From Candidatus Eisenbacteria bacterium (GTDB lineage Bacteria > Eisenbacteria > RBG-16-71-46 > SZUA-252), in NCBI GenBank assembly GCA_035712245.1, contig DASTBC010000136.1, positions 1 through 48,723 on the forward strand: 48,723 nucleotides of DNA, read 5' to 3'. Below the pieces are notes generated by a model that saw only the letters and a program-made list of their open reading frames with translations, did no database searches and was not told the DNA's origin. Both the position numbers and the translations under genes were made by a program. Below are positions 1 to 48,723 of this stretch, piece after piece (positions within the stretch are counted from its first letter, which is position 1; the number at the start of each line of letters is the position of its first letter).

Positions 1-721
1 TTACGTCGAAGGATGCACGGCGCCGATCTACGCGACCGACTCGCTCCATTCCGCGGTCGTCGAGATCATCGTGAAGCCCGGCGCCCGCTGCCGCTACACC
101 ACGATCCAGAACTGGTCGAACAACGTGTACAACCTCGTGACCAAGCGTGCCGCCGCGTATCGCGACGCGACCATGGAATGGGTCGACGCGAACCTCGGCT
201 CCAAGCTCACGATGAAGTATCCGAGCGTCTACCTCATGGAACCGGGCGCGCACGCCGAGATCCTCTCGATCGCGTTCGCCGGGAAGGGGCAGCACCAGGA
301 CGCGGGCGGCAAGGCCGTTCACGGCGCGCCGAACACCACGTCCAGCGTGGTTTCGAAGTCGATCAGCAAGGACGGCGGACGCGCGGGGTACCGGGGGCTC
401 ATCAAGGTCGCGAAGGGCGCCACGGGGTGCAAGTCGACCGTGCGCTGCGACGCCCTCCTCCTGGACGAGGACTCGCGCTCGGACACGTATCCGTACATGG
501 AGATCGAGGAGGACAAGGTCTCGATCGGCCACGAGGCGACGGTCTCGAAGATCGGGGACGAGCAGCTCTTCTACCTCATGAGCCGCGGGATTCCCGAGGC
601 CGAGGCGGCCGCGATGATCGTGAGCGGGTTCATCGAGCCCATCACGAAGGAGCTCCCGATGGAGTACGCGGTCGAGATGAACCGGCTGATCCAGCTGCAG
701 ATGGAGGGCTCGGTCGGCTGA
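1..721 (+). CDS. sufB: Fe-S cluster assembly scaffold SufB, C-terminal part
   Basis: C-terminal half of SufB, the core subunit of the SufBCD scaffold on which Fe-S clusters are built in the cytosol. The reading frame is open from base 2, so the gene starts before the window. The sequence has the SufB signature region ([18 protein letters not shown], then [14 protein letters not shown]) and the C-terminal block [17 protein letters not shown] shared with SufD. It is followed 40 bases later by sufD, then sufS and sufU, so it is the upstream part of one plus-strand operon. sufC is presumably just outside the window. Identity is not in doubt; only the missing 5' end is. Confidence 0.97.
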
Positions 722-761
722 TCCGGCCCCGAGCGTGGACCTGAACGACGGAGACGTGAAC

Positions 762-2111
762 GTGAATCCAACGGAAACCATCGCGCCGAGCACGATCCAT
801 CTCGGCGCGCTCGACCGGAGCGCCGTCGCGGCCCTTTCGGCCCGTGAGCGCGACCCGGACTTCCTCGTGAAGCGGCGGGAGGAGGCGCTCGTGTTCGTGG
901 AGCGCACCCCCTTCCCGAACCGCCTCGAAGAGCTGTGGCGCCGCACCGACATCAGCGGGCTCAAGTGGGACCGCGTTCTCGCGAACGTGGAGCCGCGCCC
1001 GCCCGCCCGGTCGGTGAAGGACCTCTCCCCGTTCCTCCAGGAGGAGATCGGACCGTCCACGGAGCGTTCGGCGCTGATCGTGCACGTCGATTCCGGAATC
1101 GTGCTCCGTGAGATGGACGACGAGATCGCGAAGCTCGGCGTCACCGTGCTCCCGCTCGTGGAAGCGGCGCGCACGCGGCCGGAGCTGATCCAGAAGCACC
1201 TCGGCTCCGTGGTGCGCCCGGACGAGAATCGCCTTTCCGGCCTGAACGCGGCGCTCGCGTCGGGCGGCGCGGTGATCCACGTGCCGCGCGGCGTCACGGT
1301 GCCGAGGCCGATCCGCGTGGTCGTGTCTCGCGAGACGCCGGACCTCGGGACGTTCCCGCACGTCCTCGTGGTGATGGAGCCCGAGAGCACGGCGACCGTC
1401 ATCGAGGAGTACGTCTCCCCGGGCGAGTCCGGAACGGGCGTCAACGTCGGCGTGAGCGAGATCCTGGTCGGACAAGCCGCGAACCTCCATCTCGCGACGC
1501 TCCAGCGCTGGGGCTCGAACGTCTACCACTTCGGCGTGGAGCGGGTGCGGGTCGCGCGCGACGCGCGCTTCCACTGGACCTTCGCGGGTCTCGGCGGAAA
1601 GCTCTCGAAGGTGGACATGGAGATGCACCTGGACGGCGAGGGGAGCGAGGCCAAGTTCTCGGGCTGCTACTTCGGAAACGAGTCGCAGCACTTCGACTTC
1701 CACAGCTTCCAGAACCACCGCGTGGGGCACTCGCTGAGCGATCTCCTCTTCAAGGGCGCGCTCCGGGGCAAGGCCCGCATGGTGTACCAGGGCCTCATCA
1801 AGGTCCACAAGGACGCCCAACGGTCGGACGCCTACCAGGCGAACCGGAACCTGATCCTCTCGAACAAGGCCCGCGCGGACTCGATCCCGAGCCTCGAGAT
1901 CGAGGCGAACGACGTGCGCTGCACGCACGGCGCCACGGTGGGACAGGTGGACGAGGACCAGCTCTTCTACCTCATGGCGCGGGGGCTCGCTCGCCTCGAC
2001 GCGGAGCAGCTCATTGTACGTGGATTCTTCGAACCCGTGCTGGAGCGCATTCCCGCGGAGTCCCTGCGAGCGCTCGTCACCGAGGCGATCGAGAGGAAGG
2101 CCGCCGCCTGA
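762..2111 (+). CDS. sufD: Fe-S cluster assembly protein SufD
   Basis: Partner of SufB in the SufBC2D scaffold. The protein is about 449 residues and carries the beta-helix core and C-terminal block (THGATVGQVDEDQLFYLMARG) that aligns with the end of SufB upstream. I chose GTG at 762 because GGAG lies at 750-753 with 8-base spacing. In-frame GTGs at 735 and 756 are possible but lack a well-placed Shine-Dalgarno site. The N-terminal part is variable, as is usual in SufD. It sits between sufB and sufS, with 16 bases before the sufS start. Confidence 0.95.
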   Translation: MNPTETIAPSTIHLGALDRSAVAALSARERDPDFLVKRREEALVFVERTPFPNRLEELWRRTDISGLKWDRVLANVEPRPPARSVKDLSPFLQEEIGPSTERSALIVHVDSGIVLREMDDEIAKLGVTVLPLVEAARTRPELIQKHLGSVVRPDENRLSGLNAALASGGAVIHVPRGVTVPRPIRVVVSRETPDLGTFPHVLVVMEPESTATVIEEYVSPGESGTGVNVGVSEILVGQAANLHLATLQRWGSNVYHFGVERVRVARDARFHWTFAGLGGKLSKVDMEMHLDGEGSEAKFSGCYFGNESQHFDFHSFQNHRVGHSLSDLLFKGALRGKARMVYQGLIKVHKDAQRSDAYQANRNLILSNKARADSIPSLEIEANDVRCTHGATVGQVDEDQLFYLMARGLARLDAEQLIVRGFFEPVLERIPAESLRALVTEAIERKAAA

Positions 2112-2127
2112 GGGCGGCCACCCGGCC

Positions 2128-3381
2128 ATGAAAGCGGTCGCGACCGAGCGACGCGCGGCGCCGGACTTCGCGGCGATCCGCCGCGACTTCCCGATCCTCG
2201 AGCGGACGGTCTACGGGAAGCCGCTGATCTATCTCGATTCGACGGCCACGACGCAAAAGCCCAGGCAGGTGCTCGAGACCGAGGACCGTTACTACCGCAC
2301 GTACAACGCCAACATCCATCGCGGCGTCTACCGCATCGCCGAGGAGGCCACCGAGGCGTACGAGGACGCGCGCGGGAAGATCGCCCGGTTCGTGAACGCG
2401 CGCTCCGCGCGCGAGATCGTCTTCACGCGCGGGACGACGGAGTCCGTGAACCTGGTCGCGAACGCGTGGGGACGGTCGAACGTCCGCCAGGGGGACGTGA
2501 TCCTCCTCACCGAGATGGAGCATCACTCGAACCTCGTGCCGTGGCAGCTCCTCGCGACCGCGCAGGGCGCGACGATCCGGTACATCCCCGTGGACGGCCA
2601 GGGCCGCCTCGACCTCTCCGGGCTGGACCGGCTGCTCGAGGGACCGGTGAGGATCGTGGCGCTCGCCCACGTGTCGAACGTGCTCGGGACCATCAATCCG
2701 GTTCACGAGATCGTCCGGCGCGCGCACGCCGTGGGAGCGAAGGTGCTGCTCGACGCGGCGCAGAGCGTGCCCCACATGCCGGTCGACGTCCGCGGCATCG
2801 ATTGCGACTTCCTGGCCTTCTCGGGGCACAAGATGCTCGCCCCGACGGGGATCGGAGCGCTCTACGGCAAGCACGACGTTCTGGACGCGATGCCGCCCTT
2901 TCTGGGCGGCGGCGAGATGATCCGCGAGGTGCGCCTGGAGGGATCCACGTGGAACGACGTTCCGTTCCGCTTCGAGGCCGGCACCATGAACATCGCCGGC
3001 ACGATCGCCTTCGGCGCCGCGGTGGACTACCTCTCGGAGATCGGCATGGAGGCCGTCCACGCCCACGGCGGCGAGCTGGTCCAGGCGGCCTTCCGCACGC
3101 TGCAAGCGATCCCGGGCGTGACGATCTACGGGCCTCCGGCCGGGGAGCGGGGCGCGATCGTGTCCTTCACCGTGGACGACATCCACGCCCACGACGTCGC
3201 GGCCGTGCTCGACCGCGAGGGCGTGGCGGTCCGCGCGGGCCATCACTGCGCGATGCCGCTCCACCGGAAGCTCGGCATCGCCGCCAGTGCGCGCGCCTCG
3301 TTCCACGTCTATAATGCCGCCGGCGACCTCGAGCGGCTGGGCGAAGGAGTGCGAAAGGCCAAGCAGATCTTCCACCGATGA
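2128..3381 (+). CDS. sufS: Cysteine desulfurase SufS (group II)
   Basis: PLP enzyme that takes sulfur from cysteine and passes it as persulfide to SufU for Fe-S assembly. It is 417 residues, typical of SufS. The PLP lysine is K235 in FSGHKMLAPTG and the catalytic cysteine is C374 in RAGHHCAMPLHRKLG, the short-loop context typical of group II desulfurases. THTT-type and EHHSN blocks are also present (TEMEHHSNLVPWQ). ATG 2128 is used; the frame stays open upstream into sufD, but the conserved start (FAAIRRDFPILER) begins soon after this ATG. Its stop overlaps the sufU start (ATGA), indicating translational coupling. Confidence 0.97.
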   Translation: MKAVATERRAAPDFAAIRRDFPILERTVYGKPLIYLDSTATTQKPRQVLETEDRYYRTYNANIHRGVYRIAEEATEAYEDARGKIARFVNARSAREIVFTRGTTESVNLVANAWGRSNVRQGDVILLTEMEHHSNLVPWQLLATAQGATIRYIPVDGQGRLDLSGLDRLLEGPVRIVALAHVSNVLGTINPVHEIVRRAHAVGAKVLLDAAQSVPHMPVDVRGIDCDFLAFSGHKMLAPTGIGALYGKHDVLDAMPPFLGGGEMIREVRLEGSTWNDVPFRFEAGTMNIAGTIAFGAAVDYLSEIGMEAVHAHGGELVQAAFRTLQAIPGVTIYGPPAGERGAIVSFTVDDIHAHDVAAVLDREGVAVRAGHHCAMPLHRKLGIAASARASFHVYNAAGDLERLGEGVRKAKQIFHR

Positions 3382-3782
3382 GCTTCGACGACCTCTACCG
3401 GCAGAACATTCTCGACCACTACCAGAACCCGCGAAACTACGGCACGCTCGACCATCCCGACGTGAGCGCGGAGGACTCGAACCCGCTCTGCGGCGACGAG
3501 ATTCGCATGGATCTCAAGATCCGGGACGGCGTGATCGAGGACGTCCGCTTCAGCGGGAAGGGCTGCTCGATCAGCAAGGCCGCGGCCTCCATGCTGACCG
3601 AGGAGATCGTGGGAAAGACGCTGGACGAGGTGAAGCGGATCGGGAAGGACAACGTGCTCGAGATGCTCGGCATCGAGCTGGGCCCGGTTCGGCTCAAGTG
3701 CGCCCTGCTTGCGCTCAAGACGCTGAAAATGGGAGTCTATGGGGTCCGGGGCTGGCCCGGCGAAGACGGGGAGGGCGGATGA
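3378..3782 (+). CDS. sufU: SufU zinc-dependent sulfur transfer protein
   Basis: IscU-fold protein of 134 residues that accepts sulfur from SufS. The metal/sulfur ligands are intact: C38 and D40 in NPLCGDE, C63 in GKGCSIS and C108 in RLKCALL. Presence of the Asp and pairing with SufS in one operon argue for SufU (zinc-bound sulfurtransferase) rather than an IscU scaffold. Its start overlaps the sufS stop and its own stop overlaps the next gene's ATG, so sufS, sufU and the Rieske gene are tightly coupled. Confidence 0.95.
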   Translation: MSFDDLYRQNILDHYQNPRNYGTLDHPDVSAEDSNPLCGDEIRMDLKIRDGVIEDVRFSGKGCSISKAAASMLTEEIVGKTLDEVKRIGKDNVLEMLGIELGPVRLKCALLALKTLKMGVYGVRGWPGEDGEGG

Positions 3783-4105
3783 GCGAGGTCACGGCCCGGT
3801 ACGTGCGGGTCGGGAAGGTTTCCGAGGTGCCGCAGGGCGGCGCGGAGACCTTCGACGTCGAGGAGCGCAAGATCGCCGTCTACCGGCTGGAGGACGGCTT
3901 CTACGCGATCGACGACATCTGCACGCACGACGGGGGCCCCCTCGCGCAGGGGGACGTGGAAGGGGACCAGGTGATCTGTCCCCGGCACGGCGCCCGATTC
4001 TCGATCAAGACCGGGGCTGCTCTGACCTTCCCCGCGATCACGCCCGTGGACACGTATCCGGTGCGGGTCGAAGGGGAGGATCTGCTCGTCGGCCTTCCGG
4101 ACTGA
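3779..4105 (+). CDS. Rieske [2Fe-2S] ferredoxin, SUF-operon type
   Basis: A 108-residue soluble Rieske protein. The cluster ligands are complete: C48-T-H50 in ICTHDGGPL and C67-P-R-H70 in ICPRHGARFS. It resembles the ferredoxin components of non-heme iron oxygenases, but no oxygenase gene is near. Its overlap with sufU points instead to a role linked to Fe-S assembly, perhaps as electron donor or as a client; that role is inference. The ATG at 3779 overlaps the sufU TGA, and sufT follows after 10 bases. Confidence 0.93.
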   Translation: MSEVTARYVRVGKVSEVPQGGAETFDVEERKIAVYRLEDGFYAIDDICTHDGGPLAQGDVEGDQVICPRHGARFSIKTGAALTFPAITPVDTYPVRVEGEDLLVGLPD

Positions 4106-4115
4106 GGAACCCATC

Positions 4116-4403
4116 ATGGCAACCGAAGCCGAGATCCGAACCGCGCTCGAGGCCGTGGTCGACCCCGAGATCCATCTCAGCATCATCGAGCTGGGCCTGG
4201 TCCGGGAAATCGACCAGAGCGTCGAGCCGACCGTCGTGAGGATGCTCCTCACGACGCCGTTCTGTCCGTACGCTCCCCAGATCGTCGCGCAGGTCAAGGA
4301 AGCCGTGACCGGCGTCACCGGCAAACCGGCCGAAGTGGAGATCATGCCCGAGCAGTGGACCCCGGAGATGATGCCGGATCCGGGCCTGCTCGGCCGCTGG
4401 TAG
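4116..4403 (+). CDS. sufT: SufT-like DUF59/MIP18 family protein
   Basis: A 95-residue single-domain DUF59 (MIP18) protein, a family whose members assist Fe-S cluster maturation or transfer. Visible family features are the DPE motif followed by IIELGLV near residue 16, and the conserved TxxxCP motif with C50 (LLTTPFCPYAPQI). The position at the end of the SUF operon supports the name SufT. The next gene begins 8 bases after the stop. Confidence 0.9.
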   Translation: MATEAEIRTALEAVVDPEIHLSIIELGLVREIDQSVEPTVVRMLLTTPFCPYAPQIVAQVKEAVTGVTGKPAEVEIMPEQWTPEMMPDPGLLGRW

Positions 4404-4411
4404 GAGGACGC

Positions 4412-4711
4412 ATGGCAACGCTCACCGACGTCGAAATCCGCGACGCGCTCTCCGAGCTGCCCGGCTGGGTCCACCAGGACGGAAAGCTCACGAGAACCTT
4501 CACGCACTCCTCGTTCCCGGAGGCGATCGTCTTCGTGAACGCGGTCGCGCACCTCGCCGAGCTGGCGAACCACCATCCCGACATCGACGTGCGCTACTCC
4601 AACATCACCCTGTCGCTCATGACGCACGACGAAGGGGGGATCACCCACAAGGACGTCGCCGTCGCCAAGCAGGTGGAGTCGATCCGCCGCAAGGCCGGCG
4701 TCCCCGCGTAG
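4412..4711 (+). CDS. Pterin-4a-carbinolamine dehydratase (PCD/DCoH)
   Basis: A 99-residue PCD-family enzyme that dehydrates 4a-hydroxytetrahydrobiopterin to the quinonoid dihydropterin. The catalytic signature is intact: H54-H55-P56 in LANHHPDIDVRY, then SLMTHDEGGIT around residues 68-78. ATG 4412 is preceded by AGGAGG overlapping the sufT stop, so the gene is in the same transcription unit as the SUF genes. No aromatic amino acid hydroxylase is in view, so its substrate pathway here is unknown; in other bacteria stand-alone PCDs also act in molybdopterin or folate-type pterin metabolism. Confidence 0.94.
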   Translation: MATLTDVEIRDALSELPGWVHQDGKLTRTFTHSSFPEAIVFVNAVAHLAELANHHPDIDVRYSNITLSLMTHDEGGITHKDVAVAKQVESIRRKAGVPA

Positions 4712-4716
4712 ACGCC

Positions 4717-6927
4717 GTGCCGCGCACCCTCGAGCCTCTCTTCCGTCCTCGGTCCATCGCCGTCATCGGCGCCTCGCGGAGGCGCGACTCGATCGGCGGC
4801 GCCATCCTCCGGAACCTGATCGAGCAGGAGTTCCAGGGACCGATCTATCCGGTCCATCGCGACGCCTCGTACGTCCAGTCGGTGCCCGCCTACCCGAGCG
4901 TCGAGGCCGTCCCGGGCCCCGTGGACCTGGCGATCGTGGTGGTTCCGGCGGTCTCGGTCCTGGAGGCCGTGGAAGCGTGCGGGAGGAAGGGCGTTCGCGC
5001 CCTCGTCGTGATCTCGGCCGGGTTCAAGGAGGTCGGGGCCGAAGGGCGGGAGCGTGAGATCGCCCTCCGTGAAGCGGTCCGCCGCCACGGGATGCGTCTC
5101 GTCGGGCCGAACTGCCTCGGCATCCTCAACACGGATCCCGGGGTCCGCATGAACGCGACCTTCGCGCCCGTCCAGCCGCCGCCGGGACGCGTGGCGTTCT
5201 CCTCGCAGAGCGGCGCCCTGGGGCTCGCCATCCTCGACTACGCCCGCGAGCTGAACCTCGGCATCTCGCAGTTCGTGAGCGTCGGCAACAAGGCAGACGT
5301 GTCCGGAAACGACCTCATCGAGTTCTGGGCCCAGGACGACGGCACGGACGTCATCCTTCTCTACCTCGAGTCCTTCGGGAATCCCTCGAAGTTCGTCCAG
5401 CTCGCGCGGCGCGTGTCGCGCGAGAAGCCGATCGTGGCCGTGAAGAGCGGACGCACGGTGAGCGGCGCGCGGGCGGCCTCGTCCCACACGGGGGCGCTCG
5501 CCGGGTCGGACCAGGCCGTCGACGCGCTCTTCCATCAGAGCGGCGTGATCCGGACGGATACGATCGAGGAGCTCTTCGACACGGCGCTCCTCCTGGCGTA
5601 CCAGCCGGTGCCGACCGGGAAGCGGGTCGCGATCCTCACCAACGCGGGCGGCCCGGGCATCATGGCCGCGGACGCGTGCGAGTCGGCCGGACTGACGCTG
5701 CCGGCGCTCTCGGCGAAGACCACGAAGGCGCTGCGCGCGTTCCTTCCGGCGGAGGCGAGCGTACGCAATCCCGTCGACATGATCGCGTCCGCCCGGGCGG
5801 AGTCCTTCGAGAAGGCGCTCGCGCTGCTCGTCGCGGACGAGAACGTCGACGCCGTGATCGTGATCTTCGTCCCGCCGCTCGTGACCGGAGCGCCCGACGT
5901 GGCGCGCGCGATCCTCGCGGGCGGCAAGGGGAGCAAGAAGCCGATCCTCTCCTGCTTCATGGGCTCGCACGGGATTCCCGAGAGCTTGAAGTCGCTGAAC
6001 GAGGGGCACATTCCTTCGTACGCGTTCCCCGAGGCCGCCGCGCGCACGCTGGCGAGGGTGGCCGTGTACGGGCGCTGGCGCGCGGGGGAGCCCGGCTCCA
6101 CGCCGAAGCTCAAGAACGTGAACGCCGCCGCCGCGCGCGAGGAGATCGAGCGGTTCCTCTCGGCCGGAGCGGATGCGTCCGGCGGATGGCTCCCGCCGGA
6201 TCTCCTCCTGCCGCTCCTCGGCGCGTACGGCATCCGTACCCCGGAGCTCCGTCCCGCGGGAAACCGAGGCGAGGCCGCCGCGGTCGCGAAGCAGATCGGG
6301 TTTCCGGTCGCGATGAAGGTCAAGTCTCCCGACGCCGTGCACAAGACCGACGTGGGAGGGGTGAAGCTGAGCCTGCGCACGGAGGAGGAGGCGGCGAAGG
6401 CTTTCGACGAGATCCGCGCCTCGCTCGCGAAGGCGAAGCCCGGTGCGCGCTTCGAAGGGGTCACCGTGGAACCCATGGTCTCGGGTGGCATCGAGACGAT
6501 CGTCGGAATGTCGCGGGATCCGTTGTTCGGTCCCGTGGTGCTCTTCGGGCTCGGCGGCGTGGCCGTGGAGCTCCTGCGCGACGTGTCGGTGCGCGTGGCG
6601 CCGATCACGGACCGCGACGCGGAGGAGATGGTCGGCGAGATCCGCGGAGCGCCGCTCCTCGACGGCTATCGCGGGGCCGCGCCCGTGGACAAGGCTTCAC
6701 TCCTCGACCTCCTCCACCGCGTGTCGCGCCTCGCCGTGGACCACCCGGAGATCCTGGAGCTGGATCTGAATCCCGTGGTGGCCTTCCCGGGCGGGAAGCC
6801 GGCCCTGGTGCTCGACGCGCGAGTCCGCGTCGGCGCGGCCCCGAGCTCGCCGGCCCCCGCTCCTTCCGAGGATGGAGAGAAGGACGCGCCCGCCGGAATT
6901 CCCGCGGCGGCCGCTCCCGCGCGTTGA
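4717..6927 (+). CDS. ADP-forming acyl-CoA synthetase, fused alpha-beta (acetate-CoA ligase type)
   Basis: A 736-residue NDP-forming acyl-CoA synthetase that interconverts acyl-CoA + ADP + Pi with acid + CoA + ATP. Order of domains: CoA-binding Rossmann domain (about 8-130, with VIGASRR), two ligase-CoA domains (about 150-460) and an ATP-grasp beta part (about 490-710, MKVKSPDAVHKTDVGGVKL). The phosphorylated histidine is H257 in ASSHTGALAG, the same number as in the Pyrococcus enzyme. Alpha and beta subunits, separate in many archaea, are fused here. GTG 4717 lies 5 bases after the PCD stop and there is no clear Shine-Dalgarno site. Short-chain acyl specificity cannot be read from sequence. 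Confidence 0.94.
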   Translation: MPRTLEPLFRPRSIAVIGASRRRDSIGGAILRNLIEQEFQGPIYPVHRDASYVQSVPAYPSVEAVPGPVDLAIVVVPAVSVLEAVEACGRKGVRALVVISAGFKEVGAEGREREIALREAVRRHGMRLVGPNCLGILNTDPGVRMNATFAPVQPPPGRVAFSSQSGALGLAILDYARELNLGISQFVSVGNKADVSGNDLIEFWAQDDGTDVILLYLESFGNPSKFVQLARRVSREKPIVAVKSGRTVSGARAASSHTGALAGSDQAVDALFHQSGVIRTDTIEELFDTALLLAYQPVPTGKRVAILTNAGGPGIMAADACESAGLTLPALSAKTTKALRAFLPAEASVRNPVDMIASARAESFEKALALLVADENVDAVIVIFVPPLVTGAPDVARAILAGGKGSKKPILSCFMGSHGIPESLKSLNEGHIPSYAFPEAAARTLARVAVYGRWRAGEPGSTPKLKNVNAAAAREEIERFLSAGADASGGWLPPDLLLPLLGAYGIRTPELRPAGNRGEAAAVAKQIGFPVAMKVKSPDAVHKTDVGGVKLSLRTEEEAAKAFDEIRASLAKAKPGARFEGVTVEPMVSGGIETIVGMSRDPLFGPVVLFGLGGVAVELLRDVSVRVAPITDRDAEEMVGEIRGAPLLDGYRGAAPVDKASLLDLLHRVSRLAVDHPEILELDLNPVVAFPGGKPALVLDARVRVGAAPSSPAPAPSEDGEKDAPAGIPAAAAPAR

Positions 6928-7901
6928 GCCGATCCGTCATTCGCGCCCGGCTTCGCCCCGAAGAGGCGATGACGCTCGCGTTCTTCGCCGTTCTCTTCAT
7001 GGCGCTCGCCGCGATGAGCACGTCGAACGCGGTGCTCGAGGGTCCTGCGGCTTCGTATCCCGGCTCGTCCGTCCGGCTCCTCTTCCTCGTCGCCTCGGTG
7101 GCGGTCTTCCTGGCGCTGATCCGCTTCCGTCCCAACTGGGAGCTGGCGCGCGACTCGATGCCGTTCGTCTTCTGCGGGAACGTCTACGCGAGCCTCCACG
7201 ACTTGATCCGCTTCTTTCGTGCCCCGGACATCACCGCCAGCCTGGCGCGGTGGGACGCGGCCCTGTTCGGCGGGGTGCAGCCGACGGTATGGGCCGAGCA
7301 GTTCATCCACCCGGTCTGGACGGATTTCTTCACGGTCTGCTACTGGCTCTTCTACGTGTGCGCGCCGCTTCTGGGGCTCTTTCTCTGGCTGAAGGGAGAC
7401 CGGCGGGCGTTCCGCTACACGATGGTCTCGGTCGTGCTCTGCCTCTACCTCGGGTACGTGGGCTACTTCGCGTTCCCGGCCGCGCCGCCGAGGCTCTGGA
7501 TGCCGGAGGCGTACGCGATCCCCCTGGAAGGGAACACCATCCTCGACCTCACGCGGTCGGCGACCGCCGCGGTGCCGTTGACCGCGAAGGGAGCCTTTCC
7601 CTCGCTCCATTGCGCGGTCGCGCTCCTCGCGCTCCTGCTTGCCTGGAAGCACCTGCGCTGGTTCTTCTGGGTGCAGCTTCCGTTCGCGCTCGGCCTCGTT
7701 CTGGGGACCGTGTATCTGCGGCACCACTGGGTCGTGGACATCCTGGCCGGATTCACGGTGACGATCGTCGCGTTCGTGGCGGCGCCGTGGATCGAAGATC
7801 GCTGGAACGCCTCCGGGCGATCGGTCAGGAGAGAGCCGGTGGCGACCGGCGTGGGGGACGTGGCGGACACGCCTCTCGAGCGGCACGCCGCGGGCCGCTA
7901 G
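6924..7901 (+). CDS. PAP2-superfamily membrane phosphatase / inositol-phosphorylceramide synthase-like
   Basis: Polytopic membrane protein of about 325 residues with roughly six hydrophobic segments. The PAP2_3 catalytic motifs are present: GAFPSLHCAVAL and, after a hydrophobic helix, YLRHHWVVDILAG. Such enzymes move phosphate or phospho-headgroups on lipids. I use TTG 6924, which overlaps the upstream stop (TTGA), because the basic RARLRPEE segment just before the first helix is typical of the family. ATG 6969 is the alternative and would shorten the protein by 15 residues. A strong hairpin follows at 7914-7939. The substrate cannot be told from sequence. Confidence 0.88.
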   Translation: MSRSVIRARLRPEEAMTLAFFAVLFMALAAMSTSNAVLEGPAASYPGSSVRLLFLVASVAVFLALIRFRPNWELARDSMPFVFCGNVYASLHDLIRFFRAPDITASLARWDAALFGGVQPTVWAEQFIHPVWTDFFTVCYWLFYVCAPLLGLFLWLKGDRRAFRYTMVSVVLCLYLGYVGYFAFPAAPPRLWMPEAYAIPLEGNTILDLTRSATAAVPLTAKGAFPSLHCAVALLALLLAWKHLRWFFWVQLPFALGLVLGTVYLRHHWVVDILAGFTVTIVAFVAAPWIEDRWNASGRSVRREPVATGVGDVADTPLERHAAGR

Positions 7902-7913
7902 CCGCCCACACGA

Positions 7914-7939
7914 AACGAGGGACCCGAAGGTCCCTCGTT
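7914..7939. terminator. Bidirectional hairpin terminator
   Basis: A perfect 11-bp inverted repeat (AACGAGGGACC, loop CGAA, then its complement) lies between the convergent PAP2 gene and the first YWY gene. It can end transcription from both sides. No long U-tract follows on either strand. Confidence 0.8.
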
Positions 7940-7969
7940 CCACTCCGTTCTTCTCTCGAGTCGCCCGTG

Positions 7970-8341
7970 TCAGGGGCTCCAGTGGATCCGGTATGCCGCC
8001 GGGATCGTTCGGATCGTGCGGGGCACGGTGTTCGTCTTCACACGGACGAACGGTCCTTGCCAGGTGTTCGCCCGGTACCAGGCTCCGTTCTCCGCGATGT
8101 ACCAGTAATCCCCGAACCGGTATACGTCCGCGTCCATATCGCTCACATAGTAGACGCGCGTCTCGGGAATGAGGACGGCCTGCGGTTCCGTGGTGAACGC
8201 CACGGCGCCGCGATACCGCTCTCCGACCTTCACAACCGTCGTCTTCGTCGTCGTCTTGCTCTTGCCTTGGGCCCAGGTGGGCGATGCGGTGAGCGCCGCT
8301 CCCAGAACGAGGGCCGCCACCAGCGAAATGGCTCGTCTCAT
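7970..8341 (-). CDS. Secreted YWY-family protein 1 (tandem paralogue, shortest)
   Basis: A 123-residue exported protein with signal peptide (MRRAISLVAALVLGAALT, ending ..TWAQ). The mature part begins with a Lys/Thr-rich stretch and then carries the unit shared with the two genes upstream: GERYRGAVAFTTEP, RVYYVSDMDADVYRFGDYWY, AWYRANTWQGPFVRV and VPRTIRTIPAAYRIHW. It ends at the shared core, lacking the charged tails of the other two. ATG 8341 follows a good AAGGAGGAG site. I do not recognise a named function; the aromatic, beta-like pattern suggests a small secreted or envelope-associated fold. The gene stands alone with its own terminator. Confidence 0.85.
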   Translation of the reverse strand: MRRAISLVAALVLGAALTASPTWAQGKSKTTTKTTVVKVGERYRGAVAFTTEPQAVLIPETRVYYVSDMDADVYRFGDYWYIAENGAWYRANTWQGPFVRVKTNTVPRTIRTIPAAYRIHWSP

Positions 8342-8551
8342 AGAGGTACTCCTCCTTGTGCGTTCAGAACGTACACGCACGAGACCTGTACAGCATTGCG
8401 CGTGCCATCGGTCCATCCCGGGTAATCGGTGCTCGCGACGGTACTTGCCGGAAGGCGGCCCGGGACCGACGACGAACCGGTCTACAATGCAGCGGAGCAA
8501 TTCTCTTCCCGCGTACGAACACGGTGCACGGGAACGCGGCTACAAACGAAC

Positions 8552-8574
8552 GGGGGGCTCCCTCGGAGCCCCCC
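8552..8574 (-). terminator. Hairpin terminator of YWY gene 2
   Basis: A 10-bp perfect inverted repeat (GGGGGGCTCC, loop CTC, GGAGCCCCCC) lies 20 bases after the stop of the 8595-9131 gene. Confidence 0.75.
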
Positions 8575-8594
8575 AACGTTCATCGGACGGCGTC

Positions 8595-9131
8595 TCAGCC
8601 GCGCTCCCGGCGATCCCGATCCCGGCGATCGTCGCGGTCCCAGTCGCGATCCCGATCGCCGTCCCGGTCCCTGCGACCATCCCGCTCCCACTCATCCCTC
8701 GCCCGCCGCCAGTCGCGGTCGTACTCGCGATCGCGCGCCCGAGCGGATTCCCACCGGCGGTCATGGTCGCGGTACGGCGCGTACCAGTGCTGGCGATACC
8801 GGAAGGGAACCCTGCGGATCTCGGCCGGCACGGCCCGGAAGTGGACGTGACGGAACGGTCCACGCCACGACCTGGAGCGGTACCAGAAGCCGTCCTCGAC
8901 GAAGTACCAGTGGTTCCGGACACGGTACAGGTCACGATCGAAATTGCGAACGTAATGCACGTGTGTTCCAGGCACCACCATCACGCGGGGCTCGCTGTGG
9001 AACGATAGCGAGGCTCCACGATAGGGGTCGCCGATCGAGACGGACACGCTGACGGCCGCCTTCGCGGGCTGAGCCGCCAAGGAGAGCGTCGCCAGGAGCA
9101 GCACGACCACCATCGTAGCGATTCGTTTCAT
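8595..9131 (-). CDS. Secreted YWY-family protein 2 with Arg/Asp-rich tail
   Basis: A 178-residue exported protein: signal peptide (MKRIATMVVVLLLATLSLAA), then the shared core (SIGDPYRGASLSFHSEP, THVHYVRNFDRDLYRVRNHW, WYFVEDGFWYRSRSWRGPF, VPAEIRRVPFRYRQHWY) and a tail of about 55 residues made almost wholly of alternating Arg and Asp/Glu. ATG 9131 follows GAGGAGGAA; a much longer open frame upstream is non-coding leader. It is about half identical by eye to the paralogue at 9380-9898 across the core. The RD-rich tail is new relative to gene 1 and suggests polyampholyte, surface or nucleic-acid/mineral contact, which is speculative. Confidence 0.85.
   Translation of the reverse strand: MKRIATMVVVLLLATLSLAAQPAKAAVSVSVSIGDPYRGASLSFHSEPRVMVVPGTHVHYVRNFDRDLYRVRNHWYFVEDGFWYRSRSWRGPFRHVHFRAVPAEIRRVPFRYRQHWYAPYRDHDRRWESARARDREYDRDWRRARDEWERDGRRDRDGDRDRDWDRDDRRDRDRRERG
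8598..8740. repeat. Degenerate short repeat coding the Arg/Asp tail
   Basis: The DNA for the RD-rich tail of YWY protein 2 is a run of imperfect 6-12 base units of the type CGATCCCGATC/CGGTCCCGG. It looks like slippage expansion and could vary in length between strains. Confidence 0.6.
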
Positions 9132-9328
9132 GGGTTCCTCCTCGGATCCCGTCGTGTCTCGCCCGGCGTTTGGCAAGGAACCGATCTGGCCCATCCCGCC
9201 GTGACGTTCTATCTGAATTACCGGGAAGCAGGAGCAACCGTTGGCGTGTGTGCGGACACGAACACGATCCACGCGCCGCATTGCGCGCCGACCCTGCCGT
9301 GCGTCCAGCACGAGGAGGAACAGCAAAA

Positions 9329-9354
9329 CGAGGGGCCCCGTTCGGGACCCCTCG
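9329..9354 (-). terminator. Hairpin terminator of YWY gene 3
   Basis: Inverted repeat with outer stem CGAGGGG/CCCCTCG and inner CCC/GGG separated by one mismatch, loop GTTC. It lies 25 bases after the stop of the 9380-9898 gene, the same arrangement as in the other two YWY genes. Confidence 0.7.
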
Positions 9355-9379
9355 CGTTCTGCGGGTGATCGAGAAACGT

Positions 9380-9898
9380 CTAGTGCTTGTGGCTCTTTCC
9401 GTTTCCCTTTCCGTTTCCGTGACCCTTGTTCTTCGAGCCCTTGTGCGAGCCCTTGTCGTAATGGCCGCGGTCGGAATAGCCGGGATGACGGTCCTTGTCC
9501 TTGTAATATCCGTGCGCCACTGCGTGCGGCGGTGGTCCATTCTTCCAGTGACGGCGATACTTCACCGGCACGTATCGCACGGACCTCGGAACCGAGCTCG
9601 CGCTGATGTGAATGAACGGGCCGCGATAGGACCGCGCGCGATACCAGTAACCGTCGTCGATGAAGTACCAGTAGCTACCGTAGCGATACACGTCGTAGTC
9701 GTAGTCTCGGACGTAGTAGACCCGGGACTCGGGAACCACCACGAGGTCCGGCTCCTTGTGGAACACAAGGGACCCCCCGCGGTACGGATCACCGACCTGA
9801 ATGTGGACGCCGACGCTCGTGCCGGCCTTGGCCGGGGGAGCGGCCGCCAGGATCGCGGTCACGGCGAGCGCGGCAACGCCATACGTCCATCGTTTCAT
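9380..9898 (-). CDS. Secreted YWY-family protein 3 with Lys/Gly/His-rich tail
   Basis: A 172-residue exported protein: signal peptide (MKRWTYGVAALAVTAILAAA, cleavage near PAKA), the shared core (QVGDPYRGGSLVFHKEP, SRVYYVRDYDYDVYRYGSYW, WYFIDDGYWYRARSYRGPF, VPRSVRYVPVKYRRHWK) and a tail of about 45 residues rich in Lys, Gly and His ending GKSHKH. ATG 9898 follows AAGGAGGT. The tail could bind metal or polyanions; that is inference. A perfect 8-bp hairpin (GGCAACCG...CGGTTGCC, 9925-9946) lies in the leader just upstream of the ribosome binding site. Confidence 0.85.
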   Translation of the reverse strand: MKRWTYGVAALAVTAILAAAPPAKAGTSVGVHIQVGDPYRGGSLVFHKEPDLVVVPESRVYYVRDYDYDVYRYGSYWYFIDDGYWYRARSYRGPFIHISASSVPRSVRYVPVKYRRHWKNGPPPHAVAHGYYKDKDRHPGYSDRGHYDKGSHKGSKNKGHGNGKGNGKSHKH

Positions 9899-9924
9899 GG
9901 TGAGTACCTCCTTGCCTGGTTTGT

Positions 9925-10026
9925 GGCAACCGGACCCACGGTTGCCCACTGGCTTCCAGAGCAACGGCCATGCCACGGCGGAGGGGTGTGCGGCGCCGGT
10001 AAGCTACTTGCATTCAATGGCTTACC
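9925..10026 (-). promoter_or_regulatory. Structured leader of YWY gene 3
   Basis: Two perfect inverted repeats lie upstream of the 9898 start: GGCAACCG/CGGTTGCC at 9925-9946, and GGTAAGC/GCTTACC at 9998-10004 with 10020-10026. They could be operator or mRNA structures. No recognised riboswitch consensus is seen. Confidence 0.35.
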
Positions 10027-10153
10027 GAGCAGGCTCAATCCGGGACGTTTTGGGGACCGTGCGTGACGCGGCGCCAGTGTGGCCGTCGTTGCACGGTGCG
10101 GCTCGAACGGGCCAGGTCGTGAGAGTTGGGAGAGGCGCCCGCAGCAGGCAGTT

Positions 10154-11485
10154 CTAGCGCGGCGAGACCCGTGGTGCTTCCGAGCGCCGCGCTACCTCGG
10201 ACGCGTACACGCGCGCGCTGGGACGCTCGATCCGCGCGTCGCGGGGGTTCTCGAAGTCCGTTCTGTAGAGCCCGAACCGGCCCGAGTGTCCGTCGGCCCA
10301 CTCGAAGTTGTCGAAGAGGGACCAGTGGAAGTACCCGCGCACGTCGACGCCGAGCCGGCGCGCGCGGTCGAGAGCGGCAAGGGACGCGCGGAGGAACTCG
10401 GGCCTCCAGCGGTCCTCGGCATCGGCGATTCCGTTCTCCGTGACGAGGAGCGGCAAGCCGAATCGCGCCATCCGGAGAAGGACGGTCTCGAGCCCGTCCG
10501 GATGGATCTCCCAGCCGAGGTCGCTCACCGGCGCGCCCGGTCGCGCCGTGAGCGGCTCGTTGCCGAGCGCGCTCACCTGCCAGCGCGTGTAGTAGTTGAC
10601 CCCGATGAAGTCCGAGGACCCACGCAACGCGTCGACGGTTCGCCGTACGGCCGGCAGCCCCGGGAGGCGGAAGTCGATCGGTCCGCCCGCCAGCGCCCGA
10701 ACCACGGCCTCGTTGAACACGAGGTGCTGCCAGTGGCTCGCGAGCCGGTCGAGCGGCGACCAGGGGCGGCGCGGCTCGAGCAGCGTCCAGTGCTTCGCCG
10801 CGCCGAGGAGCGCCGGCTTGCCGTCGCCGTCCGCGTCGATACGATCCGCGTCGCGGATCTCCTGCGCCGCGAGGCCGTGCGCCTCGATCATGTTCGCGAT
10901 GACGACGAGCGCGCGGGCGCGATCCCGCACGCCGGGCGGGAAGATCCCCGAATCGTACGCGTAGAACCCGTACACCTCCGGCTCGTTCAGGGTGATCCAG
11001 AGATCGACCCGGTCGCCGAACCGCTCCGCCGCGAGACGCGCGAACCGCCGGAACGCGTCGAGGTTCTGGCGCTCCTCCCAGCCTCCCGCCGAGGCGAACC
11101 ACGCGGGATTCGTGAAGTGGTGAAGCGTGAGGACAGGCTCGATGCTGCGAGCCCGGCAGCCGTCGAGCATGGCGCCGTAGCGGCGGATCGCGTCCTCGTC
11201 GTACCGCCCGGGTGTGGGCTCGATGCGGCTCCACTCGATCGAGAACCGGTACGCGTTCAACCCGAGCCCGCAAATGAGATCGAGGTCTTCTTCCCATCGC
11301 TCCCAGCTCAGGCATGCCGCCCCCGCACGCGCGCCGTCCTTGATGCGTCGCGGCACCGCTTCCCACGCGGGCCAGTCGTTGCCTTCGATCCCGCCTTCGA
11401 TCTGGTACGCGGAGGTCGCCACGCCCCAGAGAAAGGAGAGCGGGCGGAGCCGGCTAGAGGGCGTCCCAGCTTGCACTTGGGTCAT
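10154..11485 (-). CDS. GH1 family beta-glucosidase / 6-phospho-glycosidase-like
   Basis: Retaining glycoside hydrolase of family 1, about 443 residues, (beta/alpha)8 barrel. The start motif FLWGVATSAYQIEGG, the acid/base E168 in WITLNEPEVYGF and the nucleophile E350 in LLVTENGIADAED are intact, as is GYFHWSLFDNFEWADG. No signal peptide is seen, so it acts in the cytosol on imported beta-linked sugars. I use ATG 11485; an in-frame GTG at 11503 adds six residues. Neither has a clear Shine-Dalgarno site. The gene is divergent from an oxidoreductase of the sugar-related Gfo/Idh/MocA family, which suggests linked sugar metabolism. Exact substrate unknown. Confidence 0.93.
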   Translation of the reverse strand: MTQVQAGTPSSRLRPLSFLWGVATSAYQIEGGIEGNDWPAWEAVPRRIKDGARAGAACLSWERWEEDLDLICGLGLNAYRFSIEWSRIEPTPGRYDEDAIRRYGAMLDGCRARSIEPVLTLHHFTNPAWFASAGGWEERQNLDAFRRFARLAAERFGDRVDLWITLNEPEVYGFYAYDSGIFPPGVRDRARALVVIANMIEAHGLAAQEIRDADRIDADGDGKPALLGAAKHWTLLEPRRPWSPLDRLASHWQHLVFNEAVVRALAGGPIDFRLPGLPAVRRTVDALRGSSDFIGVNYYTRWQVSALGNEPLTARPGAPVSDLGWEIHPDGLETVLLRMARFGLPLLVTENGIADAEDRWRPEFLRASLAALDRARRLGVDVRGYFHWSLFDNFEWADGHSGRFGLYRTDFENPRDARIERPSARVYASEVARRSEAPRVSPR

Positions 11486-11655
11486 GGCCGCCAGACGTTC
11501 CACCGATTCTCACAGCGGATCAAGAGGAACTTTGCTCCACGACGGCCCTTCTCCCTGACCCGCTCCGGCTGCCGTGCACGAGCCGCTCCGCGAGCGCTCT
11601 CGGCTGCTCGCGGATCTCGGGCTCGGCCGTCGTTCCCGGAGGTGGTGGCTGGACC

Positions 11656-11664
11656 TGCTACTAT
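11656..11664 (+). promoter_or_regulatory. Extended -10 promoter (TGCTACTAT)
   Basis: TGC followed by TACTAT forms an extended -10 element. Only seven bases separate it from ATG 11672, so transcription would begin at or within two bases of the start codon, giving a leaderless message. No good -35 hexamer is seen. Confidence 0.4.
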
Positions 11665-11671
11665 GGCGGCC

Positions 11672-12739
11672 ATGTCCGGCCCCGCGCCCATCCGCGTTCA
11701 CCTGATCGGAACCGGTTTCGGCGGCCTGGTCCACGCGCCCGCGATCGCGTCGCACCCCGACTTCATGCTCGTGGGGGTCGCGAGCGGACACGTGGAGAAC
11801 GCCCGGCGGGTAGCAGAGGCGCACGGCGTCTCGTACGCCACCCGGGACTGGAAGAAGATGCTGGACGAGGTCGAGGCGGACCTCGTGACCATCGCGAGCC
11901 CCGTCGATCTCCACTATCCCATGGCGCGCGCCGCTCTCGAGCGCAAACGCCACGTGCTGCTGGAAAAGCCCTTCGCGCTCAACGCCGCGCAGGCGAAGGA
12001 CCTCACCGCGTTCGCGAAGTCACAGAAGGTGGTCGCGGTCGTGAACCACGAGTTCCGCCACAAGCCCGGCCGCGCCGCGCTCGCGCGCTGGATCGCGGAA
12101 GGGAAGCTGGGACGGGTGGAGCACGTCCTCATGAAGACGAGGGTCCCGGGCTGGGCACGGGATCCCTCGCGCAAGCTCACCTGGCTCACCGAGCGGAAGC
12201 GCGGCGGCGGATTCCTCGGCGCGCTCGGATCCCACGATATCGACCAGTTCCTGATCTACGCCGGCCCCATCCGCCGGGTGTTCTGCCGCCTGCGCCACCT
12301 AGCCCCTTCGGCGCCGGGCCTGAGCGCGGCGCATCGCGCGATCTCGGCCGAGGACTGCTACACGATGCTCGTCGAGTTCCGGAGCGGCGCGACCGGGGTC
12401 ATCGACACCTTCGGCGGCGCGAGAGTGCGAAGAGAGCGGATCGAGGTCTTCGGCTCCGACGACGCGTTCACCGTGATCGACGGGGACCGGATCGGCCGTC
12501 CTGCGGTGGGCGGTGGGATCGAGGAGGTTCCGGTCCCGGAGGATCTGCGACTCGAGCCGACCGACTGGGCGCCGCTGGTCGCCCCGTTCCGCGTGAAGCT
12601 CGCGATGATGCGGGACGCGATCCGGGGAACCGGCACGGCGTCACCGGCGTTCGCCGAGGCGCTCGAGATACAGAAGGTGCTGGATGCGGCGAGGAAGAGC
12701 GATCAAACGGGAACGTGGGAAATCGTGGAGGAGGTTTGA
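11672..12739 (+). CDS. Gfo/Idh/MocA family NAD(P)-dependent oxidoreductase
   Basis: A 355-residue dehydrogenase of the inositol/sugar type. The N-terminal Rossmann fold (about 5-125) has the nucleotide loop GTGFGGLVHAPAI and the conserved EKP triad (LLEKPFALNAAQ); the C-terminal beta-sheet domain follows with GGGFLGALGSHDID. I prefer ATG 11672 over ATG 11663 because the latter lies inside the apparent -10 hexamer. The pairing with a GH1 enzyme on the other strand suggests sugar or glycoside modification. Substrate cannot be assigned. Confidence 0.9.
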   Translation: MSGPAPIRVHLIGTGFGGLVHAPAIASHPDFMLVGVASGHVENARRVAEAHGVSYATRDWKKMLDEVEADLVTIASPVDLHYPMARAALERKRHVLLEKPFALNAAQAKDLTAFAKSQKVVAVVNHEFRHKPGRAALARWIAEGKLGRVEHVLMKTRVPGWARDPSRKLTWLTERKRGGGFLGALGSHDIDQFLIYAGPIRRVFCRLRHLAPSAPGLSAAHRAISAEDCYTMLVEFRSGATGVIDTFGGARVRRERIEVFGSDDAFTVIDGDRIGRPAVGGGIEEVPVPEDLRLEPTDWAPLVAPFRVKLAMMRDAIRGTGTASPAFAEALEIQKVLDAARKSDQTGTWEIVEEV

Positions 12740-12770
12740 TGGCGGAGTGCGAATGTATGGCGCCCCGATG

Positions 12771-12851
12771 TCAACAGCCTAGCATCCAGAGCGGCGCCAG
12801 CATCAGGAGCACGAACAGGATGAACTGAATGATCGGGTCGCGCGGGTCCAT
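12771..12851 (-). CDS. Possible 26-residue single-span membrane peptide
   Basis: Minus-strand ATG 12851 opens a 26-codon frame ending at TGA (12771-12773). The peptide starts MDPRDPIIQ and continues as one hydrophobic stretch (FILFVLLMLAPLWMLG) ending in Cys. The charged N-terminus followed by a clean transmembrane helix is unlike random translation of such GC-rich DNA. There is no strong Shine-Dalgarno site. It sits alone in a 222-base gap between the oxidoreductase and the dockerin gene. Function unknown; it may also be chance. Confidence 0.35.
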   Translation of the reverse strand: MDPRDPIIQFILFVLLMLAPLWMLGC

Positions 12852-12902
12852 TCGACTTTGAATCTACACGAGACTGGGGACGTCGCCCGCCAAGCGAACG
12901 AT

Positions 12903-12919
12903 CCCCGCTCGCGCCGGGG
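12903..12919 (-). terminator. Weak hairpin after dockerin gene
   Basis: CCCCG/CGGGG inverted repeat at 12903-12907 and 12915-12919, with a second GGGGC/GCCCC just beside it. It lies about 45 bases after the stop at 12962. No U-tract is present. Confidence 0.35.
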
Positions 12920-12961
12920 CCGCGCCCCCTCGAACGCGCGGCCGCACGGCGCGGCGGGACA

Positions 12962-14914
12962 TCACCTCAGAAGCATCAAGCGCTGCGTCCTCGTGACCTC
13001 GGCGGCCGTGAACCGGAAGAAGTAGATCCCGGAGCTGACCGGCCTTCCCGTGGAATCCTTCCCGTCCCAGTGCGCGCGATGCACGCCCGCGGGCATCGCG
13101 GAGTCCACCAGCGTGCGCACGAGCCTTCCCGACGCGCTGTAGACGCGCAGGGTGGCATGTGTGGCCGCCGGGAGCGCGTAGGCGATCTCGGTCTCGTCCC
13201 GGAACGGATTCGGACGCGCCGCCGTCACCGACGGTGTCACCGGGGTTGCGAGATCGGGAACCGGCGCGCTCCCCGAGGAGATCATCGTGGGCATTGTGAC
13301 CGCGTGGCGGTTCGCGCTCTGGGCCCCGACAAGGTTCAGCGCGCCGCCGTCGCCCACGGGGAACAACGGGACCAGGTCGACGAGGATGGTCGCGGTGACG
13401 AGCCCGGCGTCCGATCGCATCGCGTCGCCGGCCTCCCCTCCCGTCGACGAACCTCCGCCCATCTGAAGCAGCATCGCACGGGCGGAGGATCCGTCCGGCG
13501 CGACACTCGACTCCAGCTGGAGCCCGCTCCCCGGCAGCAGCCTCAGGCCGGCGATCCGAGCACCGGACGACGCCGCGTCGATGGCAAAGTCGATCCCGGC
13601 GAAACCGGATCCTGGTTCGACCTCGACTTCCGCCCGGCCCGTGAGCGGCGTGATCCATTGGACCGGTCCCGTGAATCCGATTCGCGTCGGGTCGCCCGTC
13701 CCTTCGCCCGGATCCGTAGTTCCGAATCCTCCGGAGCCCAGGATCTTCCGGATGCAGCAGATCACGTCACGTATGTCGACGCCGCCGTCGCCGTTGCAGT
13801 CCGCGCGCGCGGCCACCTCGTCGGGACACGCCTCCGAGCCGCCTCCGGCGAGCGCGCAGTTCACGAGCTGGACGATGTCGAGGATGTTCGAAGTACCATC
13901 CTCGTTGAGGTCACATCCGGGGGTGCCGATGCAGATCCGCCCATAATCGACCGTGAGCTCGGGGGGCCTGATGGTCGGGCAGTGGAAGATGGTATTGCCG
14001 AGCGGATCGGCGACGATGGTCTCTTCGAGCATCACGAGCTGGACCTGTTCCACCGCATGGGAGCTCACCTGGTAGATCACGCGGAAGATCGAGCCCTGAC
14101 CCGGTGCGATCTCCGCTCCGGACGTTGTCGGGTAGAGGATGACTCTGACCCTCGAGCCCTCGGCGGTCCAGGCGACCTGGAAACCGGACGTTCGATCCGT
14201 GGTCACGACGTCGACCGGCACGACGACGAGGTGCGAGTCGGCGCGCACGCTGCCGGCGAGCGGATCCCGATGAAAGACCGAAACCACGTCGGTCTGCATG
14301 CCGCCGACCGGAACGGGATTCATGAGCGTGATCGGGAGCGAGGCTCTCCCGCCGGGAGGCGCCGAGGCGTGGCACCAGCGATCGCCCACCGGTGTCCCGA
14401 ATCCCAGGAGGATGCACGCGTCCGTCGGGCACGCGTCGGAGAACGTGACGTTGAACGAGGAGGAGAGGGTGTCCTGCGGGGTTTCCGATCCATCCTGGAC
14501 CAGGTACTCGACGGCACGTACCCAGTACGTGCCGAAGCGAAGTGGTCGTGGGAGCGTGAACGCTTTCTGGTACGGCTGGATCACCGCGGGGCAGGCGCCT
14601 CCCGGAGGCGTCACGTGGCGCAGGACGATCCGCACCCGGATCTCGTACGTCGGGATCGGACCCATGGTCGGAAGCTCGACCGGGCCGTTCAGTTCCGTGA
14701 AGACGATCTCGTAGCACGGGGTCGGCGTCGCTCCCGAGACAACCACGGCCACCGAGTCGCAGATGGTCGGATTCGGCGGCTCCGTCGCGATGGAGGTCAG
14801 GTCCGCCGCGGCGGGTGATGTCGCGAACAGAAGAGCGAACAGCGCGGTGAGACCCGCTACCAGGAGCGTTCGTTTCCGGCCGACGTGTGGGGACCAGGTG
14901 GCTCGAGGGGTCAT
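12962..14914 (-). CDS. Exported dockerin-domain protein with C-terminal FlgD-like/T9SS-type module
   Basis: A 650-residue secreted protein. Signal peptide at 1-39 (RKRTLLVAGLTALFALLFA). The middle holds beta-rich domains of no known class. Around 330-390 there is a type I dockerin with two calcium loops (DLNEDGTSNILD and DCNGDGGVDIRD). The last 85 residues (from ARPNPFRDETEIAYALP to RTQRLMLLR) form the FlgD-like Ig/type-A sorting module common on surface proteins of FCB-related lineages. ATG 14914 follows GGAGGAG; the open frame upstream is leader. No cohesin gene is in the window. Likely role: surface-displayed adhesion or polysaccharide/protein binding, by inference. Confidence 0.88.
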   Translation of the reverse strand: MTPRATWSPHVGRKRTLLVAGLTALFALLFATSPAAADLTSIATEPPNPTICDSVAVVVSGATPTPCYEIVFTELNGPVELPTMGPIPTYEIRVRIVLRHVTPPGGACPAVIQPYQKAFTLPRPLRFGTYWVRAVEYLVQDGSETPQDTLSSSFNVTFSDACPTDACILLGFGTPVGDRWCHASAPPGGRASLPITLMNPVPVGGMQTDVVSVFHRDPLAGSVRADSHLVVVPVDVVTTDRTSGFQVAWTAEGSRVRVILYPTTSGAEIAPGQGSIFRVIYQVSSHAVEQVQLVMLEETIVADPLGNTIFHCPTIRPPELTVDYGRICIGTPGCDLNEDGTSNILDIVQLVNCALAGGGSEACPDEVAARADCNGDGGVDIRDVICCIRKILGSGGFGTTDPGEGTGDPTRIGFTGPVQWITPLTGRAEVEVEPGSGFAGIDFAIDAASSGARIAGLRLLPGSGLQLESSVAPDGSSARAMLLQMGGGSSTGGEAGDAMRSDAGLVTATILVDLVPLFPVGDGGALNLVGAQSANRHAVTMPTMISSGSAPVPDLATPVTPSVTAARPNPFRDETEIAYALPAATHATLRVYSASGRLVRTLVDSAMPAGVHRAHWDGKDSTGRPVSSGIYFFRFTAAEVTRTQRLMLLR

Positions 14915-14961
14915 GACGTCTCCTCCCTCGTACAGGGAGCCGGCGGGCTCGGGGAGTCTCC

Positions 14962-14970
14962 ATTGTATCA
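14962..14970 (-). promoter_or_regulatory. Extended -10 promoter of dockerin gene
   Basis: On the minus strand the sequence TGATACAAT is an extended -10 (TGn plus TACAAT), 48 bases before ATG 14914. The -35 position holds only TTCCCC. Confidence 0.45.
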
Positions 14971-15063
14971 CCTCCGCTCCAACCGGGGAACGGATGCGAT
15001 CCTCGAAGAGATGTGCGAAACTGCCTCCTTCCACCCCGTCTGGATCCGGTTAGGAGACCCCTC

Positions 15064-17778
15064 ATGACCCGTCGCCAGAGCCGCGCCGTCGCCGAAGTCG
15101 CACCCACCGCACAAGATCCTTCGCGCCCGCGATCGCAGGCGGCCGCGGTCCTCGTCTCCTTCGCGCTTCTCGCCGCCCTCGGACTCCCCGTCGCCTCGGC
15201 ACCTCCAGCGGCCGCGGCCGAGGAACTCCTACGTCTTCCCACGGAGGTCCAGCCGTCGTTCCAGGAGATCCGCCTGGATCTGGACGCCCGGAAGCAGGAC
15301 TACTCCGGCTCCGTGCGGATCGACCTCCGCGTCTCGAGCCAGGTGCCCGCGATCCACTTCCACGGCCAGGAGATGACCCTCACGCGCGTGGAGCTGAAGC
15401 CGAAGAAGGGCCCGGCACGCGTGCTCACCGCCAAGGAAGGCAACGAGGGCATGGTGCGCGCGGATGACGGCAAGCCCGTCGCCCCCGGCGAGTACACCCT
15501 CTCGATCGACTTCACGAACGATTTCGACAAGCGCGCGACCTCGCTCTACCGGCTCGAGACGGGCGGCGAGGCGTACACCTTCACTCAGTTCCAGGCGATC
15601 GACGCGCGCATGGCGTTCCCCTGCTTCGACGAGCCGCTGTTCAAGTTCCCGTACCAGGCGATCGTCTCGGTTCCGGAGGCGCACGAGGCCGTCTCGAACA
15701 CGCCGATCGAGAAGTCCTCGGTGAAGAACGGCGTGAAGACGGTGACCTTCCGGAAGACGAAGCCCCTCCCGTCCTACCTCCTCGCCTTCGCGACCGGGCC
15801 GCTCGAGTACGTGCCGATGTGGGGCCTCTCGGTGCCCGGACGCATCGTCGTCCCGAAGGGGAGCAAGCACCTGGCGGAGACCGCCGCGAAGATGACGCCT
15901 CCGCTCCTCAAGGCGGTCGAGGCGTACTTCGGATCCCCGTATCCCTACGAGAAGCTGGACATGATCGCGGTCCCCGAGTTCTCGCCCGGCGCGATGGAGA
16001 ATCCGGGCGCGATCACGTACGGGGACCGGTTCATCCTGTTCGATCCCAAGACCATGAGCACGGCGCAGAAGCGCCTGTTCGCGATCTTCACGGCGCACGA
16101 GCTGGCGCACATGTGGTTCGGCGACATGGTCACGATGAAGTGGTGGGACGACATCTGGCTGAACGAGTCCTTCGCGGAGTGGCTGGGAGACAAGATCGCG
16201 CACCAGGTCTATCCGGACCTCGAGGTGGACACGCGCGCGCTCCAGGAGCTCCAGACCGCCATGGTGATGGACGCGCGCCTCACCACGCGCGCCATCCGCC
16301 AGCCGGTGAAGTCCGTCTCGAATCTGCTCCAGAACGTGGACGCGCTCACCTACAAGAAGGGCCAGGCGACGCTCGGCATGTTCGAGCGCTTCGTCGGCCC
16401 GGAGACGTTCCGCAAGGGCGTCCTCGCCTACATGAAGAAGCACCAGTGGGGGAATGCCGAGGCGAAGGACCTCTGGAACGCGCTCTCCGAGGCGGCGAAG
16501 GTCGATCTCCACGCCCCCATGGCCACGTTCCTGGATCAGGCGGGGATCCCGCTCGTCCGGGCGGAGCTGCTCGAGCAGGGGCAGGTGCGGCTCTCGCAGC
16601 GCCGGTTCCTGAACTACGGCGTGACCGCTCCCGAGGATCACCTCTGGCAGATCCCGGTGACGCTGCGCTACTCGGACGGAGACTCCGTGCGCGCGCACTC
16701 GGTCCTGCTCCGGGAGGCGGCGATGACGGTCACGCTCCCGGGCGTGAACGGCACGAAGGTCGCGTGGCTCCACCCGAACGCGGCCGGCGGCTACTACCGG
16801 TGGAGCGTCGACGCGCCCGCACTCCACGCGCTCGCGGCCGCGGCGCCGCGCGTTCTCGACCCGGCGCAGCGGATCGGATTCGTGCAGAACCTGACGGCGC
16901 TCCTGGGCGCCGGGGAGCTGCGAGGTGACGACTACATGCGGCTCCTGGCCGCGTTCGGGAACGACGAGGACCCGGGCGTGGTGGGCACGCTCGGCGGCCC
17001 GCTCGGCCTGATCGAGGCCGCGTTCGTCGAGGAGTCGCTCGAGGACGAGTACGCGGCCTACGTCCGGCGGGTGCTCGAGCCGGCGGCCAAGCGGTTCGGT
17101 CTGGACCGCGCCGCTCCGGGCGAGGCGCCGGCCGTCTCGATCCTTCGCCCCCAGCTCCTCACGTGGCTCGCGCGGGAGGGAAGGGACGAGACCGCGATCG
17201 CGCACGCCGAGCGGCTCGCGAAATCCTTCCTCGCGGACCGCGGGTCGGTCGACCCGTCGCTCGTGGGAGCCGTGATCCCGCTCTCCGCGATTCGCGGCGA
17301 CGCCGCGCTCTTCGACGAGTACCGGAAACGCTTCGAGGCCGCGCAGGCGCCCACGGATCGCGGGCCGCTCCTCGACGCGCTCGGAGCGTTCCGCGACGCG
17401 GCGCTGCGCGAGCGCGCGCTGGCCTACGCGCTGAGCCCGCCGGTGCGCCCGCACGAGGTCTTCGACATCCCTCAGTCCATGGCCGAGACGCCCGCGTACC
17501 AGCAGCAGGTGTTCGACTGGACGCTCGCGCACTACGACGAGATCGTGAAGAAGATCCCGCCCGTGTACGCCGTGTTCCTGCCGCACGCGGGAGGAGGCTG
17601 CCACGAGGGGCGAATCTCGAAGGCCAAGGAGTTCTTCTCGATGCCCGAGCACAGCCCGCCGGGAACCGAGGTCGAGCTCGCCCGAATGCTGGAGTCGGGG
17701 AACGACTGCCTGGGGCTGCGGAAGCGCGAAGGCGCGGCGGTCGCGCGCTACCTCACGCAGGTCGCCCAAGCCAAGTAG
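15064..17778 (+). CDS. M1 family metallo-aminopeptidase, exported
   Basis: Zinc aminopeptidase of 904 residues. An N-terminal hydrophobic stretch after a basic leader (AAAVLVSFALLAALGLPVAS, about 30-50) indicates export to the periplasm or surface. The N-terminal beta domain is followed by the substrate-anchoring GAMEN at 309-313 and the zinc site H345-E-L-A-H349 with E368 in WLNESFAEWLG. The rest is an ERAP1-like alpha-helical C-terminal domain. ATG 15064 follows AGGAG. It is divergent from the dockerin gene and convergent with the kinase gene at 17825. All catalytic residues are intact. Confidence 0.95.
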   Translation: MTRRQSRAVAEVAPTAQDPSRPRSQAAAVLVSFALLAALGLPVASAPPAAAAEELLRLPTEVQPSFQEIRLDLDARKQDYSGSVRIDLRVSSQVPAIHFHGQEMTLTRVELKPKKGPARVLTAKEGNEGMVRADDGKPVAPGEYTLSIDFTNDFDKRATSLYRLETGGEAYTFTQFQAIDARMAFPCFDEPLFKFPYQAIVSVPEAHEAVSNTPIEKSSVKNGVKTVTFRKTKPLPSYLLAFATGPLEYVPMWGLSVPGRIVVPKGSKHLAETAAKMTPPLLKAVEAYFGSPYPYEKLDMIAVPEFSPGAMENPGAITYGDRFILFDPKTMSTAQKRLFAIFTAHELAHMWFGDMVTMKWWDDIWLNESFAEWLGDKIAHQVYPDLEVDTRALQELQTAMVMDARLTTRAIRQPVKSVSNLLQNVDALTYKKGQATLGMFERFVGPETFRKGVLAYMKKHQWGNAEAKDLWNALSEAAKVDLHAPMATFLDQAGIPLVRAELLEQGQVRLSQRRFLNYGVTAPEDHLWQIPVTLRYSDGDSVRAHSVLLREAAMTVTLPGVNGTKVAWLHPNAAGGYYRWSVDAPALHALAAAAPRVLDPAQRIGFVQNLTALLGAGELRGDDYMRLLAAFGNDEDPGVVGTLGGPLGLIEAAFVEESLEDEYAAYVRRVLEPAAKRFGLDRAAPGEAPAVSILRPQLLTWLAREGRDETAIAHAERLAKSFLADRGSVDPSLVGAVIPLSAIRGDAALFDEYRKRFEAAQAPTDRGPLLDALGAFRDAALRERALAYALSPPVRPHEVFDIPQSMAETPAYQQQVFDWTLAHYDEIVKKIPPVYAVFLPHAGGGCHEGRISKAKEFFSMPEHSPPGTEVELARMLESGNDCLGLRKREGAAVARYLTQVAQAK

Positions 17779-17824
17779 CGCCGGGGAGGCGGCCCGACGC
17801 TCGCGCGCGACACACCGCCGCTCC

Positions 17825-19456
17825 CTACGGCTGGGCCACTTCCGCGTCCCCGGCCGGAATGGCCGCGAGCAGCTTCTGGAGCGTGGTCGTCTCGATCGGT
17901 TTCGTGAGGTGGGCGTCGAAGCCCGCCTCGCGCGAGCGGCGGCGGTCCGCGTCCTGGCCCCATCCCGTCACGGCAATGAGCGTGAGCCGTTTGCCATTGG
18001 CGCGCTGCCTCAGCATCGAGGCGACCTCGTAGCCGTCCAGATCGGGAAGGCCGATGTCGAGGAGCACGATCTCGGCGCCCCAGGACTCGGCGCGCTCCAC
18101 CGCGGCGAGCCCCTCGTGGACCGTCAGGACCTCGTGACCGGTGAGGCGCAGGAGGAGCGCCAGGCTCTCGGCCGAATCGAGGTTGTCGTCCACGACCAGG
18201 ATTCGGCGCGATGCCGGAGGCTCCGCGATGCCGGACTCCACCTCGGGTGAAGCGCCCGCCTCGATCCGGTCCGGGGCGTGCGGGAGCCGGATCACGAACT
18301 CGCTTCCCATGCCGGCCCCCTCGCTCCGCGCCTCGACCGTTCCACCGTGCATCTCGACCAGCCTGCGAACGAGCGCGAGGCCGATTCCGAGCCCGCCGAC
18401 GCTCAGCGTCTTCGTGTGCCGCGACTGGTAGAACATCTGGAAGAGCTGCGGTATGTCCTCCGGCTCGAGGCCTTTCCCCTGGTCCTTCACGCGGATCACG
18501 AGGCGCTCGTCCTCCCGCTCCGCCGTGAGCCAGATCGTGTTCCCCTCGGGCGTGAACTTCACGGCGTTGTCGAGCAGGTTCAGGAGGACCTGGGTCATCC
18601 GGACCGCGTCGGCATGGAGCGTGACGGGTCCCGGGGGCATCGACACGTGGAGGCGGACCCCCTTGCGCGTGACCTGGGGCTGGACCGCTTCCAGCGCTCC
18701 GCGCACGATCTCGGAGAGGTCGACGCGCTTCCTGCGGATCTCGAGCTTTCCGCGCGTGATCCGGCTCACGTCCAGGAGATCGTCCACCAGTCTCGTGAGA
18801 TGGTCCACCTGGCGGTCGATGACGTCGTAGCTCCAGTCGAGCTCCGGATCGCGCTCCTTCAAGCGCATGTACTCGACCGAGTTCCGGATGGGCGCCAGCG
18901 GGTTCCGCAGCTCGTGCGCGAGCATCGCGAGGAACTCGTCCTTCCGGCGGTCGGTCTCGCGCAGCAGGTCCTCGGATTCGCGGAGCCGCGCGGCGGCGGA
19001 CTCCAGCGCGGCGGTGCGCTCCCTCACGCGGCGCTCCAGCTCCGCGTTCAGGTGCTCGAGCTGCTGCGTCTTCCGGTAGAGGTCCGCGAACACGCTCACG
19101 CGCGCGCGCAGGAGATCCGGCTCGATCGGAACCGACACGTAGTCGACGCCGCCCACCTCGTACCCGCGCAGGCGGTCCATGTCGGTCACGTGGATCGCGG
19201 AAACGAAGATGATCGCCGTCCGGCGGTGGCGCGGATGCTCGTGGATCATGGCCGCCAGCTCGAACCCGTCCAGGTCCGGCATGGACACGTCCATCAGGAC
19301 GACGGCGATCTCCGTCTTGAGGAGCCGTTCCAGGGCCTCGTTCCCCGAGCTCGCCTGGATCAGGTTCTCCCCCAGCGGCGCGAGGATCGCCTCGTAGGTC
19401 AGGAGCTTGGCGTGCTGGTCGTCGACCAGCAGGATGTTGACGGGATCGGGTCTCAC
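17825..19456 (-). CDS. Soluble hybrid histidine kinase, REC-HisKA-HATPase-REC
   Basis: A 543-residue cytosolic kinase. Domains: receiver about 5-120 with phospho-acceptor D56 (VVLMDVSMPD); coiled coil about 128-170; HisKA with H181 in LAHELRNPLAP; HATPase about 285-400 (NLLDNAVKFTPEG, GGLGIGLALVRR); C-terminal receiver about 425-540 (EIVLLDIGLPDLDGY). In the first receiver the usual Lys before Pro is replaced (DYVSVPIEP). No membrane span or DNA-binding domain. GTG 19456 follows AGGGGGA and lies 8 bases after the stop of the larger kinase gene, so the two are one operon and may form a phosphorelay. Confidence 0.93.
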   Translation of the reverse strand: MRPDPVNILLVDDQHAKLLTYEAILAPLGENLIQASSGNEALERLLKTEIAVVLMDVSMPDLDGFELAAMIHEHPRHRRTAIIFVSAIHVTDMDRLRGYEVGGVDYVSVPIEPDLLRARVSVFADLYRKTQQLEHLNAELERRVRERTAALESAAARLRESEDLLRETDRRKDEFLAMLAHELRNPLAPIRNSVEYMRLKERDPELDWSYDVIDRQVDHLTRLVDDLLDVSRITRGKLEIRRKRVDLSEIVRGALEAVQPQVTRKGVRLHVSMPPGPVTLHADAVRMTQVLLNLLDNAVKFTPEGNTIWLTAEREDERLVIRVKDQGKGLEPEDIPQLFQMFYQSRHTKTLSVGGLGIGLALVRRLVEMHGGTVEARSEGAGMGSEFVIRLPHAPDRIEAGASPEVESGIAEPPASRRILVVDDNLDSAESLALLLRLTGHEVLTVHEGLAAVERAESWGAEIVLLDIGLPDLDGYEVASMLRQRANGKRLTLIAVTGWGQDADRRRSREAGFDAHLTKPIETTTLQKLLAAIPAGDAEVAQP

Positions 19457-19464
19457 GCGTCCCC

Positions 19465-22400
19465 CTACCGGTGCAGCCAGGACCGGAGCACGGAGAGTAG
19501 CTGCTCCGTGTTCACCGGCTTCGCGAGATAGTCCGACGCTCCCGCCTCGAGGCATTTCTCGCGGTCTCCCTTCATCGCGCGCGCGGTGAGCGCGACGATG
19601 GGGAGCCGCCGGAACTCGGATTTCCCGCGGATCGCGTTCATGGTCTGGTACCCGTCCATCTCGGGCATCATGACGTCCATGAGCACGATGGCGATGCCGG
19701 GTGTGGACTCGAGGATCTCGAGCGCCTCGCGCCCGGTGCTCGCGGTGAGCACCGTCATGCCTCGCCGCTCGAGCGCGCTCGACAGGGCGAAGATGTTCCG
19801 GACGTCGTCGTCCACCACCAGCACGGACCGTCCCACGAGATCGTCGTCCGTGCGGTAGAGCCGGTCGAGCATTCGCTGCTTCTCCTGGGGCATGTCCGAG
19901 ATCACGCGGTGAAGGAAGAGCGACGTCTCGTCGAGGAGCCGCTCGGGGGACTCGACCCCCTTCACGACGACGCTCCGCGCCAGCGTGTGGAGCTGCGCGT
20001 CCTCCTCGGCCGTCAGCTCCTTGCCGGTGAAGACGATCACCGGGAGGCCGGCCAGCGCGTGGTCGTCCCGGAGCTGTTCCAGCATCTCGAGCCCCGACAT
20101 GTCGGGGAGCCGGAGGTCGACCACGGCACAGTCGAACCGCTCGCTCCGAAGCGCCCGGAGTGCTTCCGCCGCGGTCGTCGCCGACTCGATCTCCACGTCG
20201 TCGTGCCCGAGGAGCGCCGCGATCGAGATCTGCTCGAGCGGATCGTCCTCCACGACGAGGAGCCGCTTCCGCCGCGGCGCCGAGTACTCCTTGATCCGCG
20301 CGAGCGCCGCCTCGAGGCCCTCGGGCGAGGTGGGCTTCGTGAGGAACGCGAACGCTCCGCGCGCGAGCCCATGCTGGCGATCCTCGTCCAGGGTGACGAT
20401 CTGGACGGGGATGTGCCGGGTGGCGGGGTCCTGCTTCAGATGGCTCAGCACCGTCCACCCGAGCATGTCCGGCAGGAACACGTCCAGCGATATGGCGCTC
20501 GGGTGGTACTGCCGCGCGAGCTCCAGCGCGTCGAGGCCGCGCTGGGCGACGAGCACCTTGAACCCGATGTCGTGCGCGAGGTCCACGATCACGCGGGCAT
20601 AGTGCGGATCGTCCTCGACGATGAGGAGCGTGGTATCGCCAGGAGCGATGCCGCCGCGATCGTCCGGCACCTTCTCCACGGCCCGCTCCGGCAGGCGGAC
20701 CGACGAATAGCGGGTGAGGTGGCGGGCTCCGTCGCCGTCCTCTTCCTCCGGAGTGACCGACGGACCGGCGTAGGCCACCGGCAGGTAGAGCGTGAACGTG
20801 CTCCCTCGTCCGGGCGTGCTTCGGAGCTGGATCTCCCCGCCTAGGAGGTGGGCCAGCTCGCGGCTGATCGCGAGCCCCAGCCCCGTGCCGCCGTACTTCC
20901 GGCTCGTGCTCGCGTCGGCCTGCTGGAACGCCTCGAAGATGATCTTCTGCTTCTCGGGCGGGATGCCCACGCCGGTGTCCGAGACCTCGAACGAGACCAC
21001 GGCCGGCGCGTTGCGCAGGGTCAGGTTCTCCATGCTCCAGCCTCCCGCCGCCACCGCGACGTTCAGCCGAACGCCGCCGTGCTCCGTGAACTTGAACGCG
21101 TTCGAGAGGAGGTTCTTGAGCACCTGCTGGAGGCGCTTCGGATCGGTGACCATCGTCCCGCCGAGCTGCGGATCGACCTGCACGTCGAAGGTGAGCTTGC
21201 GATTCTCGGCCTCGTGCCGGAAGGTGCGCCGCACCGTCTCGAGCAGGGTGGTGAAGTAGATCTCCTCCGCGTCCACCGTGACCGTCCCGGACTCGATCTT
21301 GGAGAGGTCGAGGATGTCCGTGATCAGGTTGAGGAGATCCGTCCCGGCGCCGTGAATGCTGCGCGCGAACTCGACCTGCTTCGGCGAGAGATTCCCGTCC
21401 GGGTTGTCCCCGAGCTGCTGGCCCAGGATGAGGATGCTGTTGAGCGGCGTTCGGAGCTCGTGCGACATGTTCGCGAGGAACTCGGACTTGTACTTGGACG
21501 TGAGCGCGAGCTCGCTCGCCTTCTCCTCGAGGGCGCGGCGCGCCTGCTCGATCTCCTGGTTCTTGCGCTCCACCTCGACGTTCTGCTCCGCGAGCTGCTG
21601 CGCTTTGAGCGCGAGCTGCTCGTTCGTCTGCTGGAGCTCCTTCTGGCGGAACTGGAGCTCGCTCGCGAGCTGCTGGGACTGCTTCAGGAGCCCCTCGGTC
21701 TGCATCGTGGCCTCGATCGAGTTGAACACGATGCCCACGCTGGCGGTGAGCTGGTCCAGGAAGCCGAGGTGCGCGGGGGCGAAGTCCTGGAGCGAGGCCA
21801 GGCCGAGCACGGCCCGGATCTCGCCCTCGAAGATGATGGGGAACACGACGACGCTGCGCGGGAGCGCCTGGAAGAGCGCGGTGCCGATCGGGACCGTGTC
21901 GCCGGGGATGTTCGTGACCAGGATGCGGCGCCGGTCGAGCGCGCACTGGCCGACGAATCCTTCGCCCAGCGCGACTTCCTCGGGGTAGCCGTTCTCGGCG
22001 AGGTTCCCGTAGCTCGCGAGCATCCGGAGCCGAGGCGTCTCCTCGGTGTCCATCTGGTAGATCACGCCCTGGTGCGCGTCGACGAGGGGGACGAGCTCGG
22101 AGAGGAGCATCCGGCCCACGGTGCCGAGGTCCCGCTGCCCCTGGAGCATTCCGGTGAACCGCGCCAGGTTCGTCTTGAGCCAGTCCTGCTCGCGATTCTG
22201 TCCGGTGGTGAGCTTCAGGTTGCGGATCATCGTGTTGATCGAGTCCTTGAGCTCCGCGACCTCGCCGCGCGCGTCGACCTGGATCGACCGGGTGAGGTCT
22301 CCCTGGGTCACGGCCGTGGCCACGTCGGCGATGGCGCGCACCTGCGTCGTGAGATTCGCCGCGAGCAGGTTCACGTTCCCCGTGAGGTCCTTCCACGTGC

Positions 22401-25182
22401 CGGCCGCGCCGGGCACGTTCGCCTGGCCGCCGAGACGCCCTTCCACGCCCACCTCGCGCGCCACGGTGGTCACCTGGTCCGCGAAGGTCGCGAGCGTCAC
22501 GGTCATGTTGTTGATGGTCTCGGCGAGCGCCGCGACCTCGCCCTTCGCCTGCACGGTGAGGTTCTGCTTCATGTCGCCGTTCGCGACGGCGGTCACGACC
22601 TTCACGATGCCTCGCACCTGCTCCGTGAGGTTCGCGGCCATGACGTTGACCGTGTCGGTGAGATCCTTCCAGGTGCCCGCGACGCCCGGCACGACGGCCT
22701 GGCCTCCGAGCTTGCCGTCGGTGCCGACCTCGCGCGCGACGCGCGTCACCTCGGCGGCGAACGCGTTCAGCTGGTCCACCATCGTGTTGATCGTGTTCTT
22801 GAGCTCGAGGATCTCGCCCTTCACGTCGACCGTGATCTTCCGGGAGAGGTCTCCCCGGGCCACGGCCGTCGTCACCTCGGCGATGTTCCGGACCTGGGTG
22901 GTGAGGTTCGCGGCGAGGAGGTTCACGTTGTCCGTGAGGTCCTTCCACGTGCCGCCCACGCCCGCCACCACCGCCTGTCCGCCGAGCCGCCCGTCTGTCC
23001 CGACCTCGCGCGCCACGCGCGTCACCTCGGCCGCGAAGGAACGCAGCTGCTCCACCATCGTGTTCAGCGTCTCCTTGAGGAGGAGGATCTCGCCGCGCAC
23101 GTCGACGGTGATCTTCTTCGAGAGGTCGCCGTTCGCGATGGCGGTCGCGACCTCGGCGATGTTCCGGACCTGGGCGGTCAGGTTGTCGGCCATCGAGTTG
23201 ACGGAGTCGGTGAGGTCCTTCCACGTTCCCGCGACGCCCGGCACGACCGCCTGGCCCCCGAGCTTCCCGTCGGTCCCGACCTCGCGCGCGACGCGCGTCA
23301 CCTCGCCCGCGAACGCGTTCAGCTGGTCGACCATCGTGTTGATCGTGTTCTTGAGCTCGAGGATCTCGCCCTTCACGTCCACGGTGATCTTCCGGGAGAG
23401 ATCCCCTCGCGCCACCGCCGTGGTCACCTCGGCGATGTTCCGCACCTGCGCCGTGAGGTTCGACGCCATGGAGTTCACGTTGTCGGTGAGGCCCTTCCAC
23501 GTGCCCGCGACCCCCGGCACCTGCGCCTGGCCGCCGAGCTTGCCCTCGGTGCCGACCTCGCGCGCCACGCGCGTCACCTCGCCCGCGAACGCGTTCAGCT
23601 GGTCGACCATCGTGTTGATGGTCTCCTTGAGCTGCAGGATCTCGCCCGAGACGTCGACCGTGATCTTCTTCGAGAGGTCGCCGGTCGCGATCGCGGTCGC
23701 CACCTCGGCGATGTTCCGGACCTGGGTGGTCAGGTTGTTCGCCATCGAGTTCACGCTGTCCGTGAGGTCCTTCCACGTTCCGGCGACGCCGGTCACGGTG
23801 GCCTGGCCGCCCAGACGCCCCTCCGTTCCGACCTCGCGCGCCACGCGGGTCACCTCGCCCGCGAACGAGCGGAGCTGGTCGACCATCGTGTTGATGGTCT
23901 CCTTGAGCTGGAGGATCTCGCCCGAGACGTTCACGGTGATCTTCTTCGAGAGGTCGCCGTTCGCGATGGCGGTCGATACCTCGGCGATGTTCCGCACCTG
24001 CGCCGTGAGGTTCGACGCCATGAAATTCACGTTGTCGGTGAGGTCCTTCCACGTGCCGGCCACGTCGGGCACCTGCGCCTGGCCGCCGAGCCGTCCCTCG
24101 GTTCCGACCTCGCGCGCCACGCGGGTCACCTCGGACGCGAAGGAGTTGAGCTGGTCCACCATCGTGTTGATCGTGTTCTTGAGCTCGAGGATCTCGCCGC
24201 GCACGTCGACCGTGATCTTCCTCGAGAGGTCGCCTCGGGCGACGGCCGTCGTGACGTCCGCGATGTTCCGGACCTGGGCCGTCAGGTTGTTGGCCATGAA
24301 GTTCACCGAGTCGGTGAGATCCTTCCACGTGCCGGCCACGCCGGGGACGATGGCCTGGCCGCCGAGCTTTCCTTCGGTTCCGACCTCGCGTGCGACGCGC
24401 GTCACCTCGGAGGCGAAGGAGCGGAGCTGGTCGACCATCGTGTTGATGGCCTCCTTGAGCTGGAGGATCTCGCCCCGCACGTCGACCGTGATCTTCTTCG
24501 AGAGGTCGCCGCTCGCCACCGCGATGGTCACGTCCGCGATGTTCCGGACCTGGGCGGTGAGGTTGTTGGCCATGGAATTCACGCTGTCCGTGAGGTCCTT
24601 CCACGTGCCGGCGACCCCGGGGACGCGCGCCTGCCCGCCCAGCTTCCCGTCGGAGCCCACCTCGCGCACGACGCGGGTGACCTCGGAGGAGAAGACGGCG
24701 AGCTGCTGGATCATCTTGTTCACGATCGTGGCCGAGCGGAGGAACTCGCCCTTCAGGGGACGTCCGTCCACGTCGAGGCGGACGCTCTGGACGAGGTCCC
24801 CCCGGGCCACGGCGGAGATCGCGTTCGTGACCTCGCGGGTCGGCCAGAGGAGGTCGTCGATCAGGGAGTTGATCGATCCCTGCATCTCGCCCCAGGAGCC
24901 GTCGCTCCGGAGGAGCGTCACCCGCTGGCGGGTGCGGCCGTCGCGGCCCAGGACCTGTCCCACGCGCTCCAGCTCGAGGGCCATGCGGCGGTTGCTGGCG
25001 ACGATGTCGTTGAAGGTGTCGGCGAGCTTCCCGGCGAGACCCGTATGCCCGCTCGGAATCCGGACGGAGAAGTCCCCGTCGCGGACGGCCTCGAGGCCGG
25101 CCAGGAGCTCACGAAGGTCGAGAGTGGATTCCTCCTCGCGGAGGGCAGGAACGGCGGCGGTCGCGCTCGGCGGTGGGTTCAT
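19465..25182 (-). CDS. Giant poly-HAMP hybrid histidine kinase (Nik1/Os-1-like repeats)
   Basis: A 1905-residue soluble kinase. Order: short N-terminal helical region with HAMP-like segment (to about 170), HAMP array to about 1005 containing nine copies of a 92-residue unit marked by GTWK (Trp at about 195, then every 92), GAF about 1014-1150, coiled coil about 1155-1230, HisKA with [12 protein letters not shown] near 1240, HATPase about 1355-1471 ([10 protein letters not shown]), and three receivers at about 1518, 1641 and 1786 with phospho-Asp in [17 protein letters not shown] and VLMDVMMPE. There is no membrane span. The repeats match in length and sequence style those of fungal group III osmosensing kinases. 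ATG 25182 is chosen as the first start before the conserved region; no clear Shine-Dalgarno site. Confidence 0.93.
22230..24830. repeat. Nine-copy 276-bp tandem repeat coding the HAMP array
   Basis: Within the giant kinase gene the marker CCACGT (coding the Trp of GTWK) recurs at 24601, 24325, 24049, 23773, 23497, 23221, 22945, 22669 and 22393, exactly 276 bases apart every time. The inner copies are highly similar at DNA level; the last (22393) and first are more diverged. This is a long in-frame tandem repeat prone to unequal recombination and to assembly collapse. Confidence 0.95.
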
Positions 25183-25267
25183 AGGCGCAGATCTCCGAGT
25201 ACGGATGGAGGATTTGGAAACGGAAGCGCAAACCCGGCCCCACCACCCGGGCGCCCCCGCTCCTTCA

Positions 25268-25298
25268 ATTGTACGAGCGGACATGAGACGGAATGCAA
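25268..25298 (-). promoter_or_regulatory. Possible promoter of the kinase operon
   Basis: Minus strand has TACAAT (25268-25273) preceded by TTGCAT (25293-25298) at 19-base spacing, about 86 bases before ATG 25182. Spacing is a little long. Confidence 0.3.
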
Positions 25299-25333
25299 GC
25301 AGGAGATTCGAAGGCGCACGGCAGGAACGAAGA

Positions 25334-25357
25334 AGGGCCGGGTGGGTGCCCGGCCCT
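25334..25357 (-). terminator. Hairpin terminator after tRNA-fMet
   Basis: A perfect 9-bp inverted repeat (AGGGCCGGG, six-base loop, CCCGGCCCT) lies 10 bases downstream of the tRNA 3' end on the minus strand. It is followed there by a T-rich stretch (TCTTCGTTCC). Confidence 0.7.
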
Positions 25358-25367
25358 GGGAGATGAA

Positions 25368-25444
<77 letters not shown>

Positions 25445-25597
25445 ACGTGATACTGTGCGATCGGGCGCGCCCTGTAAAGGTCTTTCTGACGCCCTCTTGG
25501 AGGCGTTCCCGTAACCGGAGATTCCGTTGAAGTTTCGGCCGGATCCCGGCATCTCAACCCTAGAGGATCGAACGACGCCCCCCGGATCGGAGTCACG

Positions 25598-27886
25598 GTG
25601 AACGAGCGACGAATCTCGCGGTACCGCCTGCTCGAGCGTCTCGGCGAGGGCGGGATGGGGACCGTGTACCGCGCCAGGGACGAGCGCCTGGAACGCGACG
25701 TGGCGGTCAAGGTCCTGCGTTCCGCCGTCCGCGAGGACGAGGAAGCCCGCAAGCGGTTCCGCCGCGAGGCGAGCGCGCTCTCGCGCCTCAGCCACCCGTC
25801 GATCAACACCGTGCTCGACTTCGACTCGGAGAACGGGACCGACTTCCTGGTGCTGGAGCTGGTCGACGGAAAGCGCCTCGACCAGGTCCTGCGCGAGGGA
25901 CCGCTCCCCGCGGACGAGCTGCTCCGGATCGGAATCGAGATGGCCGACGCGCTCGCCGCCGCCCACGAGGAAGGCGTGGTCCATCGCGACCTGAAGCCCG
26001 CGAACGTCATGATCACGTCGCGCGGAGGCCTGAAGCTCCTCGACTTCGGGCTCGCCCTCCTCGCCCCGTGCCACACGGTCCCCGCCGAGACCCACTCCAT
26101 CACCGAGGCGGGAGTCGTCGTGGGGACGATCGCCTACATGGCGCCCGAGCAGCTCATGGCCGGGAGCGTGGACCAGCGGGCCGACCACTACGCGCTGGGC
26201 GCGATCCTCTTCGAGATGGCGGCGGGTCGCCTCCCGTTCACGGCGACCGCGGCCACCGCGCTCATGAACGAGGTCCTCCACCGTCCCGCGCCGCGGGTCG
26301 AGACCTTCGGCAGGCCGGTTCCTCCGGGGTTCTCCGCTCTCGTGGCCGAGCTCCTCGAGAAGGACCCCGCCCGCCGGCCCGCCAAGGCGGGGACCATCGT
26401 CGAGCGGCTCCGTGCGATCCGCGCGCAGGCCCCGGGAGAGCCGCCGCGCAAAGCGGACGTCGGCGGTGCCGCCGCTCCGGGCCTCGCCGCGCCCGGCCGC
26501 ATCCGCTCCCTCGTCGTGCTCCCGCTCGTCCATCTCTCCGGCGATCCCGAGCAGGAGTACTTCGCCGACGGCATGACCGAGGCGCTGATCACGGACCTCG
26601 CCCAGATCGCCGACCTCCGGGTGGTCTCCCGCACGTCGGCGATGCGGTACAAGGGCACGAGCAAGCCGCTCCCCGAGATCGCCCGGGAGCTCCAGGTGGA
26701 CGCCGTCGTGGAAGGAACGGTCGCCCGATTTGGGGACCGCGTTCGTATCACGGCGCAGCTCATCGACGCGACGACCGACCGCCATCTCTGGGCGCGCGCC
26801 TACGAGCGCGATCTCCGGGACGTGCTCGGGCTGCAGGGAGAAGTCGCGGCCGCGATCGCGGGGGAGATCCGGGTTCGCATCGAGCCCCAGGTCCAGAAGA
26901 AGCTCTCGCGCGAGCGTCGGGTGGACCCGCGGGCCTATGAGTCCTATCTCCGCGGCCGCTATCACTGGAACCGGCGGAGCGCGGACGGCATCCGGCGCGG
27001 GATCGAGCACTTCCAGGAAGCGATCGACCGCGATCCCGCGTACGCCCCCGCCTATGCGGGACTGGCCCAGGCCTACGACACGCTGGGCTCCTACAGCTTC
27101 CTCCCGCCCGGTGAGGCGTTCTCGCTCGCGCGCGCCGCCGTGACCCGCGCCCTCGAGCTGGACGAGTCCCTCCCGGAGGCGCACGTCGCGTGGGGAGGCG
27201 TTCTCCAGAGCCACCTCTGGGACTGGCCCGGCGCCGAGGCGGAGTTCCGCCGCGCGCTCGACCTCGATCCGAATCTCGCCGGGGCCCACCACTGGTACTC
27301 CGACTTCCTCATGGCGATGGGACGATCGGAGGACGCGATCGCGAGCGCGCGCCGCGCGGCCGAGCTGGATCCGCTCCATCTCGCGATCAACATGACCCTC
27401 GGCGCGGCGTACTTCTACGGACGGCGCTACGAGGAAGCCGTGGAGCAGCAGCGCAGGACGCTCGATCTCGATCCCTCGTTCGCCCCGGCGCACCGGAGCA
27501 TGGGCGGAGCGTTCGAGCAGCTCGGGCGCTACGACGAGGCGATTGCCGAATTTCGGAAGGGCGCCGCGCTCTCGGACGATCTCTACGCGACCTCACTCCT
27601 CGCGCACGCGTACGCGGTGTCGGGAAGGAAGGAGGAAGCATGGGTCCTTCTGGAGGAGCTGGAGGAAGCGGAGGCGAGAGATCGCTTCGTGTCGCCGTAC
27701 TCCCTGGCCGCCGTGTATGCCGGACTGGGGAACGCGAACCGCGCCTTCGAGCTCCTGAACCGCGCGTTCCACTCGCGGGACCGGGGGATGGTGTTCCTCT
27801 ACGTGGCCCCGAGGTTCGATCCGCTCCGTGCCGATCCCCGCTTCACCGATCTCCTCCGGCGCATGAAGTTTCCCGGCTGGACGTGA
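25598..27886 (+). CDS. Ser/Thr protein kinase with FlgO/TolB-N-like and TPR domains
   Basis: A 762-residue protein. Hanks-type kinase at about 9-280: glycine loop [12 protein letters not shown] Lys K38, E56, catalytic HRDLKPAN (D130), DFG 148-150, and TIAYMAPEQ. Then a domain at about 305-430 ([20 protein letters not shown], then [13 protein letters not shown]) typical of adenylate-cyclase/TPR proteins, then at least six TPRs up to about 720. There is no membrane span between kinase and TPR parts, so it is probably cytosolic. GTG 25598 follows GGAG. All catalytic residues are intact. Its 3' end overlaps the convergent methyltransferase gene by 44 bases. Confidence 0.94.
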
Positions 27887-28604
27887 GAGCCTTCGGAAGC
27901 CGCGCGAGAAGCGCCTCGTCCTCGCGGCGGACGTAGAGCGCGTTCACGTCGTTCGCGCACGCGAACCGGTAGCCGCGCTCGATGAGGTACGGCTCCCAGG
28001 TCTTGGGAGACGATCCCTCCAGTCCCCGGGGGTGATAGACGCGATACTCGATGAGGAGCACGACCGGACGGAACCGCTCCCAGTCGTTGCTCCGGATCAC
28101 CTCGTCCTCCAGTCCCTCCGTGTCGATCGAGAGGAAGTCGATCCTCCTCCCGCCGGCGTGCTCCCCGAGGATGTCGCGAAGCGGAAGGACCGGGATCTCG
28201 TGCGTCCTCGCGATCCGGTGCCCGGGGAACGCGGCGCACCGCTCCGCCTCCTCGCGACGGAAGGTGGAGAGCGTGGGCGGTTCCATTTCGTAGAACGTGA
28301 GCGTCCCGCGCGTCCCCGCCACGCCGACGTTCAAGGTCACGTCGCGGGGACGAAGCGCGCGGAAGCGGTCCGCCCGCGCCGGGATCGGCTCGATGTCGAT
28401 GCCCGACCATCCCCGGTCGTAGAAGTGGCGCGTGTTGCTGAGCTCGGTCGGATCGTACGCGCCGACGTCGACGTAGAAGCCGCGGTCGGACGGGAAGAGC
28501 GCGCGGAGGAGGCGGTCCTCGCCGGCCTGCGAGTAGTAGCGGAGGGACGGTGGGAGGAGACGGCGCGAGAGGACCGTGAGGGCCCTGTGGACCTTGGCCT
28601 TCAG
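27843..28604 (-). CDS. FkbM family methyltransferase, probable CTG start
   Basis: SAM-dependent methyltransferase of about 253 residues. Family motifs: YYSQAGEDRLLRALF, GFYVDVGAYDP (SAM loop), SNTRHFYDRGWSGIDIEP, and IDFLSIDTEGLEDEVI. The first in-frame ATG/GTG/TTG is GTG 28340, which would remove the whole SAM-binding half. The conserved frame runs unbroken up to CTG 28604, which overlaps the ftsB stop (CTGA) and has GGAAGAG 8 bases upstream. I therefore take CTG 28604 as start. FkbM enzymes O-methylate sugars or secondary metabolites; the target is unknown. Third gene of an eno-ftsB-fkbM operon. Confidence 0.85.
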   Translation of the reverse strand: MKAKVHRALTVLSRRLLPPSLRYYSQAGEDRLLRALFPSDRGFYVDVGAYDPTELSNTRHFYDRGWSGIDIEPIPARADRFRALRPRDVTLNVGVAGTRGTLTFYEMEPPTLSTFRREEAERCAAFPGHRIARTHEIPVLPLRDILGEHAGGRRIDFLSIDTEGLEDEVIRSNDWERFRPVVLLIEYRVYHPRGLEGSSPKTWEPYLIERGYRFACANDVNALYVRREDEALLARLPKALTSSRETSCAGGDR

Positions 28605-28968
28605 CGCGCGGTCTCTTCCGGCTCCTGATACCGGTAGAGCGTCTCGCCCTCGCGCACGAGGTGGAACCGCTCGCGCGCGACGCGCTCCTCGAGGAGCGGA
28701 TCCGCGGCCTGCGCCTTCCGTCGCTCTTCCAGCTGGTGCACGCGGACGGCCAGATCGATCTTCTGCGCTCGTAGCTCCTCGGTCTCGTGGCGGATGGCCA
28801 GGATGCGCAGGAGTCCGGTGTCGCTCAGCACGAACGTGTAGACGAGGAACGCCGCTCCGAGGAGCGCGGCCGCGACGAGCGCCTTGCGCCGCTCCGGGCT
28901 CTCCGGAGGCCGGCGTCTCAGGAATCGCCTGGCCGGCGGGGAGGCCGGGCTCTGATACGCCGGGCGCA

Positions 28969-28969
<1 letters not shown>
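28601..28969 (-). CDS. ftsB: FtsB/DivIC-like septum formation initiator
   Basis: A 122-residue bitopic membrane protein of the FtsB/DivIC family, part of the FtsQLB divisome complex. A basic Pro/Arg-rich cytoplasmic N-terminus is followed by one transmembrane helix (LVAAALLGAAFLVYTFVL, about 35-53) and a coiled coil (about 60-95, HETEELRAQKIDLAVRVHQL) ending in the family motif ERFHLVREGETLYRY. The ATG at 28969 shares one base with the eno stop (TGATG). Linkage of ftsB to eno is the common bacterial order and supports the assignment. Confidence 0.92.
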
Positions 28970-31659
<2,690 letters not shown>

Positions 31660-31679
<20 letters not shown>

Positions 31680-33138
31680 AGTGGGGACGCGGATCTCCGC
31701 GACCCCTGTCCTGATTCCCATCGCCGGGCTCATGCTCCTGACGCTGCTCGCCCTCACCGCCGGCCGCGCGGCCGGCCAGTCGGGCTCGCGCGGAACCACG
31801 GCCCCCGATACGTCGGGCGGGTTCCGCGTCCGGGTGGTGGAAGATGGCCGGACGGTCCGGACCGAGGAGGAGCGCCAGCGCCAGATCGCGGAGAAGGCGC
31901 ACAAGGCGGCGAAGGCGCAGGTCCCCCAGCCGCCGGACGTGCCGGGCGGACCCGGCGTGCCGGACGTCCCCGAGCCTCCGGACATCGACTACGACGCGGG
32001 CGACAACGCGATCGTTCGGTTCGGAGAGGACATCACGATCCCCGCGGACAAGGTGATCGACGGCGACGTCGTCGCGATCGGCGGGAACGTGATCGTCTAC
32101 GGCCGTGTGAAGGGAGACTGCGTCTCGGTCGGCGGCACGGTCGACGTGCGCGGGAACGGTGTCGTGGAAGGAGACGCCGTGTCGATGGGCGGCGGCGTGA
32201 GCACGAGCGACTCCGGCACCGTGTCGGGGAGCAACGTGTCGCTCGGGACGCCGTTCGAGCGGGACGACCGTTTCTGGCCGATGGTCGGCTTCTTCGGCGC
32301 GATGGGGACCGGGTTCTGGATCTTCCAGGCCCTGGTGAAGCTCGCCCTCACCGTGTTCTTCGCGTGGGTCGCGCTCCTCCTCGCGAGGGACCGGATGGTC
32401 TACGCCGCGGACGTGATGTACCGGCAGTTCGGACGCTCGTTCCTGTGGGGGCTCGCGGGATTCGCGGGGTCCCTGGTGGCGCTCCCCGCCGGGATCATCA
32501 CGATCGTCCTGGTCACGGCGATCGCCGTCGCGATCCTCGCGATCACGATCATCGGGATCCCGGTCGCGATCCTGCTCCTCGTCGCCATGGTGCTCGGCAT
32601 CATCGGCCTGGTGCTCGCCCTCCTCGTCGCGGCGTTCCTGGGCTTCCTGAACGGGGCGATGTTCCTGGGACAGCGCGTGCTCGGCCGCGATTCGGAGCGC
32701 GGGCGGAAGCCGCTCCTCGCGATCCTCGTCGGCGCCGCGCTGCTCGCGGTGATCCAGATCGCCGGGAAGCTGATCAGCCTCGTCGGGTTCGTGGTGTTCC
32801 ATCCCATCGCGATCGCGCTCGGCATCGCGGCGGGCGCGCTCGCCGTCATCCTGACGATCGCCGGGTTCGGCGCGATGGTCATGACGCGCTTCGCCTCGGG
32901 TCCCCGGGGCGAGGGAGCCCTGGGGTCGCAGTGGTGGCCGCCGTCGCGGGGCGGCGGTGTCGAGGCCAAGGTCGTCGTCGGCACGGAATCGTCGGCCACG
33001 GAAGCGGACCTCGTCCGCGGCACGTCGAAGACCGTGGGAGGCGAGCCCCACCCCACGGGAGGGCAGGGCACGGTGGCCCCGCCAGGGCAGGCCCGGCCGC
33101 CCGGCGCGCCGCCGGACGGCTCCTCGGACGCTCCCTAG
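31660..33138 (+). CDS. Bactofilin-like polytopic membrane protein
   Basis: A 492-residue protein and probable member of the sigma/anti-sigma operon (overlaps the anti-sigma gene by 20 bases; ATG 31660 with AAGGAGGT). Order: signal or anchor segment (about 15-40), Pro-rich linker, then at about 120-190 right-handed beta-helix turns of the bactofilin type (VIDGDVVAIGGNVIVYGRVK, GDCVSVGGTVDVRGNGVVEG), then six or more transmembrane helices from about 205 to 415, and a Pro/Gly-rich tail. Likely an envelope-stress or cell-shape protein under the ECF sigma factor; inference from context. Confidence 0.82.
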
Positions 33139-33139
33139 A

Positions 33140-33832
33140 TCAGGGCCTCGCGAACGGAGGCGCCGCGGCGAGACGGGCGGGGCGGAAGCGCTCGCTCTTC
33201 TCGAGGTCGGTGCGGTCCCCGAGACCGGAGAGGTTGACCGCGAGATCCATGAGGTAGCCCGGCACGCCGCGCGCCTCGCCCTCGGGCCCCGGGGACTCTC
33301 CGGCGAGCCAGTCCTCGATCTCCCCGATGTCCTCGGCCGCGACCGGCCGGATGGTGGCCCTCACGGAGACATAGTACGAGCCGGAGGTGTCCAGGGCGGC
33401 CACCGAGGCCACGGGGAGCCGGTACGCCTGGAAGAGGGCCCCGCGGACGGCCTCGAGGGACGCGACGGCGCTCGAACGGGGCGGACTCGCGCCCGTGCGG
33501 ATCCGGTAGGACTTCGCCCACTCGTCGTACACCACCTTGTGCTCGCTCTTGATCGCGAGCACGAGCTTGTCGAACCAGAATGCCCGCCGTTTCCAGAGAC
33601 CCACCTCGAACGACACCGTTGCCGGCATCCCGAGCTCGAGCGTCTCCGTGAGTCGCGGCGTGAACGGCCGGTCCACGCGATACGTGACGCAGACGGCGCC
33701 GGCCACGATCTCGACCGGACCGACGGCGATCTCCATGTCGTCCGCGCGTACGGGCACGGGAAGGAGGAGAAGCGCGGCGAGCGCGAGTCCGATGGTTCGG
33801 ATCCGGCGGGATGAGGAGCGTGGCTTCATCAT
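33140..33832 (-). CDS. DUF4390 domain exported protein
   Basis: A 230-residue protein with an N-terminal export signal (IGLALAALLLLPVPVRA, after a basic stretch) and one DUF4390 domain (about 30-200; TLELGMPATVSFEVGLWKRR, GSYYVSVRATIRP). The function of the family is unknown; it is often next to NtrY/NtrX-type genes. ATG 33832 directly abuts the stop of the barrel gene upstream; ATG 33829 is an equal alternative. Its stop lies one base from the stop of the convergent bactofilin-like gene. Confidence 0.85.
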   Translation of the reverse strand: MMKPRSSSRRIRTIGLALAALLLLPVPVRADDMEIAVGPVEIVAGAVCVTYRVDRPFTPRLTETLELGMPATVSFEVGLWKRRAFWFDKLVLAIKSEHKVVYDEWAKSYRIRTGASPPRSSAVASLEAVRGALFQAYRLPVASVAALDTSGSYYVSVRATIRPVAAEDIGEIEDWLAGESPGPEGEARGVPGYLMDLAVNLSGLGDRTDLEKSERFRPARLAAAPPFARP

Positions 33833-35047
33833 CTAGAACGTGCCTCCGAGGCGGACTCCCACCCGGATGGCCGCGTCGGAGCGCTGCAGGTTTCGCGCGG
33901 CCGTGACCGCGAGGGGTCCCTCCGCGATACGCACCCCAATACCGCCGTCGAGGACGAACTGTTGGCGGGAGAGATTGTCCTTGCCGAACCACGCCATGCC
34001 CCAGTCCAGGAACCCGAAGGCCCAGACGTTCTTCCGCGCGAGCAGGTAGTACTCGGCGTTGGCGAGGAGGAACTGGTCCCCGGAGTACCGCTTGAAGTCC
34101 TGGCCGCGGAGCGTGCTGATGCCGCCCAGGTCCCACACCTTCTGCGAGGGGAGCGTCCCCGTCAGGGTCGAGCCCCCCACGAGCCGGGCGCGCGCGTCCT
34201 GTTTCCGGGAGAGCCGGATCCGCGTGGCCGCCGTTCCGCGAACCCTGCCGTACTCGAAGTCGCCGTGCACGGGGTCGCCCGCGCGCTCGTAGGTGAGCGA
34301 TCCGCGCGTGCCGCCGTCCGACGGAATCGACGCGGGGCCGATCCGGACCGTCCCCGAGAGGACGCCGTCCTGTCCCTCGTCGACGGCCGGATTCTCGCGG
34401 AACCGGTCGTCGGCGCCGAAGAGGGAGACGTTGGCCTCATTGGGGAGGGAGCGCTGTTCTTCCACGCGCACGTCCGCGCGGACCGAGACATCGTACCCGG
34501 GCTCCCAGATCGCCCGGACCTCGAATCCCTCGGACTCGTAGTAGTCGCGGTAGTCGGTGCGCGCCAGGAGCGCGAAGATCGTGTTCTCGACCTCGTCCAC
34601 GATCCACGCGTCCTCGGTGGCGGTGCGGCGGTACGCGGCGCCCCCGGCGCGGAACCGCACGGGATCGCCGAGCGGCGCTTCCAGCCCGCCCTCGAGGAGG
34701 AGCCGCTCGCGCGAGAACGCGTACGTGGCCTTGACGTAGACGAGCGGATCGGGCGTGCGGTCCATGCGCACCGCGAGCCCGGCCGTCGGGGTCGGGCCGT
34801 CGACGCGGTTGTAGCGGAAGTTGTAGATGGGGTTGAGACGCGCCTCGTCGGGGATCGTGGCGAGGGTTTCCCAGTCCGTGGACTGGAAGGTTGGCGCCGG
34901 AGCCGGCGGGGGCGCGGGCGTGAGTGCGGCGGTCGAGTCGGCGGGCTGGGCGAAGAGTTGGGCGGGGCTGGCCTGCAACCACCCGGTGACAAGCAACACC
35001 CACGCGACGAGCGACGCCGGGAGTCGCGCCGCCTGCGGGCGGCGCAT
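33833..35047 (-). CDS. BamA/TamA-type (D15-like) outer-membrane beta-barrel protein
   Basis: A 404-residue exported protein: signal peptide (LPASLVAWVLLVTGWLQASP), Pro/Ala linker, then about 340 residues of alternating beta strands. Late strands contain the D15-type pattern LGGISTLRGQDFKRYSGDQFLLANAEY and the chain ends in an aromatic residue (GVRLGGTF), the usual outer-membrane barrel signal. POTRA domains are absent, so it is shorter than BamA. ATG 35047 is chosen because the signal peptide begins there. It is between the NtrC-like regulator and the DUF4390 gene in one minus-strand operon. Confidence 0.85.
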   Translation of the reverse strand: MRRPQAARLPASLVAWVLLVTGWLQASPAQLFAQPADSTAALTPAPPPAPAPTFQSTDWETLATIPDEARLNPIYNFRYNRVDGPTPTAGLAVRMDRTPDPLVYVKATYAFSRERLLLEGGLEAPLGDPVRFRAGGAAYRRTATEDAWIVDEVENTIFALLARTDYRDYYESEGFEVRAIWEPGYDVSVRADVRVEEQRSLPNEANVSLFGADDRFRENPAVDEGQDGVLSGTVRIGPASIPSDGGTRGSLTYERAGDPVHGDFEYGRVRGTAATRIRLSRKQDARARLVGGSTLTGTLPSQKVWDLGGISTLRGQDFKRYSGDQFLLANAEYYLLARKNVWAFGFLDWGMAWFGKDNLSRQQFVLDGGIGVRIAEGPLAVTAARNLQRSDAAIRVGVRLGGTF

Positions 35048-35064
35048 GGATGGGCGCCGCGATA

Positions 35065-36408
35065 TCACTCGCGCACGAGTCCGTATCTCTTGATCTTCCG
35101 GTGCAGGTACCCTCGATCCATGCCGAGCCGGCGCGACGCCTCGGTGACGTTCCACTGGCACTGCTTCAGCGTGGCGAGGATCGTGTCCCGCTCCGCCTTG
35201 TCGCGCGCCGCCTTGATCTCGCTGGGCGGGCCCTCGTCCGCGTCGGCGGGAAGCACCTCCTCCACCTCCGCGAGGCCGATCGTCTCCCCCTCGGTCATGA
35301 TGAGGAGCCGCTCGACCAGGTTCTTCAGCTCGCGGACGTTGCCGGGCCAGCCGTACTTCGTGAGACGGTCCAGCGCTTCCCGGGTGAAGAGGCGCGCGGG
35401 ACGCCCGTGCTCCTTGCAGAAGCGCTCGGCGAAGTGCGCGATGAGGAGCGGAATGTCCTCGGGCCTCTGGCGGAGCGGAGGCAGATGGACGGGGACGACG
35501 TTCAGCCGGTAGAAAAGATCCTCGCGGAACCGGCCGGCCTCGATCTCGGCGGGGAGATCCTTGTTGGTCGCGGCCACGATGCGGGTGTCCACCGAGATCG
35601 TGCGCGTGCTCCCGAGCCGCTCGATCTCGCCGGTCTCGATCGCCCGAAGGAACTTGGCCTGCGTCTCGAGACTCATGTCGCCGACCTCGTCGAGGAAGAG
35701 CGTCCCCTGGTCGGCGGCCTCGAGGCGTCCTCGCTTCATCTGCGTGGCGCCCGTGAACGCGCCCTTCTCGTACCCGAAGAGCTCGCTCTCGACGAGATCC
35801 TTGGGGAGCGCGGCGCAGTTCAGCTTCTCGAACGGACCGCGCGCGCGGGCGCTCCCGCGATGGATGGCCCGCGCGATGAGCTCCTTGCCCGCGCCGCTCT
35901 CGCCCGTGATGAGCACCTTGGCGTCGGTGCGCGCGACCTTCGCGATCTCCGCGCGGACGTGCTCGAGGGCCCCGCTCTTCCCGACCATCTCGTCGCCGCC
36001 CGCCTGCGCTCGGAGGCGCTCGTTCTCCCGCTGGAGCGCCTTCAGCTCGAGGGCGCGCTCGACGGTGACGAGGAGCCGGTCCGGGCCGAACGGCTTCTCC
36101 ACGAAGTCCGCGGCCCCGAGCCGGATCGCCTTCACCGCCTCCTCGATCGTGCCGTGTCCCGACATGACCACCACGGGAAGATCCGGATGCGAGGCCTTCG
36201 CGCTCTCGAGAAGCGCGAGGCCGTCCTTTCCGGGCAGGCGAAGGTCGGTGATCAGGAGTCCCACGCGCTCCTTGGACAGGAGGCGCTCCGCCTCGTCCGC
36301 GTTCGGCGCGGTGAGCACGTCGTAGTGACGCTTCAGGCTCGCGGACGTCTCGAGGAGGACGGAGGGCTCGTCGTCCACGACGAGGACGCGCGTCTTGGGC
36401 CCGTTCAC
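35065..36408 (-). CDS. NtrC-family sigma-54-dependent response regulator
   Basis: A 447-residue regulator: receiver (1-120, phospho-acceptor D55 in LLITDLRLPGKDG), AAA+ ATPase (about 140-370; GESGAGKE Walker A, the sigma-54 contact loop GAFTGA in YEKGAFTGATQ, GTLFLDEVGD Walker B) and a Fis-type HTH at the end (NVTEASRRLGMDRGYLHRKI). Works with the kinase encoded just upstream, to which it is joined by a GTGA overlap. Activates sigma-54 promoters; no clear -24/-12 site is seen near it. Confidence 0.96.
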   Translation of the reverse strand: MNGPKTRVLVVDDEPSVLLETSASLKRHYDVLTAPNADEAERLLSKERVGLLITDLRLPGKDGLALLESAKASHPDLPVVVMSGHGTIEEAVKAIRLGAADFVEKPFGPDRLLVTVERALELKALQRENERLRAQAGGDEMVGKSGALEHVRAEIAKVARTDAKVLITGESGAGKELIARAIHRGSARARGPFEKLNCAALPKDLVESELFGYEKGAFTGATQMKRGRLEAADQGTLFLDEVGDMSLETQAKFLRAIETGEIERLGSTRTISVDTRIVAATNKDLPAEIEAGRFREDLFYRLNVVPVHLPPLRQRPEDIPLLIAHFAERFCKEHGRPARLFTREALDRLTKYGWPGNVRELKNLVERLLIMTEGETIGLAEVEEVLPADADEGPPSEIKAARDKAERDTILATLKQCQWNVTEASRRLGMDRGYLHRKIKRYGLVRE

Positions 36409-37964
36409 GCCTCCTCCGGCTCGCGGTCCGTGGCGGCGACGAGCGAGAGCCAGGCGCGCGTTCCCAGGCCGGGGCTCGATTCCATTCCGAAGTGGCCTCC
36501 GTGCTGCTCCACGATGCGCTGGACCAGGGTGAGTCCCAGTCCGCTTCCCGTCGACTTGGTGGTGAAGCCCGGATGCACGGCGCGCTCGAGGGTCGCGGGG
36601 TCCATTCCCGGGCCCGTGTCCTCGACCTCGAGGACCAGGCCCGTGCCCTTTCCGTCCTCCGCGCGCACGCGCAGCGTGACCACTCCCTTGTCTCCGAGCG
36701 CCTCGGTCGCGTTCTTGATCAGATTGACGATGACGCGCTGGATCTGGCCCGCGTCGGCCCAGGCTAAGGGAACGGGTCGCTCCACCTCAACGCGGAATTC
36801 GATCGGCGACGATCCCCGGTAGAGCCGAGCCGCGTCCTCCACCAGATCGCCGAGGTCCGTCGGCGCGAACTTCGGCTCGGGGAGCTGCGCCACCGCGGAG
36901 AACGACGTGGCGAACTCCTGGAGCGAGCGCACCTCGCGAAGGATCGAGTCGGCGTTCTCGGCGACCACCTCGGGACGCGGCAGCTCGGGGCGCCGCGCCT
37001 CCTCGCGCAGCCTCTGGAGCGCGAACTGGATCGGCGTGAGCGGGTTGCGGATCTCGTGCGCCACGGCGCGCGCCACCTCGCGCCAGGCGGCGAGCCGCTC
37101 GGCGCGCAGGAGCGCGCGGCGCGACGTCCGGATCTCGTCCACCATCCGGTTGAACGAGGTGGCGAGATAGCGCACCTCGCGCGTTCCGGACGGGGTCACG
37201 CGATGCGCGAGATCCCCTTGCGACACCTTCTCCATCGCGGTCTGGAGGTCGAGGACGGGGCGCGCCACGCTGCGCGAGACGATGTACGCGAGCGCGAAGC
37301 TCACGATTCCGAGCACGAGGCTCCAGAGCGCGGCGAAGATCCAGAGACTCCGCTGGGAGAGCCAGGTGTAGACACCCAGTCGCCGGTACATGGAGAGGTT
37401 CTTCTGGAGGGCCATGATCTCGGAGCTGATCTCGGGATCGAGCTGATAGCCCGCGAGGATCACGTGGCTCGCGTCCACGGACGCGACGCCGCTCACCTGC
37501 CGTGGCGCGTCGTCACCGGAGACGAGGCCCCCTTCCGCGAGCGCCCGGCGGATCGACTCGAGCTCCGGCTGGGGGAGCGTGATCCTCGGGCCGAGCCTGG
37601 CGCCGAAGAGCCGCTCCGCCGTGTCTCCGACGCGGTAGACCGCCACGTAGTCGAGGCCGCGGCCCCGCGCCTCGTCGCGAAGCGTGCGCTCCAGGTCCGC
37701 GAAATTCCCGGCGGTCACGAGCCGTCGCGTCTCCGGATCCAGCGCCAGCACGTCGGCGTGCTGTCTCGCGTCGCTCGCGAGCCGCTCGATCCCGCCGCGA
37801 ATCACCTCGAGCGACTGGGAGAGGGCGCGCTCCGTCTCCGGATTCTTGAGCGCGGAGAGGCTCCGAGCGAGGTACTGCGTGACGAACCAGGTGAGCCCGA
37901 GCGACGGGACGAGCGCGACGACGAAGAAGAGCGCGAGGAGGCGGCCCCGTAGGGTGCCCATCAT
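36405..37964 (-). CDS. NtrY-like membrane sensor histidine kinase
   Basis: A 519-residue kinase partner of the NtrC-like regulator. Two transmembrane helices (8-28 and about 206-230) enclose a periplasmic sensor of about 175 residues with no recognised ligand motif. HAMP at about 231-283, HisKA with H303 in AVAHEIRNPLTPIQ, HATPase with NLIKNATEALGDKG and STGSGLGLTLVQR. ATG 37964 (MMGTLRGRLL) is used since the helix starts here. It lies 16 bases after rlmN. Confidence 0.95.
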   Translation of the reverse strand: MMGTLRGRLLALFFVVALVPSLGLTWFVTQYLARSLSALKNPETERALSQSLEVIRGGIERLASDARQHADVLALDPETRRLVTAGNFADLERTLRDEARGRGLDYVAVYRVGDTAERLFGARLGPRITLPQPELESIRRALAEGGLVSGDDAPRQVSGVASVDASHVILAGYQLDPEISSEIMALQKNLSMYRRLGVYTWLSQRSLWIFAALWSLVLGIVSFALAYIVSRSVARPVLDLQTAMEKVSQGDLAHRVTPSGTREVRYLATSFNRMVDEIRTSRRALLRAERLAAWREVARAVAHEIRNPLTPIQFALQRLREEARRPELPRPEVVAENADSILREVRSLQEFATSFSAVAQLPEPKFAPTDLGDLVEDAARLYRGSSPIEFRVEVERPVPLAWADAGQIQRVIVNLIKNATEALGDKGVVTLRVRAEDGKGTGLVLEVEDTGPGMDPATLERAVHPGFTTKSTGSGLGLTLVQRIVEQHGGHFGMESSPGLGTRAWLSLVAATDREPEEA

Positions 37965-37980
37965 GGGTGCCGCGCGCCCG

Positions 37981-39048
37981 CTATGCCGCGCCGCCTTCGG
38001 TCTCGCCCGCGAGCTGGCCGCAGGCCGCGCCGATGTCCACACCCTGGGAGTAGCGCACCGTCACCGCGGGAACCCGCGGGGCGAGGTAGTCCACGAACCG
38101 CTGGATCCGCTCCGGGGCGGGACGGCGGAACCGGCCGGGGCCGATCGGATTGTAGGGGATCAGATTGACCCGGCAGGGGAGCGACCCGACGAGCCGCGCG
38201 AGCTTCACCGCGTCGCCGATGGTGTCGTTGATCTCCTCGATGAGGATGTACTCGAACGAGACCCGCTCGCCCACCTTCTCGACGTGGTGGCGCACCGCGC
38301 GGATCAGCGACTCGAGCGGGAACCGTCGGTTCACCGGCATGAGCTTCGAACGAAGGTCGTCGGTCGCGGCGTGGAGCGAGATCGCGAGGCGGTAGCGATG
38401 GCGCTCGTCCGCGAGCCGCAGGATTTGCGGGACCATGCCCACGGTCGAGATCGTGATCCGCCGCGGGGGAACCTTCATTCCGTGCGGAGCGCTCATGAGC
38501 CCCAGCGCCTGCATCACCGCCTCGTAATTCTCGAGCGGCTCGCCCATGCCCATCATCACGACGTTGAAGTCATGGACCCCCTCCGGCAGCTCGCTCCGGA
38601 GGCGCACCGCCTGCTCCACGATCTCGCCCGCGCTCAGGTTCCGCCCCCGGCCCATCCGTCCCGTGGCGCAGAAGCGGCAAGCGAACCCGCACCCGTGCTG
38701 GCTCGAGAGGCAGAACGTGTACCGGCGCGGCGTGCTCATGAACACGGACTCGACCACACCGCCGTCGCGGAGCCCGAAGGCGATCTTCCGGGTGCCGCGG
38801 TCCGTGGTCTCCCGGCGGCCGCGCTCGACGAGCGTCGCCACCTCGAAGCTCTCGCGGAGCCGGCCGCGGAGCGACGCGGGCAGGTTGGTCATCCGCTCGA
38901 AGTCGAGCGCCCCCTGGGAGTAGATCCAGCCGGCGATCTGTCTTCCGCGGAACGACTTCTCACCCCAGGAGAGGAGCAGCCGCTCCAGCTCGGGCTCGGA
39001 GAGGCCGATCAGGGCCTCCTTGGGCTCATGGAGGGTCATGGCTGGCAT
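37981..39048 (-). CDS. rlmN: Dual-specificity 23S rRNA/tRNA A2-methyltransferase RlmN
   Basis: Radical SAM enzyme of 355 residues that methylates C2 of A2503 in 23S rRNA and A37 in tRNA. The cluster cysteines are C120, C124 and C127 (CGFACRFCATG); the C-terminal catalytic Cys is C343 (GVDIGAACGQL). The second conserved region VVMMGMGEPLENY is present. ATG 39048 is used, but ATG 39039 is as likely: TAAAAT sits 7 bases before it and neither start has a Shine-Dalgarno site. First gene of the rlmN-ntrY-ntrC-barrel-DUF4390 string. Confidence 0.96.
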   Translation of the reverse strand: MPAMTLHEPKEALIGLSEPELERLLLSWGEKSFRGRQIAGWIYSQGALDFERMTNLPASLRGRLRESFEVATLVERGRRETTDRGTRKIAFGLRDGGVVESVFMSTPRRYTFCLSSQHGCGFACRFCATGRMGRGRNLSAGEIVEQAVRLRSELPEGVHDFNVVMMGMGEPLENYEAVMQALGLMSAPHGMKVPPRRITISTVGMVPQILRLADERHRYRLAISLHAATDDLRSKLMPVNRRFPLESLIRAVRHHVEKVGERVSFEYILIEEINDTIGDAVKLARLVGSLPCRVNLIPYNPIGPGRFRRPAPERIQRFVDYLAPRVPAVTVRYSQGVDIGAACGQLAGETEGGAA

Positions 39049-39052
39049 TTTA
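39047..39052 (-). promoter_or_regulatory. -10-like hexamer before rlmN
   Basis: TAAAAT on the minus strand ends 7 bases before ATG 39039. If used, the rlmN message would be leaderless and begin at the second ATG. No matching -35 is visible. Confidence 0.3.
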
Positions 39053-39093
39053 CGATGGGATAACGGTTTCCGTCTTTACAAAGAGCATTTCGT

Positions 39094-40146
39094 ATGCTAC
39101 GGTTGAGGCCATCGCGGAGTCAACAAGGGTCCCGCGCGCGTTCACGCCTCAGTGGGGGGGCGACCGCCGTTTCACACTCCTCAGAGGCCACCGTCAGAAT
39201 CGGTGCCGTCGACATCGGCACCAACTCCGTGCGGCTCCTCGTCGCGGACGTCGACGAGAGGGAACGCCTGCGGACTGCCCACCGCATGGGCGAGATCTCC
39301 CGCCTGGGAGAAGGCCTCGACCGCACCGGCTCCATCGACGAGGTCGCGGCCTCCCGGACTCTCGAGTGCCTCGAGCGTTTCGTCCACGAGGCGGAATACA
39401 GCGGCGCGAGCCGCATCCGCGTGGCCGGCACGAACGCCTTCCGCGTCGCCGCCAACGGCAGCGAGATCGCCGCTCGATTCTCCGATCGCGTGGGCTATCC
39501 CGTCGAGGTGTTGACGGGAGAGGAAGAGGCGCGGCTCGTCTTCTTGGCCGTCCTGAGCGGGCTGGCTCCCCAGCCGGGCCGATCGATCGTGGTCGACATC
39601 GGGGGCGGGAGCACGGAAGTCATTTCGGGTGAAGGGGAAACAGGGACGCAGGTCATCAGCCTGGAGCTGGGATGCGTCCGGCTCACGGAGCGCCTGATCC
39701 ACGCCGATCCGCCGAAGGGCGAGGAGCTGGAGTCGGTACGGGGTCACGTTCGAGAGGTGTTCCGCGACAAGCTCGCCTCGTTCGAGCCCGGCGGCATGAG
39801 CCGGGCGATCGGGGTCGGGGGCACCGTGACCGCGTTCGGCGCGCTCGATCTGAACCTCGTCAAGTACGATCCCTCCCGGATCGAGAACCACCACCTCTCG
39901 CGGGCCCGCATCGACTCCATTTCCAAGCACTTGTGCGCTATCCCACTCGCCCAGAGAAGAGATCTGGCGGGAGTGAGCCGGGGGCGTGCCGACATCATCC
40001 CGGCGGGCGCGATCATCCTGAGCGAGTTCGCCGACCGGTTCGACCTGCCGGGGATCTACGTCTCCACCCGGGGGCTCCGGTACGGGCTCGTCCTGAGCGA
40101 GGCCCGAAAGGCATTCCGGGGAGCGGGCCAGGCCGCGGGAGCCTGA
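39094..40146 (+). CDS. Exopolyphosphatase / pppGpp phosphatase (Ppx/GppA family)
   Basis: A 350-residue ASKHA-fold phosphatase acting on polyphosphate or pppGpp. Conserved blocks: AVDIGTNSVRLLVADV (phosphate 1 loop, about 38-53), GTNAFRVAANG, the catalytic Glu in TGEEEARLVF, VVDIGGGSTEVI (phosphate 2) and GVGGTVTAFGAL. It is the short form with no C-terminal HD domain. The N-terminal 33 residues before the conserved core are unusual and basic; ATG 39094 or TTG 39103 are the only common starts, so the true start is uncertain. Divergent from rlmN. Confidence 0.92.
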   Translation: MLRLRPSRSQQGSRARSRLSGGATAVSHSSEATVRIGAVDIGTNSVRLLVADVDERERLRTAHRMGEISRLGEGLDRTGSIDEVAASRTLECLERFVHEAEYSGASRIRVAGTNAFRVAANGSEIAARFSDRVGYPVEVLTGEEEARLVFLAVLSGLAPQPGRSIVVDIGGGSTEVISGEGETGTQVISLELGCVRLTERLIHADPPKGEELESVRGHVREVFRDKLASFEPGGMSRAIGVGGTVTAFGALDLNLVKYDPSRIENHHLSRARIDSISKHLCAIPLAQRRDLAGVSRGRADIIPAGAIILSEFADRFDLPGIYVSTRGLRYGLVLSEARKAFRGAGQAAGA

Positions 40147-40246
40147 TCGGGCCCCGCCGAACCCGCGCGGAGCCTTGCCCGGCCCGGCGCCCGGCCGCGA
40201 ACCCGCCCTGGCCGGATCTGGCCACCTGTCCAAGCCGACTATTTGC

Positions 40247-40276
40247 TTGACGTTCGCCATCCTTCGCACGTATTCT
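40247..40276 (+). promoter_or_regulatory. Sigma-70-type promoter of the small exported gene
   Basis: TTGACG (40247-40252), 18-base spacer, TATTCT (40271-40276). It would give a leader of about 160 bases before ATG 40443. Confidence 0.5.
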
Positions 40277-40442
40277 CCTTCATCAGCGGCAGTCTTCGTC
40301 GACGAGCGCCTGCCCGCATGGGCATCCCTCCTGTTCGCGGTACCCCGCCGCGAACCACGACGCGCGACGACGAGCTGCCGGACACCGCCAGAACGAAGTG
40401 GTTTGGTTGCCGGGTCCGCCATTTCGTCGAAGGAGCATTGGA

Positions 40443-40748
40443 ATGAGGGTCCTGGTCTCACGCCGCGTCATCGGGCTCAGTCTCCTGCTCGCCATGCTCT
40501 GCATGATGCCGGCCGTTTCACCTCCCGTGTTCGCCAAGCCAATCGGCTGGGAAAACTTCCCCGACCCGGACGCACCTGACGGTCCGAAGGGCGATGGCGA
40601 CGGAGTCGTGGTCAAAGCGGGGTCGATCCAGGTGGATCGCACCGCGACGACGAGCACGACGAAGGTGAGCGGCGGGTCCGTGTGGAGCTCGATGCTGGAG
40701 TACCTCCGGATGATGTGGCTGGGCTACGGCTCGCGTCTGTACTGGTAG
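40443..40748 (+). CDS. Small exported protein of unknown function
   Basis: A 101-residue protein with a clear signal peptide (GLSLLLAMLCMMPAVSPPVF, cleavage near FAKP). The mature part is only about 70 residues: an acidic Asp/Pro/Gly-rich stretch (NFPDPDAPDGPKGDGDG), a Thr/Ser-rich stretch, and an aromatic C-terminus ending YGSRLYW. ATG 40443 follows AAGGAG. It has its own promoter and a strong terminator, and the following gene is a large sigma-54 activator. I recognise no family; no cysteine is left after cleavage. A secreted peptide or periplasmic factor is possible, but this is guesswork. Confidence 0.75.
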   Translation: MRVLVSRRVIGLSLLLAMLCMMPAVSPPVFAKPIGWENFPDPDAPDGPKGDGDGVVVKAGSIQVDRTATTSTTKVSGGSVWSSMLEYLRMMWLGYGSRLYW

Positions 40749-40764
40749 GACGCGGACCAGACCA

Positions 40765-40796
40765 GGTACGGTCCGGTCGTATGGCCGGGCCGTACC
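40765..40796 (+). terminator. Long hairpin terminator
   Basis: A 12-bp stem (GGTACGGTCCGG with CCGGGCCGTACC, one G-T pair) and an 8-base loop lie 17 bases after the small exported gene. It separates that gene from the regulator at 40824. Confidence 0.7.
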
Positions 40797-40823
40797 CAAG
40801 CAGTTCAATCGAACGAGGGCCGG

Positions 40824-43800
40824 ATGGACGGGCTTGTCCCGAAAGATCGATCGGGCATTCCGAACCGGAGCGCTGGGATCCCTCTCCCGCGGCCGTCCGA
40901 CGCGGGCACGTATGGGGAGCACAAGGCCCAGGAGCTCGGTGACCTCTACTACGCCGCCGACAACTACGTCGTCGCGCTCGAGTACTATCGCCGCGCGCTC
41001 GACTCGGAGTCGAACGGCAATGGGAACGGGAACGGCTCGAAGAATGCGGAGAACCTCCTCCGCGTAGGCACCCAGATCGTCGAGTGCCTCCGGCACCGGG
41101 GCGATCTGAACGAGGCCGTGGACGCGCTCCACGACCTGCACCGGCGGCTCCGGCCCCACGTCACGCGCGAGCAGGCCGGGAGATTGGCGGCGAGCCTCGC
41201 CTTGCTCCTCTTCGAGCGGGGCAGCTACCGTCCCGCGCAGCGCGCCGCCTCGCTCGCCTACCGTCTCCTCCGCGACACCACCCTCAATCTCGACATCGGA
41301 CGAACCGAGATGATCTTCGGGGTGATCGCGCTCCGGACCGGGGACTGGAACTCGGCGCGGGAGTACTTCGAGAGCGCCATCGCGACGTATCGCCGCGCGG
41401 GCTACGACGCGGGCATGGCGTCCGCGTACAACAGCCTCGGGCTCCTCCACAAGAATCACTGCCGCTTCAAGGAAGCCGCTCGGTTCCTCGAGCAGGCGCT
41501 CCGCATCGCCGAGCGCTCCGGCCTCTTCCACGACTCGGCCACCTACGTGCACAACCTCGGGATCGTCCACGAGAAGATGGGCGAGTGGGATCTCGCCGAG
41601 GACCATTACCGGCGCGCCCTGCAGATGAACACCGAGGTGGGGAACGCGGCGGGGAAGGCGCGCGCGCTCTTCTGCATGGGCGCCCTGCGCCGCAAGCGCC
41701 GCGACTTCGCGACGGCCGAGAACCTGCTCCGGCAGGCGCTGGCGATCGCGGTGGAGCGCGGATTCCCGCGCGAGACGATCCTCGCGCGCGAGGGGCTGGG
41801 CGATCTCTATGCCGATCGCGATCTCCTGAACGAGGCTCGCGCGGAGTACGAGACCGGAATCCTCATGGCGGATCAGGTCGCGCCCGATTCCGATCTCACG
41901 GTGGAGCTGGTGCGCCGGCTCGGCGACGTGGTGCTGCGCCTGGGCGAGCCCGAGCTGGCGCAGCGGCACGGCGAGCGCGCGCTCCTGATCGCCCGCCGGC
42001 TCGGCGACCGGATCGAGGAGGCGTGCTCGCTTCGCCTCCTCGGTCTCGTCGCCGCGGAGTCGGGCGAGCTCTCGACCGCGCAGGACCGCCTCGGCGAGGC
42101 GAGCCGCATCCTCCTCGCGATCGGGAAGCGGTACGAGCTGGCGCGGCTCAACCTGGCCGCGGGGCTCTCGTGGAGGAAGCGCGCGCGTCGGGGCAAGTCG
42201 CGCGGGACCCTCGACGAATCGGTGTCGTTCCTGCGCCGTGCCGTGGCCGCGTACGAGAGCTTGAACCTGCCGGCGCTCGCGGCTCGCGCGCTCTTCGAGC
42301 TGAGCCGTAGCGAGCTCCTGCGCGGCCTCGTCGACGAGGCGGTGCTCCATCTCGATCACGCCTCGTCGCTCCTCTCGCCCGAGGAGGATCCCGCGCTCTC
42401 CCGCGAGATCGAGGAGTTCCGGAGCGAGATCGAGCAAGGGCTGATCGAAGGAACCTCGGCTCAAAGCAACGAGTTCGCCGCGTTCGAGGAGATCCGCAGC
42501 GTCCTCCGCGGACGCGATTCCGAGGCCGCCGTCCAGGAGGTCCTCGCGATCACGTCGCGCCGCGTCTCCGCGGCGCGCGGCTGCGTGGCCGCTCCGGCCG
42601 CGCACGGCGGGATCGAGGTCGTGGCGACCGTCGGCATGTCCTTCCGCGTGGCGCAAGACCTCCTCACGGAGCTCGAGCGCCGGATCGGCGCCGCCCGGCT
42701 CGCCTCCGCCCCCGTCGTCACGAGCCGCGCCGGCGCGGACGGGCGCTTCCGTGACCTGCCGGGCGCGACCCACATGGGACCGCGCACGAGCGTCGCGATC
42801 ATGCCGCTCTCGCTTCCGTCGGGGCTACCCGGCTATCTCTACCTCGATCGTCCCGAGGACGGTCCGCTCGGCGCGTTCAAGCAGCGCGAGATCAACCTCA
42901 TGGCCGTGCTCGCGAACCATGTCGCGGTTTCGATCCTCGAGCTCCAGCGGCAGCGGCTCGCGCGCGAGAACACGGCGCTCCGGGGACGGCTCCTCGGCTC
43001 CGCGAACGACCACGGCATCGTGACGCGCAGCCCCGAGCTCCTCGAGATCCTCTCGCTCCTCGAGCGCGTGGGCCCGAGCGACGCGACGATCCTGATCGAG
43101 GGCGAGACCGGGAGCGGGAAGGGACTCCTCGCCCGCGCCATTCATTCGTCCAGCGCCCGCGCGACGAAGCCCCTGATCCAGGTCAACTGCGCCGCGCTGC
43201 CCGAGCAGCTCCTCGAGAGCGAGCTCTTCGGGCACGTGCAGGGCGCCTTCACCGGAGCCGCGCGCGAGAAGGTCGGACTCTTCGTCGAGGCGAACGGCGG
43301 GACGCTCTTCCTGGACGAGATCGACAAGACCACGATCACCATCCAGGGGAAGCTCCTCCACGTGCTCGACAACCGCGAGGTCCGCCCGGTGGGCGGGAAC
43401 AAATCGACCAAGGTGGACGTGCGCGTCCTCTGCGCGACGAACGTGAATCTCAAGGCCCGGATCGCGCGAGGGGAGTTCCTCGAGGATCTCTACTACCGGC
43501 TGAACGACATCTGCTTCCGGGTTCCGCCGCTCCGCGAGCGCCCGGAGGACGTCCCGATGCTGATCGAGCACTACGCCCGCCGCTTCTCCGCCGAGATGGG
43601 GAAGGAGATCAAGGGCGTCGAGCAGGACCTCGTCTCCTGCCTGGCCGGGCTCAAGTGGCGCGGCAACGTGCGCGAGCTGGAGAAGGTCGTGAAGCGGATG
43701 GTGGTCATGGCGAACGATGGCGACACGCTGTCGCTCGGGCTCCTGCCGCGGGAGCTTCTCAAGGCGGACGAGGAGAACGGGAGCGACGCCCCGTCCACCC

Positions 43801-43973
43801 TCAGGGCCGAGGTCGCCAAGGTCGAGCGCCGGCTGATCGCCCAGGCGCTCGAACGCCACAACTGGAACAAGCTCCAGGCCGCGAAGGAGCTCTCGCTCTC
43901 GTATCCGACCCTGCTTCAGAAGATCAAGCTCTTCCGCCTCGATCGCCGCACCGCCGTCCGGCAAAAGCCTTAA
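40824..43973 (+). CDS. TPR-GAF sigma-54-dependent transcriptional activator
   Basis: A 1049-residue regulator. TPR array from about 35 to 520 (for example GTYGEHKAQELGDLYYAADN, AYNSLGLLHKNHCRFKEAAR), with an Asn-Gly run (NGNGNGNGS) inside the first hairpin. GAF-like domain about 551-710, AAA+ at about 733-960 with GETGSGKG, GAFTGA at 807-812 and GGTLFLDEID, then a Fis-type HTH (NKLQAAKELSLSYPTLLQKI). There is no receiver, so it is controlled by ligand or protein binding to the TPR/GAF part rather than by phosphorylation. A Rho-independent terminator overlaps its stop. Confidence 0.93.
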   Translation: MDGLVPKDRSGIPNRSAGIPLPRPSDAGTYGEHKAQELGDLYYAADNYVVALEYYRRALDSESNGNGNGNGSKNAENLLRVGTQIVECLRHRGDLNEAVDALHDLHRRLRPHVTREQAGRLAASLALLLFERGSYRPAQRAASLAYRLLRDTTLNLDIGRTEMIFGVIALRTGDWNSAREYFESAIATYRRAGYDAGMASAYNSLGLLHKNHCRFKEAARFLEQALRIAERSGLFHDSATYVHNLGIVHEKMGEWDLAEDHYRRALQMNTEVGNAAGKARALFCMGALRRKRRDFATAENLLRQALAIAVERGFPRETILAREGLGDLYADRDLLNEARAEYETGILMADQVAPDSDLTVELVRRLGDVVLRLGEPELAQRHGERALLIARRLGDRIEEACSLRLLGLVAAESGELSTAQDRLGEASRILLAIGKRYELARLNLAAGLSWRKRARRGKSRGTLDESVSFLRRAVAAYESLNLPALAARALFELSRSELLRGLVDEAVLHLDHASSLLSPEEDPALSREIEEFRSEIEQGLIEGTSAQSNEFAAFEEIRSVLRGRDSEAAVQEVLAITSRRVSAARGCVAAPAAHGGIEVVATVGMSFRVAQDLLTELERRIGAARLASAPVVTSRAGADGRFRDLPGATHMGPRTSVAIMPLSLPSGLPGYLYLDRPEDGPLGAFKQREINLMAVLANHVAVSILELQRQRLARENTALRGRLLGSANDHGIVTRSPELLEILSLLERVGPSDATILIEGETGSGKGLLARAIHSSSARATKPLIQVNCAALPEQLLESELFGHVQGAFTGAAREKVGLFVEANGGTLFLDEIDKTTITIQGKLLHVLDNREVRPVGGNKSTKVDVRVLCATNVNLKARIARGEFLEDLYYRLNDICFRVPPLRERPEDVPMLIEHYARRFSAEMGKEIKGVEQDLVSCLAGLKWRGNVRELEKVVKRMVVMANDGDTLSLGLLPRELLKADEENGSDAPSTLRAEVAKVERRLIAQALERHNWNKLQAAKELSLSYPTLLQKIKLFRLDRRTAVRQKP

Positions 43974-43999
43974 ATCCTCTTATAAAGGCTTTTTATATA
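43963..43999 (+). terminator. Intrinsic terminator overlapping the regulator stop codon
   Basis: AAAAGCCTT pairs with AAGGCTTTT, followed by TTATATA. The stem begins inside the last codons of the TPR-GAF regulator. It is the only terminator here with a real U-tract. Confidence 0.8.
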
Positions 44000-44675
44000 C
44001 CCAAGCTGCTTACGCAGCAGCTAGTTACGCCATTCGCTCCTCGCGACTATTAAATCGACCGCATTTCGGGTCGGTTCTGGGTGACACCGGTCACCAGGAA
44101 CCCGGGACCTCGAAGGGGTTGTAAGTCATTGGATGGTAGATTGTTGCGGTCCTGCTTCGCGGTTCTGAGGAACTCAGACGTTCATGGCATGCGGGCTGCA
44201 ATAGCAAACAACCGGAGGGGGGGACCTCCAAAGAGCCTGCGGGCCTAGCCAGCATTAGCCCATGGGTAAGTCGCCAAATCGAGCACCGGCCTCGGTGGAC
44301 GCGATGTTACCCGCAGAAAGCTGGCAAGGCCGGGGCTCAATTTTTTGGTGTCGAGGGGGCTGGGGCCTCTCTTTGGGGGCCCCGCCTTTCGACGCCCTGC
44401 AATACCGCCGCCTCCGCTCCGCCGCCCTCCGTCGCCGCAGCTTCCGTCCTCGCCCGCGGGCCTCAACTCTGTCGCCAGCCAGTCACAGTGTCTTGGTTCC
44501 ACATCGTTCCCGCCCTCCTTGCGTCGCCATCGGAAACACCATAATCCTCTCGGCTCCAATCGATTGCGCGAGTGGTGTCGACTTCTCGAACCGTGGCATA
44601 TCGGTTGCGGTAGGACGGGACATCGCCATGAACTTCGACGAGCAACCGGCCAAGCATCGCTAGGAGGTGGGGTCC
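43974..44675. other. Low-coding interval with promoter-like site and hairpins; candidate noncoding RNA
   Basis: A 702-base gap with lower GC than its surroundings and no convincing gene. Visible structure: hairpin AGCTGCT/AGCAGCT (44004-44022); TTACGC with 17-base spacer to TATTAA (44025-44053), a possible plus-strand promoter; then hairpins CGACC/GGTCG (about 44057-44075), a 12-13 bp stem GGTTCTGGGTGAC/GTCACCAGGAACC (44073-44102), CTGAG/CTCAG (about 44168), and GGAGG/CCTCC (about 44214) enclosed by GCGGGCT/AGCCTGC. Further on lies TTGCGT with CATAAT (44519-44545) as a possible lipoprotein promoter. The open frame at 44262-44663 has poor codon bias and is not accepted as a gene. Confidence 0.4.
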
Positions 44676-45443
44676 GTGATTCGCTTCTGGGGATTTGCCC
44701 TCGCGTTCGTGGGGGCTCTTGCCGTTTCTGGATGTGATGACGACGAGAACCTCGTCGTGCCCGATCCGCCACCCTTCGTCGTGGAAGGAGTCCGCAGCAT
44801 CACGGGTGACGGGGAGGTGACGATCGTCTGGCGTCACAACCAGGAGACCGACATCGACCACTACAAGATCTACCGCAACGGGGAGCCCACGGGGACGTTC
44901 ACCCTGATCGGCACGAGCACGGACAACGAGTTCGTGGACCAGGACGTCGTGAACGGGGAGACGTACTTCTACGCCGTCGCCGCGGTGGACGAAGCGGGCC
45001 AGGAGAGCCCCGAGCTGAGCTACGAGAACGCGTTCGACACGCCGCGGCCGGAAGGCTTCAACGTGACGCTCACGGACGCGAACACCACGGACGCGACGAG
45101 CGGGTGGGATTTCTCGGCCCAGACGAGGCGGCCGTCGGCCGACCCCGCGACCGATGTTTACTATGCGTTCCAGGACGGCCATTATCTGATCTTCGTGCCG
45201 ACCGACACGCGGATCCAGGACGCGGGCTACGTGCCTCTCGTGGACGTCGACTACGCGCCGCCCGCCGGCTGGTCCGACGACGGCGTCGTGGAGGCGATTC
45301 CGGGGCACAGCTACATCCTGCTCACGCGCGACAACCACTATGCCAAGTTCGAAGTGAACTCGCGGAGCGCGACGGGAATGCTCATCGACTGGGCGTATCA
45401 GATCGACCCCGACAATCCGGAGCTCGTGAGGCCGGCCCCGTGA
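44676..45443 (+). CDS. Fibronectin type III lipoprotein
   Basis: A 255-residue lipoprotein. Signal peptide with lipobox AVSGC (lipidated C20), followed by acidic DDDENL. An FN3 domain at about 35-120 (VRSITGDGEVTIVWRHNQE, then YKIYRNGEP and NGETYFYAVAAVDEAGQES). The C-terminal half has no known domain. GTG 44676 is chosen over GTG 44667 because AGGAGG (44662-44667) is then 8 bases away. Its stop overlaps the start of the next exported protein (GTGA), so the two are cotranscribed and probably act together at the envelope. Confidence 0.88.
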   Translation: MIRFWGFALAFVGALAVSGCDDDENLVVPDPPPFVVEGVRSITGDGEVTIVWRHNQETDIDHYKIYRNGEPTGTFTLIGTSTDNEFVDQDVVNGETYFYAVAAVDEAGQESPELSYENAFDTPRPEGFNVTLTDANTTDATSGWDFSAQTRRPSADPATDVYYAFQDGHYLIFVPTDTRIQDAGYVPLVDVDYAPPAGWSDDGVVEAIPGHSYILLTRDNHYAKFEVNSRSATGMLIDWAYQIDPDNPELVRPAP

Positions 45444-47026
45444 ACCCGGGCCGTTCCCAGGCTCACCCGGCGGCCGCCCTCGTGGCGGCCGCCTCGTTCC
45501 TTTTCCTCGCGCCCGCCGCGGCGCGCGCGGTCACGCAAGTGCCCGCCGGGGCCGGGGCCGCCGCCTCCGAGGCCGAGAACGTCGACGCCGTTCCGGCGCA
45601 AGCCTCGTCACCCGAGATCGCCGTCGACGTGTGGGTGAACCGCGAGGAGGGCGGGGTCTATCGTTCGGGTGAGAGCATGCGCATCTTCTTCCGGACGAAT
45701 TCAGACGCCTACGTGCTCGTCTACAACATCGATACCGAGGGGTTCATCCACCTCGTGTATCCCTACGGGCCGTCGGATCCCCTCCGCGTGGAAGCGGGGC
45801 GGACCTATCGCATCCCGGCGCGCCACGACCCCTACGACCTCGTCGCCGACGGTCCTCCCGGCATGGAGTTCGTCGTGGCGGTCACAAGCCGGCATCCGTT
45901 CCGCGATCTCCCGTGGTTCCTGCGCGGCGGCGATCCGGACGAGGTGCGCTCCGATGACGAGCTCGAGTCCGGCCAGATCGTGGGCGATCCCTACGTCGGG
46001 ATCGAACGGCTGAACCAGCGGATCATCGCTCCCGAGTTCGCCGACGACTCGGACGTCACCGAGACCTTCTTCTACATCCACCAGCGGGTCGAGTACCCGC
46101 GCTACGTCTGCGCCGACTGCCACTACGCGGCCTATCCGATGTTCGACCCCTACGTGGCCCATTGCTCCGTCATGGACATCCGTATCGACGCGACCTGGGT
46201 GCGCTACGCGCGGCCGCGGGTCGGCGTGGTCCGTCCGCGCTACTACTACTACGTGCGCCCGGGCGCTCCCGACCGCTATGCCGAGTGGAAGAACCGCCGG
46301 TGGTCGTCGCTGGACGGCGCCGCCACCCTGCGCACGCGGTTCGTCGTTCAGGGAACCCCGCGCACGACGCGCGACCGCCAGTCCACGCAGAAGCGCCAGC
46401 TCCCTCCCGAGTTCCAGGACCTCCGGCGCGCCCGTCCGGGGCGCCTCTGGCAGGGACGGGACGAGATCATCCGACTTCGCGAGCGTGTTCCCGACGTGGG
46501 GAGCGGAAAGGCGCGCGGCGGCGAGCGGCGTCCGAAGGGCGATGACCCGCGTGTGGCGCCGCGATCCACGCGCGAGAAGGAGAAGCCCTCGAGCCCTCCC
46601 AAGAGCGAGAGCCGCGAGCGCTCGCGCGAGCCGGACGATGCGACGAAGGGCCGCGCCCGCGAGGATACCGGGAGGAAGCGGTCGGACGACGCCCGGAGCC
46701 GCGATCGGAGCGGCGCGGACGAATCCCGCGAGCAGGAGCGGCGAGCGGAGCTGGAGCGCCGGCAGGAAGAGCACCGCCGCTGGGCGCGGGAACAGCGCGC
46801 CGAGGACGACCGGCGCCAGGAAGAGCGGCGCCGCGAGGAACAGGTGCGCCGCAAGGAAGAACCACGCCGCACCGAGCCCGCGCGTCGCGAGCAGGACGAG
46901 TCCTCCGCGCGCGAGCGCTCGAACCAGGAGAAGAAGGTCGAGCAGAACCGAGGAAACGAACGGAACCGAGAGGTCGAACGCCCCGGCTGGACGCGCGATC
47001 ACGGCCGGGGACGCCAGCGCGGCTGA
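45440..47026 (+). CDS. Exported DUF4384 protein with CxxCH motif and highly charged tail
   Basis: A 528-residue exported protein. Signal peptide about 1-33 (ALVAAASFLFLAPAAARA). DUF4384 at about 60-150 (DVWVNREEGGVYRSGESMRI, YVLVYNIDTEGFIHLVYP). A single CxxCH (C224-A-D-C227-H228) followed by a further Cys lies in an aromatic segment. From about 330 to the end the chain is Arg/Glu/Asp/Lys-rich and probably disordered or coiled coil (EERRREEQVRRKEEPRR). GTG 45440 is coupled to the lipoprotein stop. The CxxCH could bind c-type heme or metal, or be chance. Function unknown. Confidence 0.85.
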   Translation: MNPGRSQAHPAAALVAAASFLFLAPAAARAVTQVPAGAGAAASEAENVDAVPAQASSPEIAVDVWVNREEGGVYRSGESMRIFFRTNSDAYVLVYNIDTEGFIHLVYPYGPSDPLRVEAGRTYRIPARHDPYDLVADGPPGMEFVVAVTSRHPFRDLPWFLRGGDPDEVRSDDELESGQIVGDPYVGIERLNQRIIAPEFADDSDVTETFFYIHQRVEYPRYVCADCHYAAYPMFDPYVAHCSVMDIRIDATWVRYARPRVGVVRPRYYYYVRPGAPDRYAEWKNRRWSSLDGAATLRTRFVVQGTPRTTRDRQSTQKRQLPPEFQDLRRARPGRLWQGRDEIIRLRERVPDVGSGKARGGERRPKGDDPRVAPRSTREKEKPSSPPKSESRERSREPDDATKGRAREDTGRKRSDDARSRDRSGADESREQERRAELERRQEEHRRWAREQRAEDDRRQEERRREEQVRRKEEPRRTEPARREQDESSARERSNQEKKVEQNRGNERNREVERPGWTRDHGRGRQRG

Positions 47027-47028
47027 TC

Positions 47029-47037
47029 TGCTAGACT
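47029..47037 (+). promoter_or_regulatory. Extended -10 promoter (TGCTAGACT)
   Basis: TGC plus TAGACT, with only six bases to GTG 47044, would give a leaderless transcript of the M6 gene. It matches the layout before the oxidoreductase at 11672. No clear -35. Confidence 0.4.
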
Positions 47038-47043
47038 CTACCG

Positions 47044-48723
47044 GTGCGACGTCTCGAGCACCGGCCCGCACCGCTCAGTCCGGTCCTCCTCCTCACGCTC
47101 ATCGCCGCCGCCGTCTGCGCGGCCTCTCCCCCGGTTCCCGGCAAGAAGGGACCCCAGGCGCCCCATGTCGTCCGGTCCAGCCGGTTGGAGCCCGAGGCGC
47201 CGCCGCCGTTCCGGCGCGCCGCGCGAGCGCCGTCGCTCGGCGCCGCGACCTTCCAGGTCCTCGCGATTCGGGTCGCCTTCAGTGACACGCCGATCGAGTC
47301 CTCGACCACGTACTACGAGCGCCAGCTCCTCTTCATGGGCCAGTACTGGAACCAGGTCTCCGACGGGCAGGTGGTGCTCCAGTCCACGCTCCACGACTCG
47401 GTCTTCACCCTGCCCCGGCCCATGGCCTACTACGGAGACGACGCCCTCTTCCAGGAGCGGGTCGTTCACCTCGTTCGCGACGCCGTCCAGGCGGCCGATC
47501 CGACGGTGGACTTCAGGCCGGTGCAGAGCCTGATCCTCTTCCACGCGGGCGCCGGGCAGGAAGCGGACATCTTCGACGACAGCCGCGGGCAGATCTGGTC
47601 CGCGTTCGTGACCCCCGACGACTTCGAAGCCATTCTCCCCGACACGAGCGGGCTCGGCCGCATCGGCATCGCGACCAACGACACGATCTCCCCGGGCGTC
47701 GTGCGCATGATCGCGGAGGCGGTCGAGGTGCCCGAGCGCGAGAGCCAGGACACGTTCTCGTTCGGGCTCCAGGGAGTGCTCGTGCACGAGTTCGGCCACC
47801 AGCTCGGCCGGCTCCAGGGCCAGATCTCGATGCCCGACCTCTACGACACGGACGGCGACGAGGGCGGATCCTCGCAAGGAGTCGGGGCCTGGTGCATCAT
47901 GGGAGGCGGCGTGTGGAACGCGAACGGCTTCGTTCCTTCGGGACCGAGCGCATGGACGAAGCTCTGGCTCGGGTTCCTCGCGCCTCAGCGCATCGTCGCG
48001 GACGGACCCTACAGCGTGTCCCGTCTCTCGGGCGCGGTCTCGGCCGCCCCGCGCGCGCTCCAGATCCCGATCACGCAGTCCGAGTACTTCCTGATCGAGA
48101 ACCGGGATCACGATCCCGACCGGAACGGAACGTTCTCCTTCGACGACGTGGACGGCGACGGCTGCTTCGACTACTACCAGGACTCCTTCGCCGGCGCCGA
48201 GTACGACTTCTTCCTTCCCGCGCATCTCACGCCTCCCGATCCCGACTCGTGCGACGCGGGAACGTATGTCGAGGGCTCGGGGATCCTCATCTATCACATC
48301 GACGACTCCAAGATCGAGGCGGGGATCCGCAGCAACACGGTGAACGCGGACGCGACCCGCAAGGGAGTCGATGTCGAGGAAGCGGACGGCGTCCAGGACC
48401 TCGACCAGCCGCCGAGCGCCTCCAACGCGGGGAGCCCGGACGATGTCTTCCGGGCGGGATGGCGGGACCGGTTCACGCCGGACACGAGCCCCTCGACCGC
48501 CGCGTACCCCGACGAGCGGACCGGGATCTCGGTGACCGGGATCAGCGCCGCCGACAGCGTGATGACCCTCACGATCGTCTTCGATCGAAACCTGGCGGGA
48601 TGGCCGAAGACGCTCACGGGGCGCATCCGGAGCCTCCCGAGCGTGGCCGCGGACCTGGACGGCGACGGCACGCTCGAGGTCGTGGTTCCGCTGCAGCGGC
48701 TCAACAACACGGGCGCGATCTAC
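47044..48723 (+). CDS. M6 family (immune-inhibitor-A-like) secreted metalloprotease, 5' part
   Basis: At least 560 residues; the frame is open to the window end. Signal peptide near the start (LSPVLLLTLIAAAVCAASPP). Peptidase M6 domain with zinc motif H248-E-F-G-H252 (VLVHEFGHQLGRLQG), followed by YDTDG and the met-turn-like GAWCIMGGG. Later there is GSGILIYHIDDSKI, typical of M6 peptidases, and the final residues (SLPSVAADLDGDGTLEVVVP) begin an FG-GAP/VCBS-type repeat region. GTG 47044 has no Shine-Dalgarno site, but a -10-like element sits six bases upstream. Such proteins usually end in a surface sorting module, which would lie outside the window. Confidence 0.92.
   Translation, partial: MRRLEHRPAPLSPVLLLTLIAAAVCAASPPVPGKKGPQAPHVVRSSRLEPEAPPPFRRAARAPSLGAATFQVLAIRVAFSDTPIESSTTYYERQLLFMGQYWNQVSDGQVVLQSTLHDSVFTLPRPMAYYGDDALFQERVVHLVRDAVQAADPTVDFRPVQSLILFHAGAGQEADIFDDSRGQIWSAFVTPDDFEAILPDTSGLGRIGIATNDTISPGVVRMIAEAVEVPERESQDTFSFGLQGVLVHEFGHQLGRLQGQISMPDLYDTDGDEGGSSQGVGAWCIMGGGVWNANGFVPSGPSAWTKLWLGFLAPQRIVADGPYSVSRLSGAVSAAPRALQIPITQSEYFLIENRDHDPDRNGTFSFDDVDGDGCFDYYQDSFAGAEYDFFLPAHLTPPDPDSCDAGTYVEGSGILIYHIDDSKIEAGIRSNTVNADATRKGVDVEEADGVQDLDQPPSASNAGSPDDVFRAGWRDRFTPDTSPSTAAYPDERTGISVTGISAADSVMTLTIVFDRNLAGWPKTLTGRIRSLPSVAADLDGDGTLEVVVPLQRLNNTGAIY

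Follow-up and report, generated by a model that had tools for sequence, protein, structure and literature searches.

A tandem trio of genes for predicted exported proteins with a common aromatic core, two of them with putative sigma-54 promoters

What is encoded by three small adjacent genes whose products share an aromatic-rich core and match no named family, and how are these genes controlled? We addressed this question in the window, that is, the whole stretch of DNA analysed (48,723 nucleotides of a Candidatus Eisenbacteria contig). The initial annotation had described three minus-strand genes with a common aromatic core, their own leaders and hairpins, and tails that were absent, Arg/Asp-rich or Lys/Gly/His-rich. 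The gene coordinates proved exact (Table 1). Each gene starts with an ATG served by a clear Shine-Dalgarno site (AGGAGG), and the leaders were found in all three products as a K/R pair, a hydrophobic stretch and an AxA-like cleavage site. Export is probably of the Sec type. GC at the third codon position was 0.79-0.81 in the three genes, and dN/dS was ~0.3-0.4 for gene 1 against its orthologues and 0.15 for one orthologous pair in two relatives (G003/G006), indicating that these are real minus-strand genes under purifying selection. When the whole genome was searched with gene 1, gene 2 was retrieved at E=1e-38 and gene 3 at 1e-32, so the likeness within the trio is not due to chance. Identity to gene 1 was 39-46% over the protein length and 47-51% over the core, where 32 positions are invariant among the three. 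The trio are paralogues of one widespread, unnamed family based on a ~72-residue aromatic domain.

Table 1. Features of the trio locus, with positions in the window
Feature	Coordinates	Strand	Description
Gene 1	9380..9898	minus	172-aa exported protein (predicted); ATG at 9898; core residues 46-117; Lys/Gly/His tail
Gene 2	8595..9131	minus	178-aa exported protein (predicted); ATG at 9131; core residues 44-115; Arg/Asp polyampholyte tail
Gene 3	7970..8341	minus	123-aa exported protein (predicted); ATG at 8341; core residues 49-120; no tail
GH1-type beta-glucosidase gene	10154..11503	minus	upstream neighbour, conserved in 7 related loci; probable identity, named from sequence
PAP2-like membrane phosphatase/transferase gene	6963..7901	plus	convergent downstream neighbour, conserved in 6 related loci; probable identity, named from sequence
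Sigma-54 -24/-12 box of gene 1	9960..9975	minus	TGGCATGGCCGTTGCT; perfect; begins 77 bp before ATG
Sigma-54 -24/-12 box of gene 3	8392..8407	minus	TGGCACGCGCAATGCT; one mismatch, GG/GC intact; begins 66 bp before ATG
Terminator-like hairpin after gene 1	9328..9355	minus	12 pairs
Terminator-like hairpin after gene 2	8551..8575	minus	11 pairs
Hairpin after gene 3	7911..7941	minus	GAGGGACC-TTCG-GGTCCCTC region
Possible enhancer half-site, gene 1	10086..10096	minus	CGTGCAACG; 118 bp upstream of gene 1 box; exploratory
Possible enhancer half-site, gene 3	8521..8531	minus	CGTGCACCG; 121 bp upstream of gene 3 box; exploratory

In agreement with the initial annotation, which had recognised no named function, the core matched no family in Pfam, NCBIfam, PHROGs or the PDB. 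No relatives were found in viral contigs or plasmids, and an Rfam scan of the window gave one tRNA as its sole match. Profile searches with the core defined a real family. A starting HMM made from the three trio cores detected 62 domains, one to three per protein, in loci from the window's genome and 19 relatives. A later profile of 30 family sequences was positive in 20-21 of the 47 genomes of the phylum, depending on the threshold; among 338 genomes from outside the phylum, 14 contained remote homologues. The latter are likewise exported proteins or lipoproteins and have low-complexity tails, and the eight that were tested contained no Pfam domain above cut-off. Signal peptides occur throughout the family and a lipobox is present in some relatives, in keeping with the export first proposed for these proteins; an envelope or extracellular location is what such signals suggest. 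A 1935-aa surface protein from Clostridia (L013) was rejected as a homologue, its YEGYWYFIDDG repeats resembling the core only locally. Further paralogues lie in the same genome (G000) on C173 (L010:2740-3342) and C16 (L009:8526-8891 and L009:2126-3280); one has two domains, one is a tailless protein with a single domain and one is a degenerate two-domain protein, and a sigma-54-like box with two mismatches lies 71-75 bp upstream of all three. One family gene of G006 (L054:7125-7646, minus strand) shows an apparent frame shift past the core (RLWALQGGAQG...) and may be a decaying copy or an assembly error.

The family occupies a conserved genomic position. In seven related genomes its genes directly follow the GH1-type gene and, where the contigs continue, precede the convergent PAP2-like gene and then an NDP-forming acyl-CoA-synthetase-like gene. 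This slot holds three copies here, one in G001, G005 and G007, two in G003 and G006 and four in G004 (the G002 contig ends past its first family gene), indicating that the array expands and contracts, as the idea of an expanding family had anticipated. Because the core tree, built on 74 columns, was poorly resolved, we do not claim an order of duplication.

The composition of the tails was as described: that of gene 1 contains 18% K, 15% H and 20% G, that of gene 2 contains 37% R and 27% D, and the gene 3 product stops 3 residues past the core. The suggestion that these tails are interchangeable, on the other hand, did not hold. Across relatives, a PPPHAVAxGYYK segment is retained behind the core of gene-1-like proteins, and in G003 and G006 the second copies have the same RDRD tail; tail type tracks core type, which is evidence against free exchange. 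Rather than exchanged modules, the tails appear to be low-complexity extensions that evolve quickly. Within the core, the alignment of 30 proteins showed that W85 and P104 are invariant and that P50, D69, R72, R87, G93, P94, V103 and P111 are nearly so; in the DxDxD segment, the last Asp (D69) is nearly invariant and the other two vary freely. AlphaFold, run on the three window sequences, predicted a beta-rich core (pLDDT 77, pTM 0.71). A Foldseek search with this model returned no significant match and no PDB fold counterpart, many of the weak matches being beta-propeller proteins with TM <= ~0.31, to which we gave no evidential weight.

Two alternatives to a polymer-binding function bear on these features. 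The family could be a structural scaffold of the matrix or envelope with no specific glycan ligand, in which the aromatic cores would associate with one another or pack against the outer membrane, with the polyampholyte tails serving as hydrated spacers. The near charge-neutral mixtures of R/K and D/E in the tails of most members, the existence of lipoprotein versions and the high aromatic content agree with this explanation, but conservation at specific core positions suggests a defined fold and site rather than bulk stickiness, and the tail is absent in some members; we regard it as rather unlikely. Improbable, in our judgement, is a periplasmic function in stress or metal handling, with DxDxD and His/Asp tails binding Ca2+ or transition metals under an NtrC/ZraR-type activator. 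Although DxDxD is repeated in genes 1 and 3, some members have His/Gly/Lys tails and ZraR-type sigma-54 activators exist, other paralogues are tailless or Arg/Asp-tailed, and a calcium loop, considered as a candidate, is unlikely because only one of the three Asp residues (D69) is conserved.

The upstream regions yielded the strongest of the new findings, a regulatory link that was absent from the initial annotation. Scoring the sigma-54 element TGGCAYR-N4-TTGCW (GG at -24 and GC at -12, 10 bp apart), we found boxes before genes 1 and 3, whereas gene 2 had none (best match, 4 mismatches). A sigma-70 promoter scan found no promoter, and gene 2 has no sigma-70-like site. Of the family's 25 genes within the taxonomic family, 9 carry a perfect box in the interval 40-110 bp before the start and 13 carry one within one mismatch. 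Among 347 control ORFs taken from these loci, the corresponding counts are none and one, and that one is an alternative start belonging to a family gene; perfect boxes occur in 0.07% of random 70-bp pieces. The window's own genome has 9 perfect sites in 3.5 Mb, and nine genomes contain 54 in total, 9 of them before family genes. In the loci examined, other perfect boxes precede the genes for a type IV pilin (pilA), PilM, a lipoprotein and an exported TPR protein, which validates the motif; pilin and PilM were identified from sequence. Several multi-domain paralogues, and likewise most distant homologues outside the phylum, lack a box. The genome encodes both rpoN and enhancer-binding activators (about 22 strong sigma-54 activator genes, two of them inside the window), and RpoN was found in 28 of 29 relatives. 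Across phyla, sigma-54 has been tied to genes building the bacterial exterior (Francke et al. 2011, PMC3162934). Altogether, putative sigma-54 control of genes 1 and 3 is well supported. The absence of a box in gene 2 would suit a coincidental promoter likeness, with the genes being constitutive or silent duplicates, but this is very improbable given that several genomes conserve the box at a set position, while none of the 347 controls has a perfect one, and that the trio genes are under purifying selection.

An exploratory analysis further upstream pointed to a possible enhancer element. In 10 of 17 family promoters, against 3.6 expected, a TGCA motif chosen post hoc was located 92-131 bp upstream of the box, and the same post hoc motif is present in 2 of 3 pilA, 4 of 5 pilM and 2 of 2 lipoprotein promoters. 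Nine other sigma-54 promoters do not have it at that place, and an exact dyad search for a shared enhancer site found none common to the promoters. The stretch between the TGCA element and the box is AT-richer (0.41-0.48 vs about 0.31). Known sigma-54 promoters whose DNA is bent show a comparable AT enrichment. The window itself encodes two candidate, though unlinked, activators for the array: a response regulator of the NtrC family together with its histidine kinase (35065-38042, minus strand), and another sigma-54 activator, 1049 aa long (40824-43973, plus strand). A near-perfect box, TGGCATATCGGTTGCG, was also noted at 44594-44609 (plus strand), ~83 bp before a GTG start near 44677; the ORF at this start begins VIRFWGFALAFVGALAVSGCDDD and probably encodes a lipoprotein. 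Elsewhere in the genome, an 843-aa triple-repeat gene (L011, G000 C231) adjoins a sigma-54 activator gene on the same strand, and two matches to the sigma-54 DNA-binding domain on G000 C250 and C162, one in a 208-aa open frame, may represent a second rpoN or an assembly duplicate. In four related genomes, a ~424-aa exported TPR protein (L134, L138, L139, L151) has a conserved perfect box ~245 bp upstream of its start.

At the other end of the transcripts, a hairpin follows each of the three stop codons, as had been noted, with shuffle z-scores of -4.5, -4.2 and -2.8 for genes 1, 2 and 3, and those of genes 1 and 2 also pass a terminator scan. Separate transcription is probable. The statement that the genes are regulated separately is nevertheless amended, since genes 1 and 3 both carry sigma-54 boxes and would use the same sigma factor, while gene 2 has no recognisable promoter. 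Overall, what the initial annotation had observed was confirmed and its interpretation was partly supported.

The best explanation, to which we give an even chance, is that the trio belongs to a surface-associated, probably glycan- or envelope-binding family induced by sigma-54 together with type IV pili. Export signals, lipoprotein versions, tandem aromatic domains, the co-occurrence of the promoter with pilA and pilM, and homology to 'V/XII' proteins (see below) favour a surface or matrix polymer-binding protein, and one to three tandem domains per protein fit multivalent binding. This evidence suggests a cell-surface role without proving it; the lack of a curated carbohydrate-binding module (CBM) match, the lack of a PDB fold match and the missing box in gene 2, several multi-domain paralogues and most distant homologues outside the phylum stand against it. 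In the account that we infer, for surface location, ligand, tail role and activator identity alike, sigma-54 RNA polymerase and an enhancer-binding activator would drive transcription of the trio family in the phylum, as for pilA and pilM. This step has sequence-level support for genes 1 and 3, and gene 2 would need another promoter or read-through. Since sigma-54 control would be common to the trio family, pilA and pilM, we propose that the products are made when cells switch to a piliated life attached to a surface. Once beyond the inner membrane, the proteins would most likely contact polysaccharide or another envelope polymer through the aromatic face of the domain, the charged tails would add hydrated, electrostatic contacts, and gene and domain duplication would tune dose and avidity. 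More tentatively, and less likely than not, the core may be an unnamed surface-binding domain found in several phyla in single or tandem copies, which sigma-54, acting in this phylum through a common TGCA enhancer, would induce together with type IV pili, and which is encoded by an array that expands and contracts in one fixed slot. What was an anonymous trio is now a defined domain family for which a profile, a phylogenetic range, a conserved locus and a regulatory handle are available. Its link to sigma-54 and to pilus genes offers a first testable role for proteins outside every curated library, in a lineage that is uncultured and whose regulation is hardly known.

Compared with known systems, the trio family has no curated name and is distantly related to known repeat proteins. 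The 30-sequence profile, built without the ~800-aa proteins of the own genome, matched such proteins on C231, C148 and C292 with E-values of 1e-8 to 1e-13, and the core HMM identified three repeat copies each in those of C231 and C292. The C292 protein is up to 57% identical to 'carbohydrate-binding family V/XII' proteins in Pseudoalteromonas and shows ~33% identity to an 'SH3 domain-containing protein' in Rhizobium, both names stemming from automatic annotation. Pfam detected no carbohydrate-binding module in the own-genome ~800-aa proteins, and Pfam and NCBIfam gave no curated match of the trio to CBM family 5/12. The likeness to the 'V/XII' proteins (e.g. Pseudoalteromonas shioyasakiensis NZ_CP077771) lies in the triple weak repeat that their own-genome ~800-aa relative shares with the trio core. 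In contrast, the trio proteins are small and single-domain with charged tails, and the repeat of the large proteins is diverged. Single- and triple-domain exported proteins of the VVVLPDTYVYVVPD...FFFYDGFWWRPWRGRWYRS type from outside the phylum (L118, L119, L123-L125, L129) resemble the trio family in their signal peptide or lipobox, core pattern and low-complexity charged or Gln-rich tails, but most have no visible sigma-54 box; they are not in Pfam either. The WXXGXW repeat (PF12779) is similar as a short aromatic-rich secreted repeat, and 2 of 30 family members match it weakly (best E 0.007, with scores short of the curated cut-off), whereas the window proteins do not match it and the spacing differs. 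Finally, although their proteins are unrelated to the trio, sigma-54-dependent surface genes such as pilA share with it the -24/-12 element, a similar distance to the start codon and the same genomes.

Follow-up and report, generated by a model that had tools for sequence, protein, structure and literature searches.

A soluble poly-HAMP hybrid kinase from Candidatus Eisenbacteria and the receiver-headed kinase gene that accompanies it and many of its relatives

Described poly-HAMP kinases and the locus analysed

Fungal group III hybrid histidine kinases (Nik1/Os-1/Bos1/TcsC) carry one C-terminal receiver and no GAF domain, feed the Ypd1/HOG pathway and are sensitive to phenylpyrroles. They combine tandem 92-residue HAMP pairs with a HisKA-HATPase-REC output and have no membrane span. 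In CaNik1p, nine HAMPs are arranged in five repeats, four pairs and one single domain, and HAMP deletion activates Hog1p signalling (PMC3848655), which indicates that the HAMP array controls the output in the fungal relatives. In bacteria, a 2020 paper characterised AskA and AskB of Myxococcus and Amb07 of Sorangium as poly-HAMP hybrid kinases that resemble group III and whose arrays exceed that of Nik1 in length (PMC7643160). In M. xanthus the gene of a further kinase, AskC (MXAN_6734), lies immediately downstream of that of AskB (MXAN_6735); AskC binds both AskA and AskB, with affinities in the micromolar range, and a two-hybrid test detected an interaction of the AskC receiver with Rec3 of AskA (PMC7643160). 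A physical complex of the two kinases, and a response to ambruticin or glycerol, are known in M. xanthus only (PMC7643160). Stacked divergent HAMPs also occur in Aer2 (PDB 3LNR), a soluble chemoreceptor with five HAMPs, a heme PAS domain and a chemoreceptor output (PMC3570549).

The window analysed here is the whole of a 48,723-nucleotide stretch of Candidatus Eisenbacteria DNA (assembly GCA_035712245.1, contig DASTBC010000136.1); the features of interest are listed in Table 1. Its poly-HAMP kinase shares with AskA, AskB and Amb07 a long tandem array of paired HAMPs with a 92-residue period, longer than that of Nik1, the lack of a membrane span, and a HisKA-HATPase module with several receivers whose catalytic residues are all intact; as in the AskB-AskC order, a second receiver-containing kinase is encoded immediately downstream. 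The locus of Myxococcus eversor (L093) shows the same gene order as the window. The Myxococcus kinases nevertheless belong to another clade, with about 50% identity between the window kinase and the M. eversor relative in the C-terminal half, so that they may respond to a different signal. The partners differ as well: REC-HisKA-HATPase-REC in the window against REC-PAS-PAS-HisKA-HATPase in M. eversor, the conserved lysine of the partner receiver being absent from the former and kept in Myxococcus. Closer relatives are found in Bradyrhizobium, Nitrospirillum and Acidobacteria (e.g. L039, L042, L050), which have the same domain order, an adjacent REC-headed partner and a C-terminal half 70–73% identical; their kinases usually have 12 units, against 10 for the window kinase by the same count, and their partners, where examined, end in PAS plus an HWE or HisKA_3 kinase, unlike that of the window. 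Compared with the fungal enzymes, the window kinase has a GAF domain, three receivers, a bacterial partner kinase and a far longer array.

Table 1. Positions of the two kinase genes and of the domains of the poly-HAMP kinase within the window
Feature	Position	Strand	Extent	Supporting data
Poly-HAMP hybrid histidine kinase gene	19465..25182	-	1905 aa	Single open frame, ATG at 25182, stop ending at 19465
N-terminal divergent HAMP-HAMP-HAMP stretch	24694..25122	-	Residues about 21–163, ahead of first GTWK unit	Alignment to PDB 9TRK
Nine 92-residue HAMP-pair units	22198..24681	-	Residues 168–995	GTWK spacing, unit identity matrix, TRF period 276
GAF domain	21724..22134	-	Residues 1017–1153	Pfam GAF_2, 7.6e-15
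HisKA dimerisation and phospho-acceptor domain	21286..21489	-	His1241	Pfam, 1.7e-17; His kept in 82/82
HATPase_c catalytic domain	20776..21147	-		Pfam, 5.1e-30; N, D and G boxes kept in 82/82
Receiver 1	20293..20631	-	Asp1567; boundaries approximate	Pfam Response_reg; Asp in 82/82
Receiver 2	19912..20265	-	Asp1689; boundaries approximate	Pfam; Asp in 78/82, least conserved of the three
Receiver 3	19486..19824	-	Asp1836	Best Pfam Response_reg stretch 1787–1899; Asp, Thr and Lys in 82/82
Partner gene, REC-HisKA-HATPase_c-REC kinase	17825..19441	-	538 aa	Starts at a GTG 23 bp beyond the poly-HAMP stop codon

Architecture and family of the poly-HAMP kinase

The original prediction, made from the letters alone, described a soluble kinase with nine Nik1-type HAMP repeats. 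A GTWK motif does recur at residues 192, 284, 376, 468, 560, 652, 744, 836 and 928, in steps of 92 residues (276 bp) to which the nine copies offer no exception. Tandem Repeats Finder independently detects a period of 276 (8.4 copies, score 2449, 22369–24686), which shows that the spacing does not arise by chance. The unit is indeed of the Nik1 type, since it corresponds to the HAMP pair described for fungal CaNik1p (PMC3848655). Pfam reports nine stretches each of HAMP (PF00672, 6e-94) and HAMP_2 (PF18947), and the region matches solved HAMPs at 2e-118. Nine units of 92 residues thus stand as predicted, but they do not make up the whole array: ahead of them lie a HAMP, a divergent HAMP and a further HAMP, giving about 21 HAMPs for the entire chain, eleven of one type and ten of the other as counted by inspection. 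For this N-terminal part structures of a close relative have been solved (PDB 9TRK and 9TRJ); 9TRK is directly related, 193 of 291 aligned residues being identical (66%) between its residues 37–328 and residues 10–300 of the window kinase. Ordinary membrane-linked chemoreceptors and kinases have a single HAMP after a transmembrane helix, whereas here the HAMPs stand in series and no membrane span is present, the highest 19-residue hydropathy window (1.75) falling within the GAF domain, in agreement with the predicted soluble protein.

Beyond the HAMPs, Pfam finds GAF_2, HisKA, HATPase_c and three Response_reg stretches, in the order that had been proposed. The phospho-accepting His1241 and the ATP-binding boxes are intact, and all three receivers, likewise predicted to be so, retain their aspartate (1567, 1689 and 1836) and lysine. 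The C-terminal half of 900–988 residues, with kinase and three receivers, can be aligned in 82 of 82 relatives; no variation is seen among them at His1241 or in the N, D and G boxes, nor at the Asp and Lys of the first receiver or the Asp, Thr and Lys of the third. Among the NCBIfam models listed, none for a specific named kinase reached its cut-off on the poly-HAMP kinase. A link to defence systems was also considered and rejected, the PADLOC matches being weak only, as expected of any kinase or receiver.

Units 1–7 are 76–90% identical to one another at the protein level, and units 8 and 9, the most divergent of the nine, are 59–67% identical to the others. Between units, third codon positions are 65% identical against 82% and 86% at the other two, and the same codon is used at 71% of the identical residues; this pattern suggests old units that have been maintained by protein-level selection. 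Gene conversion that homogenises all units is unsupported, as window units 5–9 match, in the same order, the five final units of a relative from Bradyrhizobium (89–97%). As a separate observation, the last two units (22198–22749), which differ strongly in sequence from the other seven, are 89–91% identical to the last two of Bradyrhizobium; they may be read as a specialised coupler beside the GAF and kinase domains.

A whole-protein scan of GTDB genome contigs yielded at least 583 bacterial relatives, and the best 80 of these include Alphaproteobacteria, Betaproteobacteria, Acidobacteria, Verrucomicrobia, Cyanobacteria, Myxococcota, Gemmatimonadota, Fibrobacterota, an actinobacterial bin and Paenibacillus, among others. 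Units were counted with one profile, giving 10 for the window gene, over 67 complete genes drawn from these best 80 by similarity and a few loci from other genome searches, a sample that may favour long arrays. The distribution is 6 units (1 gene), 7 (6), 9 (2), 10 (13), 11 (2), 12 (29), 13 (8), 14 (2) and 15 (4), with a median of 12 and a range of 6–15. This comparison of repeat number in related genomes, which the original prediction had called for, places the window gene below the median and is not compatible with its being an extreme version. Nor do three receivers set it apart, since kinase plus three receivers is the norm of the family. The window gene is ordinary for bacterial poly-HAMP kinases, a large family already studied in Myxococcus.

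The receiver-headed partner and its distribution

Of more use than the poly-HAMP gene itself is its conserved partner, which deserves to be followed up. Of the 85 loci with room for it, 61 have as the next gene downstream, on the same strand, one whose product is headed by a receiver of the same type, compared with 5 of 63 at the upstream control position; in 11 further loci such a gene lies within 2.5 kb downstream of the poly-HAMP kinase. As the 85 loci include several of one genus (Bradyrhizobium), they were also counted by genus or unnamed locus: an adjacent partner is present in 42, and 21 groups have at least one locus without it. Adjacent partners span Pseudomonadota, Acidobacteriota, Verrucomicrobiota, Myxococcota, Cyanobacteriota and Gemmatimonadota, and are missing from some relatives (Massilia, Duganella, Rugamonas, Paenibacillus).

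Every partner checked begins with a receiver, and the remainder varies by lineage: HisKA-HATPase-REC in the window, PAS-HWE kinase in Bradyrhizobium, PAS-HisKA_3 in Acidobacteria, PAS-PAS-HisKA in Myxococcus, and GAF-HisKA. The first receiver is thus kept while the rest is swapped. In the window, this receiver has a valine in place of the conserved lysine (DYVSVPIEP), and among 62 partner receivers the position is occupied by valine in 40 and by lysine in 13, those of Myxococcus included. The valine characterises the window's clade and recurs in most of the proteobacterial and acidobacterial relatives.

Where the partner is not adjacent, the intervening genes in the loci checked (Cyanobacteria, Gemmatimonadota and an actinobacterial bin) include those of CheR and/or CheB. 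In three cyanobacterial loci both genes separate the poly-HAMP kinase from the receiver-kinase (L080:10985-14879, L076:14851-18860 and L059:13770-17590); the same slot holds CheB in Gemmatimonadota (L103) and CheR in the actinobacterial bin (L092). Methylation control of the cytosolic poly-HAMP kinase is possible where these genes are inserted.

The GyrB of the window's genome is 87% identical to that of the same-family genome G004 and 59–64% identical to those of Bradyrhizobium, Nitrospirillum and Acidobacteria; over all the named organisms compared, its identity lies at 52–64%. The C-terminal half of the kinase, on the other hand, is 70.5% identical to its G004 counterpart and 71–73% identical to those of Bradyrhizobium, Nitrospirillum and Sulfotelmatobacter, and in the tree the window kinase falls among alphaproteobacterial and acidobacterial genes. 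In clade tests, forcing the window gene together with that of G004 is not rejected (p 0.32), and adding the class-mate G028 to this group is rejected (p 2.7e-10). The mismatch of identities, the tree placement and the rejection of G028 together point to horizontal spread, and judged from these comparisons the Ask-type two-kinase module has probably spread horizontally across phyla; as the data also allow the window gene to group with G004, the transfers may have been one or several and may have run in either direction. Within the family, four of the nine genomes searched gave HAMP-array matches (G000, G002, G004 and G007).

Proposed signalling path and alternative explanations

Based on these data, the locus is likely to be an Ask-type cytosolic signalling module of two genes, the first for a poly-HAMP hybrid kinase and the second for a receiver-headed kinase, and would work as follows. 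The poly-HAMP protein would most likely be a parallel dimer, by analogy with the dimeric HAMP rod of Aer2 (PMC3570549), its 21 or so stacked HAMP four-helix bundles, alternating between two sequence types, forming a long rod. The rod would sense or integrate a cytosolic cue, for which osmotic or small-molecule/chemical stress is the best guess by analogy. A change in helix packing might then be relayed to HisKA by way of the specialised final units and the GAF domain, setting the balance of kinase and phosphatase activity at His1241, from which phosphate would reach the kinase's own receivers. Receiver 3, the most conserved, is the best candidate for docking on the N-terminal receiver of the partner; phosphate may pass on through it to the partner receiver, or the two receivers may simply dock, and the partner's own kinase half would signal onward. 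Because valine replaces lysine in the partner receiver of the window's clade and lysine is kept in Myxococcus, phosphotransfer to the partner may be altered or absent.

Among the alternative explanations, that raised by the original prediction was that the window gene is an extreme nine-unit bacterial form of fungal Nik1 with a bearing on the origin of the fungal family. The two do share the 92-residue HAMP-pair unit and the soluble HAMP-HisKA-HATPase-REC order, and the window chain, like the four pairs plus one single HAMP of CaNik1p (PMC3848655), consists of whole pairs plus one. The claim is nonetheless very improbable, given a unit number under the family median, a receiver number normal in bacteria, hundreds of bacterial relatives and the prior publication of group III-like kinases from bacteria, whose arrays exceed that of Nik1 (PMC7643160); this single gene offers no special leverage on the origin of the fungal family over hundreds of others. 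We consider it equally improbable that the copy number of nine is a product of assembly. The source genome is a draft of 312 contigs, and in two related drafts, the same-genus G002 (C37/C292) and the same-family G007 (C39), the match splits at contig ends inside the HAMP array, which leaves the copy number there unreadable. In the window, however, any two units differ by at least 13% in DNA and share no exact match longer than 50 nt, so that ordinary assembly should resolve the array; moreover, the exact register is kept across units, and units 5–9 correspond in order to the last five of the Bradyrhizobium relative.

That the repeat units mainly form a DNA-binding array, making the protein a DNA-bound regulator as has been suggested for Myxococcus AskB, is unlikely, if a little less so. 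AskB bound the mrpC promoter in vitro, and HTH-like matches inside the HAMPs were reported for AskA, AskB and Amb07 (PMC7643160); weak, overlapping Pfam SpoIIID and HTH_6 matches of the same kind occur in the HAMP units of the window kinase. No stretch of these passes alone and HTH_6 does not reach its cut-off; HAMP models and solved HAMPs fit the residues concerned far better, with the values given above. HTH domains in the units were therefore rejected, the matches being best read as cross-matches to HAMP helices. A similarly small probability is given to the array serving as a chemosensory scaffold in the cytosol whose tuning depends on methylation, CheR and CheB being its adaptation enzymes. 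The inserted cheR and cheB genes described above would fit this explanation, as would the ten stretches of the window kinase that match the NCBIfam model of Aer2, but Pfam finds no chemoreceptor kinase-control module in the poly-HAMP kinase, in the window the 23-bp gap between the two kinases holds neither gene, and the pair is directly adjacent in 61 loci.

Returning to the Ask-type module, a wider formulation, on which our judgement is evenly balanced, would have the poly-HAMP and receiver-headed kinases constitute a conserved, horizontally moving two-gene module found in six phyla or more. The part that stays constant would comprise the HAMP rod, the kinase, the three receivers and the first receiver of the partner, with the output kinase swapped between lineages; in the proteobacterial-acidobacterial clade to which the window gene belongs, the partner receiver, mostly without the lysine, would suggest docking without normal receiver switching, and AskB-AskC would exemplify a general system. 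The conserved partner turns the isolated AskB-AskC observation in Myxococcus into a general prediction of where poly-HAMP kinases send their signal. Fungicides depend on HAMP arrays of this kind for their action in fungi, so that knowledge of the signal and output in bacteria would help to explain what such arrays sense.

Some further features of the genome and the window may be recorded. The whole genome G000 gave no rpoB match (TIGR02013) despite a completeness of 96.7%, the gene having probably been lost in binning or assembly. Just upstream of the poly-HAMP kinase, on the same strand, lies a tRNA-Met (CAT) gene (25368–25444), which separates it from a divergent Ser/Thr kinase-TPR gene (25490–27886, +). 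Elsewhere, the window encodes a probably secreted protein with dockerin-type and FlgD Ig-like domains (12965–15049) and an M6-type peptidase (47035–48723).
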